NCBI RefSeq assembly: GCF_013401555.1
Contig: NZ_CP058552.1
Coordinates: 6,138,001-6,202,000, forward strand
DNA length: 64,000 nucleotides
Origin: Paenibacillus sp. E222
GTDB lineage: Bacteria > Bacillota > Bacilli > Paenibacillales > Paenibacillaceae
Direction: 5' to 3'
In this document: positions 1 through 64,000 of the stretch, one piece after another
How the letters are laid out: each line of letters starts with the position of its first letter
How positions within the stretch are numbered: position 1 is the stretch's first letter
The notes under the pieces: model-generated
Databases searched by the model: none
What the model was told of the DNA's origin: nothing
What the model saw: only the letters and a program-made list of their open reading frames with translations
Translations under genes and position numbers: made by a program

Positions 1-19
1 CTCAACCCTCTGCAAGCCT

Positions 20-325
20 TTACTTCTCTTCCGTCACTACCGTTGCATTATAGATCACAATACGTTTGCCGTTCAGGTCAAACAGCACCTTGTTTCCATA
101 CTCGGTATCCTGCACATCGATCTTGCCTTCATAGGTCTGGATCAGCTCACCTGAGCTGCTGTACACCTTCACTACACGCTCCAGCCCTCCGGCATTATTG
201 GATCTCATCGTTTTGAGTGCGCGCTCACCAGAAGCTGTATTGAAATACCAGATAAATGATCCAACAATAATGCCCAGAACGGCCAGCACCGTCAGCCACA
301 TCCCTGTTTTTGCTTTTCTGCTCAT
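20..325 (-). CDS. small membrane-anchored protein, function unknown
   Basis: This encodes a 101-residue protein with one hydrophobic segment at about residues 9-27, followed by a short soluble part with the repeated idea of a strand-rich fold (VYSSSGELIQTYEGKID ... VLFDLNGKRIVIYNATV). The start is well supported: GGAGGGG lies 5 bases upstream of the ATG. I recognise this type as a small conserved protein of Bacillus and Paenibacillus of unknown role; the N-terminal helix would place the C-terminal domain outside the membrane or at its surface. It is separated from lacZ by a terminator and so is its own unit. I do not assign a function. Confidence 0.7.
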   Translation of the reverse strand: MSRKAKTGMWLTVLAVLGIIVGSFIWYFNTASGERALKTMRSNNAGGLERVVKVYSSSGELIQTYEGKIDVQDTEYGNKVLFDLNGKRIVIYNATVVTEEK

Positions 326-453
326 CCTGCCCCTCCTTCACCTCTTTGTTTCTGTACATTACGAGAACGAAGCGAGTACGGTTTCAATCATGCATATGCT
401 CAGCTGCTCTGATTCACTCTTCTACACTCTCCGTTATGCAAAATAAAACAAAA

Positions 454-482
454 CAGAGGCCCTCATCATCGAGGAACCTCTG
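454..482 (-). terminator. intrinsic terminator of the galactoside operon
   Basis: Stem CAGAGG-CCTC / GAGG-CCTCTG with a 6-base loop. Read on the minus strand it is followed by TTTTGTTTTATTTT. It sits 76 bases past the lacZ stop, so it ends the binding protein-permease-permease-lacZ unit. Confidence 0.85.
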
Positions 483-557
483 CTTCGGCTTTTGCTACAA
501 ACCATGGCATACAGACTTCATATAAGACTGTGCACCAAGTCTTATTAAGCCTCTCTC

Positions 558-3647
<3,090 letters not shown>

Positions 3648-3715
3648 TTATTCAGTACAGACGCTTGTTTTCCTTTTCCAAAAACCACAAACAATCCTTG
3701 ACAAACAGAAAGGCA

Positions 3716-3737
3716 GAGGCACGCCTGCGGCGGCCTC
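3716..3737 (-). other. hairpin between permease and lacZ
   Basis: A GC-rich stem GAGGC(A)CGCC / GGCGGCCTC with a 3-base loop and one bulged A lies in the 159-base gap between the second permease and lacZ. On the minus strand it is followed by a T-rich stretch (TGCCTTTCTGTTTGTC). It can be a partial terminator or an mRNA 3'-end stabiliser; the sequence cannot tell which. Confidence 0.6.
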
Positions 3738-3767
3738 CACTCTCATGCGGGAATGAATGTTATTCCA

Positions 3768-4610
3768 TTATTTCACAGAACCAACCATTCCGGCGACAAA
3801 ATGTTTCTGCATAATGAAGAATACGATTGCTGTCGGCAGCGTGGCAATAACGATCGCTGTCATAATTACGCCATAATCTGGAGCGTATCCCGAACCGAGA
3901 TTGGAAATAAGCAGCGGAATCGTTTGTTGGTCAGGCGTTTGCAAAACAATCAGCGGCCACAGATAGTTGTTCCAGCTGCTCATGAATGTGATAATCGCGG
4001 CTGCTGCGTATGTGGTTCTCATCGTTGGCATGTAAATCTTCAGGAAGATTCCCAGCTCGCTCAGTCCATCAATCCGTCCAGCTTCCAGCAGATCTTTAGG
4101 GAACATTTTGGTGTTCTGACGGAAGAAGAAGATCAGAAACGCTGTCGTAATGGTTGGCAAAATGACGGATGCCATGGTGTTGATCCCGATGACCGGTGTA
4201 ACACTTGAGATCGTTGCAAACATACGGTACAAAGGCACCATAATCGCTGCAAACGGAATCATCATGGATAACAGCAAGATGTTGAACACAACATCACGCG
4301 ATTTCGTACGATATACCTCAAAGCCATAACCTGCCATCGAACCAATCAGCAGAGCCAGAATCGTTGAGACAATGGAGATGATAGCCGAGTTCCCCAGAGC
4401 CTGCACCAGATTGGTCGAGTCAATCAGTTTGTTGAAGTTATCAAGGAAAGCCGAACCTGGCAGCAATCTGCCTTTGGTAACATCGACAGATGCATTTGTA
4501 GAGCTGACCAGCATCCAGAAAAATGGAAAAATGGATACAAAGGCGACGATGGATAGGAAGACGTAAGTGAAAATCCGTTTTGCTTTAGCTTTAGCCATTT
4601 TTATTATCAC
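3768..4610 (-). CDS. carbohydrate ABC transporter permease (MalG/LacG type)
   Basis: A 280-residue inner-membrane permease with six predicted helices, the usual size for the MalG-like subunit of CUT1 sugar importers. The EAA loop that docks the ATPase is clear at about residues 186-206 (LLEAGRIDGLSELGIF). Its start overlaps the end of the upstream permease by 20 bases, so the two are translationally coupled. With the partner permease and the lipoprotein it makes a galactoside importer. No ATPase gene lies in the operon; CUT1 systems in Bacillales commonly share an MsmK/MalK-type ATPase encoded elsewhere. The N terminus has a short basic lead before the first helix, as usual for this subunit. 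Confidence 0.93.
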   Translation of the reverse strand: MIIKMAKAKAKRIFTYVFLSIVAFVSIFPFFWMLVSSTNASVDVTKGRLLPGSAFLDNFNKLIDSTNLVQALGNSAIISIVSTILALLIGSMAGYGFEVYRTKSRDVVFNILLLSMMIPFAAIMVPLYRMFATISSVTPVIGINTMASVILPTITTAFLIFFFRQNTKMFPKDLLEAGRIDGLSELGIFLKIYMPTMRTTYAAAAIITFMSSWNNYLWPLIVLQTPDQQTIPLLISNLGSGYAPDYGVIMTAIVIATLPTAIVFFIMQKHFVAGMVGSVK

Positions 4611-5490
4611 CTGCCACTTTAAACTGGATGATGGACAATATTATGATCAAAATTACGATGGAGTAAGAAACGGTTGCCGCATATCCGAAGTCCGGTGAAT
4701 ATTTGAACGAAAGGTTGTAGATATATTGCGAAATGGACATGGTTGCGTTACCCGGACCACCTTTGGTAATGTTCATAATCTCATCAAAGATCTGCAAGGT
4801 ACCGATGGTCGATGTAATGGATGTGAAGAGGATAATCGGTTTGAGCAAAGGTACGGTAATTTTGAAAAATTGGGTGAATGCATTCGCTCCGTCAATTCTG
4901 GCTGCTTCATAGATCGATTGATCGATATTTTGAAGAGATGACAGATAGAAAATCATGTTATATCCGGTCCAACGCCAAGTGACGGCGATTATGATCGTAA
5001 TTTTAGCCCAGAACGGGTCCGTGATCCATTGAATTGGAGTGCCGATGATGTGCAAGCCCAACAATGCCTGGTTCACCATACCATCCGGTGCAAACAAATA
5101 TTTGAATACAACCGAGTACGCTACGAGTGAAGTAACACAAGGCAAGAAAATAGCTGTACGGAAAAAGCTGCGGAAACGCAGTGTGCTGTCATTTAGCAAT
5201 ACGGAAATGAACAAACCGAGAATAATCATTATAGGTACTTGAATGATCAAGTAAATGAACGTATTTGATAGTGCTGTACGGAACGTTGTGTCAACCAACA
5301 ATCTCTTGTAGTTCGCAAGGCCCGAAAATTCAAGGTTGGCACCTTTGCCAGACTTGAATGATAAGAGCAGCGCTTGAATCATCGGATAGAAGTAGAAGGC
5401 TACAATTCCGACAACAGCCAGCAAAACAAAAGCCCATCCAGTCAAATTATTTTTCTTTTGGAGACTGTCTCCTGTATTTATGGCTTTCAC
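4591..5490 (-). CDS. carbohydrate ABC transporter permease (MalF/LacF type)
   Basis: A 299-residue permease with six predicted membrane helices and the EAA motif at about residues 195-213 (YEAARIDGANAFTQFFKI). This is the short MalF-like form without the large periplasmic loop, usual in Gram-positive CUT1 importers. It sits between the binding protein gene and the MalG-like permease. The 132-base gap from the binding protein stop to this start contains a long folded element (see 5524-5603), and the gene overlaps the next one by 20 bases. Substrate assignment to beta-galactosides is inferred only from lacZ in the same operon. Confidence 0.93.
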   Translation of the reverse strand: MKAINTGDSLQKKNNLTGWAFVLLAVVGIVAFYFYPMIQALLLSFKSGKGANLEFSGLANYKRLLVDTTFRTALSNTFIYLIIQVPIMIILGLFISVLLNDSTLRFRSFFRTAIFLPCVTSLVAYSVVFKYLFAPDGMVNQALLGLHIIGTPIQWITDPFWAKITIIIAVTWRWTGYNMIFYLSSLQNIDQSIYEAARIDGANAFTQFFKITVPLLKPIILFTSITSTIGTLQIFDEIMNITKGGPGNATMSISQYIYNLSFKYSPDFGYAATVSYSIVILIIILSIIQFKVAGDNKNG

Positions 5491-5523
5491 AGTATGGCTC
5501 CTCTCTCTCCATGGAACATGGGT

Positions 5524-5603
5524 AGAACCTACAGAGCCTCTCGCCTTGTCCGGTTCAGCTTGCGCCAGACAAGGGAGACGGCTCCGATGTTACTTCAGGT
5601 TCT
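5524..5603 (-). other. three-tier intercistronic stem-loop
   Basis: Three nested perfectly paired arms occur in order: AGAACCT (5524-5530) with AGGTTCT (5597-5603), GAGCC (5534-5538) with GGCTC (5580-5584), and CCTTGTC (5544-5550) with GACAAGG (5568-5574). The RNA would fold as one long interrupted hairpin between the binding protein gene and the first permease. In many sugar operons such structures protect the abundant binding-protein message and lower permease expression; that role is inferred here. Confidence 0.7.
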
Positions 5604-5622
5604 ATAAGTTACCTTGGGTATC

Positions 5623-6915
5623 TTAGTTTAATTGTGCTTCAGCTTGTTTTTGTGCATCGGCTAGAACGTCATCAATTGCTTTACCGTTCAGGTACGCTTG
5701 CATTTCAACAACCAGAATGTCTTCAATTGCATATGTGTTACTACCGTAGTTTACATTTGGAATTTCTTTCGTCCATGCTGCAAAATCACTAAAGATTTTT
5801 TGACCACCGAAGAACTCGTCTGGCTTGTTGTATGCATCACCATTTACAGCCGGTTTGTACGTACCGATGGCACCAATGTTCGTCAACAAGTCTTGATACA
5901 GTTGTTTGTCAGAACCAAATGTTTTTGCCAGGAAGTCAGCTGCTTGATCTGCACCAGGAACGTTATTCATAACATACCAGGAGCTACCACCCAGGTTGGA
6001 TGCGTGTACAGAGTTTGGTTGGCCAGCCAGTTTTGGCATTGGAGCTACAGCCCATTTACCGGATTGGGAAGCTTCTTGACGTACAGATGGTGAGAACCAG
6101 TTGCCTGTAGGAATTGTTGCTACGCTACCGTTATTGGCATTGGCAACGAATTGGCTCCAGTCAGAGTGCAATTTAACAATGTTGGCATCCATCATTTTTT
6201 TGTACGTTTCGAAAGCTTCTTTCAATGCAGGGTTACTGCTAATGTCAGGTGTCTTGCCATCTTCTGCAGTGTACCATTTGCCTGCTGTTTGGATCATCAT
6301 GCGAATGATTCCAAGATCATTCGGGTCAAGAGACAGCAGCTCTTTACCTGTTTTTGCTTTTACGTCTTTACCGATTTGGATGTAATCATCCCAAGTGATG
6401 TCTTGCAAGTCAGCAGCCTTGTAGCCCGCTTGTTCCAGCAAATCCGTTCTGTAGTACAAACCTGCTACGCCAGAGTCAAACGGTACGCCGTATTGTTTGC
6501 CTTCATACGAAGTTGGTCCAATTTTGTAATCTGCAAAATCGGAAGCTTTGATTGTGGAAGACAAATCTTTGAACGCATCAGGATATGCACTCAGGAAGCT
6601 TTGTGAACGATAGTCCTCAATCAGAACGATGTTAGGAAGACCGCTGCTTGTTCCAGAGTTCAGGCCTGTATTCAGCTTCTGAATAATCGCATCTTGAGCA
6701 TTCTCAATGATGTTGATTTTCAGATCGGGATTTTGTTTCTGATATGCTTCTTTTGCTGTTTCAAGTGCAGCAACGTTAAATGCTTTGTCCCAAGCCCAGA
6801 TTGTGATCTCGTTTGTTTTTTCGTCACCACCGCTAGCCGTTTTGCCTCCACCACCGGATGAACATGCGGACAACAACAGGACAGTAGCGAGCATCAATAC
6901 CCACATTTTTTTCAA
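5623..6915 (-). CDS. sugar ABC transporter substrate-binding lipoprotein
   Basis: A 430-residue extracellular solute-binding protein (SBP_bac_1 type) of a CUT1 sugar importer. I chose the TTG at 6915, 8 bases after GGGGAG, because it gives a clean lipoprotein signal: KK, a hydrophobic core, and the lipobox LSAC with the lipidated Cys at residue 18, followed by a Ser/Gly-rich linker. A longer reading frame reaching 7047 is open but adds 44 basic residues in front of the signal and has no good ribosome site. The mature protein begins the usual binding fold at EITIWAWD. It is the first gene of the operon with two permeases and lacZ. The nearby cre sites suggest glucose repression by CcpA. Confidence 0.92.
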   Translation of the reverse strand: MKKMWVLMLATVLLLSACSSGGGGKTASGGDEKTNEITIWAWDKAFNVAALETAKEAYQKQNPDLKINIIENAQDAIIQKLNTGLNSGTSSGLPNIVLIEDYRSQSFLSAYPDAFKDLSSTIKASDFADYKIGPTSYEGKQYGVPFDSGVAGLYYRTDLLEQAGYKAADLQDITWDDYIQIGKDVKAKTGKELLSLDPNDLGIIRMMIQTAGKWYTAEDGKTPDISSNPALKEAFETYKKMMDANIVKLHSDWSQFVANANNGSVATIPTGNWFSPSVRQEASQSGKWAVAPMPKLAGQPNSVHASNLGGSSWYVMNNVPGADQAADFLAKTFGSDKQLYQDLLTNIGAIGTYKPAVNGDAYNKPDEFFGGQKIFSDFAAWTKEIPNVNYGSNTYAIEDILVVEMQAYLNGKAIDDVLADAQKQAEAQLN

Positions 6916-6965
6916 ATCATTCAACTCCCCTTCAACCTCTTTGTGTGTAATTTGTTTGCGTTTTC

Positions 6966-6979
6966 TGAAAGCGGTTGCT
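6966..6979. promoter_or_regulatory. near-match CcpA cre box
   Basis: TGAAAGCGGTTGCT fits the cre consensus TGWAANCGNTNWCA at 12 of 14 positions. It lies 51 bases upstream of the binding protein start and would be in the leader or promoter. It is weaker than the site at 7074. Confidence 0.45.
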
Positions 6980-7073
6980 TTCGATGTAATCATCTTATCA
7001 TTCCCAAATCGCCATTCGTTAGTAATAATTTTGTGCCGATTTGTCATCTTATTGCCACAATGAAAACCTTTGC

Positions 7074-7088
7074 AGAAACCGCTTGCAT
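7074..7088 (-). promoter_or_regulatory. CcpA cre box
   Basis: Read on the minus strand, ATGCAAGCGGTTTCT matches every fixed position of the cre form WTGNAANCGNWNNCW. It lies about 160 bases upstream of the binding protein start. The 361-base gap 6916-7276 otherwise holds the second cre-like site and the terminator of the two-component genes; no further gene is seen there. Confidence 0.65.
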
Positions 7089-7190
7089 TAATTTTGGATT
7101 ATGGTAATTTCTTTTGAATTTGTACTCTCCCCATCTAAAATGTTTACCAATGATCCACTTTGCTTCATCCGATGGATATTATTTTGCATT

Positions 7191-7239
7191 AAAAAGAGCC
7201 CTCCTATTCTGCTACAATGCAGCGTTCGGAAGACTCTTT
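7191..7239 (-). terminator. intrinsic terminator of the two-component operon
   Basis: AAAGAG (7193-7198) pairs with CTCTTT (7234-7239), with a second inner stem CTGC/GCAG at 7209-7222. On the minus strand the structure ends in TTTTTAA. It lies 38 bases past the histidine kinase stop and separates that unit from the transporter operon. Confidence 0.65.
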
Positions 7240-7276
7240 CGGAACGGTCTATAAAGATTCTCAGCACGTTGTGCCA

Positions 7277-9046
7277 TTATTGAGTGATTAAAGGGAGCGT
7301 GACCGTCACTCTGGTTCCCTCGCCAGGCGTGCTCATGATCGTAACTCCATATGGCGTACCATAAAGCAGTTGAATCCGGTCGTGAACATTACGTATACCG
7401 ATTCCACTAAACAGCTGTCGATTGTTCTTCGGATTGGGCAGCGACTCTCCCATGGAGAACCCCTCAATCCCGTCGCCATTGTCCATAATCTCACAGATTA
7501 GTGATTCACCTGCTCTTGACACCATCACATGAATCGTTCCTGTATCCTTCTTGATAAAGGCATGGAAGAACGCATTCTCGATAAAAGGCTGAATCACTAA
7601 CTTGGGCACATGATAATGGGTACAATCCGGGGATATATAAAAAGCTGCCTTGATCCGTCCGCCGTACCTGACATGATTAATGAACACATAATTTTTTAAA
7701 TTCTCCACTTCCTGCTCCACCGTGACCGTCTCGCTTACGTCGCTAATCGTATTTTGTAGGAGCGAGATCAATGCGTTGATGGTCTCGGCTGCACGATCCT
7801 TATTGCCTTGCTGTACCAATACCTTAACCGAAGCGAGTGTATTGTACAGAAAATGCGGATTAATCTGGCTTTGCAGAGCAGCAAGCTCCGCATTTCGTTG
7901 CTCACGTTGAGTCAACACCAGTTGATCCACATAATCATGCAGTTCGTCCAGCATGTAATTGTAAGCATGACTCAGTTGTCGGCTCTCATAGCTGCCACTG
8001 ACCGGAATATAATTATCCAGATCACTTTTCGTAATATTGGACATCTGTTTCACCAGCCTGCGGAGCGACTTGGTAATCTGATTCGTAATAAGAAACACCA
8101 GCACAAGCGCTCCTGCAACGATAGCCGTACAGATGAGGACAATCGTCTTCATATCCAGCAGCTGCCCCATCGCCTGCTCCTTATCGACCACATTGACGAT
8201 ATAAAAGCGATAAATGGGTAAGTATTCCGACAGAACAACGCTATCTTGATCCATTACATGAGCGTTAACCCCTTTACTGTTATCATTGCTCATTTGTCTC
8301 GCATACGATAGCAGTTCCAATTGCCGAGTCCCGATCCAATCTTCCCGATTGGAGGAAACAATCTCCCCGTTTTCGTTCAGGATGACCACATCATTGCCCC
8401 TGCTCGTAAAGCTGCTGTAGAACTGACGGAACATACGCTCTCTCATCGTGACGTATAACATGCCATACATGCTGCCCTGGCTTCGATTGGTCAGCACTTT
8501 GGTCGCGGATATCATCTGCTCTGAACCCGAGCCCTCGTCGAGGCGATAATCGTCGAAAATCAATCGGCTGGGCAGCTTGGTCGCCTCCATCGTAATAGGC
8601 ATCTGTTTCAGATCGTCGACCGACATGCTCAAGTGAGAACGATCGGTTGAATACGTGCGTCCGTTGATGCCACTGATCGTGATGCCCACCTCATACGATT
8701 CGGTGATGGTCTGAATTCGATCCATCGCCTCTCGCATATGATAGTAGGACTTCGCCATAGTAAGTGAATCGCCCTCACCTTCGGACAAAAAGCCGCGAAT
8801 CGAGCCGCTCTGGCTTACGTTGTTGGCTACCGCTGCGATAGCATCATTAAAGGATTCAAAATTCGTTTTGATCTGGTTCAGCACTTTGGAATTGGTAATG
8901 CTGAACGTCTCGGTAAACAATCGGGTCGACATGTGAATGGTCGTCCACAGGATAAGTACCGACACGAGAACAATGCTGATCACCATAACCAGAAATAATT
9001 TTGGAAACAATCCAAGACGGGATAACGCATTGATCCATTTCTTCAT
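7277..9046 (-). CDS. YesM-type sensor histidine kinase
   Basis: A 589-residue membrane sensor kinase of the LytS/YesM class. Helix 1 is at about 16-37, a large extracellular Cache-like sensor domain spans about 40-295, helix 2 is at 300-322, HAMP follows to about 375, and the His_kinase domain starts at ELAALQSQINPHFLYN with the phosphorylated H398. The ATPase part shows the N box (VIQPFIENAFFHAF), DNGDGIEG and GIGIRNVHDRIQ. It is transcribed with the response regulator, 18 bases downstream of it. Kinases of this class usually sense extracellular oligosaccharides or their binding proteins and control a neighbouring CUT1 transporter, here most likely the galactoside operon just downstream. The partner order (regulator first, kinase second) is the less usual one. 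Confidence 0.93.
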   Translation of the reverse strand: MKKWINALSRLGLFPKLFLVMVISIVLVSVLILWTTIHMSTRLFTETFSITNSKVLNQIKTNFESFNDAIAAVANNVSQSGSIRGFLSEGEGDSLTMAKSYYHMREAMDRIQTITESYEVGITISGINGRTYSTDRSHLSMSVDDLKQMPITMEATKLPSRLIFDDYRLDEGSGSEQMISATKVLTNRSQGSMYGMLYVTMRERMFRQFYSSFTSRGNDVVILNENGEIVSSNREDWIGTRQLELLSYARQMSNDNSKGVNAHVMDQDSVVLSEYLPIYRFYIVNVVDKEQAMGQLLDMKTIVLICTAIVAGALVLVFLITNQITKSLRRLVKQMSNITKSDLDNYIPVSGSYESRQLSHAYNYMLDELHDYVDQLVLTQREQRNAELAALQSQINPHFLYNTLASVKVLVQQGNKDRAAETINALISLLQNTISDVSETVTVEQEVENLKNYVFINHVRYGGRIKAAFYISPDCTHYHVPKLVIQPFIENAFFHAFIKKDTGTIHVMVSRAGESLICEIMDNGDGIEGFSMGESLPNPKNNRQLFSGIGIRNVHDRIQLLYGTPYGVTIMSTPGEGTRVTVTLPLITQ

Positions 9047-9064
9047 CGTTTTGCCCTTCTGACT

Positions 9065-10612
9065 TCATGCCCAGAACTTGCGCCGGTATCGGCTCGGAGA
9101 CAGTCCGGTAAATTTTTTGAACACCTTGCAGAAATAACTATGGTCTGAATAGCCCACCATGCTGCTGATTTCAGAGATTGTAACATGGTCCGATCGAAGA
9201 AGTTCCTCTGCCTTTTCAATCCGAATTTTATTCAAATATTCGTTAAAGCCTTCTTTTTTGTGTGAAGAGAAATAACTGGACAAGTACGATGGATTAAAAT
9301 GAAAATGCTTGGCTACTTCGGCAAGTCCGAGCGGCTGATCAAAGTGCTCATGCATATATTCCAGCAGCATTTTCATATTTGGATCACTTCGTCGTCCGCC
9401 CTCTCCACTCGTGCACTCCTGCACCTCAGCCATGAACTGATCCAGTACGTTCATCGCTTCTGTCAGACTGGATGAACCATCAACATGTTTGAAATAGGCA
9501 TACTTGCTCTCTTCCAACGCAGCAGACTGCACATCCATATCTGCCAGAGTAATGGTCACATTGAAGATCAGATTGCCCAGAAAGGACTTGATTTCAAACA
9601 CATCGGCAATATAATCCCGTCCCAACGTAAGGGCATGCTCCTGCAAATATTCTCTTGCCGCTTCGGTTCGATTTCGCTTCACATGCTGCAAAAACATGTT
9701 CACATTGAACTGATACCCGGCAGGATGAAGAGGCGGAAGTTCGCTATACACCAGAATAGATCGGTCCTCATAATAAAAGCGATACTCCATGAGCTTGATC
9801 AGACGTGTTTGATATACGTTTCCCATCTCTTCAAATGAAGAGAAGCTGTCGCTAAGTACCCAACAAAGTCCACCCTGCCCATCCTTATTCTCGTTCGCCA
9901 ACTCCTTGATCCGCTGCACCATCCATTCATCCTTGGCAGGCTCAACATTAAGGAGAACCACTGGCGAGGTTCCTTCGGCCGGAACGATTGCGCACTCCAC
10001 GTCGGGGAGCAGATCACGTAATCTGGACTCCAGGTGCTCGTTATCCAGCTTGTGCACATGTGTGTGTGTATCCTGCGGCTTATATACGAGTAAGCGGAAG
10101 CAACGGTGGGGAAACGTCTCCCTTATCATATGCATCTCATTTTCCTCATCCAACGTAAATCCGGACAGCATCTTTTCCATCAGTTGTCCCAGCTTCCACC
10201 CATCATGTGAAGGCTCAAACTGCAATTCGGGGATTTTGCCAGCTGTACGCTGCAGTACTTGTAATAATTCATTGGTATCCAGTTTCGGTTTCAATATATA
10301 GTCTGCTGCCCCATTCTGGAGCGTTGAACGTACATATTCAAATTCACTGAAGCTGCTAAGAACGATAACCTCAATCTGCGGATGGCTGGCTTTTAACGTC
10401 CGTACAAATGTTTCCCCATCCATCACAGGCATCACGATGTCCGTAATGACAATATCCGGCTGTAATCGCTGTACCTGCTCAAGCCCTTCTTCCCCGTTGG
10501 AAGCTTCACCTACAATCTGAAAACCTTCAGCTTCCCAGTTCATATGGTGCTTAATGCCTTGCCTTACAAGAAACTCATCGTCAACAATCAGCACCTTACA
10601 CAACCGGTTCAT
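9065..10612 (-). CDS. YesN-type response regulator, receiver plus AraC DNA-binding domain
   Basis: A 515-residue cytoplasmic transcription factor. The receiver domain (residues 5-120) has the acidic pair D11-D12, the phosphorylation site D58 in VITDIVMPVMDG, and K107-like lysine in YILKPK. A middle linker of about 280 residues of no clear family follows. The C terminus (about 415-513) is an AraC/XylS double helix-turn-helix ending SPSRYRRKF. It is the first gene of the unit with the YesM-type kinase. By family precedent it activates sugar transporter and hydrolase genes when phosphorylated. The 313 bases upstream (10613-10925) hold its promoter region but no clear gene or motif. Confidence 0.93.
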   Translation of the reverse strand: MNRLCKVLIVDDEFLVRQGIKHHMNWEAEGFQIVGEASNGEEGLEQVQRLQPDIVITDIVMPVMDGETFVRTLKASHPQIEVIVLSSFSEFEYVRSTLQNGAADYILKPKLDTNELLQVLQRTAGKIPELQFEPSHDGWKLGQLMEKMLSGFTLDEENEMHMIRETFPHRCFRLLVYKPQDTHTHVHKLDNEHLESRLRDLLPDVECAIVPAEGTSPVVLLNVEPAKDEWMVQRIKELANENKDGQGGLCWVLSDSFSSFEEMGNVYQTRLIKLMEYRFYYEDRSILVYSELPPLHPAGYQFNVNMFLQHVKRNRTEAAREYLQEHALTLGRDYIADVFEIKSFLGNLIFNVTITLADMDVQSAALEESKYAYFKHVDGSSSLTEAMNVLDQFMAEVQECTSGEGGRRSDPNMKMLLEYMHEHFDQPLGLAEVAKHFHFNPSYLSSYFSSHKKEGFNEYLNKIRIEKAEELLRSDHVTISEISSMVGYSDHSYFCKVFKKFTGLSPSRYRRKFWA

Positions 10613-10925
10613 GACCCTTGACCCCCTTGTCTAATCTTTCATCTATGTCTGTACAGGTTATACCATTAATATATCGGATAGAATGGCCTCGCTGTGTTAG
10701 CGGTTACATTAACTTTAAAGTTTTGTACTTCTTTTTATATCTCAAAACGAACGTTTAAGCAATGGTAAGCATTTTGTATAAATCCAAAGAGCGTCTTTCA
10801 ATAAGCAAGATATAGATCGAAATGCATTTATTCGTCTATGTCTTGTACCGGGAAGCGAAATGATTCGAATTATGCAAAATGCTAATGGAAACTCTCTTTA
10901 GTGTACACTATATTTCGACAAAATA
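10613..10925. other. intergenic region without a gene
   Basis: This A/T-rich stretch lies between the response regulator start and the xyloglucanase terminator. It should carry the regulator promoter, but I could not pick one convincing -35/-10 pair. No open frame with a ribosome site is visible. Confidence 0.5.
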
Positions 10926-10972
10926 AGAAGCCTCGGCCCGCCATGAATCATTTTGGCGAGCCAGGACTTCTT
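10926..10972 (-). terminator. intrinsic terminator of the xyloglucanase gene
   Basis: A long imperfect stem pairs 10926-10942 with 10955-10972 (AGAAG.CT.GGC.CGCC / GGCG.GCC.GG.CTTCTT) across a 12-base loop. On the minus strand it is followed by ATTTTGTC. It lies about 50 bases past the GH74 stop codon. Confidence 0.65.
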
Positions 10973-11019
10973 ATCGATGCATGTTTAGATTAAGTCATAC
11001 TTTCATTTCAAGTTGAAGT

Positions 11020-14000
11020 CTAAGGTTCAATCCCCCATTGAAGACTTCCGGCAATATATCCCGTTACCTTGGTCCATTCCGTGTAGGCTGTGTGACTTGG
11101 AGCAAACGAATAATCATCCGTCTGAGTGTAGTTGGTCCAGTCGGTTTTGGAGAAACGGGCTTGAATTTCAGTACTCTGCCCCGCTGCCAGTGAACCCGCA
11201 GAAGCCTTGAAGCCAATCTCCAGCACGGAATCTGCTCCGGTCACTGGGGTCGGCAGCGCACTAAAAGTGCCTGTAACATTGTCGTTTCCAGCTGTTGCCC
11301 AGTCACAGAAAAAGTTTTGGGTTTGAGCGCCATTGATCGTATAATAGTAACGAATTTTGACATCGGAAAGATTGATGGCCGAAGTGCCTGTATTCGTTAA
11401 TTTAATCTTGGGATTAATGGAGTTCCCCGTTGCTGAAGTCGTTCCATTAAACATCTCAATTCGAATGGCTCCCGCGGGTACAGCTGTTGTGTCTTTGATC
11501 ATCAGATTCAGGATCGCATCATTGCCTGCACTGAAATGGAAGGTTAACATTGCGCTTCCTTTGGACAACGAAGCCAGATAGGTTTTACTCAACACAACCT
11601 GATTGCCCGATACGGTATAATCCGTACCTGAAACCAGCGTTGTATTGCCATTCCGTATTGCGCTAAGGGTATTTCCGTTCAGTATCAACGTTACAGGAAT
11701 ATCTGACTGATTGCCTGTCTTTTTATCAAATTCCGCATTCACTGGTGTGATGGCTGAACTGGTCACCGGAGTCTCGCCTCCACCTTCTCCACCGCCATTG
11801 TTCCCACCAATACGGTCAGCATATAAAATGCCCCGTCCATTCGTACCCAGATACACTCTTCCATACAGACGTGGATCACCTGTAATCGTGGTCACACGTG
11901 CATATTGATGCTGATTATCGTTAATCCGTACCCAATTCGCCCCACCGTCATCGGAACGGAAAAATCCACGTGTTCCGTCGATCTTCGCAATTGTGTACAG
12001 CGCGACCACGTTCTGCCCAGGTGCCGCTTTACCAAAACCGATGCTGTCCGCTTCCTCCACATTCGCAAGCTTGGTAAAGGTCGCTCCTGAATCGTTGGAA
12101 TGCCACAGACCATATGGCCCTTGCTCTTCACTGCCGCCTGCAAACCAAAGTTCACCTTCCTTACCTGGAACAGCGTCCAGATCCGCATTTCCTTCTACCG
12201 GAAGCCCGGTAGCCGCAGATGCAGTGAAGGAGGCACCACCATTGGTGCTTACATAGACTTTACCGACAGCAAATCCATAAAATTTGTTCGGATTCACCCG
12301 GTCAGAGATCACTTTTGCCTGCGCAGGTATACCTGTGCTCGCTGTCCATGAGTTGCCGCCAGTGGAATAATGCACACCCTTGTCTGACGTGCTCCATACA
12401 AGTCGGTTACCATTTGCAGAGATAGCTACAGTCCCTCCTCCGGTTGTACCGGCAGGCTCTGCGTTCGCCTTATACCACGTCGTTCCACCGTCGCTGGATA
12501 AACCAATGGATTTTGCATTCGGATCAGCACTGTAGTCTGCTTTCCCTACGCGAACCATGGTATTCGGACTTAACTCTGCAAAATCCAGACTTTCCGTAGA
12601 AGAGTAGTTTGGGCTGGTAAACATCGTAGCTGGTGCCTGATCCAGATCGTTATGACGGAATCCCGAGACATCCCCTACCCCACTTAACAAATGTGCTCCG
12701 CTTGGCGGGCTGATCAGATCCAGAACTGCGATCTCCTCGACCCCTTTGGCCATCACTGAAATATTGATTTTGTTGCCGTCATCCCAGTCTGTCAGATTTT
12801 TCGTGCCGTAGATGGTCGCACCTGTCCCATACATCATGCGGTCAGAGTCAAACGGATCTATCTCCAGATCCCCAATCATCCAGCCCAGCTTTGGAGAAAC
12901 TTCAGGCGGTGCAGGATTCGTCCCGAAGGTCAACCAAGGAGCGGCCGAAATATCCTGTGTATAGCGCATTTTACGGTTTGGATATCCTTCAAATTCCCAA
13001 ATGCGAGTCCAAGTAGCTCCACTGTCCGTACTACGGAACAGATTCGCGTCAGGCCACCAGGAGTTGAGGGTTGCTACCATCAGTGTACCCGGATGCTGAG
13101 CATCCACAGCCAGTCCGCCGTATCCAAAATAATTGTCCGAGCTGCTGCTTGGTACCGGACTAATGTTGGTCCATACCCCTGTCGTCGTATTTAATCTCCA
13201 CAGGTCTCCCTTCTCTCCATCATAAGGGCCAGCACCATCGCTGTATGATATATAGAGATTTCCATTGGCATCCAGTTCCCCATGATGAGGCAAATAACCT
13301 GTAGGCTGTCCAGCAACAGCGCTCCACGTTGCGCCTCCATTCGTACTGCGATATATGCTTTGATTTTTGTCGGCTACCCCGACATAGATGGTCTGTGTTG
13401 CCTGTCCAGCAGAACCTGTTGATTTGTCAAACGTGATCCAGGAAAAACCTACGATATCACTGGTATACTCATTAGACGGGTCCTCCACATACGTGCCCGG
13501 ATTCGGAAAGCTCGTTACTTTGTTCCAGGTTACGCCGTAATCCGTACTTTTCCAAAGTCCGTTGCCGCTACGTGCACCAAAATACAAAATGCTATTTTTA
13601 TTCGGATCAACGGTCAGGCGTTCCCCCATGGAACGTCCCGGCATGTTCCCGCCGACTTTGAACGGAAGAGTGGTCGTCTGCCAAGTATCACCCCGGTCCG
13701 TTGAACGCAGTATGGAGCCGTTGTTTTTGTCCCATGAATTCGTGTACGTGCCAACAGCCATATACACTCGATTCGGATCAACCGGGTCTGTTGCCAGCGC
13801 ATCGACACCGTTTTTGTTCCAGTCATCCCAGCCGACAAAATCGGTGAGCGGAATCCAACTCTCATTCGCAGGATTCCAGCGATAGGCTCCCCCGATATCC
13901 GTCCGGGCATAGATCAAATCCTTCTCTGACTCATTAAAAATAATCCCCGGCACAAAACCGCCGCCAGCTCCGGTTACGACATTTTTCCACTGGTATGAAT

Positions 14001-14103
14001 CACTTGGAGCCGCATCTGTTGTTCCAGCGAGTACTCCCAGCGAAACTGCGGCCACGGCTACCGTCAAGCTCATCAACCGAAGCTTTCCCAAAAACGTTTT
14101 CAT
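11020..14103 (-). CDS. secreted xyloglucanase GH74 with X2 and CBM3 modules
   Basis: A 1027-residue secreted enzyme that cuts the beta-1,4-glucan backbone of xyloglucan. A Sec signal occupies residues 1-31 (cleavage near TDA-AP). The GH74 double seven-bladed propeller spans about 37-770 and is full of BNR/Asp-box repeats (STDRGDTW, STNGGATW, STDSGATW, SDDGGANW). The likely catalytic aspartates are D69 in ARTDIGGAYRW and D478 in GVGDVSGF. A Trp pair W349-W350, or 318-319 in the mature chain, matches the pair linked to processive action in Paenibacillus XEG74. A Gly/Glu-rich linker near 775 leads to an X2 (Ig-like) module at about 785-868 and a family 3 cellulose-binding module at about 878-1025. 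It is monocistronic, with a cre-like site upstream and its own terminator. Confidence 0.95.
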   Translation of the reverse strand: MKTFLGKLRLMSLTVAVAAVSLGVLAGTTDAAPSDSYQWKNVVTGAGGGFVPGIIFNESEKDLIYARTDIGGAYRWNPANESWIPLTDFVGWDDWNKNGVDALATDPVDPNRVYMAVGTYTNSWDKNNGSILRSTDRGDTWQTTTLPFKVGGNMPGRSMGERLTVDPNKNSILYFGARSGNGLWKSTDYGVTWNKVTSFPNPGTYVEDPSNEYTSDIVGFSWITFDKSTGSAGQATQTIYVGVADKNQSIYRSTNGGATWSAVAGQPTGYLPHHGELDANGNLYISYSDGAGPYDGEKGDLWRLNTTTGVWTNISPVPSSSSDNYFGYGGLAVDAQHPGTLMVATLNSWWPDANLFRSTDSGATWTRIWEFEGYPNRKMRYTQDISAAPWLTFGTNPAPPEVSPKLGWMIGDLEIDPFDSDRMMYGTGATIYGTKNLTDWDDGNKINISVMAKGVEEIAVLDLISPPSGAHLLSGVGDVSGFRHNDLDQAPATMFTSPNYSSTESLDFAELSPNTMVRVGKADYSADPNAKSIGLSSDGGTTWYKANAEPAGTTGGGTVAISANGNRLVWSTSDKGVHYSTGGNSWTASTGIPAQAKVISDRVNPNKFYGFAVGKVYVSTNGGASFTASAATGLPVEGNADLDAVPGKEGELWFAGGSEEQGPYGLWHSNDSGATFTKLANVEEADSIGFGKAAPGQNVVALYTIAKIDGTRGFFRSDDGGANWVRINDNQHQYARVTTITGDPRLYGRVYLGTNGRGILYADRIGGNNGGGEGGGETPVTSSAITPVNAEFDKKTGNQSDIPVTLILNGNTLSAIRNGNTTLVSGTDYTVSGNQVVLSKTYLASLSKGSAMLTFHFSAGNDAILNLMIKDTTAVPAGAIRIEMFNGTTSATGNSINPKIKLTNTGTSAINLSDVKIRYYYTINGAQTQNFFCDWATAGNDNVTGTFSALPTPVTGADSVLEIGFKASAGSLAAGQSTEIQARFSKTDWTNYTQTDDYSFAPSHTAYTEWTKVTGYIAGSLQWGIEP

Positions 14104-14234
14104 AATTACTCAGCCTCCTCTTCAATATGTTCATCGCATCCGGTAAACCCCGCTGTGTCATCATGTTGATGAAGTGCAGTGTCAGACATCTAATGCAGTG
14201 GAACAGGCAGCCAGCCCCACCTCCTCTCCATTTA

Positions 14235-14248
14235 ATAAAACGCTTTCA
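14235..14248 (-). promoter_or_regulatory. cre-like site upstream of the xyloglucanase
   Basis: On the minus strand TGAAAGCGTTTTAT matches the cre consensus TGWAANCGNTNWCA at 12 of 14 positions; the last two bases fail. It lies about 130 bases upstream of the GH74 start in the 361-base gap 14104-14464, which otherwise contains only the terminator of the downstream-facing operon. Confidence 0.45.
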
Positions 14249-14379
14249 TAAATCAATTCGATAACCAAGGATTGGCTCAACCTTTCCATAAATAACATTC
14301 GATGGCAATACAAAAACCCCTCCTGCCCAAATTCTATTTTTTGTAATTTTTTTTACATCTCGCTATTGAGAACACAACA

Positions 14380-14406
14380 AAGGATGCTGTTTAAACCAGC
14401 ACCCTT
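14380..14406 (-). terminator. intrinsic terminator of the esterase-lactonase operon
   Basis: AAGGATGCTG (14380-14389) pairs with CAGCACCCTT (14397-14406), one mismatch, across a 7-base loop. On the minus strand it runs into TTGTTGTG. It sits about 60 bases past the SMP-30 gene stop. Confidence 0.65.
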
Positions 14407-14464
14407 CTCCATTGATCCATAAATTATAAACGAAGAACAAAGTTCCAGTAACACGGTCCTTCAT

Positions 14465-15361
14465 TCATTTTGTATTCGGCTGTGCTCCCCTGCCAAACGC
14501 GTAGGTTTTCTGCCCTTTCACACCCGGTCTGATTACAAATAGTGATCCAGCATTCGGCGTCTCCATCAGCCGCTCTTCCCCAATCCCAATTCGGGCAGTC
14601 GTAATATATAAGTCCTCCAAATCAGGTCCTCCGAAACAGCAGGAGGTCACTTGATCTGCAGGTATCTCGATCTGTTGCAGCAGTTCTGCTGTATGCGGAT
14701 TCCAGCGAGTGACTCTTCCTCCGCCCCAGTGGGCAACCCACAGCATCCCCTCACTGTCTACAGTCATTCCATCCGGAAAGCCAAATTCCTCCGGTATAGC
14801 AATTACACTTGTGCGGTTCGATATTTCTCCAGCAGTCAGATCAAAATCAAAACGGTCAATGGATCGAGTCGGCGTATCAATGTAATACATCTTCTGTTGA
14901 TCCGGGCTCCAGCCCAAGCCATTGGATGTGGATACATCCCGGAACAACGTTCGAACAGGCTGTCCTTCCTCCAGGCAATAAAATGCCCCAGCCTTGCTTT
15001 CATTGTTCATGCTCATCGTCCCTGCCCAGAAGCGGCCGAGCGCATCACATTTCCCATCATTGAAACGGTTGTTGTCCTTGCCTTTCTCCGGATCTTCAAT
15101 CGGCTGCAACTCTCCTGTGAGCAAGTTATACGTGTGGAAGCCACTACGCAAAGCAACGACAACCACATCATCATGATATGGCACAACCGCACCTACATGC
15201 TCGCCAACATCATAAGTCCGATCCTCGCCTGTAGCCGGAACATATACATGGACCTTGTAACTTTCAATATCCACCCATAACAATCGATTATGTTCAGCAT
15301 CCCAGCTTGGACCTTCGCCCAGCAGAGCCGGGGTATGTACCGCAATGTTCAAGTTGCCCAT
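14465..15361 (-). CDS. SMP-30/gluconolactonase family lactonase
   Basis: A 298-residue cytoplasmic six-bladed propeller enzyme of the SMP-30/gluconolactonase/LRE family. The metal-binding set can be read directly: E16 (LLGEGPSW), N147 (STSNGLGWSPD) and D197 (FPDGMTVD), with R99 and N101 (NNRFNDGKCD) as the substrate-side residues. These enzymes open sugar lactones formed by sugar dehydrogenases, for example arabino-, xylono- or galactonolactone. It is the last gene of a run of three, 15 bases after the SGNH esterase, which points to a shared role in catabolism of plant sugars. The exact lactone is not predictable from sequence, and no dehydrogenase lies beside it. Confidence 0.88.
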   Translation of the reverse strand: MGNLNIAVHTPALLGEGPSWDAEHNRLLWVDIESYKVHVYVPATGEDRTYDVGEHVGAVVPYHDDVVVVALRSGFHTYNLLTGELQPIEDPEKGKDNNRFNDGKCDALGRFWAGTMSMNNESKAGAFYCLEEGQPVRTLFRDVSTSNGLGWSPDQQKMYYIDTPTRSIDRFDFDLTAGEISNRTSVIAIPEEFGFPDGMTVDSEGMLWVAHWGGGRVTRWNPHTAELLQQIEIPADQVTSCCFGGPDLEDLYITTARIGIGEERLMETPNAGSLFVIRPGVKGQKTYAFGRGAQPNTK

Positions 15362-15376
15362 GCCATCACATCCTTT

Positions 15377-16039
15377 TTAAGATTTGACGCCGCCTGACCA
15401 TTCAAAACCAATGGCATCCAGGAACGCTTTGGAAAGCACCATATGGCCTGTTGCATCAGGATGAACCCGATCGTAAGTCAGCACAGACGTATAGAAATGA
15501 TCCCAGAATGGAGTAAATGCAGCCTGTGTGTCCACAAAAATAGCATCATATTCCGCGGCTACTCTGCGAACTGCTTCACCGTATATATCCATCGTAGCCC
15601 GCATCGGATCTTCCGGATTGGCTTCCAAATAATACGGAGACATCAGAACAAGTCCTTTCAAGCCAGGACGAACTGAAGCAACCAGATCACGCAGTGTGGA
15701 TTCATACTCTTCCAGGAAAACTTGTGAGTCCGTAGATAACGGATTGTCAAATTGGCGCCATACATCATTGATCCCGATCATGATCGTTAACCAGTCCGGT
15801 TTGAGATCAAGCACATCCCGGTCCCAGCGCTGTTTCAAATCACGGATCGTATTCCCACTATTACCCACATTTTGAATCCGCAGCATCAATTCTGGATAGA
15901 TGGAACGCAGCAAAGCATACACTTGCGCCACATAGCCATGTCCCAGTCCAGAACTCCCTTCACCAACAGGATGTTCGCGGCCACAATCTGTGATTGAATC
16001 TCCGATAAAAAGCAGCTTATCATTCTTTTGCAATTTCAT
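15377..16039 (-). CDS. SGNH/GDSL hydrolase, probable carbohydrate esterase
   Basis: A 220-residue esterase of the SGNH superfamily without a signal peptide. The four blocks are visible: GDSITD with the catalytic Ser near the N terminus, a Gly in RIQNVGNSG, IGINDVWR with the Asn, and DRVHPDATGH with the Asp-x-x-His pair. I start at the ATG at 16039, 9 bases after AAGGAG; an open frame continues to 16087 but without a ribosome site. Members of this group deacetylate sugars or oligosaccharides. It lies between an alpha/beta esterase and an SMP-30 lactonase in the same orientation, so the three probably process an acetylated plant oligosaccharide after uptake. Confidence 0.87.
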   Translation of the reverse strand: MKLQKNDKLLFIGDSITDCGREHPVGEGSSGLGHGYVAQVYALLRSIYPELMLRIQNVGNSGNTIRDLKQRWDRDVLDLKPDWLTIMIGINDVWRQFDNPLSTDSQVFLEEYESTLRDLVASVRPGLKGLVLMSPYYLEANPEDPMRATMDIYGEAVRRVAAEYDAIFVDTQAAFTPFWDHFYTSVLTYDRVHPDATGHMVLSKAFLDAIGFEWSGGVKS

Positions 16040-16138
16040 TATCGTTTTCTCCTTCGCTCTCATAAGCGTTAAAATATGTGAGATCACTCGTATTCATATT
16101 TCATATTCAGAAAAGACATAGATCAGCCAGGTGCCAGG

Positions 16139-16936
16139 TTACCACCCTTGATTCTTAAGCCAGGTCAGGCACAGATCAGACCAGGCCCGAACGGCATGGT
16201 CATCTTCTGCCAATCCCAGACCATGTGAACCTTTTTCAAATACATGCAAGTCATAAGGAATGCCGTGTGCACCCAGGGCGAGCGCGTAACGCAAACTGTT
16301 CTCTACAGGGACCGCCTGATCATCACTCGTATGCCAGATGAATGCTTCAGGAGCGTCCGCTTTCACCTGCTGCTCTGCACTAAAGGCCTTGATCTGTTCA
16401 GCAGAAACATCTGGCCCAAGCAGATTTTCACGAGAACCGGCATGTCCATAGGACTCCATCGTGATCACTGGATAACAGAGAATTACCCGATCCGGGCGTG
16501 AACTCTCCCGTTCGATAGGGTCTTCATGATCTGGTTGACCCTCGTCATACAAGGTTCCCAACGTAGCTGTAAGATGGCCGCCCGCCGAGAAACCAAGCAC
16601 GGCAATTTTGGAAGGATGAATGCCATATTGCTCGGCATGAGCCCGCACATAACGAATCGCACGCTGACCATCTGTCATGGGTGCCGGATGCCGGTGAGGC
16701 GCCACACGGTACTTCAGCACAAATGCGCTAATTCCCGCACGGTTTAACAATTCAGCGATTGGAGCTCCTTCATGATCGGCCAAAAATCCATAGCCCCCAC
16801 CCGGACAGATAATGACAGCGCTCTCGGAACCGGGCTGAATAAACGGAATCAGATGCGGCATTTCATCTTCATGATCCTTGGCTGCATAAGGCGCTGCATG
16901 GTCCCACAATGGTATAGTTGTTGTCACTTCTATCAT
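16139..16936 (-). CDS. alpha/beta hydrolase, probable acetyl esterase (BD-FAE/acetylxylan esterase-like)
   Basis: A 265-residue cytoplasmic alpha/beta hydrolase. An oxyanion-hole motif CPGGGYGFLADHEG (about 44-57) is followed by the nucleophile elbow GFSAGG with S117, the acid D206 in HTSDDQAVPVENS and the base H238 in KGSHGLGLAE. This layout is that of the BD-FAE and acetylxylan esterase-like group that removes acetyl or other acyl groups from sugars. It is the first gene of the unit with an SGNH esterase (100 bases downstream) and a lactonase. Substrate is not determined. Confidence 0.86.
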   Translation of the reverse strand: MIEVTTTIPLWDHAAPYAAKDHEDEMPHLIPFIQPGSESAVIICPGGGYGFLADHEGAPIAELLNRAGISAFVLKYRVAPHRHPAPMTDGQRAIRYVRAHAEQYGIHPSKIAVLGFSAGGHLTATLGTLYDEGQPDHEDPIERESSRPDRVILCYPVITMESYGHAGSRENLLGPDVSAEQIKAFSAEQQVKADAPEAFIWHTSDDQAVPVENSLRYALALGAHGIPYDLHVFEKGSHGLGLAEDDHAVRAWSDLCLTWLKNQGW

Positions 16937-17127
16937 CCTCTCTAAGTTGAATGGATACGTTGATCCGTATAATCATTTTCCAATCTAAGGAATCGATATC
17001 ATCATAACGGGTAGCACCCTTGCGCATCAATACCTTCCTGGCATCACTTTTTGTTCAATTTGTAACAGGTTACACGGAATTCTCATGCTTGAACAGTGTT
17101 TTATAGCACATTTATAACTCTGAATGA

Positions 17128-17961
17128 TTAATATAACGTTCGATACTGCTCCGGAGTTAAGCCCTCAATCCGCCGAAAAGTAGCCACAAAATGACTCGCA
17201 TCCCGAAAACCAACCTTCGCTGCCGTTTCCTTCACGGTTAGTTTGCTGTCCCCTGTCATCCATTCTTTTGATTTGCGAATACGGAGGAGAATGAAATAAC
17301 TGTAGGCAGTCATGCCAAAGGATTGTTTGAAAAGAGTATTCAGATGCCTAGGCGTAATGCCTGGTATGGCAGCCATCTGTTCAAGGCCGATTTCGGGATC
17401 GGCATAGTGTTCATTCATAAATGAAATTAAAGGAGCCAGCCGTTCCACGGCATGGGAGATCGAAGATCGACTGCCTGTCATGCCGTGTTTTTTGAGCAAA
17501 ATCAGAAACCGGTACATGTCCGCTGACGCTTCCAATCCAGATAAATCCTGGTCACTGCTGATGGAACCCAGCACTTCCCTGCCATAATATTCAAGCGGGC
17601 TCTCTGCGTCCCACTGGTGAAGTGCTGCCTCCCCCAAACCAAGCGACTCTGTAATGGCCGGGCACTGGGAGCCTCCAAATGTAATGTAAAGAGTCTCCCA
17701 CTCTCCTTGCGAGCGAACATACTCGTGCGGCTCACTCGGCGGCAGCAAAATGCCGGATGTCTCCCCCAGCTGTACAGTTGAACCTGCAAATCTGAACTCT
17801 CCAGCTCCCTTCACCGTCTGAAGCCAGTGATAACAAGGATATCCGGCAGGTCTGTACACATTCTCCTGATTGCCGTTGTATCCTATGCTCTCGATGTAGA
17901 GCGGAAGCGGCTGATCCCGTGGAGTCATAAAGTAGCGCCGATGATCGGGTGTGATGAGCAT
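17128..17961 (-). CDS. AraC-family transcriptional regulator
   Basis: A 277-residue regulator with an N-terminal cupin-like sugar-sensing domain (about 15-150) and a C-terminal AraC double helix-turn-helix (about 180-277) ending TPEQYRTLY. The ATG at 17961 is chosen because GGAG lies 9 bases upstream; the frame stays open to 18021 without a ribosome site. It is divergent from the GH42 beta-galactosidase, with 133 bases between the starts, so it very likely controls that gene and itself from the shared promoter region. Confidence 0.88.
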   Translation of the reverse strand: MLITPDHRRYFMTPRDQPLPLYIESIGYNGNQENVYRPAGYPCYHWLQTVKGAGEFRFAGSTVQLGETSGILLPPSEPHEYVRSQGEWETLYITFGGSQCPAITESLGLGEAALHQWDAESPLEYYGREVLGSISSDQDLSGLEASADMYRFLILLKKHGMTGSRSSISHAVERLAPLISFMNEHYADPEIGLEQMAAIPGITPRHLNTLFKQSFGMTAYSYFILLRIRKSKEWMTGDSKLTVKETAAKVGFRDASHFVATFRRIEGLTPEQYRTLY

Positions 17962-18094
17962 AGGGGTTCTCTCCTTTGAACAAAAATCAAAATTATAGTT
18001 CCATATTCTTATATGTCTCAATACTTTTCTTATATTTTAAAAGTCATATCCATCATATAGTATAGATTTATTCTTATACAAGAGGTGAACACAT

Positions 18095-20122
18095 TTGATT
18101 AGCAGCAAGTTACCCAAAATGTTCTACGGCGGCGATTATAACCCTGAGCAATGGGATCATGAGACTCATCTTGAAGATCTGCGCATGTTCCAATTGGCAG
18201 GTATTGATATTACGACCATCAACGTATTTTCATGGGCACTGATTCAGCCTGATGAAGTCACTTATCATTTTGAAGGACTCGACCAGTTAATTAACAGTCT
18301 CTATGAAAGCGGCGTTTACATTTGCCTCGCGACAAGCACTGCTGCCCATCCAGCGTGGATGGCGAAGAAATACCCGGATGTACTGCGTGTGGATGCCGAT
18401 GGACGTAAACGCAAATTCGGTGGACGGCATAACTCCTGTCCGAACAGCCCTACCTACCGCAAATACTCCGAGAAGATTGCAGACAAGCTGGCGGAACGTT
18501 ACAAGGATCATCCGGCTGTGCTTGTATGGCATATCTCCAATGAATATGGCGGCGATTGTTATTGTGATAACTGCGAGAAAGCGTTCCGTGTATACCTCAA
18601 ACAACGTTATCAGACCGTGGAGCAGCTGAACAAAGCCTGGAACACTAATTTCTGGGGGCATACGTTCTACGATTGGGATGAGATTGTACTGCCAAGCAAT
18701 CTGAGCGAGCACTGGGGTGACAACAATTCCACGTTCCAGGGCATCTCGCTTGATTACTCCCGCTTCAACTCCGACAGTATGCTCGATTGTTACCGTCTGG
18801 AATATGATGCGATCAAAAAACATATCCCGGATTCGGTCGTTACGACCAATCTGATGGGATTCTTCAAACAGCTGGACTATTTCAAATGGGCCAAATATAT
18901 GGATATCGTCTCCTGGGACAGCTATCCGGGTCTTGCGACTCCGGTAAGTTTCACAGCTATGGCTCATGATCTGATGCGTGGATTAAAGGACGGACAGCCG
19001 TTCATGCTCATGGAGCAGACACCTAGTCAGCAGAACTGGCAGCCTTACAATTCATTGAAACGCCCCGGCGTTATGCGTCTGTGGAGCTACCAGTCCGTTG
19101 CCCATGGCGCGGATACAATCATGTTCTTCCAGCTCCGCCGTTCTGTCGGGGCCTGCGAGAAATATCACGGTGCAGTCATTGAACATGTAGGACATGAGCA
19201 TACCCGTGTATTCCGGGAAGTCGCGGAGCTGGGCAAAGAATTGCAGTTGCTGGGCGACAAAACGCTGGATGCTGCTGTAGATGCCAAAGTGGCGATTGTG
19301 TTTGACTGGGATAACTGGTGGGCGATCGAGAAATCCAGCGGACCTACCGTTGCACTGAACTATGTAGATCAAATTCACAAATACTACGCTGCCTTCTTCC
19401 GCCGCAACATTCAGGTGGACATCGTTAGTGTGGATACCGATATAAGCAAATACGACATTGTGCTCGCTCCGGTACTGTATATGGTTAAACCAGGCTTTGC
19501 AGCCAAACTGGAGAAGTTCGTTGAAGCTGGCGGTACATTCCTGACAACCTTCTTCAGTGGGATCGTCAATGAAAGTGACATCGTAACAACCGGGGGATAT
19601 CCGGGCGAACTTCGCAAACTGCTTGGCATCTGGGTTGAAGAAATTGATGCCCTGCTGCCGGAGCAAAAAAACAGTATTGTCCTGAAAGAGGCTTATGGCG
19701 ATCTTCAAGGAGAATATGGTTGTGGCATGTTGTGTGACTTGCTGCACAGTGAAGGTGCAGAGATCATCGCCGAGTATGGAGACGACTTCTACAAAGGCAT
19801 GCCTGTGGTAACGCGTAACACGTTTGGTCAAGGTGAAGCCTGGTATGTCGCTTCCGATCCGGAAGATCGATTCCTGGACGGGTTGCTGGGACAACTGGCG
19901 GCAGCCAAAAATATTGACTCTCTTCTGCATACTCCGGAAGGAGTTGAAGTGACTGCTCGTACCAAGGATGGACAACAGTACCTGTTTGTCATGAATCACA
20001 ATGCTACCGCTCAATCCTATGATTTGGGCGAAACTGAGGCTCGTGATTTGCTCACAGATCGCTCCCTTTCAGGTACGATCGAGATTGAAGGCCGCGGTGT
20101 GCAGCTCCTTGAAATGAAATAA
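18095..20122 (+). CDS. beta-galactosidase, glycoside hydrolase family 42
   Basis: A 675-residue cytoplasmic GH42 enzyme (Bacillus and Paenibacillus relatives are about 670-690). The TIM barrel spans about 10-385, with acid/base E150 in WHISNEYGGDC and nucleophile E307 in MLMEQTP. A zinc-binding cysteine cluster typical of the family is complete: C115, C155, C157 and C160. A trimerisation domain (about 395-600) and a small C-terminal beta domain follow. Translation starts at TTG after AGAGGTGA. GH42 enzymes release galactose from beta-galactosides of plant origin such as galactan oligosaccharides. It has its own terminator and faces away from an AraC regulator. Confidence 0.95.
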   Translation: MISSKLPKMFYGGDYNPEQWDHETHLEDLRMFQLAGIDITTINVFSWALIQPDEVTYHFEGLDQLINSLYESGVYICLATSTAAHPAWMAKKYPDVLRVDADGRKRKFGGRHNSCPNSPTYRKYSEKIADKLAERYKDHPAVLVWHISNEYGGDCYCDNCEKAFRVYLKQRYQTVEQLNKAWNTNFWGHTFYDWDEIVLPSNLSEHWGDNNSTFQGISLDYSRFNSDSMLDCYRLEYDAIKKHIPDSVVTTNLMGFFKQLDYFKWAKYMDIVSWDSYPGLATPVSFTAMAHDLMRGLKDGQPFMLMEQTPSQQNWQPYNSLKRPGVMRLWSYQSVAHGADTIMFFQLRRSVGACEKYHGAVIEHVGHEHTRVFREVAELGKELQLLGDKTLDAAVDAKVAIVFDWDNWWAIEKSSGPTVALNYVDQIHKYYAAFFRRNIQVDIVSVDTDISKYDIVLAPVLYMVKPGFAAKLEKFVEAGGTFLTTFFSGIVNESDIVTTGGYPGELRKLLGIWVEEIDALLPEQKNSIVLKEAYGDLQGEYGCGMLCDLLHSEGAEIIAEYGDDFYKGMPVVTRNTFGQGEAWYVASDPEDRFLDGLLGQLAAAKNIDSLLHTPEGVEVTARTKDGQQYLFVMNHNATAQSYDLGETEARDLLTDRSLSGTIEIEGRGVQLLEMK

Positions 20123-20249
20123 TATTCGAAAATTGATGATACAACATGTTACATGGAAATCGCATTGATCTATGTTTGCCGCTTAAAAGGGTGTCAATTG
20201 TTAAAATTTGAAGTATTATATGAATGAACCTGTTTCAATCTGCTACTTC

Positions 20250-20280
20250 CCGTATCCGTTTAGACCGGATACGGTTTTTT
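20250..20280 (+). terminator. intrinsic terminator of the GH42 gene
   Basis: Perfect stem CCGTATCCG (20250-20258) / CGGATACGG (20266-20274), 7-base loop, then six T. It lies 128 bases past the GH42 stop. Confidence 0.9.
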
Positions 20281-20534
20281 GTCATTATTTGTGAGGCTCT
20301 TGGTTAGAAGGAAATACCGAGAAGCGAAGCGAATTGGACGAGACACACAATTAACGACGCCCCGCCGGGAACAGGAAGCCGCCCTTGGTATGCAGGCTCA
20401 GCGCTATATTAAATAAATAATATAATGCTGCGAAATATTGGTGACAGCCATGATGTCACTTATACACTGCTACAATGAGAGAAACACTCCAGCATCCTTT
20501 CCGGCGGCGCAACCCTCGAAACGGAGTGGCTGAC
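20281..20534. other. intergenic region with a -10-like box
   Basis: After the GH42 terminator the stretch up to the WYL regulator holds no convincing gene. A TATAAT at 20421-20426 sits in an A/T-rich run and may be the -10 box of the regulator, but no clear -35 matches it. Confidence 0.4.
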
Positions 20535-21506
20535 ATGAATAGAACAAATCGGCTTGCCGCCATCGTTATGGCATTGCAGCACGGTCACGAAACGGCACAT
20601 TCACTTGCAGAGAAGTTTGAAGTTTCCCGCCGTACCATCCTGCGGGATATCCAATCACTTTCAGAGATGAATGTCCCGATCATTGCCATCTCCGGTCCCG
20701 GAGGCGGCTTCAGACTTATGGAGGGGTATGTACTGCCCCCACTGCAATTGGACCCGGTTGAAGCAGCTACTCTCATCTTTGCTCTCGAAGGCCTAAGCCA
20801 TTATGCAGATACCCCTTTTCAAGAGAAACGCTGGACATTAATGGACAAAATCAAAAGCATTATTCCTGAGGATGTCAAGGCAAGGATGGATCCCATGCTC
20901 AAACAACTGAAGCATGATGTTCCCCAGCGGAACTACATCCTTCGTCATCTGGAACCGCTTCTGGCTTGTATCCCGGAACAAGGGTGGCTGCGTATGTTAT
21001 ACCGCTCTGCTTCCCGTCAACGCTGGCTTACGATCTGCCCCATTCGAATCTATGCTTCTGCCGGTTTCTGGTATTGTGAAGCGTATTCGGAGGAGCATGG
21101 TGAAGAGCGCCTGTTCAGGGCAGACCGTATTCTGGACGTTACGCCGGTTGAGCTGATTGAATCACAACAGCTGGCAGAACAGGCACAGCGACAGCGCAGC
21201 AAACCTCAATCTCCTGAGCGCTCTCCAACGCGCGTTACCGCACGTCTGAGTTACAGCGGAATGATCGAGGCAGAACAGGACAAGCATATTGGCGAACGGA
21301 TGACCGAGATTGCTCCGGATGTCTGGGAACTGTCTTTTCTCTGCCCTCCTGGCGAGTGGGCTTGGGCCGTGCGATTCTTTTATCGACTTGGACGTGAGGC
21401 AGAAGTACTCGAACCTGAGGACCTTCGCTGCGCGATTCGCAAACATGCCGAGGAAGTATGCCAGATGTATCTGACTTCCAACAATAATCGTTGTAGCACA
21501 CGCTAA
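20535..21506 (+). CDS. HTH-WYL domain transcriptional regulator (YafY type)
   Basis: A 323-residue regulator. The N terminus is a helix-turn-helix of the HTH_11 type (about 5-57, with AEKFEVSRRTILRDIQSLSEM), the middle is a WYL ligand-binding domain (about 120-225) and the C terminus a WCX extension. The ATG at 20535 follows GGAGTGG; an open frame begins at 20475 without a ribosome site. WYL proteins of this kind sense nucleotides or other small ligands. It is 18 bases upstream of an AlkZ-related gene and shares its transcript, so a link to DNA damage response is possible but unproven. Confidence 0.86.
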   Translation: MNRTNRLAAIVMALQHGHETAHSLAEKFEVSRRTILRDIQSLSEMNVPIIAISGPGGGFRLMEGYVLPPLQLDPVEAATLIFALEGLSHYADTPFQEKRWTLMDKIKSIIPEDVKARMDPMLKQLKHDVPQRNYILRHLEPLLACIPEQGWLRMLYRSASRQRWLTICPIRIYASAGFWYCEAYSEEHGEERLFRADRILDVTPVELIESQQLAEQAQRQRSKPQSPERSPTRVTARLSYSGMIEAEQDKHIGERMTEIAPDVWELSFLCPPGEWAWAVRFFYRLGREAEVLEPEDLRCAIRKHAEEVCQMYLTSNNNRCSTR

Positions 21507-21524
21507 AAAGGAGCTTGCAAATTC

Positions 21525-22211
21525 ATGATGAATGAGAATGAATCTATCGTAACTTACGAAGAAGCTGTGCAGCGAATAGAGGCTGTGGGACTTCTCCCAC
21601 TCGCCCCTTTATTCCCTGAATATCCTTCACTGTCCTCCATAACCCCTAAAGAAAACTGGCATAAGGATAACGCGCTTGATCCCTGGTTATGGCGTTCACG
21701 TCTGGCTGAGGAAGGGATCGCCGCCTATGGAAAATTCATTAAAAAGAAGGCAATTCTCGTCTCACGCGAGTATTTCCCATGGGTGCACCGGCTGCTAGCG
21801 GACTCCAGAGTCATGGAGGAACAGTATGATGCGGGATTGCTCTCTCGAGAAGCATTCAAACTGTATGAAATAATTGAAACGCAAGAGGGGATCGATGGAC
21901 GGACGCTGCGTTCACAGGCGGGTTTCGGGGCCAAAGAGGACAAAAAGGCATTTGACCAAGGGCTGCTGGATCTCCAAAGCATTAGCGCCATAGTGATTTG
22001 CGGCACCAAAGAAAAAGAAGGCCTCGCTGAAGGCAAGGTCGCTTGGAACAGTTCTGCCTATGAAACCTCTGGCTACTGGATGAAGCGTCAAGGTATTGAA
22101 CCGTTTGAGGGCAGCGTTGCAGACGCGAGCAAACTCCTGGTACAACAATTGGAGAAGCACACTTCTGCTGCCGCCCTGACCAAAATTAAAAAAGCCTTTG
22201 CGATAAAATGA
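21525..22211 (+). CDS. AlkZ-related protein
   Basis: A 228-residue soluble protein. I recognise the pattern as that of proteins related to the winged-helix glycosylase AlkZ family (HTH_42-like), seen in PWLWRSRLAEEG and the helix-rich central part ending with a Lys-rich tail. It is shorter than true AlkZ (about 360), so it may carry only part of the fold and need not be a glycosylase. It follows the WYL regulator by 18 bases with the ribosome site AAAGGAG, so both are one unit. No catalytic residue can be assigned with confidence. Confidence 0.6.
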   Translation: MMNENESIVTYEEAVQRIEAVGLLPLAPLFPEYPSLSSITPKENWHKDNALDPWLWRSRLAEEGIAAYGKFIKKKAILVSREYFPWVHRLLADSRVMEEQYDAGLLSREAFKLYEIIETQEGIDGRTLRSQAGFGAKEDKKAFDQGLLDLQSISAIVICGTKEKEGLAEGKVAWNSSAYETSGYWMKRQGIEPFEGSVADASKLLVQQLEKHTSAAALTKIKKAFAIK

Positions 22212-22231
22212 TTGAAATGCCTTGGAACGAC

Positions 22232-22266
22232 AAATCCCGGAAGCCGAAAAGGGCCGCCGGGATTTT
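22232..22266. terminator. bidirectional intrinsic terminator
   Basis: AAATCCCGG (22232-22240) pairs with CCGGGATTT (22257-22265), with inner pairing GCC/GGC; TTTT follows on the plus strand. It lies between the convergent AlkZ-related and uxaA genes and can serve both. Confidence 0.75.
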
Positions 22267-22321
22267 GCTGTATATACGATTACCATTCATGCAACAGGTA
22301 TAAAGCAGCGAACGAGCACAA

Positions 22322-23836
22322 TTACAGGATGACTCCGTCCTTGAATATGGCAATTTCCCGAAATCCATGCTGCTCGCTGAGCGTATGCGCCCGCCCTGAA
22401 GCGATATCGATCAGCTGGCTGAACAGCTGTACTTTCACGTCTTCCATCGTCTTACCTTCCAGCAGTTGACCTGCGTTAAAATCAATCCAGTGTTTTTTTC
22501 GATTAGCAAGGTCGGATTGGGTAGCAATTTTAACGGTAGGTACCGGGCCTCCAAACGGCGTTCCGCGACCTGTCGTGAAAAGAACAATGTGCGCACCCGC
22601 AGCAGACAGTGCCGTAACAGACACGAGATCATTCCCCGGAGCCTCCACGATGTTCAGGCCGGTTTGAGTGACACGTTTGCCGTAACGAAGCACATCAACT
22701 ACGGAAGAACGCCCTCCCTTTTGCGTACATCCCAAAGACTTTTCTTCCAGTGTGGTAATTCCGCCTGCTTTGTTCCCTGGTGAAGGATTTTCATATATAT
22801 TCTGACCATGGTTCACAAAGTATTGCTTGAAACCGTTCACCAAGTCTACCAAATCATCAAATACCTGCTCATTGGCCGCCCGATTCATCAGAATGGTCTC
22901 TGCACCAAACATCTCGGGAACTTCGGTCAATATGGCCGTACCTCCGGCAGCAACCAGCATATCCGCAACGGAGCCAACGAGCGGGTTCGCCGTAATCCCG
23001 GACAGACCGTCCGAACCGCCGCATTTCAATCCAATTTTGAGCTTGCTCAGGGGCAGCGGCTGACGCTGTTCATGTTCGACGAGCTCCACGAGCTCTTCCA
23101 TCAGACGCAGTCCTTCCTCAAGCTCGTCATCCGTTTCCTGCGCTTTGAGAAAACGGACCTTCCCCTGGTATTCCGGTGCGATACATTCGCGGAACTGGTC
23201 AACCTGATTATTTTCACAACCCAGACCAATGACCAGTACACCGCCGGCATTCGGGTGTTCCACCAGGGAAGCCAGTACCTGCTGCGTATATTTCAGGTCA
23301 TCTCCCAGCTGCGAGCAGCCGAACGGGTGCGGAAAATGATAAACACCATCCACCCTGCTGCCGAACTGTGACTGGCCCATCCGAGCCAAAGCCTCACATA
23401 CTTTATTAATGCATCCGACCGTATTTACAATCCAGATTTCATTACGGATACCTGCTTCACCGTTAGGGCGCAAATACCCATTAAATGAACGCAGATGTTC
23501 TGGAGGCATGTCCGTCTGAACAGGTGGTCCTGGCTGATACTGATATTCAAGTAATCCGTGAAGTCCTGTTTTCAGATTGTGACTGTGAATCCAGCTCCCC
23601 TGCTCAATCTGTTCTTTGGCAATCCCAATGGAAAAACCATATTTCATCACATCCGCGCCCGGGGCGAGGGTGTGCACAGCAATTTTATGGCCCTTGGGCA
23701 CATCATCCCTTAATGTAAAAGAGCTGCTGTCTGGCAGGGTAATGCTTTCCCCTTTTACATATTCCCGAAGGGCTATAATAACATCATCCTGCGGTTGAAT
23801 CGCAATCCAGTCATTGACTGTACGTGTTGTGTTCAT
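22322..23836 (-). CDS. uxaA: altronate dehydratase
   Basis: A 504-residue UxaA family enzyme converting D-altronate to 2-keto-3-deoxy-D-gluconate in galacturonate breakdown. A small N-terminal SAF domain (about 8-85, with HKIAVHTLAPG) precedes the large UxaA domain. Motifs include IVNTVGCINKVCEALAR, HPFGCSQLGDD, GLGCENNQ and GLKCGGSDGLSG; the conserved cysteines are candidate iron ligands. Its ATG overlaps the uxaB stop in ATGA, so it is translationally coupled. With uxaB it forms the middle of the pectin-sugar pathway; uxaC and the KDG kinase and aldolase are not in the window. Confidence 0.94.
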   Translation of the reverse strand: MNTTRTVNDWIAIQPQDDVIIALREYVKGESITLPDSSSFTLRDDVPKGHKIAVHTLAPGADVMKYGFSIGIAKEQIEQGSWIHSHNLKTGLHGLLEYQYQPGPPVQTDMPPEHLRSFNGYLRPNGEAGIRNEIWIVNTVGCINKVCEALARMGQSQFGSRVDGVYHFPHPFGCSQLGDDLKYTQQVLASLVEHPNAGGVLVIGLGCENNQVDQFRECIAPEYQGKVRFLKAQETDDELEEGLRLMEELVELVEHEQRQPLPLSKLKIGLKCGGSDGLSGITANPLVGSVADMLVAAGGTAILTEVPEMFGAETILMNRAANEQVFDDLVDLVNGFKQYFVNHGQNIYENPSPGNKAGGITTLEEKSLGCTQKGGRSSVVDVLRYGKRVTQTGLNIVEAPGNDLVSVTALSAAGAHIVLFTTGRGTPFGGPVPTVKIATQSDLANRKKHWIDFNAGQLLEGKTMEDVKVQLFSQLIDIASGRAHTLSEQHGFREIAIFKDGVIL

Positions 23837-25350
23837 GAACTCTCACCCTCCAGCAAACCAATTTCGCGAATGAGAGCTTCGCGAAGCCCCTCTCGATCAT
23901 CCAAATTGTCTCCCCAGATGGATACATCCGATAATACAGCAGCGACACTCTGTTCTAGTTGCTGCTTCTCCCTATTCAGAGGATCATAACTCTCCCAATG
24001 CTTGGCGAGTGAAGCCAATACATCGGCATCATCCCGAAGCAGGACGGACTCACCGTTCAGTCGCTGTGCCATATAACCATCCGCCGTAGCCACTGGACGA
24101 TACAGACACAATAATCCCGCGAATCCCTTTACGAGCCGGGCAGGCCAAGTCCCCTGATTTTGTTCATAGGCCAAAAGGGTAGGCAGTACACGAACCTTGA
24201 ACTTTCCTACTGTATTTAATGCAATATCTTGCAGCTTGTGATTAATATACGGATTGAGAAAACGTTCAAACACTTCGGCTGCGTACTGATCCAAATGATG
24301 ATCGGGCATATCCAGCGCAGGTATGATCTCCTGATGTACCGCTTCTCTGACCCATGAGCCAAACTGCGGGTCTTCCATCGTCTCTCTTACCAGTTCCTTG
24401 CCTTGCAAAATGCCAAGCGAAGACATGAGGGTATGAGCACCATTCAGAATACGAACCTTGCGCAGCTGAAAAGGTTTCAAATCCTTCACCCAATGTACGT
24501 TCAATCCTGCCTGTTTCAGGGGGAGTTTCTTGTCCAGGGCTTCATCTGCCTGAATGGCCCAGAAATGATATGGTTCAGCCGTATTGACCAGTTGATCCTC
24601 GTATCCCCAGCGATTGGTCAGGGAATCGGCTTCTTCCTTCGTCGGTGCACCCGTCACGATCCGGTCAACCAGATTGTTCAGGAATAAGTTATGGTTCTCA
24701 ACCCATGAACGGAAGCCTTCAGAATACCCAAAATCTTCAATATGACGCAGCACACAACTGCGCAGAACATCCCCGTTGCCCTCAAGCAACTCACACGGCA
24801 GATGAATCAAACCTCGCGATGGGTCCCCATCAAAGCGCAGATAACGTTGATGCAAGAAGACCGTCAGTTTACCCGGAAATGATTGTACAGGTTCACCCTG
24901 TGTGTATTCTGCATACGTATATTTCAATCCCGACTCGGTTGTATTGGAGATGACAAACTCCAGGGAGGGCAATTCCGCAAGCTTCAGAAAATTCTGCCAT
25001 TCTTCATACGGATTAATACACTGTGAAAAAATGGAGATCAATTCCGTACGTTCCACCGCTTTTCCCTGTGACAGCCCCCGGGTAATCATCGTATACAATC
25101 CGTCCTGATCACGAATTTGTTCCAGCTTTGCCTTTCCCCCAGGCCGAGGCTGGGTCACCGCAACACTGCCATGGAATTTGCCTTGTCTGGCACTCTCATG
25201 AAGCATCCAGTCTGCAAACCCACGCAAAAAGTTGCCTTCTCCAATCTGTAGTACCTTAACGGGACGTTCCATCACTTCTTTGCACTTGCGCTGGCTATCA
25301 CTTCCGAGCAGATTCAGCTTTAGCCTTGGTCTTTTCGTGCTCGCCGACAT
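23833..25350 (-). CDS. uxaB: tagaturonate reductase (altronate oxidoreductase)
   Basis: A 505-residue NAD-dependent polyol dehydrogenase family enzyme reducing D-tagaturonate to D-altronate. The Rossmann part begins VLQIGEGNFLRGFADWM (about 30-46), and the C-terminal mannitol dehydrogenase-like domain carries the conserved KLRILNGAHT-like stretch (here RKVRILNGAHTLMSSLG), where the Lys and His region forms the active site. I start at the ATG at 25350, 8 bases after GAGGTG; a GTG at 25356 is too close to that site. It is the first gene of the uxaB-uxaA operon, divergent from an AraC regulator with a cre box between them. Confidence 0.94.
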   Translation of the reverse strand: MSASTKRPRLKLNLLGSDSQRKCKEVMERPVKVLQIGEGNFLRGFADWMLHESARQGKFHGSVAVTQPRPGGKAKLEQIRDQDGLYTMITRGLSQGKAVERTELISIFSQCINPYEEWQNFLKLAELPSLEFVISNTTESGLKYTYAEYTQGEPVQSFPGKLTVFLHQRYLRFDGDPSRGLIHLPCELLEGNGDVLRSCVLRHIEDFGYSEGFRSWVENHNLFLNNLVDRIVTGAPTKEEADSLTNRWGYEDQLVNTAEPYHFWAIQADEALDKKLPLKQAGLNVHWVKDLKPFQLRKVRILNGAHTLMSSLGILQGKELVRETMEDPQFGSWVREAVHQEIIPALDMPDHHLDQYAAEVFERFLNPYINHKLQDIALNTVGKFKVRVLPTLLAYEQNQGTWPARLVKGFAGLLCLYRPVATADGYMAQRLNGESVLLRDDADVLASLAKHWESYDPLNREKQQLEQSVAAVLSDVSIWGDNLDDREGLREALIREIGLLEGESS

Positions 25351-25425
25351 GAACACTCACCTCATCGTTTGATTTATCAACATCAGATGTCCCGCTGTAC
25401 GGCACACAGCCGCTTACACTTCCAT

Positions 25426-25439
25426 TGAAAACGCTTTAA
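25426..25439. promoter_or_regulatory. CcpA cre box in the uxaB promoter region
   Basis: TGAAAACGCTTTAA matches the cre consensus at 13 of 14 positions, and its reverse complement TTAAAGCGTTTTCA also at 13 of 14. It lies 76 bases upstream of uxaB and 114 upstream of the divergent AraC gene, in the right place for glucose repression. Confidence 0.65.
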
Positions 25440-25552
25440 ATTCATTGTATCATCAATAAAAGGAAATTTAATTGCTTATATTGCGGTAAATGTACTCTTT
25501 CATGATCAGATGTAACCCCTTTTTTGTAAGCACTGTTTTGAAAGGAGATCGA

Positions 25553-26434
25553 ATGGAACGTTCGCCCGTTCGTACAACCATTCAGGCGGAATCGGGGATT
25601 CCCTTTCGTCTGGTGTATGCAGATACCAAGTCCCCCCAGAACGAGTTGCCGGATCATCTTCATGACTGGCATGAAATTATTTATGTATATCGGGGTCAGG
25701 GCACCATTTTTATTGATACCGGTCTTGAAGACATGCAGGAGGGTGATTTGTTCATCATCCCTGGCAGCACGGTGCATCGTGCATTGCCGGATGCCGGGAA
25801 TCCGGTGACTTCGTCGGCCTTGTTCTTCAGTCCAGGATTATTGGCCTCCACAGCGGGAGGCAATGCGTCAGCCATGCTCTCGCTGTTTGAACGCTGCCGC
25901 AAACGCAGAGTGTACAAGAGGCATCTGGAGGCCAAGGAACAAGCCCAGGTGGCTGCGCTTATAGACGACATCCATGCAGAATTCCAATTAGGACATCACC
26001 TGAGTGCCCACGCCGCTCTGCTGAGGTTGCAGCTCTTACTCATTTATCTGGAGCGATTGGAGGCAGTCGGTCCGGCAAGTCCTGCCAGAACTGTTCCTGG
26101 ACCCGACTGGCTCTCCTATACGCTGACTCATATGGATGAAGAGCTGCGCAGTAACCTTTCCTTGCCGGAACTGGCCCGGAAGGCAGCCGTATCCCCGGCT
26201 CACTTCAGCCGTGCGTTCAAAAGGTATACCGGCATGACGCTAACGGACTATGCATTGGCCCGCCGGGTCATTATGGCAAAAGAGCATCTGCTGCGAAGTA
26301 ACGAGACGATGGCCGTTGTTGCCGATGCCTGCGGCTTTGAGAGCCTACCCCATTTTTATCGACAATTCAAGAAATTGACGGGCACCACACCCGCTGCCTA
26401 CCGTAAAACCATGAAGAATCAGGATCAAACGTGA
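25553..26434 (+). CDS. AraC-family regulator, probable control of uxaBA
   Basis: A 293-residue regulator with an N-terminal cupin (about 25-110; DHLHDWHEIIYVYRGQG supplies the His-rich metal/ligand pocket) and a C-terminal AraC DNA-binding domain (about 190-288) ending TPAAYRKTMK. The ATG at 25553 follows AAAGGAG by 6 bases; an open frame to 25490 lacks a ribosome site. It is divergent from uxaB with about 200 bases between, so it is the obvious candidate to sense a uronate and control the operon. Confidence 0.88.
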   Translation: MERSPVRTTIQAESGIPFRLVYADTKSPQNELPDHLHDWHEIIYVYRGQGTIFIDTGLEDMQEGDLFIIPGSTVHRALPDAGNPVTSSALFFSPGLLASTAGGNASAMLSLFERCRKRRVYKRHLEAKEQAQVAALIDDIHAEFQLGHHLSAHAALLRLQLLLIYLERLEAVGPASPARTVPGPDWLSYTLTHMDEELRSNLSLPELARKAAVSPAHFSRAFKRYTGMTLTDYALARRVIMAKEHLLRSNETMAVVADACGFESLPHFYRQFKKLTGTTPAAYRKTMKNQDQT

Positions 26435-26504
26435 TTGTCACGACATCCTGAACTGTAGAGATTTGTCTGTGTGTAACATATTCTTCCATACTATTCGTGT
26501 GGTA

Positions 26505-26513
26505 TGTTATAAT
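26505..26513 (+). promoter_or_regulatory. extended -10 promoter element
   Basis: TGTTATAAT is a full TGn extended -10 plus a perfect TATAAT, 58 bases upstream of the ribosomal protection GTPase. The -35 region is weak (TTCCAT, 18-base spacing), which fits an extended -10 promoter. Confidence 0.55.
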
Positions 26514-26570
26514 ACTGAATTACAATGTCGGAAACGATGCGTTTCTGCTGCCAGAGGAGCCTTACATCCC

Positions 26571-28559
26571 ATGTTAAACGAATTGAATCGCAGAAATATC
26601 GGCATCTTCGCACACGTCGATGCAGGGAAAACAACAACGACAGAACATATGTTATTTCAAAGCGGTGTTGTACGTACTCCAGGTCGCGTGGATGACGGAA
26701 CAACAGCAACAGACTCTCTGGATATTGAAAAGGAACGAGGCATTTCCGTGCAGGCGGCTATGACTTCTTTGATCTGGAAAGATACGATTATTGATCTGAT
26801 TGATACGCCGGGACATATCGATTTCAGCTCTGAGGTAGAGCGATCCCTGCGTGTTATGGACGGAGCCGTTCTGATTCTGTCCGCCGTGGAAGGGGTTCAA
26901 TCCCAAAGCGAGACCATCTGGCATGCTCTCCGCTCGCTTGGAATACCTACCCTGATTTATATTAACAAAATGGATCGGGTTGGCGCCTCTGCTGAGACGG
27001 TTATCGATCAGGTCCGCTCCAGTCTCTCTCCCTTCGTATGCGAAATCCAATCCTTTCGTATGAATGAAGAGGTGTTCGAGGGCATTGACTCCTTATGGAA
27101 TGAGAGCCAAAAGCAAGTAAAGGGTCCCCCCTCATCCATCCCCGGGCTTTTTGAATTATTGGCCGAACTCGATGAAGATCTGATGGAAGCCTACATTAAT
27201 GGTGAAACACTTCCTGCTGAACAGTTAGATGAAGCATTTCGCAAAAAGGTGCATCGTGGCGAAGTGTTCCCTATTTGTTATGGTGCTTCTGGCAAAGGGA
27301 TCGGCGTAACGGAGCTGCTGGATGCCATCATCGAATTTCTTCCTGCACCCGCACAACCTCAAGAACCTTCAGTATCCGGGGTTGTATTCAAAATTGAACG
27401 GGATAAAACGATGGGCCGTACAGCCTATGTTCGCATGTATGGTGGCAGCGTGCATAATCGGGATACGATCTATAACTCCACTCGGAAGCTGGAAGAGAAA
27501 GTGACTCAGATTCGCCGAATGGATGGTCGGAAATGGGCGGATACCGGTGCTGTTCATGCCGGACAGATCGCCGCACTGTATGGACTAAGCGAAACCCATG
27601 TTGGTGATATTATTGGCAGCCCCGAAGGTGTGCCTCCTGTACCCCAGATGGCTGTTCCCTTGTTGACTGTGCAAGTCCATGGTAAAGACACGGCTCGTTA
27701 CCCTGACCTTGTAGCGGCATTGCAAGAGCTGACGGATGAAGATCCCCTGCTCGATTTGCAATGGTTGCCTGAAGAACGGGAACTGCATCTTAAAGTGATG
27801 GGAACCATTCAGCTTGAGATTCTGTCCAGTCTGCTGATGAGTCGTTTCGGACTGGATGTCGTATTCGACCCGCCGTCCGTCATTTATAAGGAAACTCCTG
27901 CTTCTTCCGGAGAAGGATTTATCGCGTATACGATGCCCAAGCCCTGCTGGGCCATTCTACGATTCAGCATTGAGCCTTTGCCACGTGGCAGTGGTCTGAT
28001 CTACTCATCCACGGTCCGAACGGATCATCTCCTGCTTCGATATCAGAATGAAGTGGAGCGACGCATTCCCGAAGCGCTATCTCAAGGGTTGTTGGGCTGG
28101 GAGGTTACCGACCTGCGCATTACGCTAATTGAAGGAGAGCACCATGTCTGGCATACCCATCCACTGGATTTTGTGGTAGCTACGCCGATGGGGATCATGG
28201 ATGGGTTGGCAAGCACAGGCACAACCCTGCTGGAACCCATTCTGAATTTCCGGTTAACGGTTCCGGAGGAGTACGGCGGCAAAGCGCTTAGTGATCTAGT
28301 ACATATGCGGGCAACCTTTGAAGCCCCGATCATCGGAGGCGGGCGATGCATCGTTGAAGGACGTATGCCTCTGGCAAGCTCCATGGATTATCCGGTGAAA
28401 CTCCGCTCAGAGACGAGCGGGCGAGGGTTGCTCACGACTTCTTTTGCCGGGTACGAGGATTGTCCTTCGGATCAGACCCATACGCGGAAACGCAAAGGGG
28501 TTAACCCGCTGGACCAATCCAAATATATTTTAAGTGTTCGAAATGCGATTACATCATAA
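26571..28559 (+). CDS. Tet(M)-type ribosomal protection GTPase paralogue
   Basis: A 662-residue translational GTPase of the tetracycline ribosomal protection group, close in length to Tet(M) (639). G motifs are intact: AHVDAGKTTTTE (G1), ERGISVQ (G2), DTPGHIDF (G3), NKMD (G4). The EF-G-like domains II-V follow, and the C terminus ends with NPLDQSKYILSVRNA, like the Tet(M) tail. The ATG at 26571 follows AGAGGAG by 11 bases; an open frame upstream to 26463 runs through the promoter and is not used. It may remove tetracycline-like drugs from ribosomes, or be a chromosomal paralogue with another ribosome role. It is followed 17 bases later by a TPR protein gene. Confidence 0.87.
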   Translation: MLNELNRRNIGIFAHVDAGKTTTTEHMLFQSGVVRTPGRVDDGTTATDSLDIEKERGISVQAAMTSLIWKDTIIDLIDTPGHIDFSSEVERSLRVMDGAVLILSAVEGVQSQSETIWHALRSLGIPTLIYINKMDRVGASAETVIDQVRSSLSPFVCEIQSFRMNEEVFEGIDSLWNESQKQVKGPPSSIPGLFELLAELDEDLMEAYINGETLPAEQLDEAFRKKVHRGEVFPICYGASGKGIGVTELLDAIIEFLPAPAQPQEPSVSGVVFKIERDKTMGRTAYVRMYGGSVHNRDTIYNSTRKLEEKVTQIRRMDGRKWADTGAVHAGQIAALYGLSETHVGDIIGSPEGVPPVPQMAVPLLTVQVHGKDTARYPDLVAALQELTDEDPLLDLQWLPEERELHLKVMGTIQLEILSSLLMSRFGLDVVFDPPSVIYKETPASSGEGFIAYTMPKPCWAILRFSIEPLPRGSGLIYSSTVRTDHLLLRYQNEVERRIPEALSQGLLGWEVTDLRITLIEGEHHVWHTHPLDFVVATPMGIMDGLASTGTTLLEPILNFRLTVPEEYGGKALSDLVHMRATFEAPIIGGGRCIVEGRMPLASSMDYPVKLRSETSGRGLLTTSFAGYEDCPSDQTHTRKRKGVNPLDQSKYILSVRNAITS

Positions 28560-28576
28560 TTGGAGTTGACTTTGTC

Positions 28577-29254
28577 GTGCTGATTAAATTTCTAATCTTT
28601 GGCCTGCTGTGGCGGATTGTAGGCAATCCGTTCTTGGCAGTTATTATTTTCCTCATCATTCTGTATTTCCTGGATCGTCGCTATGTTGGGGTGATGCCAA
28701 GCTTCATGAAGCCACTTAAACGCATGCGTAACATCTCACGGCTTCGGCAGCAGCTTGCCATGAGTCCGAATGAAGTCTCTTCCAAGCTGGATCTGGCCCG
28801 TCTGTTGATTGAACGCAAACGTTATAGCGAAGCTCATGCCTTGCTGCTGGAACTGGAGCGTCCTTACGAGCAATCAGCCGAATATTGGGAGGCGCTAGGC
28901 ACAACTGAACTTCATCTGGGCCAAACGGAAGAAGGCGAGCGTCATATTTTGCAGGCACTGGATATTAATCCAAGAGTGAAATATGGGCGCCCTTATCTGA
29001 CACTTGCAGGTGCGTTCAAGGATACTCACCGGGACAAAGCGCTGGCATATGTTCAGCAATTCCAGGAGATTCATTCCTCATCCAGTGAAGCATATTATCT
29101 GCTCGGCTCCGTGTACCGCTCCCTTGGACGTACTGCTGATGCAAAGCAAGCCTACGAGCAATCCCTTAACGTATATCGCTCCCTGCCCAAATATAAGAAG
29201 CGCCAGGAGCGTCGCTGGGCTGTACGCAGCTGGTTCCGCAAGCGTGGACTATAA
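28577..29254 (+). CDS. membrane-anchored tetratricopeptide repeat protein
   Basis: A 225-residue protein with one long hydrophobic segment, possibly two short helices, at about residues 4-32, followed by a cytoplasmic part with about three to four TPR units (about 65-205, for example AEYWEALGTTELHLGQTEEGERHILQALDINP and EAYYLLGSVYRSLGRTADAKQAYEQSLNVY) and a strongly basic C terminus. Start is GTG after GGAG. It probably serves as a membrane scaffold for protein contacts; the partner is unknown. It shares a transcript with the upstream GTPase, 17 bases away, and ends at a bidirectional terminator. Confidence 0.8.
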   Translation: MLIKFLIFGLLWRIVGNPFLAVIIFLIILYFLDRRYVGVMPSFMKPLKRMRNISRLRQQLAMSPNEVSSKLDLARLLIERKRYSEAHALLLELERPYEQSAEYWEALGTTELHLGQTEEGERHILQALDINPRVKYGRPYLTLAGAFKDTHRDKALAYVQQFQEIHSSSSEAYYLLGSVYRSLGRTADAKQAYEQSLNVYRSLPKYKKRQERRWAVRSWFRKRGL

Positions 29255-29361
29255 AGCTGTTTGGTTACGTTAGATTGAGCATTGAATTGGATGTCGTGAT
29301 TTGAAATGTACGCATCCATCCATCTATCTATCCATTCGGGATAAACGACTTCACCACATAC

Positions 29362-29405
29362 AAAGTGCACTGATTTTTGCCTCAAGGCGGAAATCAGTGC
29401 ACTTT
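29362..29405. terminator. bidirectional intrinsic terminator
   Basis: A perfect 15-base stem AAAGTGCACTGATTT (29362-29376) / AAATCAGTGCACTTT (29391-29405) with a small inner TGCC/GGCG pairing. It lies between the convergent TPR and phosphotransferase genes and has A/T runs on both sides. Confidence 0.85.
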
Positions 29406-29429
29406 TGGTATACATCCCATGTTGCAGAG

Positions 29430-30488
29430 CTACATCAGCAGCTCACGCAGCCGTTCCTCATTACCTTTCATCCAGTCTACCCGTTCTCTCAGCTTCCTGA
29501 TTTGCTGTACAGCCACTTCAGGCTCATCTGTACCTTCGAACAATCGACTGATAAAATGCATCACCACATCCAGGCTTCGAAGCAAAATAAGCGTTGGAAT
29601 CACGCTCAGCTCCTCTGGCTCCAGGCTGACCTGCTGCCTGAATCCCTGGATCAGTCCCTCCAAAGCCTCCCACATCCATGCCTGCTCCTTGTCCATCGTC
29701 AGCAGGTCCGACATGGGCACAGCGAGCTCCATTACCCGCAGATCCCATGTGGCGAATTCAAAATCCAAAATGGCACATATGATATCCTGAGAGTCTGCCA
29801 ATACATTGGATGCATTTAAGTCCCCATGGACCAGTTGATGCGGCAAATCCTCCATACCTCGCAGCGTATTGAATAAGTCTGGCAATACTTCCTTCAGCTT
29901 CTGCAGGTCATCTGCACATGCCATCAGCGTATCCGGGGGTGAGGTGCATAGTTGTAACAGTTTCTTCGGCGAACAGAGCGGGTAAGCCTCCTGAATCTGA
30001 TAATAGGGCGGATAAACGGGAGACAGGGATATAGGAAGGCGCGCCATAACGGAAGACAACATGCCCGCCGCCCTGCCCAGTCCACTCAGCTGCTCGGGTG
30101 TATTCCACACAGGATTATGACCCTCACGATAATGGAACAACGTCACGATTTTGCTCTGGCCCGAGGAACGATCCTGCACCGCAAGAAATGTTGCATGCTT
30201 ATCATCAGGAAGGCTAACGGGCACAGGCACATCAAGCTCAAACTCTGAACGTGACAAGGCAGACAGCACCTCATGTTCAAAAGCAATTTTCATTTGATCA
30301 TTATGCGTTTCATACTGCCTCAGCACGTAACATTCTTCGTTGATCTCTACCATGAAGGTAGAGTTATTCATGCCACCCTTTCCACGCTGGGCTTTCCAGT
30401 TGGACGAGAAGCCATATGAGGATAAAACGGTGGATATGAGCTGCTTTTCTGAATCCTTTAGGGAACCTGAATCGATGATGTGCACCAA
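29430..30488 (-). CDS. phosphotransferase of the APH/choline kinase family
   Basis: A protein of about 352 residues with the aminoglycoside phosphotransferase fold. The catalytic loop is LVHGDLNASNVL (about 220-231, Asp of HGD as base), and the metal-binding Asp is in AILDFEFATWDLR (about 239-251). This resembles the CotS/homoserine-kinase-like branch (stress response kinase) rather than a drug-modifying enzyme, so the substrate is uncertain. Start is either TTG at 30488 or GTG at 30485; AAGGAG lies 6 and 9 bases upstream, and GTG has the better spacing. It stands alone, with a strong terminator beyond its stop. Confidence 0.78.
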   Translation of the reverse strand: MVHIIDSGSLKDSEKQLISTVLSSYGFSSNWKAQRGKGGMNNSTFMVEINEECYVLRQYETHNDQMKIAFEHEVLSALSRSEFELDVPVPVSLPDDKHATFLAVQDRSSGQSKIVTLFHYREGHNPVWNTPEQLSGLGRAAGMLSSVMARLPISLSPVYPPYYQIQEAYPLCSPKKLLQLCTSPPDTLMACADDLQKLKEVLPDLFNTLRGMEDLPHQLVHGDLNASNVLADSQDIICAILDFEFATWDLRVMELAVPMSDLLTMDKEQAWMWEALEGLIQGFRQQVSLEPEELSVIPTLILLRSLDVVMHFISRLFEGTDEPEVAVQQIRKLRERVDWMKGNEERLRELLM

Positions 30489-30606
30489 AAATAACTCCTT
30501 TATCTCACATAATACAACCTCTATATGTCCTCATCTTAACGGAAGTATTTCTTTCGGTCTAGTCGGCTCCGAGGTAGTAGTCATGCTAAGCTTCACGGAC
30601 TGCTGA

Positions 30607-31233
30607 TCAGGCAAATGGATAGTATCCTGTGCGATTCAGCTGTTCTGCAATCACGCGATAGCCTTTGGCATTTGGATGAACCCTGTCCCAAAATAACAGT
30701 TCACGTTCTCGCCCTTCAAACCGGTCATAGACCTGGGCACAGGCATAGTTCCCCGATCCTGCGCCATTCAGAAAGGAATTATATTGCCGCACCCAATATG
30801 CAGCTTCCGCTGCTTGCGGATACGGGTTGTACAACCCAATCGTACGGACCATATATACACTGTTTCCTTTCAACTGCCGGATGTGCCTCATAATCTGGGA
30901 TACGTTACTGCGAGTATCTCCAAGCACCTGTGTCATCTTACTTGCATTTGGAATCCCGCCACTCGCTTTGAATGTACGAATCAGATCATTGCCACCAATC
31001 GACAACGTAATAATATCCGCTTCACGCAGCGATTGCCGTACTCTTGGATTGTTGGATATCATCTGCAGCATTTCCCCTGAGGTAAGTCCATTCACACCCA
31101 AATTATCCATCGATACAAACGTACGCACATTCGTTTCTGCCATTCTCCGATATAAAGGAACAAAGCCGGTGCCCAGCAGCGCTCCTGTACCTACCGTTAA
31201 TGAATCTCCTATAGCCACATATCGATATACCAT
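30607..31233 (-). CDS. SGNH/GDSL lipase or esterase (YpmR-like)
   Basis: A 208-residue SGNH hydrolase. Block I is AIGDSLTVGTGA with the catalytic Ser near residue 10, block III is SIGGNDLI with Gly-Gly-Asn, and block V is DRVHPNAKGY with the Asp and His. I choose the ATG at 31233 because AGAGGGG precedes it and the GDS motif then lies at the usual distance from the N terminus; a longer open frame to 31341 has no good ribosome site. There is no signal sequence in this form. The substrate is unknown; relatives act as short-chain esterases or lysophospholipases. Confidence 0.84.
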   Translation of the reverse strand: MVYRYVAIGDSLTVGTGALLGTGFVPLYRRMAETNVRTFVSMDNLGVNGLTSGEMLQMISNNPRVRQSLREADIITLSIGGNDLIRTFKASGGIPNASKMTQVLGDTRSNVSQIMRHIRQLKGNSVYMVRTIGLYNPYPQAAEAAYWVRQYNSFLNGAGSGNYACAQVYDRFEGRERELLFWDRVHPNAKGYRVIAEQLNRTGYYPFA

Positions 31234-31385
31234 CCCGCCGCCCCTCTCTGCTGTGTTATAAACTATTCCAGATCCAATTCCTATATATCGTATGAGAGGA
31301 ACGGAGACAAGGCGCGGGATGGTGTCCGTAGGCATACACATTTATTTGTCCGTTTCATTGATGATTTGCACAAAACCATACAGAA

Positions 31386-31411
31386 AGCCCCGCCGGGAAT
31401 CCAGCGGGGCT
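31386..31411 (-). terminator. intrinsic terminator of the MarR-MMPL operon
   Basis: AGCCCCGC (31386-31393) pairs perfectly with GCGGGGCT (31404-31411), loop 10 bases, and TTTCTG follows on the minus strand. It sits 18 bases past the MMPL stop. Confidence 0.8.
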
Positions 31412-31428
31412 GTTCATATATCATTTAA

Positions 31429-34400
31429 TTACATGCCTATGTTACGATCCGAATCAACGGAATCTGCCTGTTCCTTGTTCGGGAATGGCCACCAGTTGGC
31501 ACGGCCAAACATTTTCACCATTACTGGAACGAAGAATGGCAGGAACAGCAGAGAATACAAGATCAGTCCGCTGAGTACAACCGTCGCAATCTGCATCATC
31601 GAAAGAACTCCCGATGGATACATTGCAGCGAAGGTACCACTCAGAATGACGGCTGCAGACAGGATGACCGTACCCATGTTTTTCATGGCATACAGCATGG
31701 CATCCTGGACTCTCATACCTTTGTTCTCATTGAAACGGTCCATCAGGAAGATGCTGTAATCCACTCCCAGTGCAATCAGCATGACAAAGCCGAAGAACGG
31801 CGTAACCCAACTGATACCCGAGAACCCGAGTATATTCACAAAGATCGCTTCAGTCAGGGCCATCGATGTGAAATACGCCAGCAGCAACGAGACGATCAGA
31901 TACAGCGGCATAATAACCGAACGGAGCAGCAGGACCAGAATGATAAACGTTCCTGCAAGCATCAGCATAACCGTGCGCGTGTAGTCGTTGTTGGAGACTT
32001 CCTGCAGATCTGCAAACGTGCTGGTTACCCCGCCAATGGCAATATCCGCTTTTTCAAGCGCACTTCCCTGCACCGCACGATGTACCGCAGCTTCAATATC
32101 CGGAACACGATCAATCGCTTCGGTTCCGTATGGATTCTCCGCAAAAATAACGTCAATCGTCATCGTTTTCCGATCTTTGGACAGATACGTATCGAATACC
32201 TGTGTGAAGTCCTTACTATTCAGTGCTTCTTCAGGAACATACCAGCCTGCCAGATCGGAATCAGGCGAGTTCTGCAATTGTGTCAGGTAATCCTGTGCTG
32301 AATCGAGTCCACCGGAAACCTGTTTGATTCCATCTACACTCTGATTAAGACCATCTGTCAATTGCGTCAATTGACCACTGAGATCCGAGAAGCCTTGCTG
32401 AATTTTTTCCTGACCGCCCTGAAGCTGACCAAGTCCGTTCTGGATGGAAGGAATCTCACTAATCACTTTACCTTGACCGTCAGCGGCCTGTTTAAGCCCG
32501 GATTGCAACTGACTGATTCCGGTCACAATCTGACCCAGACCATCGGCAAGTGCCTTCTGACCGGATGCTGCGGAGGCAAAGCCTTCGTTCGCCTGATTGA
32601 TTCCAGCCGCGGCTTCGCCCAGCTTGGTTTGAATTTGACCCAAACCTTGAGCGAGCTGTGCCGTGCCGGTACCTGTTTCACCAAGGGTGCCTTTGACCCG
32701 CTGATAATCGGCGTCTTGCAGCAAATCAGGATAGCGCTCCTCAAGCGCTGTGAACGATTCATTCAAGCTGGTCAACGCTGTAGATACACCTTTGAGCTGT
32801 TGTTGCAGTTCACCTACACCATCACCCAGTGCAGCGACACCTGCTCCTGCCTGACGATAGGCTTGAAGCAATTGATTGTTGGCCTTAGCCAGCTGATCTG
32901 CACTCGTTTTGGCTTTCTGCAGACCTGCTTTTAGATCCCCCGCGCCCGAGGAGCCGTCACGGATGCCTTTTTCAATCTGCTGAAGTCCTTCCGACAACTG
33001 TGTAATACCAGACTGCAATTGGGAAGTACCTTTGGTCAGTTCTCCAGCTCCATCCGCAGCTTCTTTAAGTTGCGGTTCATTTTTGCTTAACTGACTGCTG
33101 GCTTCGCTCAGACCATCACGGATTTTATCCAGACCCGTTTTACCTTCGCCCAAACCATCAGACAATGTCCCTACTTGCTGTGTCACTTCAAAATCTTTGA
33201 TCTCATCACCGGTTGGACGTGTCATGCTGCGGACACCAGAGATCCCTGGCACTTTCTCCACTTCCCGGCTGATCTTTTCGGCGAGCGCCATATACTTGGC
33301 GTTATCCATAGCTTCATCATTTTGAATAACGACCTGACCCGGCAACGATTCACCCGGACCAAAGCTGTCCGAAATGATATTGAATGCTTTGACCGAATCA
33401 TATTTCTCACCAATCTCATCGAGGCTGTTAAACGACAGTTTGCCGTCGTAAGTTGCCAGTAATGGCACACATACCGCTGCAACGATGAGCAGGGCTGCCC
33501 ATGGACGTTTTAGGGAGAAACGACCTGCTGCACCATAAATCTTGCTCTCGGCATGCTCCAGTGAACCCTTGGAAGGCCAGAACAGCCTTTTGCCCAGCAC
33601 TGCCATGAAAAATGGAACAATCGTCACTAATGCCAGCATCATCACGGCAATACCGACAGCCACCGCTACCGCGGAACGATACAGCATAAACTGTGCAAAG
33701 CCAATGGCAATGAATCCAACCAGCACGGCAAGTGCGGAGAAGAATACCGTTTTGCCTGCTGTGCGGTAGGTAGCAATGATGGCATCCCACGTATTTTCAT
33801 GATGAGCCAATTCTTCCTTGAACCGGCTAATCAACAGGATGCAATAGTCCGTACCAATCCCGAACATGACCGCCACCATAAAGATCTGCGTAAACGTTGA
33901 TATAGGGAAGTCTAGTCCGTCCACAAGGAACGCGACAATCTGCTGTGAAACAATGTAGCTGATCCCTACCGTAAGCAGTGGAACAAATGGAGCAACAAAA
34001 GAGCGGAATACAAGGAACAGGATGAGCAAAATAAATACAACAGTAATGTACTCCGATTTTTTGAGTCCTTCTTGGGAGCTTTCCACCGTATCCTCATCAA
34101 TCAAGCCTTTGCCGGTTATGTAATGCTCCACATTGACCGATGACAAAACTTCATTAAGGTCTTCGCGCATTTCCTTGACCGTACGGTCTCCCTGATCAAT
34201 GGAAAGCGACGTTAAGATCGTCTTGCCATCGGCAGAGATCATTTTGTCTGATAGTTCAGGCTGAGAGAAAGGTTCCAGTATGGACAGAATACCCAGCTTC
34301 TCTTTTTCGGCCTCCAGTTTCTTAACGGCTTGTTCTGCCTCTGCTTTGCCGTCGGCACCCAAACCATCCGGATTATAAAATACAAGAGCCAACTGGCTGC

Positions 34401-34596
34401 CCTGCTGCTCTCCCTTTTGTGCTGCGGCTTCGTCCAGAATCGCCGCTGCCTGGGTGGAAGAGTGCCCTTCAGGAACCGAAAACTGTCCCTTTTCCCGAAT
34501 CAATTCACTCATGTTAGGGGCGGTGAACATTAATACGGCAGCCACAACGACCCATAGCCCCATCAACCACCATCGCGCTTTCAAAATCGTTCTCAT
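31429..34596 (-). CDS. MMPL/RND-family exporter with a long YhgE/Pip-like coiled region
   Basis: A 1055-residue membrane exporter. It has an N-terminal helix, a first extracellular loop (about 35-175), a six-helix MMPL bundle with the proton-relay motif GIGTDYCILLISRF, then a very long extracellular part (about 400-860) and the second bundle with GVDYSIFLMDRF. Within the second loop, about 300 residues (roughly 475-790) are a heptad-like repeat rich in SGLxQLxxGxxQL, as in YhgE/Pip proteins. It resembles B. subtilis YdgH, whose gene likewise follows a MarR regulator. A drug or lipid efflux role is likely. The start overlaps the MarR stop in ATGA. Confidence 0.92.
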   Translation of the reverse strand: MRTILKARWWLMGLWVVVAAVLMFTAPNMSELIREKGQFSVPEGHSSTQAAAILDEAAAQKGEQQGSQLALVFYNPDGLGADGKAEAEQAVKKLEAEKEKLGILSILEPFSQPELSDKMISADGKTILTSLSIDQGDRTVKEMREDLNEVLSSVNVEHYITGKGLIDEDTVESSQEGLKKSEYITVVFILLILFLVFRSFVAPFVPLLTVGISYIVSQQIVAFLVDGLDFPISTFTQIFMVAVMFGIGTDYCILLISRFKEELAHHENTWDAIIATYRTAGKTVFFSALAVLVGFIAIGFAQFMLYRSAVAVAVGIAVMMLALVTIVPFFMAVLGKRLFWPSKGSLEHAESKIYGAAGRFSLKRPWAALLIVAAVCVPLLATYDGKLSFNSLDEIGEKYDSVKAFNIISDSFGPGESLPGQVVIQNDEAMDNAKYMALAEKISREVEKVPGISGVRSMTRPTGDEIKDFEVTQQVGTLSDGLGEGKTGLDKIRDGLSEASSQLSKNEPQLKEAADGAGELTKGTSQLQSGITQLSEGLQQIEKGIRDGSSGAGDLKAGLQKAKTSADQLAKANNQLLQAYRQAGAGVAALGDGVGELQQQLKGVSTALTSLNESFTALEERYPDLLQDADYQRVKGTLGETGTGTAQLAQGLGQIQTKLGEAAAGINQANEGFASAASGQKALADGLGQIVTGISQLQSGLKQAADGQGKVISEIPSIQNGLGQLQGGQEKIQQGFSDLSGQLTQLTDGLNQSVDGIKQVSGGLDSAQDYLTQLQNSPDSDLAGWYVPEEALNSKDFTQVFDTYLSKDRKTMTIDVIFAENPYGTEAIDRVPDIEAAVHRAVQGSALEKADIAIGGVTSTFADLQEVSNNDYTRTVMLMLAGTFIILVLLLRSVIMPLYLIVSLLLAYFTSMALTEAIFVNILGFSGISWVTPFFGFVMLIALGVDYSIFLMDRFNENKGMRVQDAMLYAMKNMGTVILSAAVILSGTFAAMYPSGVLSMMQIATVVLSGLILYSLLFLPFFVPVMVKMFGRANWWPFPNKEQADSVDSDRNIGM

Positions 34597-35051
34597 TCGT
34601 TCTCCTGTCCTCCTTCATGCGTTAGCAAAGCTGCAAGCTTCTCAAAAGATTCAATGAAGTTCTGAACCTCTTCCGGTTTGAAATGGACCAAGTACGGCTC
34701 CAGAATCTGCTGTATTTCCTGTTCTGTTTCCTTGTATACTTCCCGTCCATTGTCCGTCAGGGTCAAATAAACAACTCTGCGGTCGCGCTCATCCCCGGCC
34801 CGATGGACCAGATCCCGATCCACTAGCTTGTTGACCAGAGCTGTGATACTGCTCTTGCCCACACATAAAAGCTCTGCCAGATCAGAGGGCGTGCATAACG
34901 GCTTCTCCTCGATCAAACGAAGGGCACAGAACTGATCAGTAGTAATCGTTTGCCCCAATCGTTCGCGTATTTGGGTATCAAACCGTTTGGTTACCAGGAA
35001 AGAAGCGTCCAAATAGCGGTTAACCAAACTTCTAGCATCCGGTGTGTTCAT
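34593..35051 (-). CDS. MarR-family regulator of the MMPL exporter
   Basis: A 152-residue winged-helix regulator with the standard MarR fold. The recognition helix lies in LCTPSDLAELLCVGKSSITALVNKLVDRDLV and the wing in RAGDERDRRVVYLTLTDNG. It overlaps the MMPL gene by 4 bases and is almost certainly its repressor, as in the ydgG-ydgH pair of B. subtilis. Repeated AACTAT boxes in its promoter (35076-35130) look like its own operators. The start has AAGGAG about 7 bases upstream. Confidence 0.92.
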   Translation of the reverse strand: MNTPDARSLVNRYLDASFLVTKRFDTQIRERLGQTITTDQFCALRLIEEKPLCTPSDLAELLCVGKSSITALVNKLVDRDLVHRAGDERDRRVVYLTLTDNGREVYKETEQEIQQILEPYLVHFKPEEVQNFIESFEKLAALLTHEGGQENE

Positions 35052-35075
35052 TCTTCATTCTCCTTCCTCCAACAT

Positions 35076-35096
35076 ATAGTTCACTTACAGAACTAT
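35076..35096. promoter_or_regulatory. MarR operator-like inverted repeat
   Basis: ATAGTTC (35076-35082) and GAACTAT (35090-35096) form a perfect inverted repeat with a 7-base spacer just upstream of the MarR gene. Two further AAACTAT boxes follow at about 35106-35112 and 35122-35128. Autoregulation by the MarR protein is inferred. Confidence 0.6.
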
Positions 35097-35264
35097 TCTT
35101 CAATCAAACTATTCTATAATGAAACTATATTGCAAAGCAATACGTTTTTCCTATTTTTTTTAAACAAACGACAAAAAAACAGGACGTCCGACTCAGCTGC
35201 TTCGCCAAATCCAACATCCTGTTATGATTATGCTCTCTTTACGTTACACAGTAGTAGACAGTTA

Positions 35265-35702
35265 CTAGTCTTCGTCTTGCTCTTCGTCTTTTTCCAGCAC
35301 ACAGCGGAATCGCTCCACACCCGGATACAGCTCACCCAGGCTGTACACCACAAATCCCGTATTTCGATAAAACTCTACCGCTTCCACATCGGTCTCTGCG
35401 ATCAGTCTGTCGGGGTTATATTTGGCGAGCACCTGTGATATCATGCCACGACCATAATTTTTAAAACGATTCTCAGGCAGAACTGCAATATGATGAATAG
35501 TGATCTCACTCGTTCCTGTAGATTCATATCCAATCAGACCGATCAGCTGGCCTTCGTCTTCATAACCGTCCAAATGCAGCTCATCCTTATCAACATACTG
35601 TTGTAACGCACGATTCAACTGATCCGGGTCCGGAAAGACCGAGTAGGACAACAGCTCCTGCACTTCCGGCTCCTGTATGCGTGATTTTAAATCAATTAAC
35701 AC
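35265..35702 (-). CDS. GNAT-family N-acetyltransferase
   Basis: A 145-residue acetyltransferase using acetyl-CoA. The beta4-alpha3 region reads IHHIAVLPENRFKNYGRGMISQVLAK, with the pyrophosphate-binding loop in RFKNYGRG. I start at the GTG at 35702 because AGGAGG lies 7 bases upstream and the protein then begins LIDLKSRIQEPEV, as in related proteins; a longer frame to 35759 lacks such a site. It ends in an acidic tail. The substrate is not known. Confidence 0.85.
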   Translation of the reverse strand: MLIDLKSRIQEPEVQELLSYSVFPDPDQLNRALQQYVDKDELHLDGYEDEGQLIGLIGYESTGTSEITIHHIAVLPENRFKNYGRGMISQVLAKYNPDRLIAETDVEAVEFYRNTGFVVYSLGELYPGVERFRCVLEKDEEQDED

Positions 35703-35766
35703 CCTGATTCCTCCTATTAACTTGCTTGATTCCGTTATCGTATTGTAGTCGTTAGCCATTAAAAGT

Positions 35767-36753
35767 TCAAGTCGTATGCCGTTTCAGCTCCGATTGGAGT
35801 GCTGACGTGATATCTTCAGGCACCTGGATTCCTGCCAAATGATATGCACTCAACAGTGCACCTCCGACTGCCGGCTCATGGCTGGTCATGTAATGAATTT
35901 CTTTTCCTCCTGGTTTATAGGCTGCCTCCAGCCCCTTTCGAACGGCCTCCACCATATAAGGCGTACTCAGACAACTTCTTGTAAGTGTCATGGACACATG
36001 CTGATCTCTAAAACACGATGCAAGCATGAGAATACCCACAACAGCCGTATCCGCTGCCGAGTCACATACTCTGACCGCAAGAGGGATATGTTCGGCCGCT
36101 GCTTTGGTGACCAAAGGAGCCATTTGACCAAATATGCGATTGAGGGCCTGTCTATTTCTGGCAAAACCTGATACCACCAGTGCAGCAAGCTCCGTTATTG
36201 AAGTTACATTCCAATAGGCTAATATCTGCTCGATCCAGGATCGGTCCAGTGAACCATAACGTCCCGCAAGGATGGAATGCACCACGTCATAAGCCAAAAA
36301 ACGGGCTGCTGTTGGCGCATAGTGGCCGAACTGGTCATTGCGGAGCCAGGTTCCTTATTCCGTTTTACCCATAATCAGAGAGCCCGTGCCTCCAATAGCT
36401 ACAATGCCCGGCTCACCGCCAAAGGCTGCCGTATGTGCAATATGCGTATCATTTACTGCGCTGATTCTGCCCAATATACCGGTTTGGGCGAGTAAAGCTT
36501 CAGCCCAGACTGTATCCTCTGGCTGATCCAGGCCTGCCATTCCCGCCTGAATGAAGGCAATCTGCTCCACTTCTAACCCAGCTATGCGAATGGCTTCAGC
36601 GATGCCCTCCAATACATCCTGCTCTGCATTGGCATCATGATAGCGGTTGCAACCACCTTTTTGCACATATGACAAAATCTTTCCGTTCTCATCCGCCAAT
36701 GCCACCCGTGTATGGCTTCCCCCGCCATCCATCCCAATCACATATGTACTCAT
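35767..36753 (-). pseudogene. BadF/BadG-type N-acetylglucosamine kinase-like ATPase, interrupted by an in-frame TAA
   Basis: Read as one frame of 328 sense codons, this is a full-length sugar kinase of the BadF/BadG/BcrA/BcrD ATPase group (usually about 300-330 residues), such as N-acetylglucosamine kinase. The N-terminal half starts VIGMDGGGSHTRVALAD (phosphate 1 loop) and contains GGTGSLIMGKTE; there a TAA stop lies at 36357-36355. The same frame continues without shift as GTWLRNDQFGHYAPTAARFLAYDVV to the end of the family. A CAA codon changed by one C-to-T step would explain it. The start is ATG at 36753 after GGGGGATCAG. The downstream half cannot be translated well as no ribosome site precedes it. 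Either this is a recent pseudogene or the base is a sequencing error. Confidence 0.85.
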
Positions 36754-36841
36754 TCTGATCCCCCATGTTCTGGTATGATGATGTCCCCTGTCCCATGATG
36801 CTTCTCCTGATGTTTCGATCAAGCTACTCAATTAGTACGAA

Positions 36842-36877
36842 CTGCCGGGACCCCACCCCACTATTCGATCCCGGCAG
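36842..36877 (-). terminator. hairpin after the methyltransferase gene
   Basis: CTGCCGGGA (36842-36850) pairs perfectly with TCCCGGCAG (36869-36877). It lies just past the methyltransferase stop; the T tract is poor (TTCGTACTAATTG), so it may end transcription only partly. Confidence 0.5.
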
Positions 36878-36890
36878 AACACTGCTACTG

Positions 36891-37604
36891 CTACTGCTTC
36901 TGTGCAGCGAAACGAAGCAGTTCACAACGGAACTGTGTCGGTTCGTCATATTTTTCCTCTTCGATCGTCTGTGTTACATGTTCCTGGAGCAGAATATTCC
37001 AATCCGAATAAGCCTTCTCCAGTAATGCGATAGCCTCAGCTGTGGGCAGATTCAATTCAATCAATGGCTCAATCTCCCGGCCTGTGTTGATTTCCTTTTC
37101 CTCTACACTCGTACTCATCGTGATACAATGAATGCCACCTGTACGAGTTCCCACTTGCAAACGTTCAATAGCCTCCACTAAGGCTTGTTTATTTGAAATA
37201 TGTTCCAGACAAGAGCAAGCCGCAATATAATCAAAATGATTCGGCTCGATAGCGTAATGCTCAACATCGGCTTTCTCTGCTTGCACGATATGATCAACCT
37301 TATATTCTTTGGCATATTTGCGAAGTCCATCTACAGCCTCATCCAGCAAATCCACCCCGATTACTTCACTGTTCGTTTGCCCGAGGCGCTGTGCAATGGG
37401 TATCGTATGTCTGCCTACACCACATCCCAAATCGAGAACTCGCAGTTCCGTCTTATGGGCAAGTAGACGCTCAAGCATATCCATAACCATAGGCATGGGC
37501 CTTGCCATCCAGGTACCGGACGCGAATAATTCATTATTCTGATAGAAGTTGGAATGGTAACCTGCCTCTGCTTTCCGTGCAGCTTCAAATTGTTCATTTC
37601 CCAT
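36891..37604 (-). CDS. class I SAM-dependent methyltransferase
   Basis: A 237-residue cytoplasmic methyltransferase with the Rossmann-like SAM fold. Motif I is VLDLGCGVGRHTIPIA (about 64-79), the acidic loop at the end of beta2 is VIGVDLLDEA, and motif IV is FDYIAACSCLEHI. The fold is complete but the acceptor cannot be told. The ribosome site TGGAGGTG precedes the ATG. It is followed by the interrupted kinase gene 138 bases later, in the same direction. Confidence 0.87.
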   Translation of the reverse strand: MGNEQFEAARKAEAGYHSNFYQNNELFASGTWMARPMPMVMDMLERLLAHKTELRVLDLGCGVGRHTIPIAQRLGQTNSEVIGVDLLDEAVDGLRKYAKEYKVDHIVQAEKADVEHYAIEPNHFDYIAACSCLEHISNKQALVEAIERLQVGTRTGGIHCITMSTSVEEKEINTGREIEPLIELNLPTAEAIALLEKAYSDWNILLQEHVTQTIEEEKYDEPTQFRCELLRFAAQKQ

Positions 37605-37621
37605 AAAAGCACCTCCATAGC

Positions 37622-37972
37622 TTAGAAGTTAATCGTCAATGTCCCCGAACCTGTGAACAGAATAATCGTGAGAATGACCATCACTACAAATGCCCCGGTT
37701 ACGAGCAATTTACCTGTATCCTGCTTATACGTATTGTCATTAAATAACATGACGCCGCCAATGGTCATGGCTACCGGAGCAAGAAACAGTGTCAACAGAA
37801 CAAGCAACACAATTGAATATCGATCCAATATTAATTCATCATTTTCAATCATGTACGGTTGCTCAGGCTGAGCCGTTTTGGTAGTAACCAGATTGCCGCA
37901 GGATTTGCATTTGAACTCATCCTCTGCCATTTTTTCATGACAATACGAACAAACTCTAGGTGTATAGGGCAT
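37622..37972 (-). CDS. zinc-ribbon two-helix membrane protein
   Basis: A 116-residue protein with an N-terminal zinc ribbon (CSYC at 8-11 and CKSC at 22-25) and two membrane helices at about 53-76 and 90-110. GGGGAGGTG precedes the ATG. Proteins of this layout are common in Bacillales but have no settled function; the ribbon would face the cytoplasm. It lies 17 bases upstream of the methyltransferase and is probably cotranscribed with it. Confidence 0.75.
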   Translation of the reverse strand: MPYTPRVCSYCHEKMAEDEFKCKSCGNLVTTKTAQPEQPYMIENDELILDRYSIVLLVLLTLFLAPVAMTIGGVMLFNDNTYKQDTGKLLVTGAFVVMVILTIILFTGSGTLTINF

Positions 37973-38028
37973 CTCGCACCTCCCCTTAGGTACATCTTCT
38001 ACTTAATACCCAGGATGCTTAATTGGAA

Positions 38029-39006
38029 TCAGATGAATGATGATACTGCAGAAGAAGGCGATAGGTTTTTGGTCAAAAAGGATTCAAGCACCTCTTCATA
38101 TCGGGTACGATCCACTTGAAACGCTGTTCCATGACCCGCACGAGGGATAGTCAACAATTCCTTTTCTGTCGGACATGCTTCATATAGTCTGTAAACCATT
38201 TCTGTCGGTACAAACGTATCTGCCTCACCGTGAATAAAAAGAACGGGAACTTGAACTTTGGCGAGTTGAGTTAATGCCGATGCCTCCCCAAAGAAGTAGC
38301 CCGCCTTCCATTTGGAAATAAGACTGGTAACGGGAATAAACGGAAATGCAGGCAACTTGTATAGCTGCTTGAGCTGGAAGGTTAATTCCTCCTTCACGGA
38401 GGTATAAGCACAATCCGATACGATGGCCTTCACCTGATTAGGGAGAGCTTCACCGCCTGTCATCAATACTGTAGCCCCTCCCATTGAAATTCCATGCAAG
38501 ATGATCTCCGTCTCCGTGCCAACCTTGCCCTGAACCCAATGAATCCATTGAACATAATCTTTACGGTCCAGCCAGCCGAATCCGATGATGTCACCTTCGC
38601 TTTGTCCATGACCACGATCATCCGGCATCAGTATATTGTAGCCCCGTTTTTCAGCATAAAAGCGGGCAAAACCCGCCATCTCCCTGCCTTTTCCCGAATA
38701 GCCATGGGCCAGAATAACCGTCGGCTGCTGCAATCCACTGTGGGAAGGAAGCCATGTTCCATGCAGCTTTAATCCGTCATGTGATTCAATATTTACATCT
38801 TCGGTTGGCTGCGTATCAAGCCACGTCAAGTCTGATGCACTGCTGATTATTTCGTTATCCGGTTCGGGCATGAGGTTCGGATTATCGACCAGAAATGATT
38901 TTGGAGCACGCCGAATGGCGGTTTTGAAGAAGTAAAGTCCTCCTAACCATAGTAAGGCAAGAACGACTAGCACCAGAACGGCAAGGCCGTATAATAGCAT
39001 GAACAT
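38029..39006 (-). CDS. membrane-anchored alpha/beta hydrolase
   Basis: A 325-residue protein with an N-terminal membrane helix (about 5-27) and an alpha/beta hydrolase domain. Motifs are HGYSGKGREM, DDRGHGQSEGD, the nucleophile elbow HGISMGG with S174, an acid in FIHGEADTFVP and the base in RAGHGTAF. This resembles B. subtilis YqkD-type hydrolases. The substrate is unknown. The first ATG (39006) lies directly after AGAGAGGGAA; the second (39000) has better spacing to it, so the true N terminus may be two residues shorter. Confidence 0.85.
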   Translation of the reverse strand: MFMLLYGLAVLVLVVLALLWLGGLYFFKTAIRRAPKSFLVDNPNLMPEPDNEIISSASDLTWLDTQPTEDVNIESHDGLKLHGTWLPSHSGLQQPTVILAHGYSGKGREMAGFARFYAEKRGYNILMPDDRGHGQSEGDIIGFGWLDRKDYVQWIHWVQGKVGTETEIILHGISMGGATVLMTGGEALPNQVKAIVSDCAYTSVKEELTFQLKQLYKLPAFPFIPVTSLISKWKAGYFFGEASALTQLAKVQVPVLFIHGEADTFVPTEMVYRLYEACPTEKELLTIPRAGHGTAFQVDRTRYEEVLESFLTKNLSPSSAVSSFI

Positions 39007-39055
39007 TTCCCTCTCTTTCAGTCAATCTTCCACGTGAAACAAGTATGTATATTAT

Positions 39056-39577
39056 CTATCGTTTGGCAATTTCTCCGTACACGGATGGTGATTGCCACTT
39101 CTGGATCATGTTCTTCAGAGCTTCAAGCGTGAAGGGTTTGCCCATAAAATCATTCATCCCGGCTTCGAAACATTTCTCTTTCTCTCCATCCATCACATTT
39201 CCTGTCATCGCAATAATCGGAATAGGATGCCACATCTTATCCAGCTCTATGGCTCGGATATGGCGTGTCGCCTCCAGTCCGTCCATTACTGGCATCATGT
39301 TATCCATCAGGATCATACTATATTTTTTGCTGAGAAAAGCCTCACTAGCCTCTTCCCCATTGGAAACGGCATCCACCTCGGTCATGCCTAGCTTTTTGAG
39401 CTGCATCAGCACAACCTGCCGATTGATAACGTTATCGTCTGCCAGCAAGATTGATATCGGAATGGATATATGGCCTTGCTCCTCCTGATTTTCCTTGCCG
39501 CCGCGAATCATCTGATGGGGTAACGGTTCAATCGTTCTGCGCGATGAGTTCATCTCGCCATGTTCATTAGACATCAC
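39056..39577 (-). CDS. stand-alone receiver-domain protein
   Basis: A 173-residue protein with a receiver domain at about 42-165: acidic pair D47-D48, phosphorylation site D92 in MILMDNMMPVMDG, and the conserved Lys in GKPFTLEAL. The receiver looks like those at the C terminus of hybrid histidine kinases (ILLADDNVINRQV), and the 40-residue N-terminal segment is low-complexity, like an inter-domain linker. No kinase lies beside it, and no output domain follows. It may be a single-domain phosphate sink, or a remnant of a hybrid kinase. Start is GTG 39577 or ATG 39574; AGGAG lies upstream of both. Confidence 0.8.
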   Translation of the reverse strand: MMSNEHGEMNSSRRTIEPLPHQMIRGGKENQEEQGHISIPISILLADDNVINRQVVLMQLKKLGMTEVDAVSNGEEASEAFLSKKYSMILMDNMMPVMDGLEATRHIRAIELDKMWHPIPIIAMTGNVMDGEKEKCFEAGMNDFMGKPFTLEALKNMIQKWQSPSVYGEIAKR

Positions 39578-39733
39578 TTGATCACTCTCCTAATCACGAA
39601 TTATGCCATACTGCATTACGAAGGCTTCACTCATCCAATCGTTTCCAGCAGCTGCAACAGCCTCGACCTTATCCGTTAAATATAACCATCTATTCATTAT
39701 ACATGAACGACGAATGGCATACATTCATATAAA

Positions 39734-39768
39734 AAAACTGACCTGCGTTATTAACGCAAGTCAGTTTT
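39734..39768 (-). terminator. intrinsic terminator overlapping the MarR gene end
   Basis: AAAACTGACCTGCGTT (39734-39749) pairs with AACGCAAGTCAGTTTT (39753-39768), one mismatch, 3-base loop; TTTTTTT tract follows on the minus strand. The upstream arm lies inside the last codons of the MarR gene. Confidence 0.85.
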
Positions 39769-40209
39769 CCCCTCTGCAGCGAGTCCAAGCTTTTTTAACA
39801 AACGAATCGCATCCGCCTTTTCCGAAGGTTCCAGTCCATCCACCGCATCAATGATCACCTGGTGGTGCTGAGGAAAGATTTGTGTAAACAAATGTCTTCC
39901 TTCCTCCGTCAATTCAGCGTATATGACACGCCGATCTTCCTTGGATGCTCGACGAATCAGCAGATTTTTATTCTGAAGCTTATCCACAACATACGTAATA
40001 TTACCGCTGGACATTAACACTTTCTCACCGATCTTTTGCAACGCCTGCGGCCCTTTATGGTATAACAAATCAAGCACGCCAAATTCTGTCGTATTCAGTC
40101 CATGACTCTGGATATCCCGGTTGGACCTGGATGTAACGGAATTGTATGCGCGAGCGAGAACCACAAATAATTGTAAAGACAGTTCCCGATTGTCCTCGTT
40201 GTTCGGCAT
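39751..40209 (-). CDS. MarR-family transcriptional regulator
   Basis: A 152-residue winged-helix regulator. The HTH reads KGPQALQKIGEKVLMSSGNITYVVDKLQNKNLI and the wing RASKEDRRVIYAELTEEG. It follows an acetyltransferase gene by 14 bases and ends at a strong terminator whose first arm lies in its own last codons. OhrR/HpaR-type MarR proteins look similar, but no reactive cysteine for peroxide sensing is visible, so the ligand is not predicted. Confidence 0.88.
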   Translation of the reverse strand: MPNNEDNRELSLQLFVVLARAYNSVTSRSNRDIQSHGLNTTEFGVLDLLYHKGPQALQKIGEKVLMSSGNITYVVDKLQNKNLLIRRASKEDRRVIYAELTEEGRHLFTQIFPQHHQVIIDAVDGLEPSEKADAIRLLKKLGLAAEGKTDLR

Positions 40210-40223
40210 TTCTTAATCCTCCA

Positions 40224-40823
40224 TCAGTTGTTTACATTTCGACCTGCGCCTGAAGATTGGTTCTGCTCCCACTCTTCGCGCAGCATTCCCATACGAATTG
40301 AATCATAATGTTTGCCATCCACGATGCGGCATTTGCGCATGCGTCCTTCCACCTGCAGTCCCGCCTTCGAAGCTGAACGCATCATTCGTTCATTGCCCGA
40401 CCATGTTGTTAATCCAACCCGGGCTACGGGCAATTGCGCGAATAAGTGACTGGACCACATCTGAAGTACTCGCGTGCCGATCCCGCGCCCCCATTGGGCT
40501 GATCGATATAACACTATTCCCATTTCCAGCCACATGGATGGACGATGTTCCCAATAATAGCTGATTGTACCTACGATTCGGTCATTCAGCTCAATAATTC
40601 GAATGGAGTCCGGATCAGAGTTGCTCTCAGTTGCTTCAAGTCTTCTTAACATGCTCCGTTGGAAGTCTTCGTAGCTCTCATGTTCAAGGGCATAATATGG
40701 CGCATCCCATTGCTTCCATTCCGGTACGTCTTCACTGTAGATCAATTCATAGAGTTCAGTCAGATCCTCTTTCTCCATACATCGAAGAACAATCTCACCA
40801 TCCACTAGCGGGTTTTCCCTCAT
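40224..40823 (-). CDS. RimJ/RimL-type GNAT acetyltransferase
   Basis: A 199-residue acetyltransferase. The substrate-side start VLRCMEKEDLTELYELI and the acetyl-CoA segment MGIVLYRSAQWGRGIGTRVLQMW, with the loop QWGRGIG, place it in the RimJ/RimL group. The last 20 residues are Gln/Ser/Asn-rich and look like an added tail. It is followed 14 bases later by the MarR gene and preceded by rpiA 24 bases upstream, so rpiA, this gene and the MarR gene may be read together. The protein or small-molecule target is not known. Confidence 0.84.
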   Translation of the reverse strand: MRENPLVDGEIVLRCMEKEDLTELYELIYSEDVPEWKQWDAPYYALEHESYEDFQRSMLRRLEATESNSDPDSIRIIELNDRIVGTISYYWEHRPSMWLEMGIVLYRSAQWGRGIGTRVLQMWSSHLFAQLPVARVGLTTWSGNERMMRSASKAGLQVEGRMRKCRIVDGKHYDSIRMGMLREEWEQNQSSGAGRNVNN

Positions 40824-40847
40824 CTATGCAATGACCTCACTTTCCGT

Positions 40848-41519
40848 TCATGAACGATGACGCTCATCGATGCTGCCATCATCCTTCGCAAGAATGACGG
40901 TGTCCGCCATGTCAATAAACAATCCATTATCGACAACACCTGGGAGCATGTTTAACTGAACGTTAAGCTCCGCTGCATGTTCTATGGCTTCCATGCGGCA
41001 ATCCGCAATGAGGTTTCCATTATCCGTAAGATAACGTTGATCCCCGTCCATGCGCCATTCCGGTTGACACCCGAGTTTCTCCAGCGCCTGGAAGGTCCAT
41101 TCAGATGCAAAAGGAACCACTTCAACCGGCAACGGGAATTTTCCAAGCTTTTGTACGGCTTTGCTGCCATCAGCCACAATAATCAGTTTGTCGCTGTTTG
41201 CAGCGACAATTTTCTCGCGCAAAAGCGCACCGCCGCCACCTTTGATCAGGTTAAACTCAGGATCAACTTCATCTGCACCATCAATGGTCAGATCCAGACG
41301 TCCAATTTGATCAAATGGAACGATCGGAATTCCCCACTCTTTGGCGAGCTTGTCCGATGCTTTCGAAGTAGCTACAGCCTGAATGTTTAACCCTTCTCGT
41401 ACCCGCTCACCAATTCGACAAATAGCGTAATACGCCGTTGACCCTGTACCCAATCCAACCTTCATTCCATCTTGAACATATTCTGCCGCGCGCTCAGCTG
41501 CTATCTGTTTAAGATTCAT
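40848..41519 (-). CDS. rpiA: ribose-5-phosphate isomerase A
   Basis: A 223-residue enzyme of the pentose phosphate pathway interconverting ribose 5-phosphate and ribulose 5-phosphate. Signature segments are GLGTGSTAYYAI (phosphate loop), TIDGADEVDPEFNLIKGGGGALLREKIVA with the catalytic Asp/Glu cluster, and DGSKAVQKLGKFPLPVEVVPF with a conserved Lys. The length is that of the family (about 220). The role fits the pentose flow from xyloglucan-derived xylose but the gene is housekeeping. Confidence 0.95.
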   Translation of the reverse strand: MNLKQIAAERAAEYVQDGMKVGLGTGSTAYYAICRIGERVREGLNIQAVATSKASDKLAKEWGIPIVPFDQIGRLDLTIDGADEVDPEFNLIKGGGGALLREKIVAANSDKLIIVADGSKAVQKLGKFPLPVEVVPFASEWTFQALEKLGCQPEWRMDGDQRYLTDNGNLIADCRMEAIEHAAELNVQLNMLPGVVDNGLFIDMADTVILAKDDGSIDERHRS

Positions 41520-42126
41520 CTATAAACCCCCGCCTGCTCATGATTTGAGAAATGCATACTGTAGTTATTATAGATAAAACCGCTTCCGATGTATATCTGT
41601 GCATGACGTATTGAACTGGGAAACTTGGCCTGTTTCTCTGCTTCACATGTGTCGTTGATCCTTCTTATGTAAATTCTTGGTTAGATTCTCCTCCCTGATA
41701 TCTTATTGGTGTGGCAGAAGAAAGTCCGTTTTCTGTCATTTTCACTATTTTTTCAATGTTTAAGGATGTTTTTTGACCCACCATGTTATAGAATACAGAA
41801 TGAAACTAAAAAATGGGAATTATTTTAAATAAACAGTTCTAAATACCTACATCTCACTTCCATATGTCCATAAATACGTAAAATATTAAAAAAGTTTTAA
41901 CAAAACTATTCAATTTGACGACATTTTATACGACATATTAAGTATAGATGTGTTTTAATAATTAGACACCTATAGGTATCTAGGTAAAAATATCTCTACA
42001 TAGCGACCAGGAACCCAAGACCATGGTCGCACATTTTACCTTTGGAGGGGATAAGGAAATGACTTAATTTACATCATGAAGACAGCAGCATATTATCAAT
42101 TCAAAGAAGATCAGGAGTGGACTTTA
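41520..42126. other. long leader/promoter region of the chemotaxis-NRPS unit
   Basis: About 600 bases without a gene separate rpiA from the divergent chemotaxis protein. Much of it is A/T-rich. Near the downstream end are a near-perfect 16-base palindrome (41965-41980, GACACCTATAGGTATC, one mismatched pair), a hairpin with perfect 7-base arms GCGACCA (42003-42009) / TGGTCGC (42024-42030), and a strong ribosome site GGAGGGG (42044-42050) that serves only the two-codon frame ATG-ACT-TAA (42059-42067). Confidence 0.55.
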
Positions 42127-43893
42127 GTGAAATCATTAAGTTGGAAAAGCATGTCTTTTTTCTCCAAAAATCTGTTACTCTCATTTACTAACATTATTAT
42201 TATTGGCGTGGCACTTATTGCCAGCAGCTATTACTTTCAAAAAACGATTCTCGTTGACCAGCTACATGGTCAAGTAGAACAAATCACCAAAAAATGGGCA
42301 GAGGGCATTGATTCCACCGAAGTACAGGCTGCTATTACAGAAGCCAATTATGATGGAAAAGCACAAACCAAATTGCGTGCCTATTTCGATGAAATGCAGC
42401 AATATTATCCCAACATTGCACAAGCCTACATCTTTGGTGTCGAGCTGGGTGGAGATAACAAGCGTTTAACTTCCCTTGTTGCCATGCCAACCAATCTGAA
42501 GGAAGCCTTCCAGAGTGAAAATGTAAAAATCGGCGACATGTATGAACAGCCCGTCGTTGTAGCAAATGCACTGAAAGAAATGCTGAATACGGATCGCCCG
42601 ACGTTCACCACATTTTATTCCGACGATTTCGGTACATGGACAACCATTGCTTACCCGATCAAGGATAGCAACGGCAAGATTTACTCTTACTTTGCAGTCG
42701 ATGCAGACGCATCAGCAGTACCTGCCGGACTGAACAAATTGCTCAAGAACGGAATTATCATTCTGATAGCGTTCCTGCTGTTATTCCTGATTATCCAATA
42801 TCTTGTTGTCAAAAACACGCTTTCCCCTATTCGTCACCTGATCAAAGGGATTGATGACGTAAGTCGGGGTAATTTGAATGTCAAAATTCCGACAGGCAAA
42901 GACGATCTGGGCATTGTGAACGAAAAGTTCAATACCATGGTACGCAAGATCAACGACACCATCGTCAAAGTGCAAATCACTTCGCAAGAAGTTAACGAGT
43001 CTGCCAAGGAGCTGTATGAAGTCTCCGAGAGAAACAGCGAGAATGCTGATTCTATCAATAACAACGTTACTCAGATTACATCCAACATTCGTGCACAGGA
43101 ACAGGCAACCCGGGACAGTGCCCGTGCGATGTCCGAGATGGCTATCGTCATTCAGACTATTGCCAGCAGTTCAGCTAGTGTAGCTGACGAGGCATATGAG
43201 ATGGAACGCCGTTCTCAACAAGGAAACACTGTGGTTCGTCAGGTGTCAGAGCAGATGAATCTGATTACGGAATCTGTTAAAAACACTGCTTCAGCCATTC
43301 AGGTTCTGGAGAGCCGTTCTCAGGAAATTGGCGATATTCTGAATATCATTTCAGGTATTTCCAGCCAGACCAACTTACTTGCACTCAACGCCTCCATTGA
43401 AGCGGCACGTGTTGGTGAAGAAGGCCGAGGATTCGCGGTTGTAGCAGGTGAAGTACGTAAACTTGCTGAGCAGTCGGAACAATCCACGAGCCAGGTTGCT
43501 GTACTGATCCAGGAGATTCAGGCTGAAATCAGACAAGCCGTTCGTGCGATGGAACAAGGAACGTCTGAAGTGGATACCGGGCTCAGCGTAGCTGATCAAA
43601 CCGGTCAATTGTTCGAAGAAATTTTGGAAGCTGCCAAGAAAGTATCGAATCAGATTCAGGAAGTGTCCAGCGCTACAGAAGAAATTTCTGCAGGTACAGA
43701 AGAAATGACCGCAACTGCGGATGATTTGTCTGCCAGTGTGAGTAAAACAGCTGAAAACAGTGAACGGATTTCTTCATCCGTTGATGAACAAAAAGCGTCT
43801 CTGATTACGCTTGTTGATTCCTCTACCCGTTTGAACAGCATGTCCGAGGAACTGCAAGAACTGATTTCGCATTTTAATGTAAGCAAACTATAA
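42127..43893 (+). CDS. methyl-accepting chemotaxis protein
   Basis: A membrane chemoreceptor of 588 residues. Helix 1 is at about 15-35, an extracellular sensor domain of about 170 residues (single Cache-like) follows, helix 2 is at about 207-228, then HAMP to about 280 and a long cytoplasmic signalling domain with the hairpin tip [43 protein letters not shown]. No C-terminal tether pentapeptide is present. I prefer the GTG at 42127, 9 bases after AGGAG, giving [12 protein letters not shown]; an in-frame ATG at 42076 adds 17 residues but has no ribosome site at the right distance. It is followed 46 bases later by the NRPS gene on the same strand. Confidence 0.9.
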
Positions 43894-43939
43894 TTCAACC
43901 CACATCTTGAACGGTTTGAACCAAGGAGGAACAACTGAA

Positions 43940-46900
43940 GTGGTCGAAAATCAATCATCATCTCCCCAAACAGTGGAATCTGGCCTGCCGGTTCTTCAGA
44001 TTCCACTGGATTTTGGGCGCCGTCAACAATCATTTAAATACGAGTCTGCTCATATCTCACTGGAATCGTCCCTGAGTCGGGAACTAAAACAAAAATTCGG
44101 CTCAGAAGGCATGTATCCAGCATTATTGTCTGCCTACGCAGCATTGTTGTTCCGTTTATCAGCCGAGCAGGAACTTGCCATTGGCACACTGGCTCCCGAT
44201 CAGGCAGCTTCCCATGTGTTATTGCAGATTCAAGGCAAGTTAACCTTTAACGAGCTGATTCATCAGATTTCAGATCAACTCCAGCAGCATTACACGCCCC
44301 AAACCGGAGGCAATCCGGAAACGCTGTTCATGTTTAACAGTGTACAGCTGCCTAAAGCTCCTCAAATGTTAAATTGGAATGTTCGTGATGATCAGGATAT
44401 GCTCACACTGGATCTGTTCTATGACAGTTCACTTCTTCATGAAGCTACGATCACAAGATATGCAGAGTATTATCAGACTCTTCTTCTGGCTATGCTGCGT
44501 GACAAGGACAAAGCCATCGGTACAGTGGACATTTTATCCGCTTCAGATCGACTGCTATACCGGGAAATGAATGATACCACCGTTCTCGAACCGGAGCATC
44601 AGACCATTCATGGCTGGTTCGAAGCAACAGCAGCAGAATATCCGGAATCGCCAGCAATTACTTCATCAACTGGTCGATACACCTATAGAGAACTGAACGA
44701 ACGTGCCAATCAGGTTGCCCGTGTGCTGTTATCCAATGGTTTGCAAAAAGGAGAATTCGTCAGCATCTTTATGGAGCGGAGTTTGGAAACGATTATTTCT
44801 TTGCTCGGTATTCTCAAAGCTGGCGGAGTATATGTTCCTGTTGATCCTGAGCATCCACAAGAACGCAACAGTTATATTGTCGAAGATACAGCTTCATCAT
44901 TTGTCCTGACCAAAGAATCCTCTTTACCTGAAGCTTCACGTTTATTCTCAGGAATTACTACCGTTCGCCAAATCCTGGCCGTGGATGGACGCCTTGCCGG
45001 ATTTGCAGCAAGCAACCCCAACCTGGATATTCAGCCAGACGACCTGGCGTATATCATCTATACCTCGGGATCTACCGGCAAACCGAAAGGTGCACTTATT
45101 GCCCATCGGGGTGTTGCCAATCTCGGTAGTGTGGTGCAAAGGGATTGCGATATTCAACCAGGTGACGTATTAACCCAGTTTGCTACATACAGCTTCGATG
45201 CATCAGTGTGGGATACGATTGGCGCCTTGTTCTACGGAGCAGAACTGTACCTGTTGTCGGCGGAAGAACGTGTATCCGTCGAGGAATTTGCGAGTGCAAT
45301 TGAGCGCACAGGCACAACCATTATTACGATACTGCCAACCATCTTTTTCAACCAGCTTGCTTCCTTCCTGTCTGAAGAAGGCTTCCACAAGCTGGCCAAA
45401 GTCAAAATCATTACGGTGGCTGGTGAAGCACTCTATGGTGAGCAGGTTCGTGCCTTCCAGCGCAAGTTCGGCAACCAGATTGATATCGTCAATGTATACG
45501 GACCTACGGAATGTACGGTAGCGACAGCGACCCACCGAATTAGTGAGCAAGTTCCAGAAAGTGTCGTTAACATTCCAATCGGCAGACCGATTCATAACTA
45601 TAAAGTGTATATCGTCAATGAAGAACAGCAGTTATGCCCGGTAGGCGTTCCTGGAGAGGTATATATAGCAACACCCGCTTTGGCCAAAGGTTATCTGAAC
45701 CAGCCTGAGCGTACAGCGCAGGCATTCATTGATAATCCATTTGCTATCGATGAGAAAATCTATAAATCTGGCGATATTGCCAAAATGCTCGATAATGGAT
45801 TGCTGGAGTATGTCGGACGCAGTGACTCCCAGTTAAAAATCCGGGGTCACCGGATTGAGATTGGAGAGATCGAGGATCATTTTGCGCGTCTGGATCAGGT
45901 TCAGGATGTTGCCGTGATTCCGAAGAAGGAATCGGATGGTCAAAACATGCTCGTAGGGTACTTTACATCCAAGGATGGCAGTACGCTTTCCGTTGCAGAC
46001 ATTAAAGCCGAGCTAACGGTTAAGCTTCCTTCCTATTTTGTACCGAAATGGATTTGTCAGCTGGATGAAATGCCGATCGCACCGACAGGCAAAATCAATC
46101 GTAAAGCGATGGTATCTCTGCCTCACGTAGAGCGTCATGAAGATCGACCTTATCGGGTACTGCCGGAGACGGAAACCGAAGCGATTATTCTGGAATCCTG
46201 GAAAGAAATTCTTCAACACGATGACTTTGGTGTGGAGGACAGCTTCTTCGCCATTGGTGGTGATTCTCTACGTGTCATCCATGTATTGGTCATTCTGAAG
46301 CCGCATTATCCACAGCTGAAAATTGCTGACTTTTTTGCCGAGAAAACGATTCGTGCCTTGGCACAACGTGTGGAGACGCTGGCTCAAGCTACAGAAGAAA
46401 CTTCCCACTCCTCAGTAAATGACGGCGTGATCACCCAATTGTCAGAACATCCTGTAGAGCTGAGAACCCAGATTGGATATCCGGATATTCTGAATCCCGA
46501 GCATGTGCTCCTAACTGGGGCTACCGGATATCTTGGATCCCATGTGCTGCAACAGTTGATTCTAACTTCGAATACACGCATCTATACTCTTGTTCGCCGC
46601 CCCACAGACGGAAGTTCTGCGATGGAACGACTGAGCAGCGTCATGAAAGGTTACTTTGGACCGGAACTGCTACCTCTCCTCGCATCCCGCGTCGAGATTA
46701 TCGAAGGCGATCTGGAACAACCGAATCTTGGTCTTTCAGCAGAGCAGACAACATACGTGCAAGAACGAATTGACCGTGTGATACACTGTGCCGCCGACGT
46801 ACGACATTTCGGGGATGCAGCACAATTCGCCAAAACCAATGTAGATGGTACCATTGCCTTGCTTAAGCTTGTTCGCAGCAAACCGGGTGCCTCCTTCCAC

Positions 46901-47647
46901 CATGTATCCACGATGGGAATACCGGAAGATCTTGCACTCAGTGGACAGTGGGAATCCTCATTGCAATATGATCGCTTCCCAGCGGATCTGCATGTGGACA
47001 ACCTGTACTCGGACAGTAAACTTGAAGCAGAGAAGGTGCTTATGCTTGCTGCCGAAGAGGGTGTACCTGTGAGCATCTATCGTGCAGGTAATCTGACCTG
47101 TCATTCCGAGACAGGACGTTTCCAGTCTAATATCGATAGCAACGCCTTTTATCGTATGATTAAAGCAATGTTATTGCTGGGCAAAGCTCCGGCAGCCGAC
47201 TGGATGGTTGATTTTACACCTATTGATTATGCAAGCCAGGCGATTGTACATCTGGCATTACGCCAGGACACAGCAGGACGGGTATTCCATATCTGTAATC
47301 CGGAGCCAATCAGCTACGATGATCTGATTCGTTCTGTGAATCGGGCCGGTTATGAAGTGGAAACTCTGCCTTTTGCAGAGTACACCAACTGGTTGTTCGA
47401 TGGCAGTGTCAGCAAGGACCCTGAGGCGCTTCAACTGGCTATCGCCCAGCTTGAAGGAGACGGTGCCAAGGATTCTGCATACGTGTATGCCTCACCTGTA
47501 ACAACTGCTTATGTGGAACCAGCCGGCATCACATGCGCCAAAACCGATGATCGTTTCATCTCAAAAATGCTCGAACATGCCATCGAGATTGGTTATTTCC
47601 CTAAGGCCGTCCGACCGCAGTTTGGCACTTCTCCAAAGATGGAATAA
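43940..47647 (+). CDS. one-module NRPS: remnant condensation, adenylation, thiolation, thioester reductase
   Basis: A 1235-residue enzyme. GTG at 43940 has AAGGAGG 10 bases upstream; a TTG at 43907 precedes that site and is unlikely. Domain order: a condensation-like stretch (about 15-205) matching only the second half of a C domain and lacking HHxxxDG; adenylation (about 215-740) with YTSGSTGKPKG, SFDASVW, VYGPTE, KSGD, GRSDSQLKIRGHRIE and PTGKINRK; a carrier domain with the phosphopantetheine Ser S776 in IGGDSLR; and a reductase (about 850-1230) with GATGYLGSHV and catalytic Y1023/K1027 in YSDSK. It would activate an amino acid, or related acid, and release it as an aldehyde or alcohol, as in Lys2-like and CAR enzymes. 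My hand-derived pocket code is D-A-W-T-T-A-V-V-A-K, which is tentative. A terminator follows. Confidence 0.9.
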   Translation: MVENQSSSPQTVESGLPVLQIPLDFGRRQQSFKYESAHISLESSLSRELKQKFGSEGMYPALLSAYAALLFRLSAEQELAIGTLAPDQAASHVLLQIQGKLTFNELIHQISDQLQQHYTPQTGGNPETLFMFNSVQLPKAPQMLNWNVRDDQDMLTLDLFYDSSLLHEATITRYAEYYQTLLLAMLRDKDKAIGTVDILSASDRLLYREMNDTTVLEPEHQTIHGWFEATAAEYPESPAITSSTGRYTYRELNERANQVARVLLSNGLQKGEFVSIFMERSLETIISLLGILKAGGVYVPVDPEHPQERNSYIVEDTASSFVLTKESSLPEASRLFSGITTVRQILAVDGRLAGFAASNPNLDIQPDDLAYIIYTSGSTGKPKGALIAHRGVANLGSVVQRDCDIQPGDVLTQFATYSFDASVWDTIGALFYGAELYLLSAEERVSVEEFASAIERTGTTIITILPTIFFNQLASFLSEEGFHKLAKVKIITVAGEALYGEQVRAFQRKFGNQIDIVNVYGPTECTVATATHRISEQVPESVVNIPIGRPIHNYKVYIVNEEQQLCPVGVPGEVYIATPALAKGYLNQPERTAQAFIDNPFAIDEKIYKSGDIAKMLDNGLLEYVGRSDSQLKIRGHRIEIGEIEDHFARLDQVQDVAVIPKKESDGQNMLVGYFTSKDGSTLSVADIKAELTVKLPSYFVPKWICQLDEMPIAPTGKINRKAMVSLPHVERHEDRPYRVLPETETEAIILESWKEILQHDDFGVEDSFFAIGGDSLRVIHVLVILKPHYPQLKIADFFAEKTIRALAQRVETLAQATEETSHSSVNDGVITQLSEHPVELRTQIGYPDILNPEHVLLTGATGYLGSHVLQQLILTSNTRIYTLVRRPTDGSSAMERLSSVMKGYFGPELLPLLASRVEIIEGDLEQPNLGLSAEQTTYVQERIDRVIHCAADVRHFGDAAQFAKTNVDGTIALLKLVRSKPGASFHHVSTMGIPEDLALSGQWESSLQYDRFPADLHVDNLYSDSKLEAEKVLMLAAEEGVPVSIYRAGNLTCHSETGRFQSNIDSNAFYRMIKAMLLLGKAPAADWMVDFTPIDYASQAIVHLALRQDTAGRVFHICNPEPISYDDLIRSVNRAGYEVETLPFAEYTNWLFDGSVSKDPEALQLAIAQLEGDGAKDSAYVYASPVTTAYVEPAGITCAKTDDRFISKMLEHAIEIGYFPKAVRPQFGTSPKME

Positions 47648-47695
47648 ATCCAAAACAGTAAATGCATATTGTGCATCCATTGATGCATACAAAGA

Positions 47696-47740
47696 AAGCC
47701 ACCTCAACGTCAGTGATGACGGATAAGGTGGCTTTTTTCC
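47696..47740. terminator. bidirectional intrinsic terminator after the NRPS
   Basis: AAGCCACCT (47696-47704) pairs with AGGTGGCTT (47726-47734), with an inner stem CGTCA/TGACG at 47708-47721; six T follow on the plus strand. It separates the convergent NRPS and TraX-like genes. Confidence 0.85.
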
Positions 47741-47754
47741 TTCAGGAAGACTTT

Positions 47755-48375
47755 TTAAATCCAGCGGATCAAGGCAATGACAGCCAAATGTGCAGGATAA
47801 AAATAACGCCAAATCCAACGCGGACCTTTCAGACGGAACCCTGCGTTATAATACTGGGCAATGGCAATGCCTGCGGTAGCAATTACGCTGTACATCTGAA
47901 TAGAGCTGCTGTGCAGATAAATGTATAAAACATTTAAGAGCAAATGAGCCATTACCAGTACAGGACCCTGGAAGTAACGGAACAGCAATACAAGCAGTAA
48001 TCCATACATACCATAATCCATATGGGTCATCTCCATGACCACACCAGCCACGATCACAATTGGAATTCCCAGCAAACGGACCGGAAGTTTATCGAGCACA
48101 AGCAATACGAGCAGGGCAGACCATAATGTCCATACCACATTCAGCGAAAAATGATTAAAAGCCGCCATAAAAGGTAATTGAGAGATCACTGCTATCCAGA
48201 ATAACCGCCATATGTATTTTTGTACGTTGCGAGTATGTTTATAACCGATATACACGGCAAAAGCATAGATTGGAAAAGCAATCCGGCCAATGATTCGTAG
48301 CTCCCCCACTTGGGGGTAAAAGATGGCTCCGATATGATCGATCAACATCGTGATCATGGCTATCCATTGCATCAT
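47755..48375 (-). CDS. TraX-family membrane protein
   Basis: A 206-residue integral membrane protein with about seven hydrophobic segments. The N terminus MQWIAMITMLIDHIGAIFYP and the following RIIGRIAFPIYAFAVYIGYKHTRN match the TraX pattern, a membrane family named from the F-pilin acetylase and widespread in Firmicutes chromosomes. Acyl transfer is possible, but the chromosomal members have no proven substrate. It is convergent with the NRPS and lies downstream of a GNAT gene on its own strand, 53 bases away. Confidence 0.85.
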   Translation of the reverse strand: MMQWIAMITMLIDHIGAIFYPQVGELRIIGRIAFPIYAFAVYIGYKHTRNVQKYIWRLFWIAVISQLPFMAAFNHFSLNVVWTLWSALLVLLVLDKLPVRLLGIPIVIVAGVVMEMTHMDYGMYGLLLVLLFRYFQGPVLVMAHLLLNVLYIYLHSSSIQMYSVIATAGIAIAQYYNAGFRLKGPRWIWRYFYPAHLAVIALIRWI

Positions 48376-48428
48376 TTTGTGCTAATCCCTCCTGCTTATC
48401 CTGAACTTTGGGGTTCTCCAAGTCTTTC

Positions 48429-48926
48429 TTATATCTGAAGTTCATAATACATGAACTTGGTGTCCAGCGTATAGCCTTCCGACTCATATAATACCTGAGC
48501 CTTCTTGTTGCTTATTGCCGTAGAGAGCGCTATGCGCACAGCTCCACTCTCTTTCCCCAATAGTCGTGCAGCTTGCAGCAGCTTACGTGCAATTCCTCGC
48601 TGCCGATGATCCGCATGCACGTACAGATCATTAAGTACCCAAATTGGCCTCATGGACACTGAGCTAAAGCTGGGATACAGCTGTACAAATCCACCAAACT
48701 CAGCCGATAAAGGCTTATCCGTCAAGCTGCAATCACCTGCTTTTTCTGCATCCACTTCCGATTCTGCAATCAAAATAACAGATTCACTGCGTTCCATACG
48801 TTCTCTGATATATGCTCTCGCTCCGTTTAGATCTGTAAGCTGATCGTAAAACATCCTATATTCATTGAATAACCGCGCCACTCCGTTAACATCGCTAAGC
48901 TCAGCACGTCTGATCCGATACGCCAT
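48429..48926 (-). CDS. GNAT-family N-acetyltransferase
   Basis: A 165-residue acetyltransferase. The acetyl-CoA segment VLNDLYVHADHRQRGIARKLLQAARLLGKESGAVRIAL carries the loop RQRGIA, and the start IRRAELSDVNGVARLFNEYR is typical for the group. The C terminus YESEGYTLDTKFMYYEL matches the final strand. The substrate is unknown. It is upstream of and codirectional with the TraX-like gene. Confidence 0.87.
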   Translation of the reverse strand: MAYRIRRAELSDVNGVARLFNEYRMFYDQLTDLNGARAYIRERMERSESVILIAESEVDAEKAGDCSLTDKPLSAEFGGFVQLYPSFSSVSMRPIWVLNDLYVHADHRQRGIARKLLQAARLLGKESGAVRIALSTAISNKKAQVLYESEGYTLDTKFMYYELQI

Positions 48927-49060
48927 CTTCCCTCATCTCCTTATGTAATATGTCTCTACCCGCTTCATTCCACCCTCTTATTTTAAGGCAGAACTGACGA
49001 TCTCCCCATTCATCATCTGCATCAAAGTTTGTAATATATTTCGATAATCCAAACTTAAAA

Positions 49061-49089
49061 GTATATTTCATTGGAAGCGTCGCACACTA
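49061..49089 (+). promoter_or_regulatory. SigG-like promoter of the germinant receptor operon
   Basis: GTATA (49061-49065) fits the forespore SigG -35 form GHATR, and CACACTA (49083-49089) fits the -10 form CATWHTA at 6 of 7 positions with a 17-base spacer. It lies about 50 bases upstream of the first ger gene, where SigG control is expected for such operons. Confidence 0.55.
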
Positions 49090-49137
49090 TAGTCAGATTA
49101 CAGGCTCAGCATTACAGCATAGGGAGGCGAAACTGAA

Positions 49138-50583
49138 ATGGAAAAGGACAATATCTATGAACAGGTTAAAGCGCTCTTGCTGGGTGTTGCCGACATGATC
49201 TATCAGCCATTTCAGGTCGGACCTTATCGCTGTGAACTCATTTATATTCAGTCCATAGTGGACACCCCTACTATGCGGGAAGCCATTATTAAGCCTTTGC
49301 TTGAGGAAGCCTCCCGAAATGAAATAGATCATCAATTCATTACTCGTATCGTGACCGGTTCCTTTTTCACCCTTAACAGCCACCACTCGAATTCAGCAGA
49401 ATCCATAGTGGATGATATTGTGTCAGGTAATGCAGCCTTATATATCGAGGGTATTTCGGGCATGATCCATTTCGCTCTCCAAAATTATCAAAGGCGTTCC
49501 GTAGCGGAATCAACCAACGAAGTTGTAATTGTTGGTCCTCAGGAAGCCTTCATCGAAGATGTTCATGTAAATATGTCACTGCTTCGGCACAAGATTAAGC
49601 ATCCCGATTTCAAAATGATCAAGTTCACCGTTGGAAAATATACCAAAACCGAGGTATTCGTTGTCTATATCCAAGGGTTATGCAAGCCAGACATTTTGGA
49701 AAATGTATTGGAAAGCCTTGGTAATATTGATATGGACAGCAGTTTGGGCGTAAGTTATCTGTCTGAATTTCTGGAGGACCATCCCCTCTCTCCTTTTCCG
49801 CAATATCAATATACCGAACGTCCCGATACGGTTGCTGCTGCACTGGTTGAAGGGCGGATCGGGGTCATGCAGGACGGAACACCGTTTTCCCTGCTCATTC
49901 CCGTAACCTTTTTCTCATTAATGCAGTCTTCGGAAGACTATTATCAACGATTTTATTCTGCCTCCTTTATCAGAATTATTCGTCTGCTGTTTGCCTTTAT
50001 AGCCTTCCTGCTGCCATCCTTTTATGTGGCTGTTACCACATTTCACCCGGAAATCATTCCGACCAACCTGCTGATTACGATCGCTTCTGCTAGGGAGAAC
50101 ATTCCCTTTCCCGCCCTCATTGAAGCGCTCATTATGGAAGTGACCTTTGAAGGTTTGCGTGAAGCGGGGATTCGTATTCCGAAGCCGCTGGGGCAAACGG
50201 TTTCCATTATTGGCGGGATTGTTATTGGTCAGGCGGCCGTACAGGCAGGAATTGTCTCCGCACCACTCGTTATTGTCGTATCCATCACAGGTATTGCCGC
50301 CTTTATCATCCCGCACTTCGAACTCGGACTGGCTTTCCGGCTGCTTCGTTTTCCGGTGCTATTTATGGGTGGAACGCTGGGTCTGTTCGGCATCGTAATT
50401 TCGATCTATCTGATCTATTGGTATATGGTTAATCTGCGTTCATTTGGCGTGCCATACATGCAGCCCTTTGCCCCCCTTGTGCTGCGTGATATCAAGGATA
50501 CGATCGTTCGTGTGCCCTGGTTTCTGATGAAGAAGCGACCAGCAGCTTACGAAGATGCGAATAAGAAAAGGCAAAAAACATGA
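49138..50583 (+). CDS. spore germinant receptor subunit A (GerAA/GerKA family)
   Basis: A 481-residue subunit of a spore inner-membrane germinant receptor. The N-terminal soluble part (about 1-270) carries family stretches such as IYIQSIVDT, and DVHVNMSLLRHKIKHPDFKM, and ends with GTPFSLLIPVTFFSLMQSSEDYYQRF. The C-terminal part (about 275-440) has about five membrane helices, with ITIASARENIPFPALIEALIMEVTFEGLREAG. The length is that of family members (about 480-500). It is the first gene of an A-C-D-B operon, with AGGGAGG upstream, and overlaps the next gene in ATGA. Confidence 0.95.
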   Translation: MEKDNIYEQVKALLLGVADMIYQPFQVGPYRCELIYIQSIVDTPTMREAIIKPLLEEASRNEIDHQFITRIVTGSFFTLNSHHSNSAESIVDDIVSGNAALYIEGISGMIHFALQNYQRRSVAESTNEVVIVGPQEAFIEDVHVNMSLLRHKIKHPDFKMIKFTVGKYTKTEVFVVYIQGLCKPDILENVLESLGNIDMDSSLGVSYLSEFLEDHPLSPFPQYQYTERPDTVAAALVEGRIGVMQDGTPFSLLIPVTFFSLMQSSEDYYQRFYSASFIRIIRLLFAFIAFLLPSFYVAVTTFHPEIIPTNLLITIASARENIPFPALIEALIMEVTFEGLREAGIRIPKPLGQTVSIIGGIVIGQAAVQAGIVSAPLVIVVSITGIAAFIIPHFELGLAFRLLRFPVLFMGGTLGLFGIVISIYLIYWYMVNLRSFGVPYMQPFAPLVLRDIKDTIVRVPWFLMKKRPAAYEDANKKRQKT

Positions 50584-51731
50584 AAACATTGATGATTACG
50601 TGCAAACTGAGTGTTGTTTTGATGTGCATTTTACTGTGCAGCGGCTGCTGGTCCAAAGTAGAGATAAATGAACGTACCTTTATTACGACCATGTATGTAG
50701 ATAAAGGAGAAAAGCCGGGTGAAATTGATATTTCACTAAGTATGCCTCTGCCGAACCGCATCTCTCCGGAAGGAACGGGAGGACCCGGGAAAAATCCATA
50801 TGCTCTCGTTTCGGCTACCGCATCCACCATCGCTGATGCTATGGAGAAAATCCAAACGGACCTCACACGAAAAATGTCCTGGGGGCATACACGGGTCGTG
50901 GTATTCGGTGAAGCATACGCCAGAGAGGGAATTCAAGATACGATGGAATGGATCTCACGTGAACCTTTGTTCCATCTTAGCAGTTACATCATGGTTGCGA
51001 AGGGCCGAGCCAGAGATGTAGCTGATCTGACTCCCGTTTTCGAAGAAACACCCAGTGATGTGTTAAGAGAATTTGCAACAGAAGAAAACATGCTAAAAAC
51101 GCAAATGCTCAGTGTACTTATGGCTGACAAAATGAATCAGGGCTTTGCCGCCCCCTTGCTGGAATCAAGAGGAACCACGATGGCAAGTGAGGATAATAAA
51201 CGTAAGCAATGGACCAGTCAGGTAGGTGGTGCTCTTTTCAAACAGATGAAGATGGTTGATTCGATCCCTCCCGATGAAGCAAGGAGCATTGCCTGGGCCA
51301 ATCGCAAATTGGATACTTTGGCTGTCTCCGTGGAAACCGAGGATGAAAAAGCAAGTATGACGGTCTATAATACGAGTTCCAAAATCAAGGTTAGACTTGT
51401 AAATGGACAGCCTTTCTTTGATATTACTTTACGGGGGCAAGCAGAACTGAATTCCGTAATTCCGATTCTCAAGGTAAAAGATATTGTGGGTGTCAAACAG
51501 ATCGAGCAAAAGGCCAATGAAAAGGTGAGTTCCTATCTAACAAACGCAATTAGAACAGGCCTACGCAAGAAAGCCGATATTCTGATGCTTGGGTATCGCC
51601 TGGAATGGGCATATCCTCGGATCTGGGAACAGTTGCGTCCCGTTTGGAATGATTATGTCAAAAACGAATTGCAGTTTAAGGTGCGTGCCCAGATTAACAT
51701 CCAGTTTGTAGGTTCGGAATCCAGCTACTGA
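50580..51731 (+). CDS. germinant receptor subunit C, lipoprotein (GerAC family)
   Basis: A 383-residue spore lipoprotein. The signal ends in the lipobox LCSGC with the lipidated Cys at residue 23, followed by WSKVEINERTFITTMYVDKG, the usual GerAC start. The three-domain GerAC fold follows, with GHTRVVVFGEAYAREGI and a C-terminal region holding RTGLRKKADILMLGY. It overlaps the A gene by 4 bases. Subunit C anchors to the outer face of the spore inner membrane and is needed for receptor function. Confidence 0.95.
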   Translation: MKTLMITCKLSVVLMCILLCSGCWSKVEINERTFITTMYVDKGEKPGEIDISLSMPLPNRISPEGTGGPGKNPYALVSATASTIADAMEKIQTDLTRKMSWGHTRVVVFGEAYAREGIQDTMEWISREPLFHLSSYIMVAKGRARDVADLTPVFEETPSDVLREFATEENMLKTQMLSVLMADKMNQGFAAPLLESRGTTMASEDNKRKQWTSQVGGALFKQMKMVDSIPPDEARSIAWANRKLDTLAVSVETEDEKASMTVYNTSSKIKVRLVNGQPFFDITLRGQAELNSVIPILKVKDIVGVKQIEQKANEKVSSYLTNAIRTGLRKKADILMLGYRLEWAYPRIWEQLRPVWNDYVKNELQFKVRAQINIQFVGSESSY

Positions 51732-51773
51732 TAGGGACAGAGGAAGCGTCAGGCCACTTTAGGAGGTAAACCA

Positions 51774-51980
51774 ATGATCGCTGTTGTTTTGTTTGCCATA
51801 CTGTACATATTGGAGTGGCCCATGATCAAATCCAGCAAAAAGGGAATGAAAAGGGCCTATTTCATTCTGCTGGGCTTATTTCTTCTGTGGAATACGTTGG
51901 CTGTCTCTGTAGCGGGCTGGCCTAATCCCAATGATGTCATCAGGCTGCTCTTTGGCTGGGCAGACCGCTTGTTTGGCTAA
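51774..51980 (+). CDS. small two-helix protein, probable germinant receptor D subunit
   Basis: A 68-residue membrane protein with two helices (about 1-17 and 26-46) joined by a basic loop KSSKKGMKR. AGGAGG stands 6 bases before the ATG. Small two-helix proteins encoded inside ger operons are known as D subunits that modulate receptor activity in Bacillus; size, topology and place in the operon all fit. It lies 42 bases after the C gene and 14 bases before the B gene. The assignment rests on context more than on sequence identity. Confidence 0.75.
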   Translation: MIAVVLFAILYILEWPMIKSSKKGMKRAYFILLGLFLLWNTLAVSVAGWPNPNDVIRLLFGWADRLFG

Positions 51981-51994
51981 GAAAGGAGTGCGCC

Positions 51995-53113
51995 ATGAGC
52001 AAATTATCTTCCGGACAAGCGTACCGTTTTATGTTTGTCTACCTGTATTCCGAACCCATTGCTTTCCTTTTGCAGCGTTTGTTCAAAATGAGCGGTTATC
52101 AAGGGTGGATATCCATCCTTGGCGGGTTTGCGATCAGTCTGATCCTTCTCTTTTTCACATACAGATTAGGAGCGGTTCACCCGGATCGGCCCTGGATTGA
52201 TTTTGGTGAAGAAATTGTGGGCAAGGCCGTTCACAAGCTGTTCCTTGGTCTTATTGTGTTACTGTGCCTGTATTTGATATCCGTTGACGTAGAGAATTTC
52301 ATCGTTTTTCTTCAATCCATGTACTTACCCGAGACACCTATATGGCTGACAGCAACCATAACCATTTTAAGCATCAGTCTTTCAGCTCGTTCAGGCTTGA
52401 TTACCATTGTTTATTTATCAGAAGGCATATTTCTGGTGCAAATCTTCACGTCTACTTTTCTCATGCCAGCTGTATTGGGTGGGGGGAATCCTGATGTACT
52501 TCTTGCCATGGTAACGCATCATGATCTGAAAGAAATTTTCACAGGCTCGATTTCCACCATGCCCTGGTTTTCCGAATGGATGATGTTCCTGTTCCTCGCT
52601 CCTGCCATTGCTTTCCGGCGGCCGATGCTACGAAGTATGTTATTTGCAGGCTCTACGCTTGCATTATTCATTATCGTGTTCTGGATGTTTACCTTAATGA
52701 ATTTTGGACCTTACGAAGCCAGCAGTCTTCGCTACCCTTTGCTGGAGATGATACGTTTTGCTCGTTACGGCGATTTTTTGGATAACCTGGACCCTTTCCT
52801 GATTGCCATCTGGTCTACGACCATGTTTACTCGCAGCTCGTTTCTGTTATATGTAGCCTCGGTTTGTCTGGCCAAACTTACCGGAGTCCGGCAGGAAAAA
52901 ACGGTGGTTTACTTGCTTGCAGGGACTGCGGCCTCTTATGTGCTTCAATATGCAAAAGATGCGGCTTCCTATGAATTAGCCATTCGTTCATTTGCCATTG
53001 CTACGTATGCCGTGCTTATTGAGTGTATGCCTATACTGTACGTTGTTGTTTACTGGCTGCGTTTCGGGAAAAACAAAAAAGCGAGCGAGGCTTCTGCCGC
53101 CTCGTCGCCTTGA
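51995..53113 (+). CDS. germinant receptor subunit B (GerAB family)
   Basis: A 372-residue integral membrane protein of the APC superfamily with about ten helices, the usual size for GerAB (365-370). The first helix starts at ISSGQAY-like SKLSSGQAYRFMFVYLYSEP. Subunit B carries the germinant-binding pocket; which amino acid or sugar it senses cannot be read here. It is the last gene of the operon. The end is basic then Ala/Ser-rich, and its last codons contain the hairpin that serves as terminator for the opposite gene. Confidence 0.94.
   Translation: MSKLSSGQAYRFMFVYLYSEPIAFLLQRLFKMSGYQGWISILGGFAISLILLFFTYRLGAVHPDRPWIDFGEEIVGKAVHKLFLGLIVLLCLYLISVDVENFIVFLQSMYLPETPIWLTATITILSISLSARSGLITIVYLSEGIFLVQIFTSTFLMPAVLGGGNPDVLLAMVTHHDLKEIFTGSISTMPWFSEWMMFLFLAPAIAFRRPMLRSMLFAGSTLALFIIVFWMFTLMNFGPYEASSLRYPLLEMIRFARYGDFLDNLDPFLIAIWSTTMFTRSSFLLYVASVCLAKLTGVRQEKTVVYLLAGTAASYVLQYAKDAASYELAIRSFAIATYAVLIECMPILYVVVYWLRFGKNKKASEASAASSP
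53071..53107 (-). terminator. terminator of the mutarotase gene inside the gerB coding end
   Basis: GCGAGCGAGGC (53081-53091) pairs with GCCTCGTCGC (53098-53107) with a small bulge; on the minus strand TTTTTTGTTTTT follows. It ends transcription of the FucU-type gene and lies entirely within the last codons of the GerAB-family gene. Confidence 0.75.
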
Positions 53114-53126
53114 CAGTGTATTCAAT

Positions 53127-53600
53127 TCAATTCAGTTCGACTTTTTTCGCTTGTGAGTAAGGATCAGTATCTGGGAAAATAACCCCTTTTTTCAAAATCA
53201 AATTGGCATACTGCGCACGTTCACCGGTTGCAATGATGGCATAGGCGCGAGAAGCCCTCTCATAAAAAGCAAAACGCTCTTCATGATCAAAGGCATCCGT
53301 GATGCCCTCATGTTCAAGGATCAGCCTGCGGTAGTCTTCCCAGATGATCGGCACCACCTGATCCCCCTTGACGACCTGCATAACGGCTGCCGGCCGCTCT
53401 GCGTACGTATCCAGTGGATACAAACTTAAAATGGCTTCCAGTAACTCCACGGTACCCAGCGCATCACAGCGAATCAGCCGCTTCGCATGACTGGCAGCGG
53501 GAAAGTTGCCATCAGCCAGGACCAGCTCGTCTCCATGACCCATTTCAGACATGATCTTCAACAGTTCCGGAGGTATTATTGCAGGAATGTTCTTCAGCAT
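53127..53600 (-). CDS. RbsD/FucU-family sugar mutarotase (fucose mutarotase-like)
   Basis: A 157-residue member of the RbsD/FucU group that speeds the interconversion of sugar anomers. The active-site His is H22 in SEMGHGDELVLADGNFPA, and D30 is the partner. The second catalytic region is ERAQYANLILKKGV with the Tyr. The longer chain and the ATGERAQYANLIL end fit FucU more than RbsD. It stands alone, away from any fucose or ribose transport gene. GAGGAG precedes the ATG. Confidence 0.88.
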   Translation of the reverse strand: MLKNIPAIIPPELLKIMSEMGHGDELVLADGNFPAASHAKRLIRCDALGTVELLEAILSLYPLDTYAERPAAVMQVVKGDQVVPIIWEDYRRLILEHEGITDAFDHEERFAFYERASRAYAIIATGERAQYANLILKKGVIFPDTDPYSQAKKVELN

Positions 53601-53899
53601 ACTCAGCTCTCCTCAGTCAGCTCCAGAATCAGCTGGAGCAGATTCGTCTTCCTAACCTCACCATCATATTAACCCTATTTCCGCGATACAACGGCACTTC
53701 TATTTTATCAGTATTTACCAACGATTGCATATTTGAATGTTGCAGAAACATTATTTTACTAACCATTTACATATGGAAGGCATTTGTAACTGGCGCAGAT
53801 TTTCATAAATCCGTTTTGACAAAATTAATTGTTTAGCATATAGTTGTTATAACAAGTAAATGAATTGTGACTATTTTATTGGAAGAAAGAGAGGTTTAT

Positions 53900-54328
53900 A
53901 TGGGGAACGACTATTCACTCGATCAATCCATTGGATTCATGCTGGGCATGACACACCGTAAGGCGTCGGCTGTACTAGCCATACGTTTCAAACCCTATGA
54001 TATTACGACAGAGCAATTTTCCGTTCTGTTCAATATCGGTAGAGGCGAAGGCGTGAATCAGAAGGAAGTCGCCACTCGCGTTTATAAGGACCAACCCACA
54101 ACTGCGCGCATTATTGATCTGTTGGAAAAGAAAGGCTGGGTCGATCGCCGGACCAGCGAACAGGATCGCAGAGCCTACTTGCTCTACTTGACCGAAGAAG
54201 GAAAAAAATTGCTTGACCAGCTTGTTCCGCTCGAAAGAGAAATGAATAAAAATCTGATTGAAGGTATTCCCGAAGACCAGATGGAAGCATTTAGACATAC
54301 TCTTTCCCTCATGAACAGCAACCTGTAA
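53900..54328 (+). CDS. MarR-family transcriptional regulator
   Basis: A 142-residue winged-helix regulator. I start at ATG 53900, after AGAGAGG; an upstream GTG frame has no ribosome site at the right distance. The HTH lies in GVNQKEVATRVYKDQPTTARIIDLLEKKGWV and the wing in RTSEQDRRAYLLYLTEEG. It lies 31 bases upstream of an MFS exporter gene, which it very likely represses. The 299 bases upstream (53601-53899) hold the divergent promoters; I found no clear operator. Confidence 0.9.
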   Translation: MGNDYSLDQSIGFMLGMTHRKASAVLAIRFKPYDITTEQFSVLFNIGRGEGVNQKEVATRVYKDQPTTARIIDLLEKKGWVDRRTSEQDRRAYLLYLTEEGKKLLDQLVPLEREMNKNLIEGIPEDQMEAFRHTLSLMNSNL

Positions 54329-54359
54329 CGAATTTTACACCAGGGGGAATGAACAACAA

Positions 54360-55682
54360 ATGAAATCACAAGCATCGCAAGTCAAATTATGGACCACCGA
54401 TTTTATCCTACTCATGTTATGTAACTTTCTACTCTTTCTGCAGCTTCACATGATCGTATCCCCACTGCCTTCTTATGTGCAGGACCGTTTTCACGCCAAT
54501 GCCTTTGAAGTCAGCCTCTTCACCTGTCTTTTTGCCCTTAGCGCCATTGCTGCCCGGCTCTATTCAGCCAAAGCATTGGAGAAGGGTCTTCGTAATGCCA
54601 TGATCTATATTGGCCTGACAGTCGCCTTACTCGCTACACTAGGATATTACTTTGCTGCCGGAATTGCTGTCCTGTTATTGCTGCGCATGGTGTTCGGTAT
54701 CGGATTTGGCATGAGTAGCACGGCTTTCCCGACTATGGCATCAGATATTGTACCTGTGAAACGGATGGGGGAAGGTATGGGCTATTTCGGCCTGTCCACA
54801 AGTCTGGCCATGTCCATGGGTCCCATTATTGGGGTTACCGTGCTCCAGGGCGCTGGATTCGTGACACTTATGTTATGTACGGCAGGTGTTATTGCGGTCA
54901 TCTACCCGCTCAGCTATTCACTGACACGCAAGAAAGCTCGCAGGGTCAATGATGAGGCGGTACCGACCCCACCAGTTGGAACAGCTGCGATATCAGGCAC
55001 CAAAGTAAAGACGCCTTTCAACCGCAAGCTGATTCTGCCAAGTGTACTGAATTGTTTGCTGTCCATCACGTATGGGGGACTGGTCGGATTCATCGTTTTG
55101 TACGGAAAGGAAGCCCACCTGGCTAACCCAGCGCTGTTCTTTTTGTTCAATGCTCTGGCTGTACTATTGGTCAGACCATTTGCAGGACGAATCTATGACA
55201 GTAAAGGTCCAAAGGCGTTACTGATTCCCGGAGCGATATTCATCGCTGCTGGACTGATCACGCTCTCTTACGCTTCATCGATGTCCATCTTGTTTGTGGC
55301 TGCATTTTTATACGGAATCGGATATGGTTCCATACAGTCCTCCATGCAGACCTGGATGATTCAGATTGTGTCCCCTTCACAGCGTGGTATGGCTAACGGT
55401 ATGTTTCTGAATACGCTGGATCTGGGAATTGCTCTGGGAGCACTTCTGCTGGGTGCTATTGCTTCAATAACCAGTTATACTGATATGTACCGTTATTCCA
55501 TTATGTTCATGATCCTGTTTCTTCTGATATACCTGATCCAAGGGAAACGAAATGGAGGTTTTGCTGTGCCTGTGCATCCGCTATTGAGTCATACACATAT
55601 CTCCGCACAGGATTCCGATCAGCATAAGCACACTGAAAATGCATCTAAAAATAACACAACTACTCAACAAAAAGATAATTGA
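54360..55682 (+). CDS. MFS exporter under a MarR regulator
   Basis: A 440-residue twelve-helix MFS transporter. The N-terminal half starts TDFILLMLCNFLLFLQLHMIVSPLPSYVQDRFHA; the conserved motif A loop between helices 2 and 3 is degenerate (YSAKALEKGLRNAM), while a loop in the second half keeps the motif (RPFAGRIYDSKGPKALL). The C-terminal 40 residues are polar and His/Gln-rich. It resembles drug-efflux MFS proteins of the YfkF/arabinose-efflux type. It forms a unit with the MarR gene and ends at a strong terminator. Confidence 0.88.
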   Translation: MKSQASQVKLWTTDFILLMLCNFLLFLQLHMIVSPLPSYVQDRFHANAFEVSLFTCLFALSAIAARLYSAKALEKGLRNAMIYIGLTVALLATLGYYFAAGIAVLLLLRMVFGIGFGMSSTAFPTMASDIVPVKRMGEGMGYFGLSTSLAMSMGPIIGVTVLQGAGFVTLMLCTAGVIAVIYPLSYSLTRKKARRVNDEAVPTPPVGTAAISGTKVKTPFNRKLILPSVLNCLLSITYGGLVGFIVLYGKEAHLANPALFFLFNALAVLLVRPFAGRIYDSKGPKALLIPGAIFIAAGLITLSYASSMSILFVAAFLYGIGYGSIQSSMQTWMIQIVSPSQRGMANGMFLNTLDLGIALGALLLGAIASITSYTDMYRYSIMFMILFLLIYLIQGKRNGGFAVPVHPLLSHTHISAQDSDQHKHTENASKNNTTTQQKDN

Positions 55683-55713
55683 TACAACTACGCTGCTGTA
55701 ATTCAATTTCAGT

Positions 55714-55770
55714 AAAAACGCGTTTACTCTATGGAGGAAAATACATCCCTCAGAGTAAACGCGTTTTTTT
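55714..55770. terminator. bidirectional intrinsic terminator
   Basis: AAAAACGCGTTTACTCT (55714-55730) pairs with AGAGTAAACGCGTTTTT (55752-55768) across a 21-base loop; T runs lie on both sides. It separates the two convergent MFS genes. Confidence 0.9.
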
Positions 55771-55779
55771 ATATTCTTA

Positions 55780-57081
55780 TCAGAGTGGACTTTTCTTTCT
55801 ACGCCCTGGCAGATAACCATTAGACTGATTCACTTCATCATAATCACGTTCACGATGATTTTGACCACCGCCTGATGTAGGCTGATTTCCTTTATCCGGC
55901 TTGACGGCCAATAACGTGAGTAAGCCTCCCACCGCCCCGGACGCGGCGAGAATCCCAAACAGAAGGAAATGGTGGGAAGAGATCAGCAATGACACAACAG
56001 GAGGACCTAGGGACACGCCGATAAAACGCATGCTGCTGAACAACGCCGTGATGGTGCCGCGCTGTTCCTTGTCCACCCCTTCAGTAACCATAGCATCCAG
56101 ACATGGCAGTGTAGCCCCTATTCCTGCTCCGCCAAGGGTGAACAAACCCACAACTACATAAATGTTGTCAAAAAGCCCGATCACGCCAAGAGATACAGTT
56201 AAAACAGCGAGTCCGATGAACCCTAGCCATTTCATCCGTGTCTTGTTCTTTCCTATCCATTTTCCAGCAAAGAAAGACGCGAGACACAAGGCTGCCAGTG
56301 GTATGGCAAGCACAAGACCTTTAATGACACCCTTTAATTTGAACTCCGATTCCAATGTCTCCGACAGATAAAAGAGCACACCAAAGAGAACAAACATGCA
56401 AATACCGCCGATCGCAAAAATCGCATACAGCCAGCGGCCCTTTTCTTTCAGCACACTGCGGATGGAAGCCACAAATTCGGGAAAGCTCTGGTGTTCTTCT
56501 TTTCTTTTGGGTGTTTTCACCAGGAAAATAACCAAAACCAATGAAAGCACACAGAGCACCGGAATAGCCATAAAAGGCAAATACCAAATCCATACAGCCA
56601 GAGCTGCACCCAAGATCGGACTTAGAACCTTGCCGAAGGTATTCGAGGTTTCAATAATCCCCAGGCTCTTACTTACCTCGTTTTCATCATCAAACATATC
56701 ACCAACCAATGGGATGACAATCGGAAAAGCCCCTGCCGCTCCAATCCCTTGCAAAAGTCTGCCACCGAGAATGGTCCAGTATGCCGCATTTCCATTCAGC
56801 ATCCAGGCCGCTCCTCCTGCTACCGCGCCTCCTGCGGCTGCAATGATGAGACTGGGAATAATGACGGCTTTCCTGCCGAAACGATCCGACAGATATCCTG
56901 CAAGTGGAATGAGCAGGATTGCGACGACCGCATAAACCGTAATTAACATGCTGACCTTGAATGAGGACACTTTCAATTCACGCTCAATCTGCGGAAGGAT
57001 GGGGATCAGCATGGAGTTGCCCAGTGTCATAATGACCGGGATGGAAGCGAGTGCGACGAGGTCCCACTTTTTATCTTTCAT
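55780..57081 (-). CDS. MFS multidrug-type exporter
   Basis: A 433-residue twelve-helix MFS protein. It begins VALASIPVIMTLGNSMLIPILPQIERELKVS, with motif A GYLSDRFGRKAVIIPSL after helix 2 and the antiporter-type helix 5 motif (ETSNTFGKVLSPILGAAL, motif C-like). The C terminus carries a polar tail with QPTSGGGQNHRERDYDE. It belongs to the DHA1-type exporters. It is convergent with the other MFS gene and has no regulator beside it. Confidence 0.88.
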   Translation of the reverse strand: MKDKKWDLVALASIPVIMTLGNSMLIPILPQIERELKVSSFKVSMLITVYAVVAILLIPLAGYLSDRFGRKAVIIPSLIIAAAGGAVAGGAAWMLNGNAAYWTILGGRLLQGIGAAGAFPIVIPLVGDMFDDENEVSKSLGIIETSNTFGKVLSPILGAALAVWIWYLPFMAIPVLCVLSLVLVIFLVKTPKRKEEHQSFPEFVASIRSVLKEKGRWLYAIFAIGGICMFVLFGVLFYLSETLESEFKLKGVIKGLVLAIPLAALCLASFFAGKWIGKNKTRMKWLGFIGLAVLTVSLGVIGLFDNIYVVVGLFTLGGAGIGATLPCLDAMVTEGVDKEQRGTITALFSSMRFIGVSLGPPVVSLLISSHHFLLFGILAASGAVGGLLTLLAVKPDKGNQPTSGGGQNHRERDYDEVNQSNGYLPGRRKKSPL

Positions 57082-57183
57082 ACCTCAACCACCTTTACAG
57101 AATCAGAAAACAACAACGTTATTGTGGGTTGTTCTGCAGTTGAATATACGGCTTATGTAAAAAAGGTCACTTGGGATGACAAC

Positions 57184-57230
57184 GCAAACAGGCTGCCGCA
57201 CTAAATCCAGTGTCAGGACAGCCTGTTTGC
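57184..57230 (-). terminator. putative terminator after the GH3 gene
   Basis: GCAAACAGGCTG (57184-57195) pairs perfectly with CAGCCTGTTTGC (57219-57230) across a 23-base loop. It sits 29 bases past the GH3 stop. The T tract on the minus strand is weak (GTTGTC), so it may act mostly as a message end. Confidence 0.6.
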
Positions 57231-57258
57231 CATGCATCATGAAGATCAACAAATCAAC

Positions 57259-60171
57259 TTATTTCAACACAAATTGCTGGAGGGCTGCACCGCCCTTGAA
57301 AACAATACAGAGCTGGTTGATCTCACTTTCTGCCTTCAGGGAACAGCGAGCTGTGTTCCACTGAAGATTCTTCCCGTTGACTGTCCCAGCGGAACCGGGA
57401 ACGACACAAGTGCCAAGCAGTGGACCTTCCGGACCTTCCGCCCGAATCTCCAATTCCCCACCTTCTCCGAAGGCTGCCACCCGACCCTCAAACCCACTAG
57501 CTTGCCGGAAAGCATTGTCGTGGAATGAAATCCAGGAAGAACGACCTTCACGATACAGCGGTTCGCCTGGAACAATGGCACGGATGGCTGAACGACCTTC
57601 CAGACACTCATCCAACAGAACTCCTGCATAAGCATCGTAATTTTCCGCATACGTAGGTATGTTCAGTGCTCGTTGAGGAATGGTTTCACCCTCGATGGGA
57701 ATTTCTACGGTCTGACGAATATCTGCTGAGGAACGTCCAGCCATGATCGACCAGGCGGCGGATTCAAGACAATATTTGTCTCGAGTGACATCCCAGAAGG
57801 CCAGTTTCTGAACAGGAATTTCGAAAGATAGAGTTTCCACGGCGCCTGAAGCAAGATGGATACGCCGGAAGCCGATCAACTGACGTTGTGGTCGCTTCAC
57901 CCGTGAAGTTTGCGCGTGCCCATACAGCTGCACCACTTCATCGCTGGCACGTTCCCCTTTGTTCTCAACCTGCACTTCAATCTTCAGCACATCATCTTCA
58001 GAAGATCCCTCTGCCCGCTCCACTCGAATCGCCTTATACTCAAAATCAGAATAGGTCAATCCATGACCAAAGGGATACAGGACTGGACCTTCATGATACA
58101 TATAGGTTGTACCGTTATGAATAACGTCATAATCCATAATGTCTGGAAGCTGCGATTCATCCTCATACCATGTCATGTTCAGTCTACCAGCAGGAGCATA
58201 ATTTCCGAGCAGAACATCCGCAACAGCATTCCCCAGTTCCTGGCCTGCATGTGTAAGGTATATGATTGCCGGAGCCACGTCTTTTAACTCTTGCAGTGCA
58301 AATGGATAACTGCCAATAATGACAACGACCGTATTAGGATTCACTTGGCAGACTTCTCTTACCATTCGGGCCTGCTCAGGCGGAAGCAGCAAACTTGGGC
58401 GATCAATTTCCTCTTTACCGTTAATATAGGGACTATTACCAACAACAACGACAGAAACGTCACTATTCTGAGCAGCTTTTTTCGCCTGCTCTATGCCGTT
58501 AGCAATAACGTCCAGCTTGAACACAGCAGGTTCCAGCGTCTCTTTGATGGCATTCGAATTGCCAGATGCACTCGAGTCCTCGTCCGTTTGTTCCGGCGTT
58601 GGGGACAACACCAGTTGTCCCTGATGTTCATTCAGCCTCAGTGGCAAGCCGTTCCACGTTCGCAGCATACTGCCTCCATCCGCTTGTGAATCAATCTGTA
58701 CCACTTCCTTGACGAACCAGCCACCAATCTCCGGCGCATTCGCCTGATAGATGCCCTGTTCGGTTAATGAAACATAGCGATTGTTTTTCACACTGCGAAG
58801 CGTGTGACTTCCCCAGCCCCAGTCCTGATGGATGAATTCAGCGGCCTCCGCACTGCCTTCGGGAACGGCAACAAGTTTTCCTTCCGTACCAAGCGTGATT
58901 ACCTTGCCATCGGCTGTCTTTAGACTGATGCGATCATTCCCATCGGCAAATGATACTTCTGCTCCGCCAAGCTTCTTGCGTAGTCCTTCCAAAACGGTAA
59001 CTCGATAAGGCAGTGTGCCGCTATACCAATCGGTATAGACCACATCCGCGAGGGGACCGATTACGCTAACCTTCTGCAATCTTTCCGATTGGAGAGGAAG
59101 CAGTCCGTCATTTTGGAGTAATACGATAGACTCCGCTGCTGCTCTATAACTTAATTTGGCATGTTCAGGCGCACACAATACAGATTCCGATATCGAAGCA
59201 TACGGATTAAGTCCCGTCTGATCCAGTTGTCCAAGCCGCATCCGCACGCCAAAAATATTGCGTATGGCCCGGTCAAGATCCTCGACCTCCAGCAAGTTCC
59301 GCTCAAGCGCCTCTTCCAGTGCAGATACGACTAAGTCAACCTCGTCTGTTAGACAGTCGACGCCTGCCTTCAATGCCCCTGCTGCCGATTCCGCATGCGT
59401 GGCATGATAACCGTGATAATTGACCGTCTGGGACAAATCCCCCCCGTCACACACGATAAATCCAGGCATGTCCCACTCACCCTTGACCACATCATTCACG
59501 TATGGGCTTTCAATGGCGGGTGTGCCGTTGATCGAATTGTAGGCTGTCATCATGGACAAGGCCCCGCCTTCTACGAAAGGCGTCTCAAATGCTTTTAAAT
59601 AATATTCACGCAAGTTCCGCGGATCGATGCTGGATGAACAATTCAACCGATCCTTCTCATTATTGTTGGCAAAAAAGTGTTTCAGCGTCGCTACCATTTT
59701 CAGATAGAAAGAGTGGTTACCCTGCATGCCCTTCACAAGAGCGGCCGACATTTCACCTGTCAGTACGGGGTCCTCACCATAGCCCTCTTCCGTTCTGCCC
59801 CAACGCGGATCCCGTTCCAGATCGACGGTTGGCGCCCATAAGGTCAAGCCGTGTCGCTCGGGTGCACGGTGGTGGTATGCTCTGGCTTCATCTCCGATAA
59901 CGGAACCAATTTCGCGTATGAGCTTCGTATTCCAGGTGCTCGACAGACCGAGCGGCTGCGGGAAAACGGTAGCCTCACCTATCCAGGCAACCCCGTGAGC
60001 CGCTTCACCTCCCACATTGTAACCGGGTATTCCCAAACGGGGTACTGCGGCTTCCCGTGTAGGAATTAATCGGATTTTCTCCTCCGTTGTCAGACGCGCA
60101 ATCAAGTCATTTAATCGTTCTTCCAATGGCAATGTTGCGTCCCACATTGGATATTGAATATACTCTTTCAT
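57259..60171 (-). CDS. GH3 beta-glucosidase or beta-xylosidase with inserted and C-terminal extra domains
   Basis: A 970-residue cytoplasmic GH3 enzyme without a signal peptide. The TIM barrel (about 15-315) holds the nucleophile D242 in FIVCDGGDLSQ, and substrate-loop motifs WAPTVDLERDPRWGRTEEGYGEDP. The alpha/beta sandwich (about 345-725) is split by an insertion at about 412-550 that looks like a fascin-type beta-trefoil (SVKNNRYVSLTEQGIYQA) rather than the more usual PA14. An FN3-like domain follows (about 735-805), then a C-terminal beta-sandwich (about 845-970) resembling family 6 carbohydrate-binding modules. It lies 14 bases after a phosphotransferase gene in the same operon and near the alpha-xylosidase, suggesting a role on xyloglucan oligosaccharides. 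Specificity (glucose or xylose) is open. Confidence 0.92.
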   Translation of the reverse strand: MKEYIQYPMWDATLPLEERLNDLIARLTTEEKIRLIPTREAAVPRLGIPGYNVGGEAAHGVAWIGEATVFPQPLGLSSTWNTKLIREIGSVIGDEARAYHHRAPERHGLTLWAPTVDLERDPRWGRTEEGYGEDPVLTGEMSAALVKGMQGNHSFYLKMVATLKHFFANNNEKDRLNCSSSIDPRNLREYYLKAFETPFVEGGALSMMTAYNSINGTPAIESPYVNDVVKGEWDMPGFIVCDGGDLSQTVNYHGYHATHAESAAGALKAGVDCLTDEVDLVVSALEEALERNLLEVEDLDRAIRNIFGVRMRLGQLDQTGLNPYASISESVLCAPEHAKLSYRAAAESIVLLQNDGLLPLQSERLQKVSVIGPLADVVYTDWYSGTLPYRVTVLEGLRKKLGGAEVSFADGNDRISLKTADGKVITLGTEGKLVAVPEGSAEAAEFIHQDWGWGSHTLRSVKNNRYVSLTEQGIYQANAPEIGGWFVKEVVQIDSQADGGSMLRTWNGLPLRLNEHQGQLVLSPTPEQTDEDSSASGNSNAIKETLEPAVFKLDVIANGIEQAKKAAQNSDVSVVVVGNSPYINGKEEIDRPSLLLPPEQARMVREVCQVNPNTVVVIIGSYPFALQELKDVAPAIIYLTHAGQELGNAVADVLLGNYAPAGRLNMTWYEDESQLPDIMDYDVIHNGTTYMYHEGPVLYPFGHGLTYSDFEYKAIRVERAEGSSEDDVLKIEVQVENKGERASDEVVQLYGHAQTSRVKRPQRQLIGFRRIHLASGAVETLSFEIPVQKLAFWDVTRDKYCLESAAWSIMAGRSSADIRQTVEIPIEGETIPQRALNIPTYAENYDAYAGVLLDECLEGRSAIRAIVPGEPLYREGRSSWISFHDNAFRQASGFEGRVAAFGEGGELEIRAEGPEGPLLGTCVVPGSAGTVNGKNLQWNTARCSLKAESEINQLCIVFKGGAALQQFVLK

Positions 60172-60185
60172 ACTAGACCTCCTAC

Positions 60186-61202
60186 TTATTCGTTAAGTTT
60201 GAGTCTCTTCCATTCTTTCAATAGATCCAGTGTACGCTCGCGATACTTCTTGCCTGCCTCCGGCTGATCAACCTGATGTTCATGCACATATGCGTTAAAA
60301 TAAGAGGACAGTATGCGATAGGCCAGAAGGCGTGCCTGCCCCTCATCGGACATATCCTGTGGCCGGCCATAGCCTTTATGAAAACCAATAGATGAATCTG
60401 TCGATAAAATCGCCTCAAACGCTCTGTCCGCAAACATAGAACGATCCCCATCAATAATGGCGGCAATGTTTAGCTGCCCGTTTTCCTCATGGACAAGCAC
60501 ATTGGCTTCCCACAGGTCATTATGAACAAGAACCGGAACAGTCACCTGATCAAATAAATCCTTTTTTGTTAAGAACATATCTGCGATTTCTTCTCCCACA
60601 TCTGGCATATACCCGGCTTGTGAAGCTTTGAGTGCCGTCTCTTCTGCAAAAGCGTGCAGCACCTCGGACCATTGATCCGAGCCTTTAATTGTTCCATCGC
60701 CCTGCGGCCAGCCAAACAATTCACCCTCAATCTGATGCATGACAGCCGTATAAGCGCCGAGCTGATGATATAATCGTTCTTTATCCGCTTCAGAAATCGA
60801 TGAATGATCCAATTGCTTGCTAGGGATAAACTCCATAAACATATAGGTTCTCGGAATGATCAATCCGCTGTCATCACAGGCAATAATATTTGGTGCAGGA
60901 ATGCCTGCTTTACGATAATATTCATAAACAACCGGTTCAGCAGACATCATCGTACGTTCAAATGAAAATAACGGATCGCCAGCAGAGCCGAGCGGCATCT
61001 CTACACGCTCTGGAGCCAAACGTAATATCACATCCGCGTACGACGCATGTTCAAGCTGAATTCGATACGTTGTATTAAAAAGTCCACCCTGCAGCAGTGC
61101 AAAACTCTTCACAATGGTAGCGGTTCCAAAAGTGTTCTCTACCAACTTATACAGCATCTCTGCTGTAATGGTTCGGTGTAAACCTGAATTCGTTGTACTC
61201 AT
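60186..61202 (-). CDS. phosphotransferase of the APH family, in the GH3 operon
   Basis: A 338-residue kinase of the aminoglycoside phosphotransferase fold. The catalytic loop reads VLVHNDLWEANVLV (HND in place of HGD) and the metal site AAIIDGDRSMFADRAFE. ATG at 61202 has AGGGGA 9 bases upstream; the open frame continues to 61268 without a site. It is the first gene of a unit with the GH3 gene 14 bases later. Such proteins next to sugar hydrolases may phosphorylate a sugar or an inhibitor-type substrate; a drug target is unlikely. Its promoter is framed by an 18-base inverted repeat. Confidence 0.8.
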   Translation of the reverse strand: MSTTNSGLHRTITAEMLYKLVENTFGTATIVKSFALLQGGLFNTTYRIQLEHASYADVILRLAPERVEMPLGSAGDPLFSFERTMMSAEPVVYEYYRKAGIPAPNIIACDDSGLIIPRTYMFMEFIPSKQLDHSSISEADKERLYHQLGAYTAVMHQIEGELFGWPQGDGTIKGSDQWSEVLHAFAEETALKASQAGYMPDVGEEIADMFLTKKDLFDQVTVPVLVHNDLWEANVLVHEENGQLNIAAIIDGDRSMFADRAFEAILSTDSSIGFHKGYGRPQDMSDEGQARLLAYRILSSYFNAYVHEHQVDQPEAGKKYRERTLDLLKEWKRLKLNE

Positions 61203-61232
61203 TTGATATAATCCCCTATCTTTATCTGTCGC

Positions 61233-61360
61233 TTTATAAATTGAACTAAAGATATTTACATTTTCCACTCCAATGACAGAACAACCTTCCGAACGCTACA
61301 CTTCTTCAGGTTATTTCTGTCTTCTACGTTCTCATGTAAAAGTTTAGTTCAATCTATAAA
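61233..61360. promoter_or_regulatory. paired 18-base inverted operator-like repeats
   Basis: TTTATAAATTGAACTAAA (61233-61250) and TTTAGTTCAATCTATAAA (61343-61360) are inverted copies with 17 of 18 bases identical. They frame the promoter region of the phosphotransferase-GH3 operon with 92 bases between. The TTAGTT half-site recalls ROK/XylR-type operators; looping by a repressor is inferred. Confidence 0.65.
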
Positions 61361-61414
61361 TGATACTACCATTTCTTTTCAATAACCATATCTTCCAATG
61401 GCACGACAGTAGAC

Positions 61415-61450
61415 AAACAGACGGCACCTTGCGGCACCGTCCTTCTGTTT
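61415..61450 (-). terminator. intrinsic terminator of the alpha-xylosidase gene
   Basis: AAACAG-ACGG pairs with CCGT...CTGTTT (61415-61424 with 61437-61450), with inner pairing GGCACC. On the minus strand TTTGTCTACTG follows. It begins about a dozen bases past the alpha-xylosidase stop. Confidence 0.7.
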
Positions 61451-61462
61451 ATCCAATAAACA

Positions 61463-63781
61463 TTACAGTTGAATTGTAAGCGAATCTGTACCTGCTGCTG
61501 CCGTAACGACAACACCATGTGCACCAGACGTTTGGGAACCGCCCTCTACGCTGGATACACTCTCCATGCCACGCAGCACGATATTCCATGGTTTTCCTGC
61601 ACCTTCAGCACGAACTTCCAGAACAGAGCCGTTACGGGATACGTTAACAACCAGCTCCTGCTCAGCACTTTGGTTTACAACCACCGCTTGAGTGGAGTTG
61701 CCGTCTGCCAGTTCGAACAAGTGAAGGGACACATGATCCGCAAAGTCATAATCCGGCTTGCTATCCACAGCACCCACAGCAATCAGGCTGTTTGGCTTCA
61801 CCATCATTGGCAGTGTTTTGAAGTCATGGTTTTCGCTAATCCAACGCCCACCTTCGACTTTGGCACCTGTCAGATAGTTGGTCCATGTACCTTCAGGCAG
61901 GTAATAACGAACATCACCCTCCTTGTTGAAGATTGGAGCCACCAGGATTGAATCACCAAACATGTATTGTGTATCCAGGTTGTATGTTGTCGGATCATCT
62001 GGGAAATCCAGCAGCATAGCGCGCATCATTGGAATACCTTTTACAGTCGACTCCACCGCAGAATTGTAAAGGTACGGCATCAGGCTGATTTTGAGTTTGG
62101 TAAAGTCACGAACAACGTCCACGGATTCCTCGTCGAACAGCCAAGGCACACGATACGAAGTGCTTCCGTGTAGGCGGCTGTGAGAAGATAAAAGTCCAAA
62201 TTGTACCCAGCGTTTGTATACGTCAGGGGTCGCTGTACTTTCAAAACCACTGATATCATGGCTCCAGAATCCGAAACCGGAAAGTCCAAGTGAGAGGCCA
62301 CCGCGAAGTGATTCAGCCATGGATTCATACGTAGAAGAGCAGTCTCCACCCCAGTGAACCGGGAACTGTTGACCACCTGCTGTTGCAGAGCGTGCAAACA
62401 GGGCAGCTTCGTTTTTGCCAATCTTTTCTTCGAGCAATTCAAATACAGCTTTGTTATAGAGCTGTGTATAGTAGTTGTGCATTTTAACCGGATCTGAGCC
62501 ATCGAAGTACACGACATCTGTCGGAATTCTTTCACCGAAGTCTGTCTTGAATGAATCGACACCTTGATCAAGCAGAACTTCCAGCTTGCTCTTATACCAT
62601 TTCACAGCATCCGGATTCGTGAAATCTACCAGTGCCATGCCTGCTTGCCACATATCCCATTGCCATACGCTGCCATCCGCTGTTTTTACCAGATAACCGT
62701 TCTCCATACCTTCATCGAACAAGTAGGATTTTTCTGCAATGTATGGATTAATCCACGCACAGATTTTGAGTCCTTTTTCTTTCAGACGTGCAAGCATGCC
62801 TTCCGGGTCGGGGAACATCGCTTCATCCCATACAAAATCAGACCATTGGTATTCCTTCATCCAGAAGCAGTCGAAATGGAATACAGACAGCGGAAGATCA
62901 CGTTCAGCCATGCCATCTACGAAATGGTTAACCGTTGCTTCATCATAATCCGTTGTGAATGATGTGGTCAGCCACAGACCAAACGTCCATGCAGGTGGAA
63001 GCGCCGGTTTACCTGTTAATTTCGTATAATTATCAAGTACATCCTTTGGATTGTCACCGCCAATAATGAAGTATTCCAACGTCTCGCCTTCTACGCTGAA
63101 CTGCACTTTAGATACATTCTCCGACGCAATCTCATACGATACGCGTTCAGGATGGTTTACAAATACGCCATATCCTTTATTGGACAAATAGAAAGGAATG
63201 TTCTTATAGGACTGCTCACTGCTTGTACCGCCATCCTCATTCCAAGTATCGACGATTTGGCCATTCTTAACAAACGGCGTGAAGCGCTCACCGAGTCCAT
63301 AAACGTATTCACCAATGCCGAGATCCAGCTGCTCGCGGAAGTACGCTTCCTTGCTCGGACCTGTAATATAACCAGCCGCTCTTTGACCGCTACCTGTAAT
63401 CCGTTTTCCTCCATACAGGAAGCTGACGTCCCAACCATTCGTTTTGTCGATTTGAACTTCCAGATTGCCACTTTTCAAAACAGCGCCTTGTTCATTTTTT
63501 GAGATGTCAACATTCGCATCTTGCGTGTTAAGCTCAAATACAGGCCCTTTTTTCACTCCGCCTTTATGGTGATTCAAGGTTACACGAATAACGTTAGGCA
63601 TAGGTGAGCTGTACGTCGCTTTGAGCAATGTGCCGTTCAACGTGTCGCCTTTGGTGCGAATATATTTAGTTGCCGCATATACGGTCAAAGAATTCTCTTT
63701 TTGCACAATATCACGAATGTCAGTCGGGTTTTGAATGTGGTACCCTTCACGAGTCATCCAGAATCCATCAGTAAATTTCAT
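61463..63781 (-). CDS. yicI: alpha-xylosidase, glycoside hydrolase family 31
   Basis: A 772-residue cytoplasmic GH31 enzyme that removes alpha-1,6-xylosyl residues from xyloglucan oligosaccharides (isoprimeverose units). It aligns along its length with E. coli YicI (also 772). The nucleophile is D414 in FKTDFGERIPTDV and the acid/base D480 in PVHWGGDC, matching D416 and D482 of YicI. The YicI-specific loop FDCFWMKEYQWSDF (about 304-316), linked to xylose recognition, is present. It ends at its own terminator, faces away from an AraC-type gene and lies beside the phosphotransferase-GH3 operon. Confidence 0.96.
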   Translation of the reverse strand: MKFTDGFWMTREGYHIQNPTDIRDIVQKENSLTVYAATKYIRTKGDTLNGTLLKATYSSPMPNVIRVTLNHHKGGVKKGPVFELNTQDANVDISKNEQGAVLKSGNLEVQIDKTNGWDVSFLYGGKRITGSGQRAAGYITGPSKEAYFREQLDLGIGEYVYGLGERFTPFVKNGQIVDTWNEDGGTSSEQSYKNIPFYLSNKGYGVFVNHPERVSYEIASENVSKVQFSVEGETLEYFIIGGDNPKDVLDNYTKLTGKPALPPAWTFGLWLTTSFTTDYDEATVNHFVDGMAERDLPLSVFHFDCFWMKEYQWSDFVWDEAMFPDPEGMLARLKEKGLKICAWINPYIAEKSYLFDEGMENGYLVKTADGSVWQWDMWQAGMALVDFTNPDAVKWYKSKLEVLLDQGVDSFKTDFGERIPTDVVYFDGSDPVKMHNYYTQLYNKAVFELLEEKIGKNEAALFARSATAGGQQFPVHWGGDCSSTYESMAESLRGGLSLGLSGFGFWSHDISGFESTATPDVYKRWVQFGLLSSHSRLHGSTSYRVPWLFDEESVDVVRDFTKLKISLMPYLYNSAVESTVKGIPMMRAMLLDFPDDPTTYNLDTQYMFGDSILVAPIFNKEGDVRYYLPEGTWTNYLTGAKVEGGRWISENHDFKTLPMMVKPNSLIAVGAVDSKPDYDFADHVSLHLFELADGNSTQAVVVNQSAEQELVVNVSRNGSVLEVRAEGAGKPWNIVLRGMESVSSVEGGSQTSGAHGVVVTAAAGTDSLTIQL

Positions 63782-63816
63782 GTTTTCTTTCCCCCTTCGG
63801 TTATACTATAATAATA

Positions 63817-63934
63817 TTGACATTAATAACGAATTTCTTCTCATATTTTGACCAAATATATCACGATTCTGATATTTCTTATCCGATTCTTTATAAACAC
63901 CACCAATCTATGGGAACGTTTACATTAATAATGA
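63817..63934. repeat. 16-base direct repeat in the divergent promoter region
   Basis: TTGACATTAATAACGA (63817-63832) and TTTACATTAATAATGA (63919-63934) agree at 14 of 16 positions and are 102 bases apart in the same orientation. They lie between the alpha-xylosidase and the divergent AraC-type gene, so they may be binding sites of that regulator. Confidence 0.5.
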
Positions 63935-63953
63935 TGCAAAAGGAGATTCTCAT

Positions 63954-64000
63954 ATGGAACGTGAACGATTACGGGAAGACCGGATTCACGGCAATGCCAT
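63954..64000 (+). CDS. AraC-family regulator, 5' end only
   Basis: The ATG at 63954 follows AAAGGAG by 7 bases and reads MERERLREDRIHGNA before the window ends. This start is typical for AraC-type regulators with a cupin sensor domain, which begin with an ExLREDRxHGN segment. It is divergent from the alpha-xylosidase, 172 bases apart, and so is a candidate regulator of it. Only 15 codons are visible, so the call is tentative. Confidence 0.5.
   Translation, partial: MERERLREDRIHGNA

Follow-up and report, generated by a model that had tools for sequence, protein, structure and literature searches.

A chemoreceptor gene kept beside an NRPS-like reductase gene in Paenibacillus and across Paenibacillales

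In Paenibacillus sp. E222, a gene for a methyl-accepting chemotaxis protein (MCP) directly precedes a gene for an enzyme of the non-ribosomal peptide synthetase (NRPS) kind, built as a single module that ends in a reductase domain. This arrangement raises the question of whether the receptor and the enzyme work together and, if they do, whether the receptor senses what the enzyme makes. Most of the known gene pairs for a signal and its sensor serve to regulate genes; a synthase gene kept next to that of a chemoreceptor would connect such a pair to movement instead. The pair would also offer two testable handles for further work, in the orphan receptor, for which a ligand can be proposed, and in the orphan NRPS-like enzyme, for which a role can be. 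Here, we describe the two genes as they stand in the window, the whole stretch of 64,000 nucleotides that was analysed and from whose first letter all positions are counted, together with a comparison of the pair across related genomes.

The two genes and their products

The positions of the genes, their domains, and the neighbouring control elements are collected in Table 1. Reading frames and domain profiles confirmed the arrangement described in the earlier note on this DNA, in which an MCP gene is followed on the same strand, after 46 bases and a strong ribosome site, by a gene encoding adenylation, thiolation, and reductase domains. The ribosome site reads AAGGAGG, and the enzyme gene starts at a GTG. 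The folding energies likewise agree with the statement made there that no terminator separates the genes and that a strong one follows them: the intergenic stretch (43884-43945) folds as shuffled sequence does (z 0.04), as against a z of -6.0 for the hairpin beyond the enzyme gene. For the MCP we prefer the GTG at 42127 over an ATG at 42076 as the start codon, because an SD-like CAGGAG sits in front of the GTG and because the longer amino terminus holds an in-frame stop in 28 of the 47 aligned rows with at least 79% identity. Promoter-like matches in the region were as frequent as expected by chance (16 observed, 16.1 expected); one of them overlaps the last part of the MCP gene, where the enzyme gene may have a separate promoter. 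We infer that the MCP and enzyme genes of the window are co-transcribed.

Table 1. Features of the receptor-enzyme locus, with positions in the window
Feature	Position	Strand	Remarks
Sigma-D-like site TTCA-N16-TACGACAT	41909..41936	+	Upstream of receptor gene; conserved in the window's branch; tentative promoter
Element GATGTGTTTTAATAATTAGACACC	41947..41970	+	Nearly invariant in close relatives
Leader stretch, potential hairpin GCGACCA...TGGTCGC	42003..42030	+	Conserved; no Rfam family; z -1.6
Chemoreceptor (MCP) gene	42127..43893	+	588 aa from GTG; TM1, single-Cache-like extracytoplasmic domain, TM2, HAMP, MCP signalling domain
Sensor domain, residues 39-207	42241..42747	+	AlphaFold2 model; Cache / extracytoplasmic PAS-like matches
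HAMP domain	42805..42954	+	37.6 bits (cut-off 25)
MCP signalling domain	43186..43716	+	153.4 bits (cut-off 34.6)
Ribosome site of enzyme gene, AAGGAGG	43923..43929	+	Present in 28/28 aligned sequences
NRPS-like reductase gene	43940..47647	+	1235 aa from GTG; half C - A - T - R
Half (one lobe) condensation domain	44027..44569	+	No HHxxxD motif
Adenylation domain	44618..46099	+	Ten-letter code DAWTTAVVAK
Thiolation (carrier) domain	46187..46372	+	GGDS serine
Thioester reductase domain	46502..47596	+	TIGR01746, 228.8 bits (cut-off 213.35); TGATGYLG, ST, and YxxxK motifs
Intrinsic terminator 3' of enzyme gene	47692..47738	+	-25.6 kcal/mol; z -6.0

With HAMP and MCP signalling domains that both score above their Pfam cut-offs, the first protein has the domains of a transmembrane chemoreceptor. 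Its sensor domain gave only weak Pfam matches, none of them over cut-off, and zero matches among PDB sequences. An AlphaFold2 model of this domain, built on 22 rows of which one has 55% identity and the others at least 82%, reached a pLDDT of 80.2 and a pTM of 0.68 and has a single-Cache layout between two transmembrane helices. A Foldseek search with the model matched KinD (E 5e-7) and DcuS (E 1.7e-4) as well as WalK and CitA, with TM-scores of approximately 0.4-0.7. As modelled, the outside domain of the receptor is a single-Cache fold, and, going by the titles of the matched sensor structures, the ligands of such domains include pyruvate (KinD), formate, and leucine/isoleucine/valine (Tlp3). 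The order TM-Cache-TM-HAMP-signalling is shared with single-Cache transmembrane chemoreceptors, from which this receptor differs in having a sensor that Pfam (over cut-off) and the PDB sequences do not match and in sharing a unit with an NRPS-like gene.

The second protein, in which the Pfam families AMP-binding, PP-binding, and NAD_binding_4 were matched, carries adenylation (A), thiolation (T), and reductase (R) domains in that order, the arrangement that defines an ATRed-type minimal NRPS. The A-T-R architecture proposed earlier is present, and the part that had gone unmentioned is a half condensation domain: the first ~205 residues align solely with the tail of the condensation profile and are modelled as one C lobe (pLDDT 69.7). 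In a motif survey of 158 distinct enzymes of at least 900 aa, with four shorter frames omitted, HHxxxD is absent from 155, including that of the window, and the remaining three (L088, L089, and L136) fit the pattern inside the half domain. All 158 have the serine of the carrier domain and the ST motif of the reductase domain; YxxxK is present in 157, the exception being L164 from genome G136. Judged by its single C lobe and its motifs, the enzyme is predicted to lack a working condensation domain, and peptide bond formation is not expected of the half domain. The same query found no second enzyme of this kind in the window's genome, the six other matches being single domains with 23-34% identity.

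AusA and MxcG are synthetases with reductive release. They are the best NCBIfam matches of the enzyme, with 577.2 of 2500 bits for aureusimine synthetase AusA (NF047350) and 534 of 2300 bits for myxochelin synthetase MxcG (NF038078), but both scores fall far under the equivalog cut-offs, and the window enzyme comprises a single module in which the C domain is incomplete. An assignment as AusA was rejected on this score, as were assignments as a carboxylic acid reductase (NF041592; 164.5 of 1300 bits) and as the L-aminoadipate-semialdehyde dehydrogenase Lys2 (TIGR03443; 398.7 of 1030.1 bits), each under its equivalog cut-off.

The adenylation code of the window enzyme recurs in 65 rows, the window's included, among a total of 32 codes in the 158 enzymes; other branches have DAY..G..VK types and DALGTGAVVK. 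We take DAWTTAVVAK to be close to Phe codes and DALGTGAVVK to be close to a Tyr code. The substrate would be Phe in the window's lineage and Phe/Tyr-like in several others. A Phe-like code leads, in turn, to the predicted product, which is likely an aromatic aminoaldehyde and perhaps a pyrazine. A close parallel comes from Xenorhabdus indica, whose ATRed minimal NRPS (xind01729; PMC7586950) likewise has one A, one carrier, and one terminal reductase domain, with an aromatic amino acid as the proposed substrate and release as an aldehyde, and yields a Phe-derived pyrazine. The window enzyme, with its predicted chemistry, differs in its extra half condensation domain and in its pairing with a chemoreceptor, of which the part of the paper that was covered makes no mention.

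Distribution and common descent of the pair

The enzyme was matched in 74 of 75 sampled genomes of the window's genus (E <= 1e-100), in 138 of 394 genomes and 11 of 19 genera of its family (E <= 1e-230), and in 130 of 392 genomes and 18 of 49 genera of the order sample. The phylum sample yielded 6 matches in 398 genomes (E <= 1e-200), five of them from the window's own family; in the family of the sixth genome (G871), the enzyme is matched in 6 of 151 genomes (E <= 1e-150).

The earlier note had set beforehand, as a test of its reading, a comparison of neighbourhoods in relatives, and had named neighbourhoods in which the two genes are never adjacent as the outcome that would speak against it. 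The opposite was found. Of all 161 Paenibacillales genomes, besides the window's own, in which the family and order-sample searches matched the enzyme, 157, representing 19 of 20 genera, have a relative of the receptor as the immediate upstream neighbour on the same strand, with a spacing between aligned ends of 21-340 bases (median 126). The four remaining genomes are G136 and three of family f9 (genus g27). The f9 enzymes have no receptor in the 5 kb upstream and retain the code Asp and the reductase Tyr. The receptor is also upstream in 28 of 28 named-genome loci, a set that overlaps in part with the 161, and the annotated record of P. cellulositrophicus, which is not independent of the counted loci, lists a phosphopantetheinyl transferase (PPTase), a methyl-accepting chemotaxis protein, and a non-ribosomal peptide synthetase consecutively. 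Among the six enzymes of the G871 family, four have a receptor upstream on the same strand, that of G1059 adjoins a divergent receptor gene, and that of G932, a relative with 29% identity, has no receptor within the 1.5 kb examined. The flanking genes change with the clade; the pair stays.

Presence and absence of the two genes also coincide. The 394 family genomes comprise 136 with both genes, 254 with neither (approximately 60% of the family), two with the enzyme only, and two with the receptor only. These counts depend on a cut-off for the sensor domain of E < 1e-38 (138 genomes) that was set post hoc after inspection of the list, and sensor-domain hits of lower significance (E 1e-10 to 1e-33), which may be paralogues and occur in 20 enzyme-less genomes, were scored as absent. 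The enzyme-only genomes are G136 and also G142, where a broken MCP gene adjoins the enzyme gene; the receptor-only genomes are G139, whose enzyme gene is cut by a contig end next to the MCP gene, and G146. With G142 and G139 thus explained, the true odd cases are G146, in which the receptor is kept and the enzyme is gone, and G136. G009, the sole member of the genus without the enzyme, has no receptor either. A search of the whole G136 genome with the sensor domain found no receptor, and its enzyme, in a frame that is otherwise open, is alone among the 158 in lacking Asp at the first code position, and alone again in lacking the Tyr of YxxxK. In this single case, loss of the receptor appears to be accompanied by decay of the enzyme.

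Receptor and enzyme trees (FastTree, 118 rows) have 82 of 115 splits in common, and some of these join different genera; seven genomes of the window's genus, for example, fall inside a g3/g8 group in both trees. The distance matrices of the two proteins correlate at 0.88-0.94, values to which shared species history contributes. The partial correlation with the A-domain code is 0.24 for the sensor domain and 0.36 for the signalling domain, so that covariation with the code beyond shared ancestry is not specific to the sensor. Chance adjacency is ruled out by the recurrence of the same neighbour in 157 of 161 genomes, despite the 27 MCP genes present in the window's 7.5-Mb genome, and synteny alone is ruled out by the clade-dependent flanks around a constant pair together with the splits common to both trees across genera.

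Leaders upstream of the receptor gene

A c-di-GMP-I riboswitch (RF01051, GEMM-I) scored above the Rfam gathering score before the receptor gene in 8 of 11 loci of a deep second branch and in 1 of 10 loci scanned with Rfam in the other branch. A model was built from these nine leaders, whose own matches to it are therefore given; with it, 36 of 100 loci and 4 of 47 further sources were matched. Of 38 riboswitch positions that were checked, 37 precede the receptor gene on the same strand, at 77-309 bases before the first codon of the alignment, with a single exception in spacing at 1338 bases in G142, the genome with the broken receptor. The 38th is in G136, where the riboswitch precedes the altered enzyme gene and there is no receptor. 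At loci L199 and L201, the riboswitch is upstream of the receptor as well. It is present in 32 of the 47 tree rows of the second branch and absent from 15, and folding of eight riboswitch leaders revealed terminator-like hairpins after several of the aptamers. GEMM-I riboswitches often precede motility and receptor genes. What sets these loci apart is that the leader, with its full aptamer, would serve the NRPS-like gene also.

Neither the Rfam scan nor the nine-leader model finds a c-di-GMP-I riboswitch before the operon of the window, where the only two Rfam matches are far below their gathering scores and belong to eukaryotic families. In this branch, the site at the head of Table 1 resembles a sigma-D promoter, the consensus of which we take to be TAAA-N15-GCCGATAT-like. 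Of 142 upstream regions, 61 contain this pattern, as compared with 4.0 (sd 1.9, maximum 9) in 100 shuffles, figures for a pattern drawn from some of the same regions and for rows that are related. Elsewhere in the genome, 6 of 21 further MCP genes, with starts set by rule, carry it, where approximately 2 would be expected from background. These frequencies are suggestive of sigma-D control in the window's branch.

What the receptor may sense

The order-wide adjacency, the joint presence and absence, the shared splits, the riboswitch-headed operon in one branch, and the decay of the G136 enzyme strongly support a coupling of the two genes, and on this comparative evidence the receptor and the enzyme are one co-inherited unit. 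Coupling is the part of the earlier note's reading that is supported; its other part, that the receptor senses the product of the enzyme or a precursor, is a plausible prediction.

We tentatively favour, as an explanation that falls somewhat short of probable, that the two genes form one operon, with which the cell both produces a small cue and perceives it. In this reading, the enzyme would activate an aromatic amino acid and load it onto the carrier domain, the reductase domain would release the loaded residue as an aminoaldehyde, and a pair of aminoaldehydes would condense and oxidise to a pyrazine. The extracytoplasmic Cache-type receptor would bind this product or a derivative of it and signal, as an MCP would through CheW/CheA, into the chemotaxis pathway, and cells would thereby steer by their own product or that of their kin. 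Expression would be tied to the decision between motile and sessile life, with the c-di-GMP-I riboswitch as the link in the deep branch and, in the branch of the window, probably a promoter of the sigma-D type. Besides the evidence for coupling, the PPTase gene beside the pair in some relatives and the Phe-derived pyrazine of the X. indica enzyme count in favour of this explanation. A larger and more doubtful proposal is that the synthase and receptor are dedicated to autochemotaxis, with an aromatic aminoaldehyde or pyrazine as the signal under c-di-GMP or flagellar control, and that this is a core trait of one Paenibacillus group. Several observations count against a self-made cue. The code varies (32 codes) while the receptor is constant, covariation with the code does not single out the sensor, G146 has the receptor without the enzyme, the three f9 enzymes have no receptor in the 5 kb upstream, approximately 60% of the family's genomes have neither gene, and no exporter gene was found among the 22 largest neighbour families. 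A Paenibacillus strain does emit a pyrazine, 2,5-bis(1-methylethyl)-pyrazine (PMC5481530); by its structure this compound would derive from valine and would have no direct fit with the aromatic code, which also counts against that explanation.

The chief rival, which we consider unlikely, is that the receptor responds to the enzyme's substrate or to some other cue from outside, such as an amino acid or small organic acid, and that the operon co-expresses this sensing with the synthesis of an effector, a metabolite of surface life, during swarming or settling, the product and the ligand being different molecules. The ligands of the matched sensor structures are of this sort, the A-domain code shifts between branches in which the receptor is retained, the covariation with the code is not sensor-specific, and in G146 the receptor persists without the enzyme. 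A receptor for an outside cue, however, need not follow one enzyme so closely in presence and absence, and its loss would not call for the decay of the enzyme that is seen in G136. Descent alone is hardly credible as an account of the pair: two neighbours with no functional link and a promoter each would agree with the one promoter-like match that overlaps the end of the receptor gene, although such matches are overall at chance level, but not with a pair that is constant across contexts, concordant between trees across genera, and jointly absent, with a 46-base gap that has no stable hairpin and with an enzyme that decays in G136.

It is improbable that the receptor is a sensor of self-harm, by which the producer is driven away from its own toxic or antimicrobial aminoaldehyde or derivative. 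Aldehydes are reactive, which counts in favour of such a role. The valine-type pyrazine attributed to Paenibacillus inhibited Burkholderia and did not significantly inhibit the Paenibacillus, according to the same report (PMC5481530). No efflux or resistance gene, on the other hand, was found among the 22 largest neighbour families. Very improbable is an intracellular action of the product, aimed at c-di-GMP signalling or at the array of receptors, with the outside domain sensing something else; the c-di-GMP-I riboswitch at the head of the operon in one branch would suit it, but no suitable third gene is conserved across clades among the 22 largest neighbour families, and we know of no precedent for such an action.

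In a search of the open-access literature in PMC, none of the titles and abstracts returned described a chemoreceptor-NRPS-reductase pair, and the passages covered of a proteomic study of P. polymyxa swarming (PMC6878767) have nothing on this gene. As far as the literature search reaches, the parts are of known kinds, and what is new is the fixed pairing of a chemoreceptor with a reductase and the c-di-GMP-I leaders in one branch. The distribution of the unit suggests that nearly all sampled members of one Paenibacillus group make a chemical cue, and they may steer by it.

Two genes of the PPTase family occur in the window's genome. Among the 22 largest families drawn from the two nearest frames on each side of the pair, no third gene, such as one for an exporter or an oxidase, is kept across clades. 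Only a PPTase gene recurs; it adjoins the pair in seven loci, in four of which it overlaps the last part of the enzyme gene, with Pfam confirmation on one.

Variation in the receptor-enzyme pair

The half condensation domain is absent from several relatives of the enzyme (L185, L187, L188 and L193-L196, among others), which consist of A-T-R only, at about 1020 amino acids, and retain the pairing with the receptor. At locus L212, from genome G1059 outside the window's own family, enzyme and receptor genes are neighbours but are divergently transcribed.

Enzymes and receptors found apart

Three loci of family f9 (L182, L183 and L184) carry an enzyme relative whose upstream region has no receptor gene; at L182 and L184 this region encodes a predicted 380-aa protein of membrane-bound appearance. 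Genome G136 has the enzyme gene but yielded no receptor; the c-di-GMP-I riboswitch immediately precedes this gene, and its product is altered at two active-site residues invariant in the other enzymes.

The window's own genome also encodes a paralogous receptor, with a sensor domain 47% identical to that of the window receptor; the 14-kb segment inspected at this locus contains no gene for the enzyme. The sensor-domain search returned a second match of this kind in many genomes of the genus.

Flanks of the pair

Two stretches 5' of the receptor are almost unchanging among the close relatives compared, and neither matched an Rfam family. Spore germination genes of GerA type lie downstream of the pair; GerA was assigned by Pfam and the next two by appearance only.

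Coordinates of features around the pair and at related loci
Feature	Location	Remark
Enzyme gene without receptor, G136	L164:3995-7959	
Paralogous receptor	L207:6260-8026	near C1:186256
Conserved leader stretch	window 41947-41970	quasi-palindrome
Conserved leader stretch	window 42003-42030	potential hairpin
Germination genes	window 49138-53113
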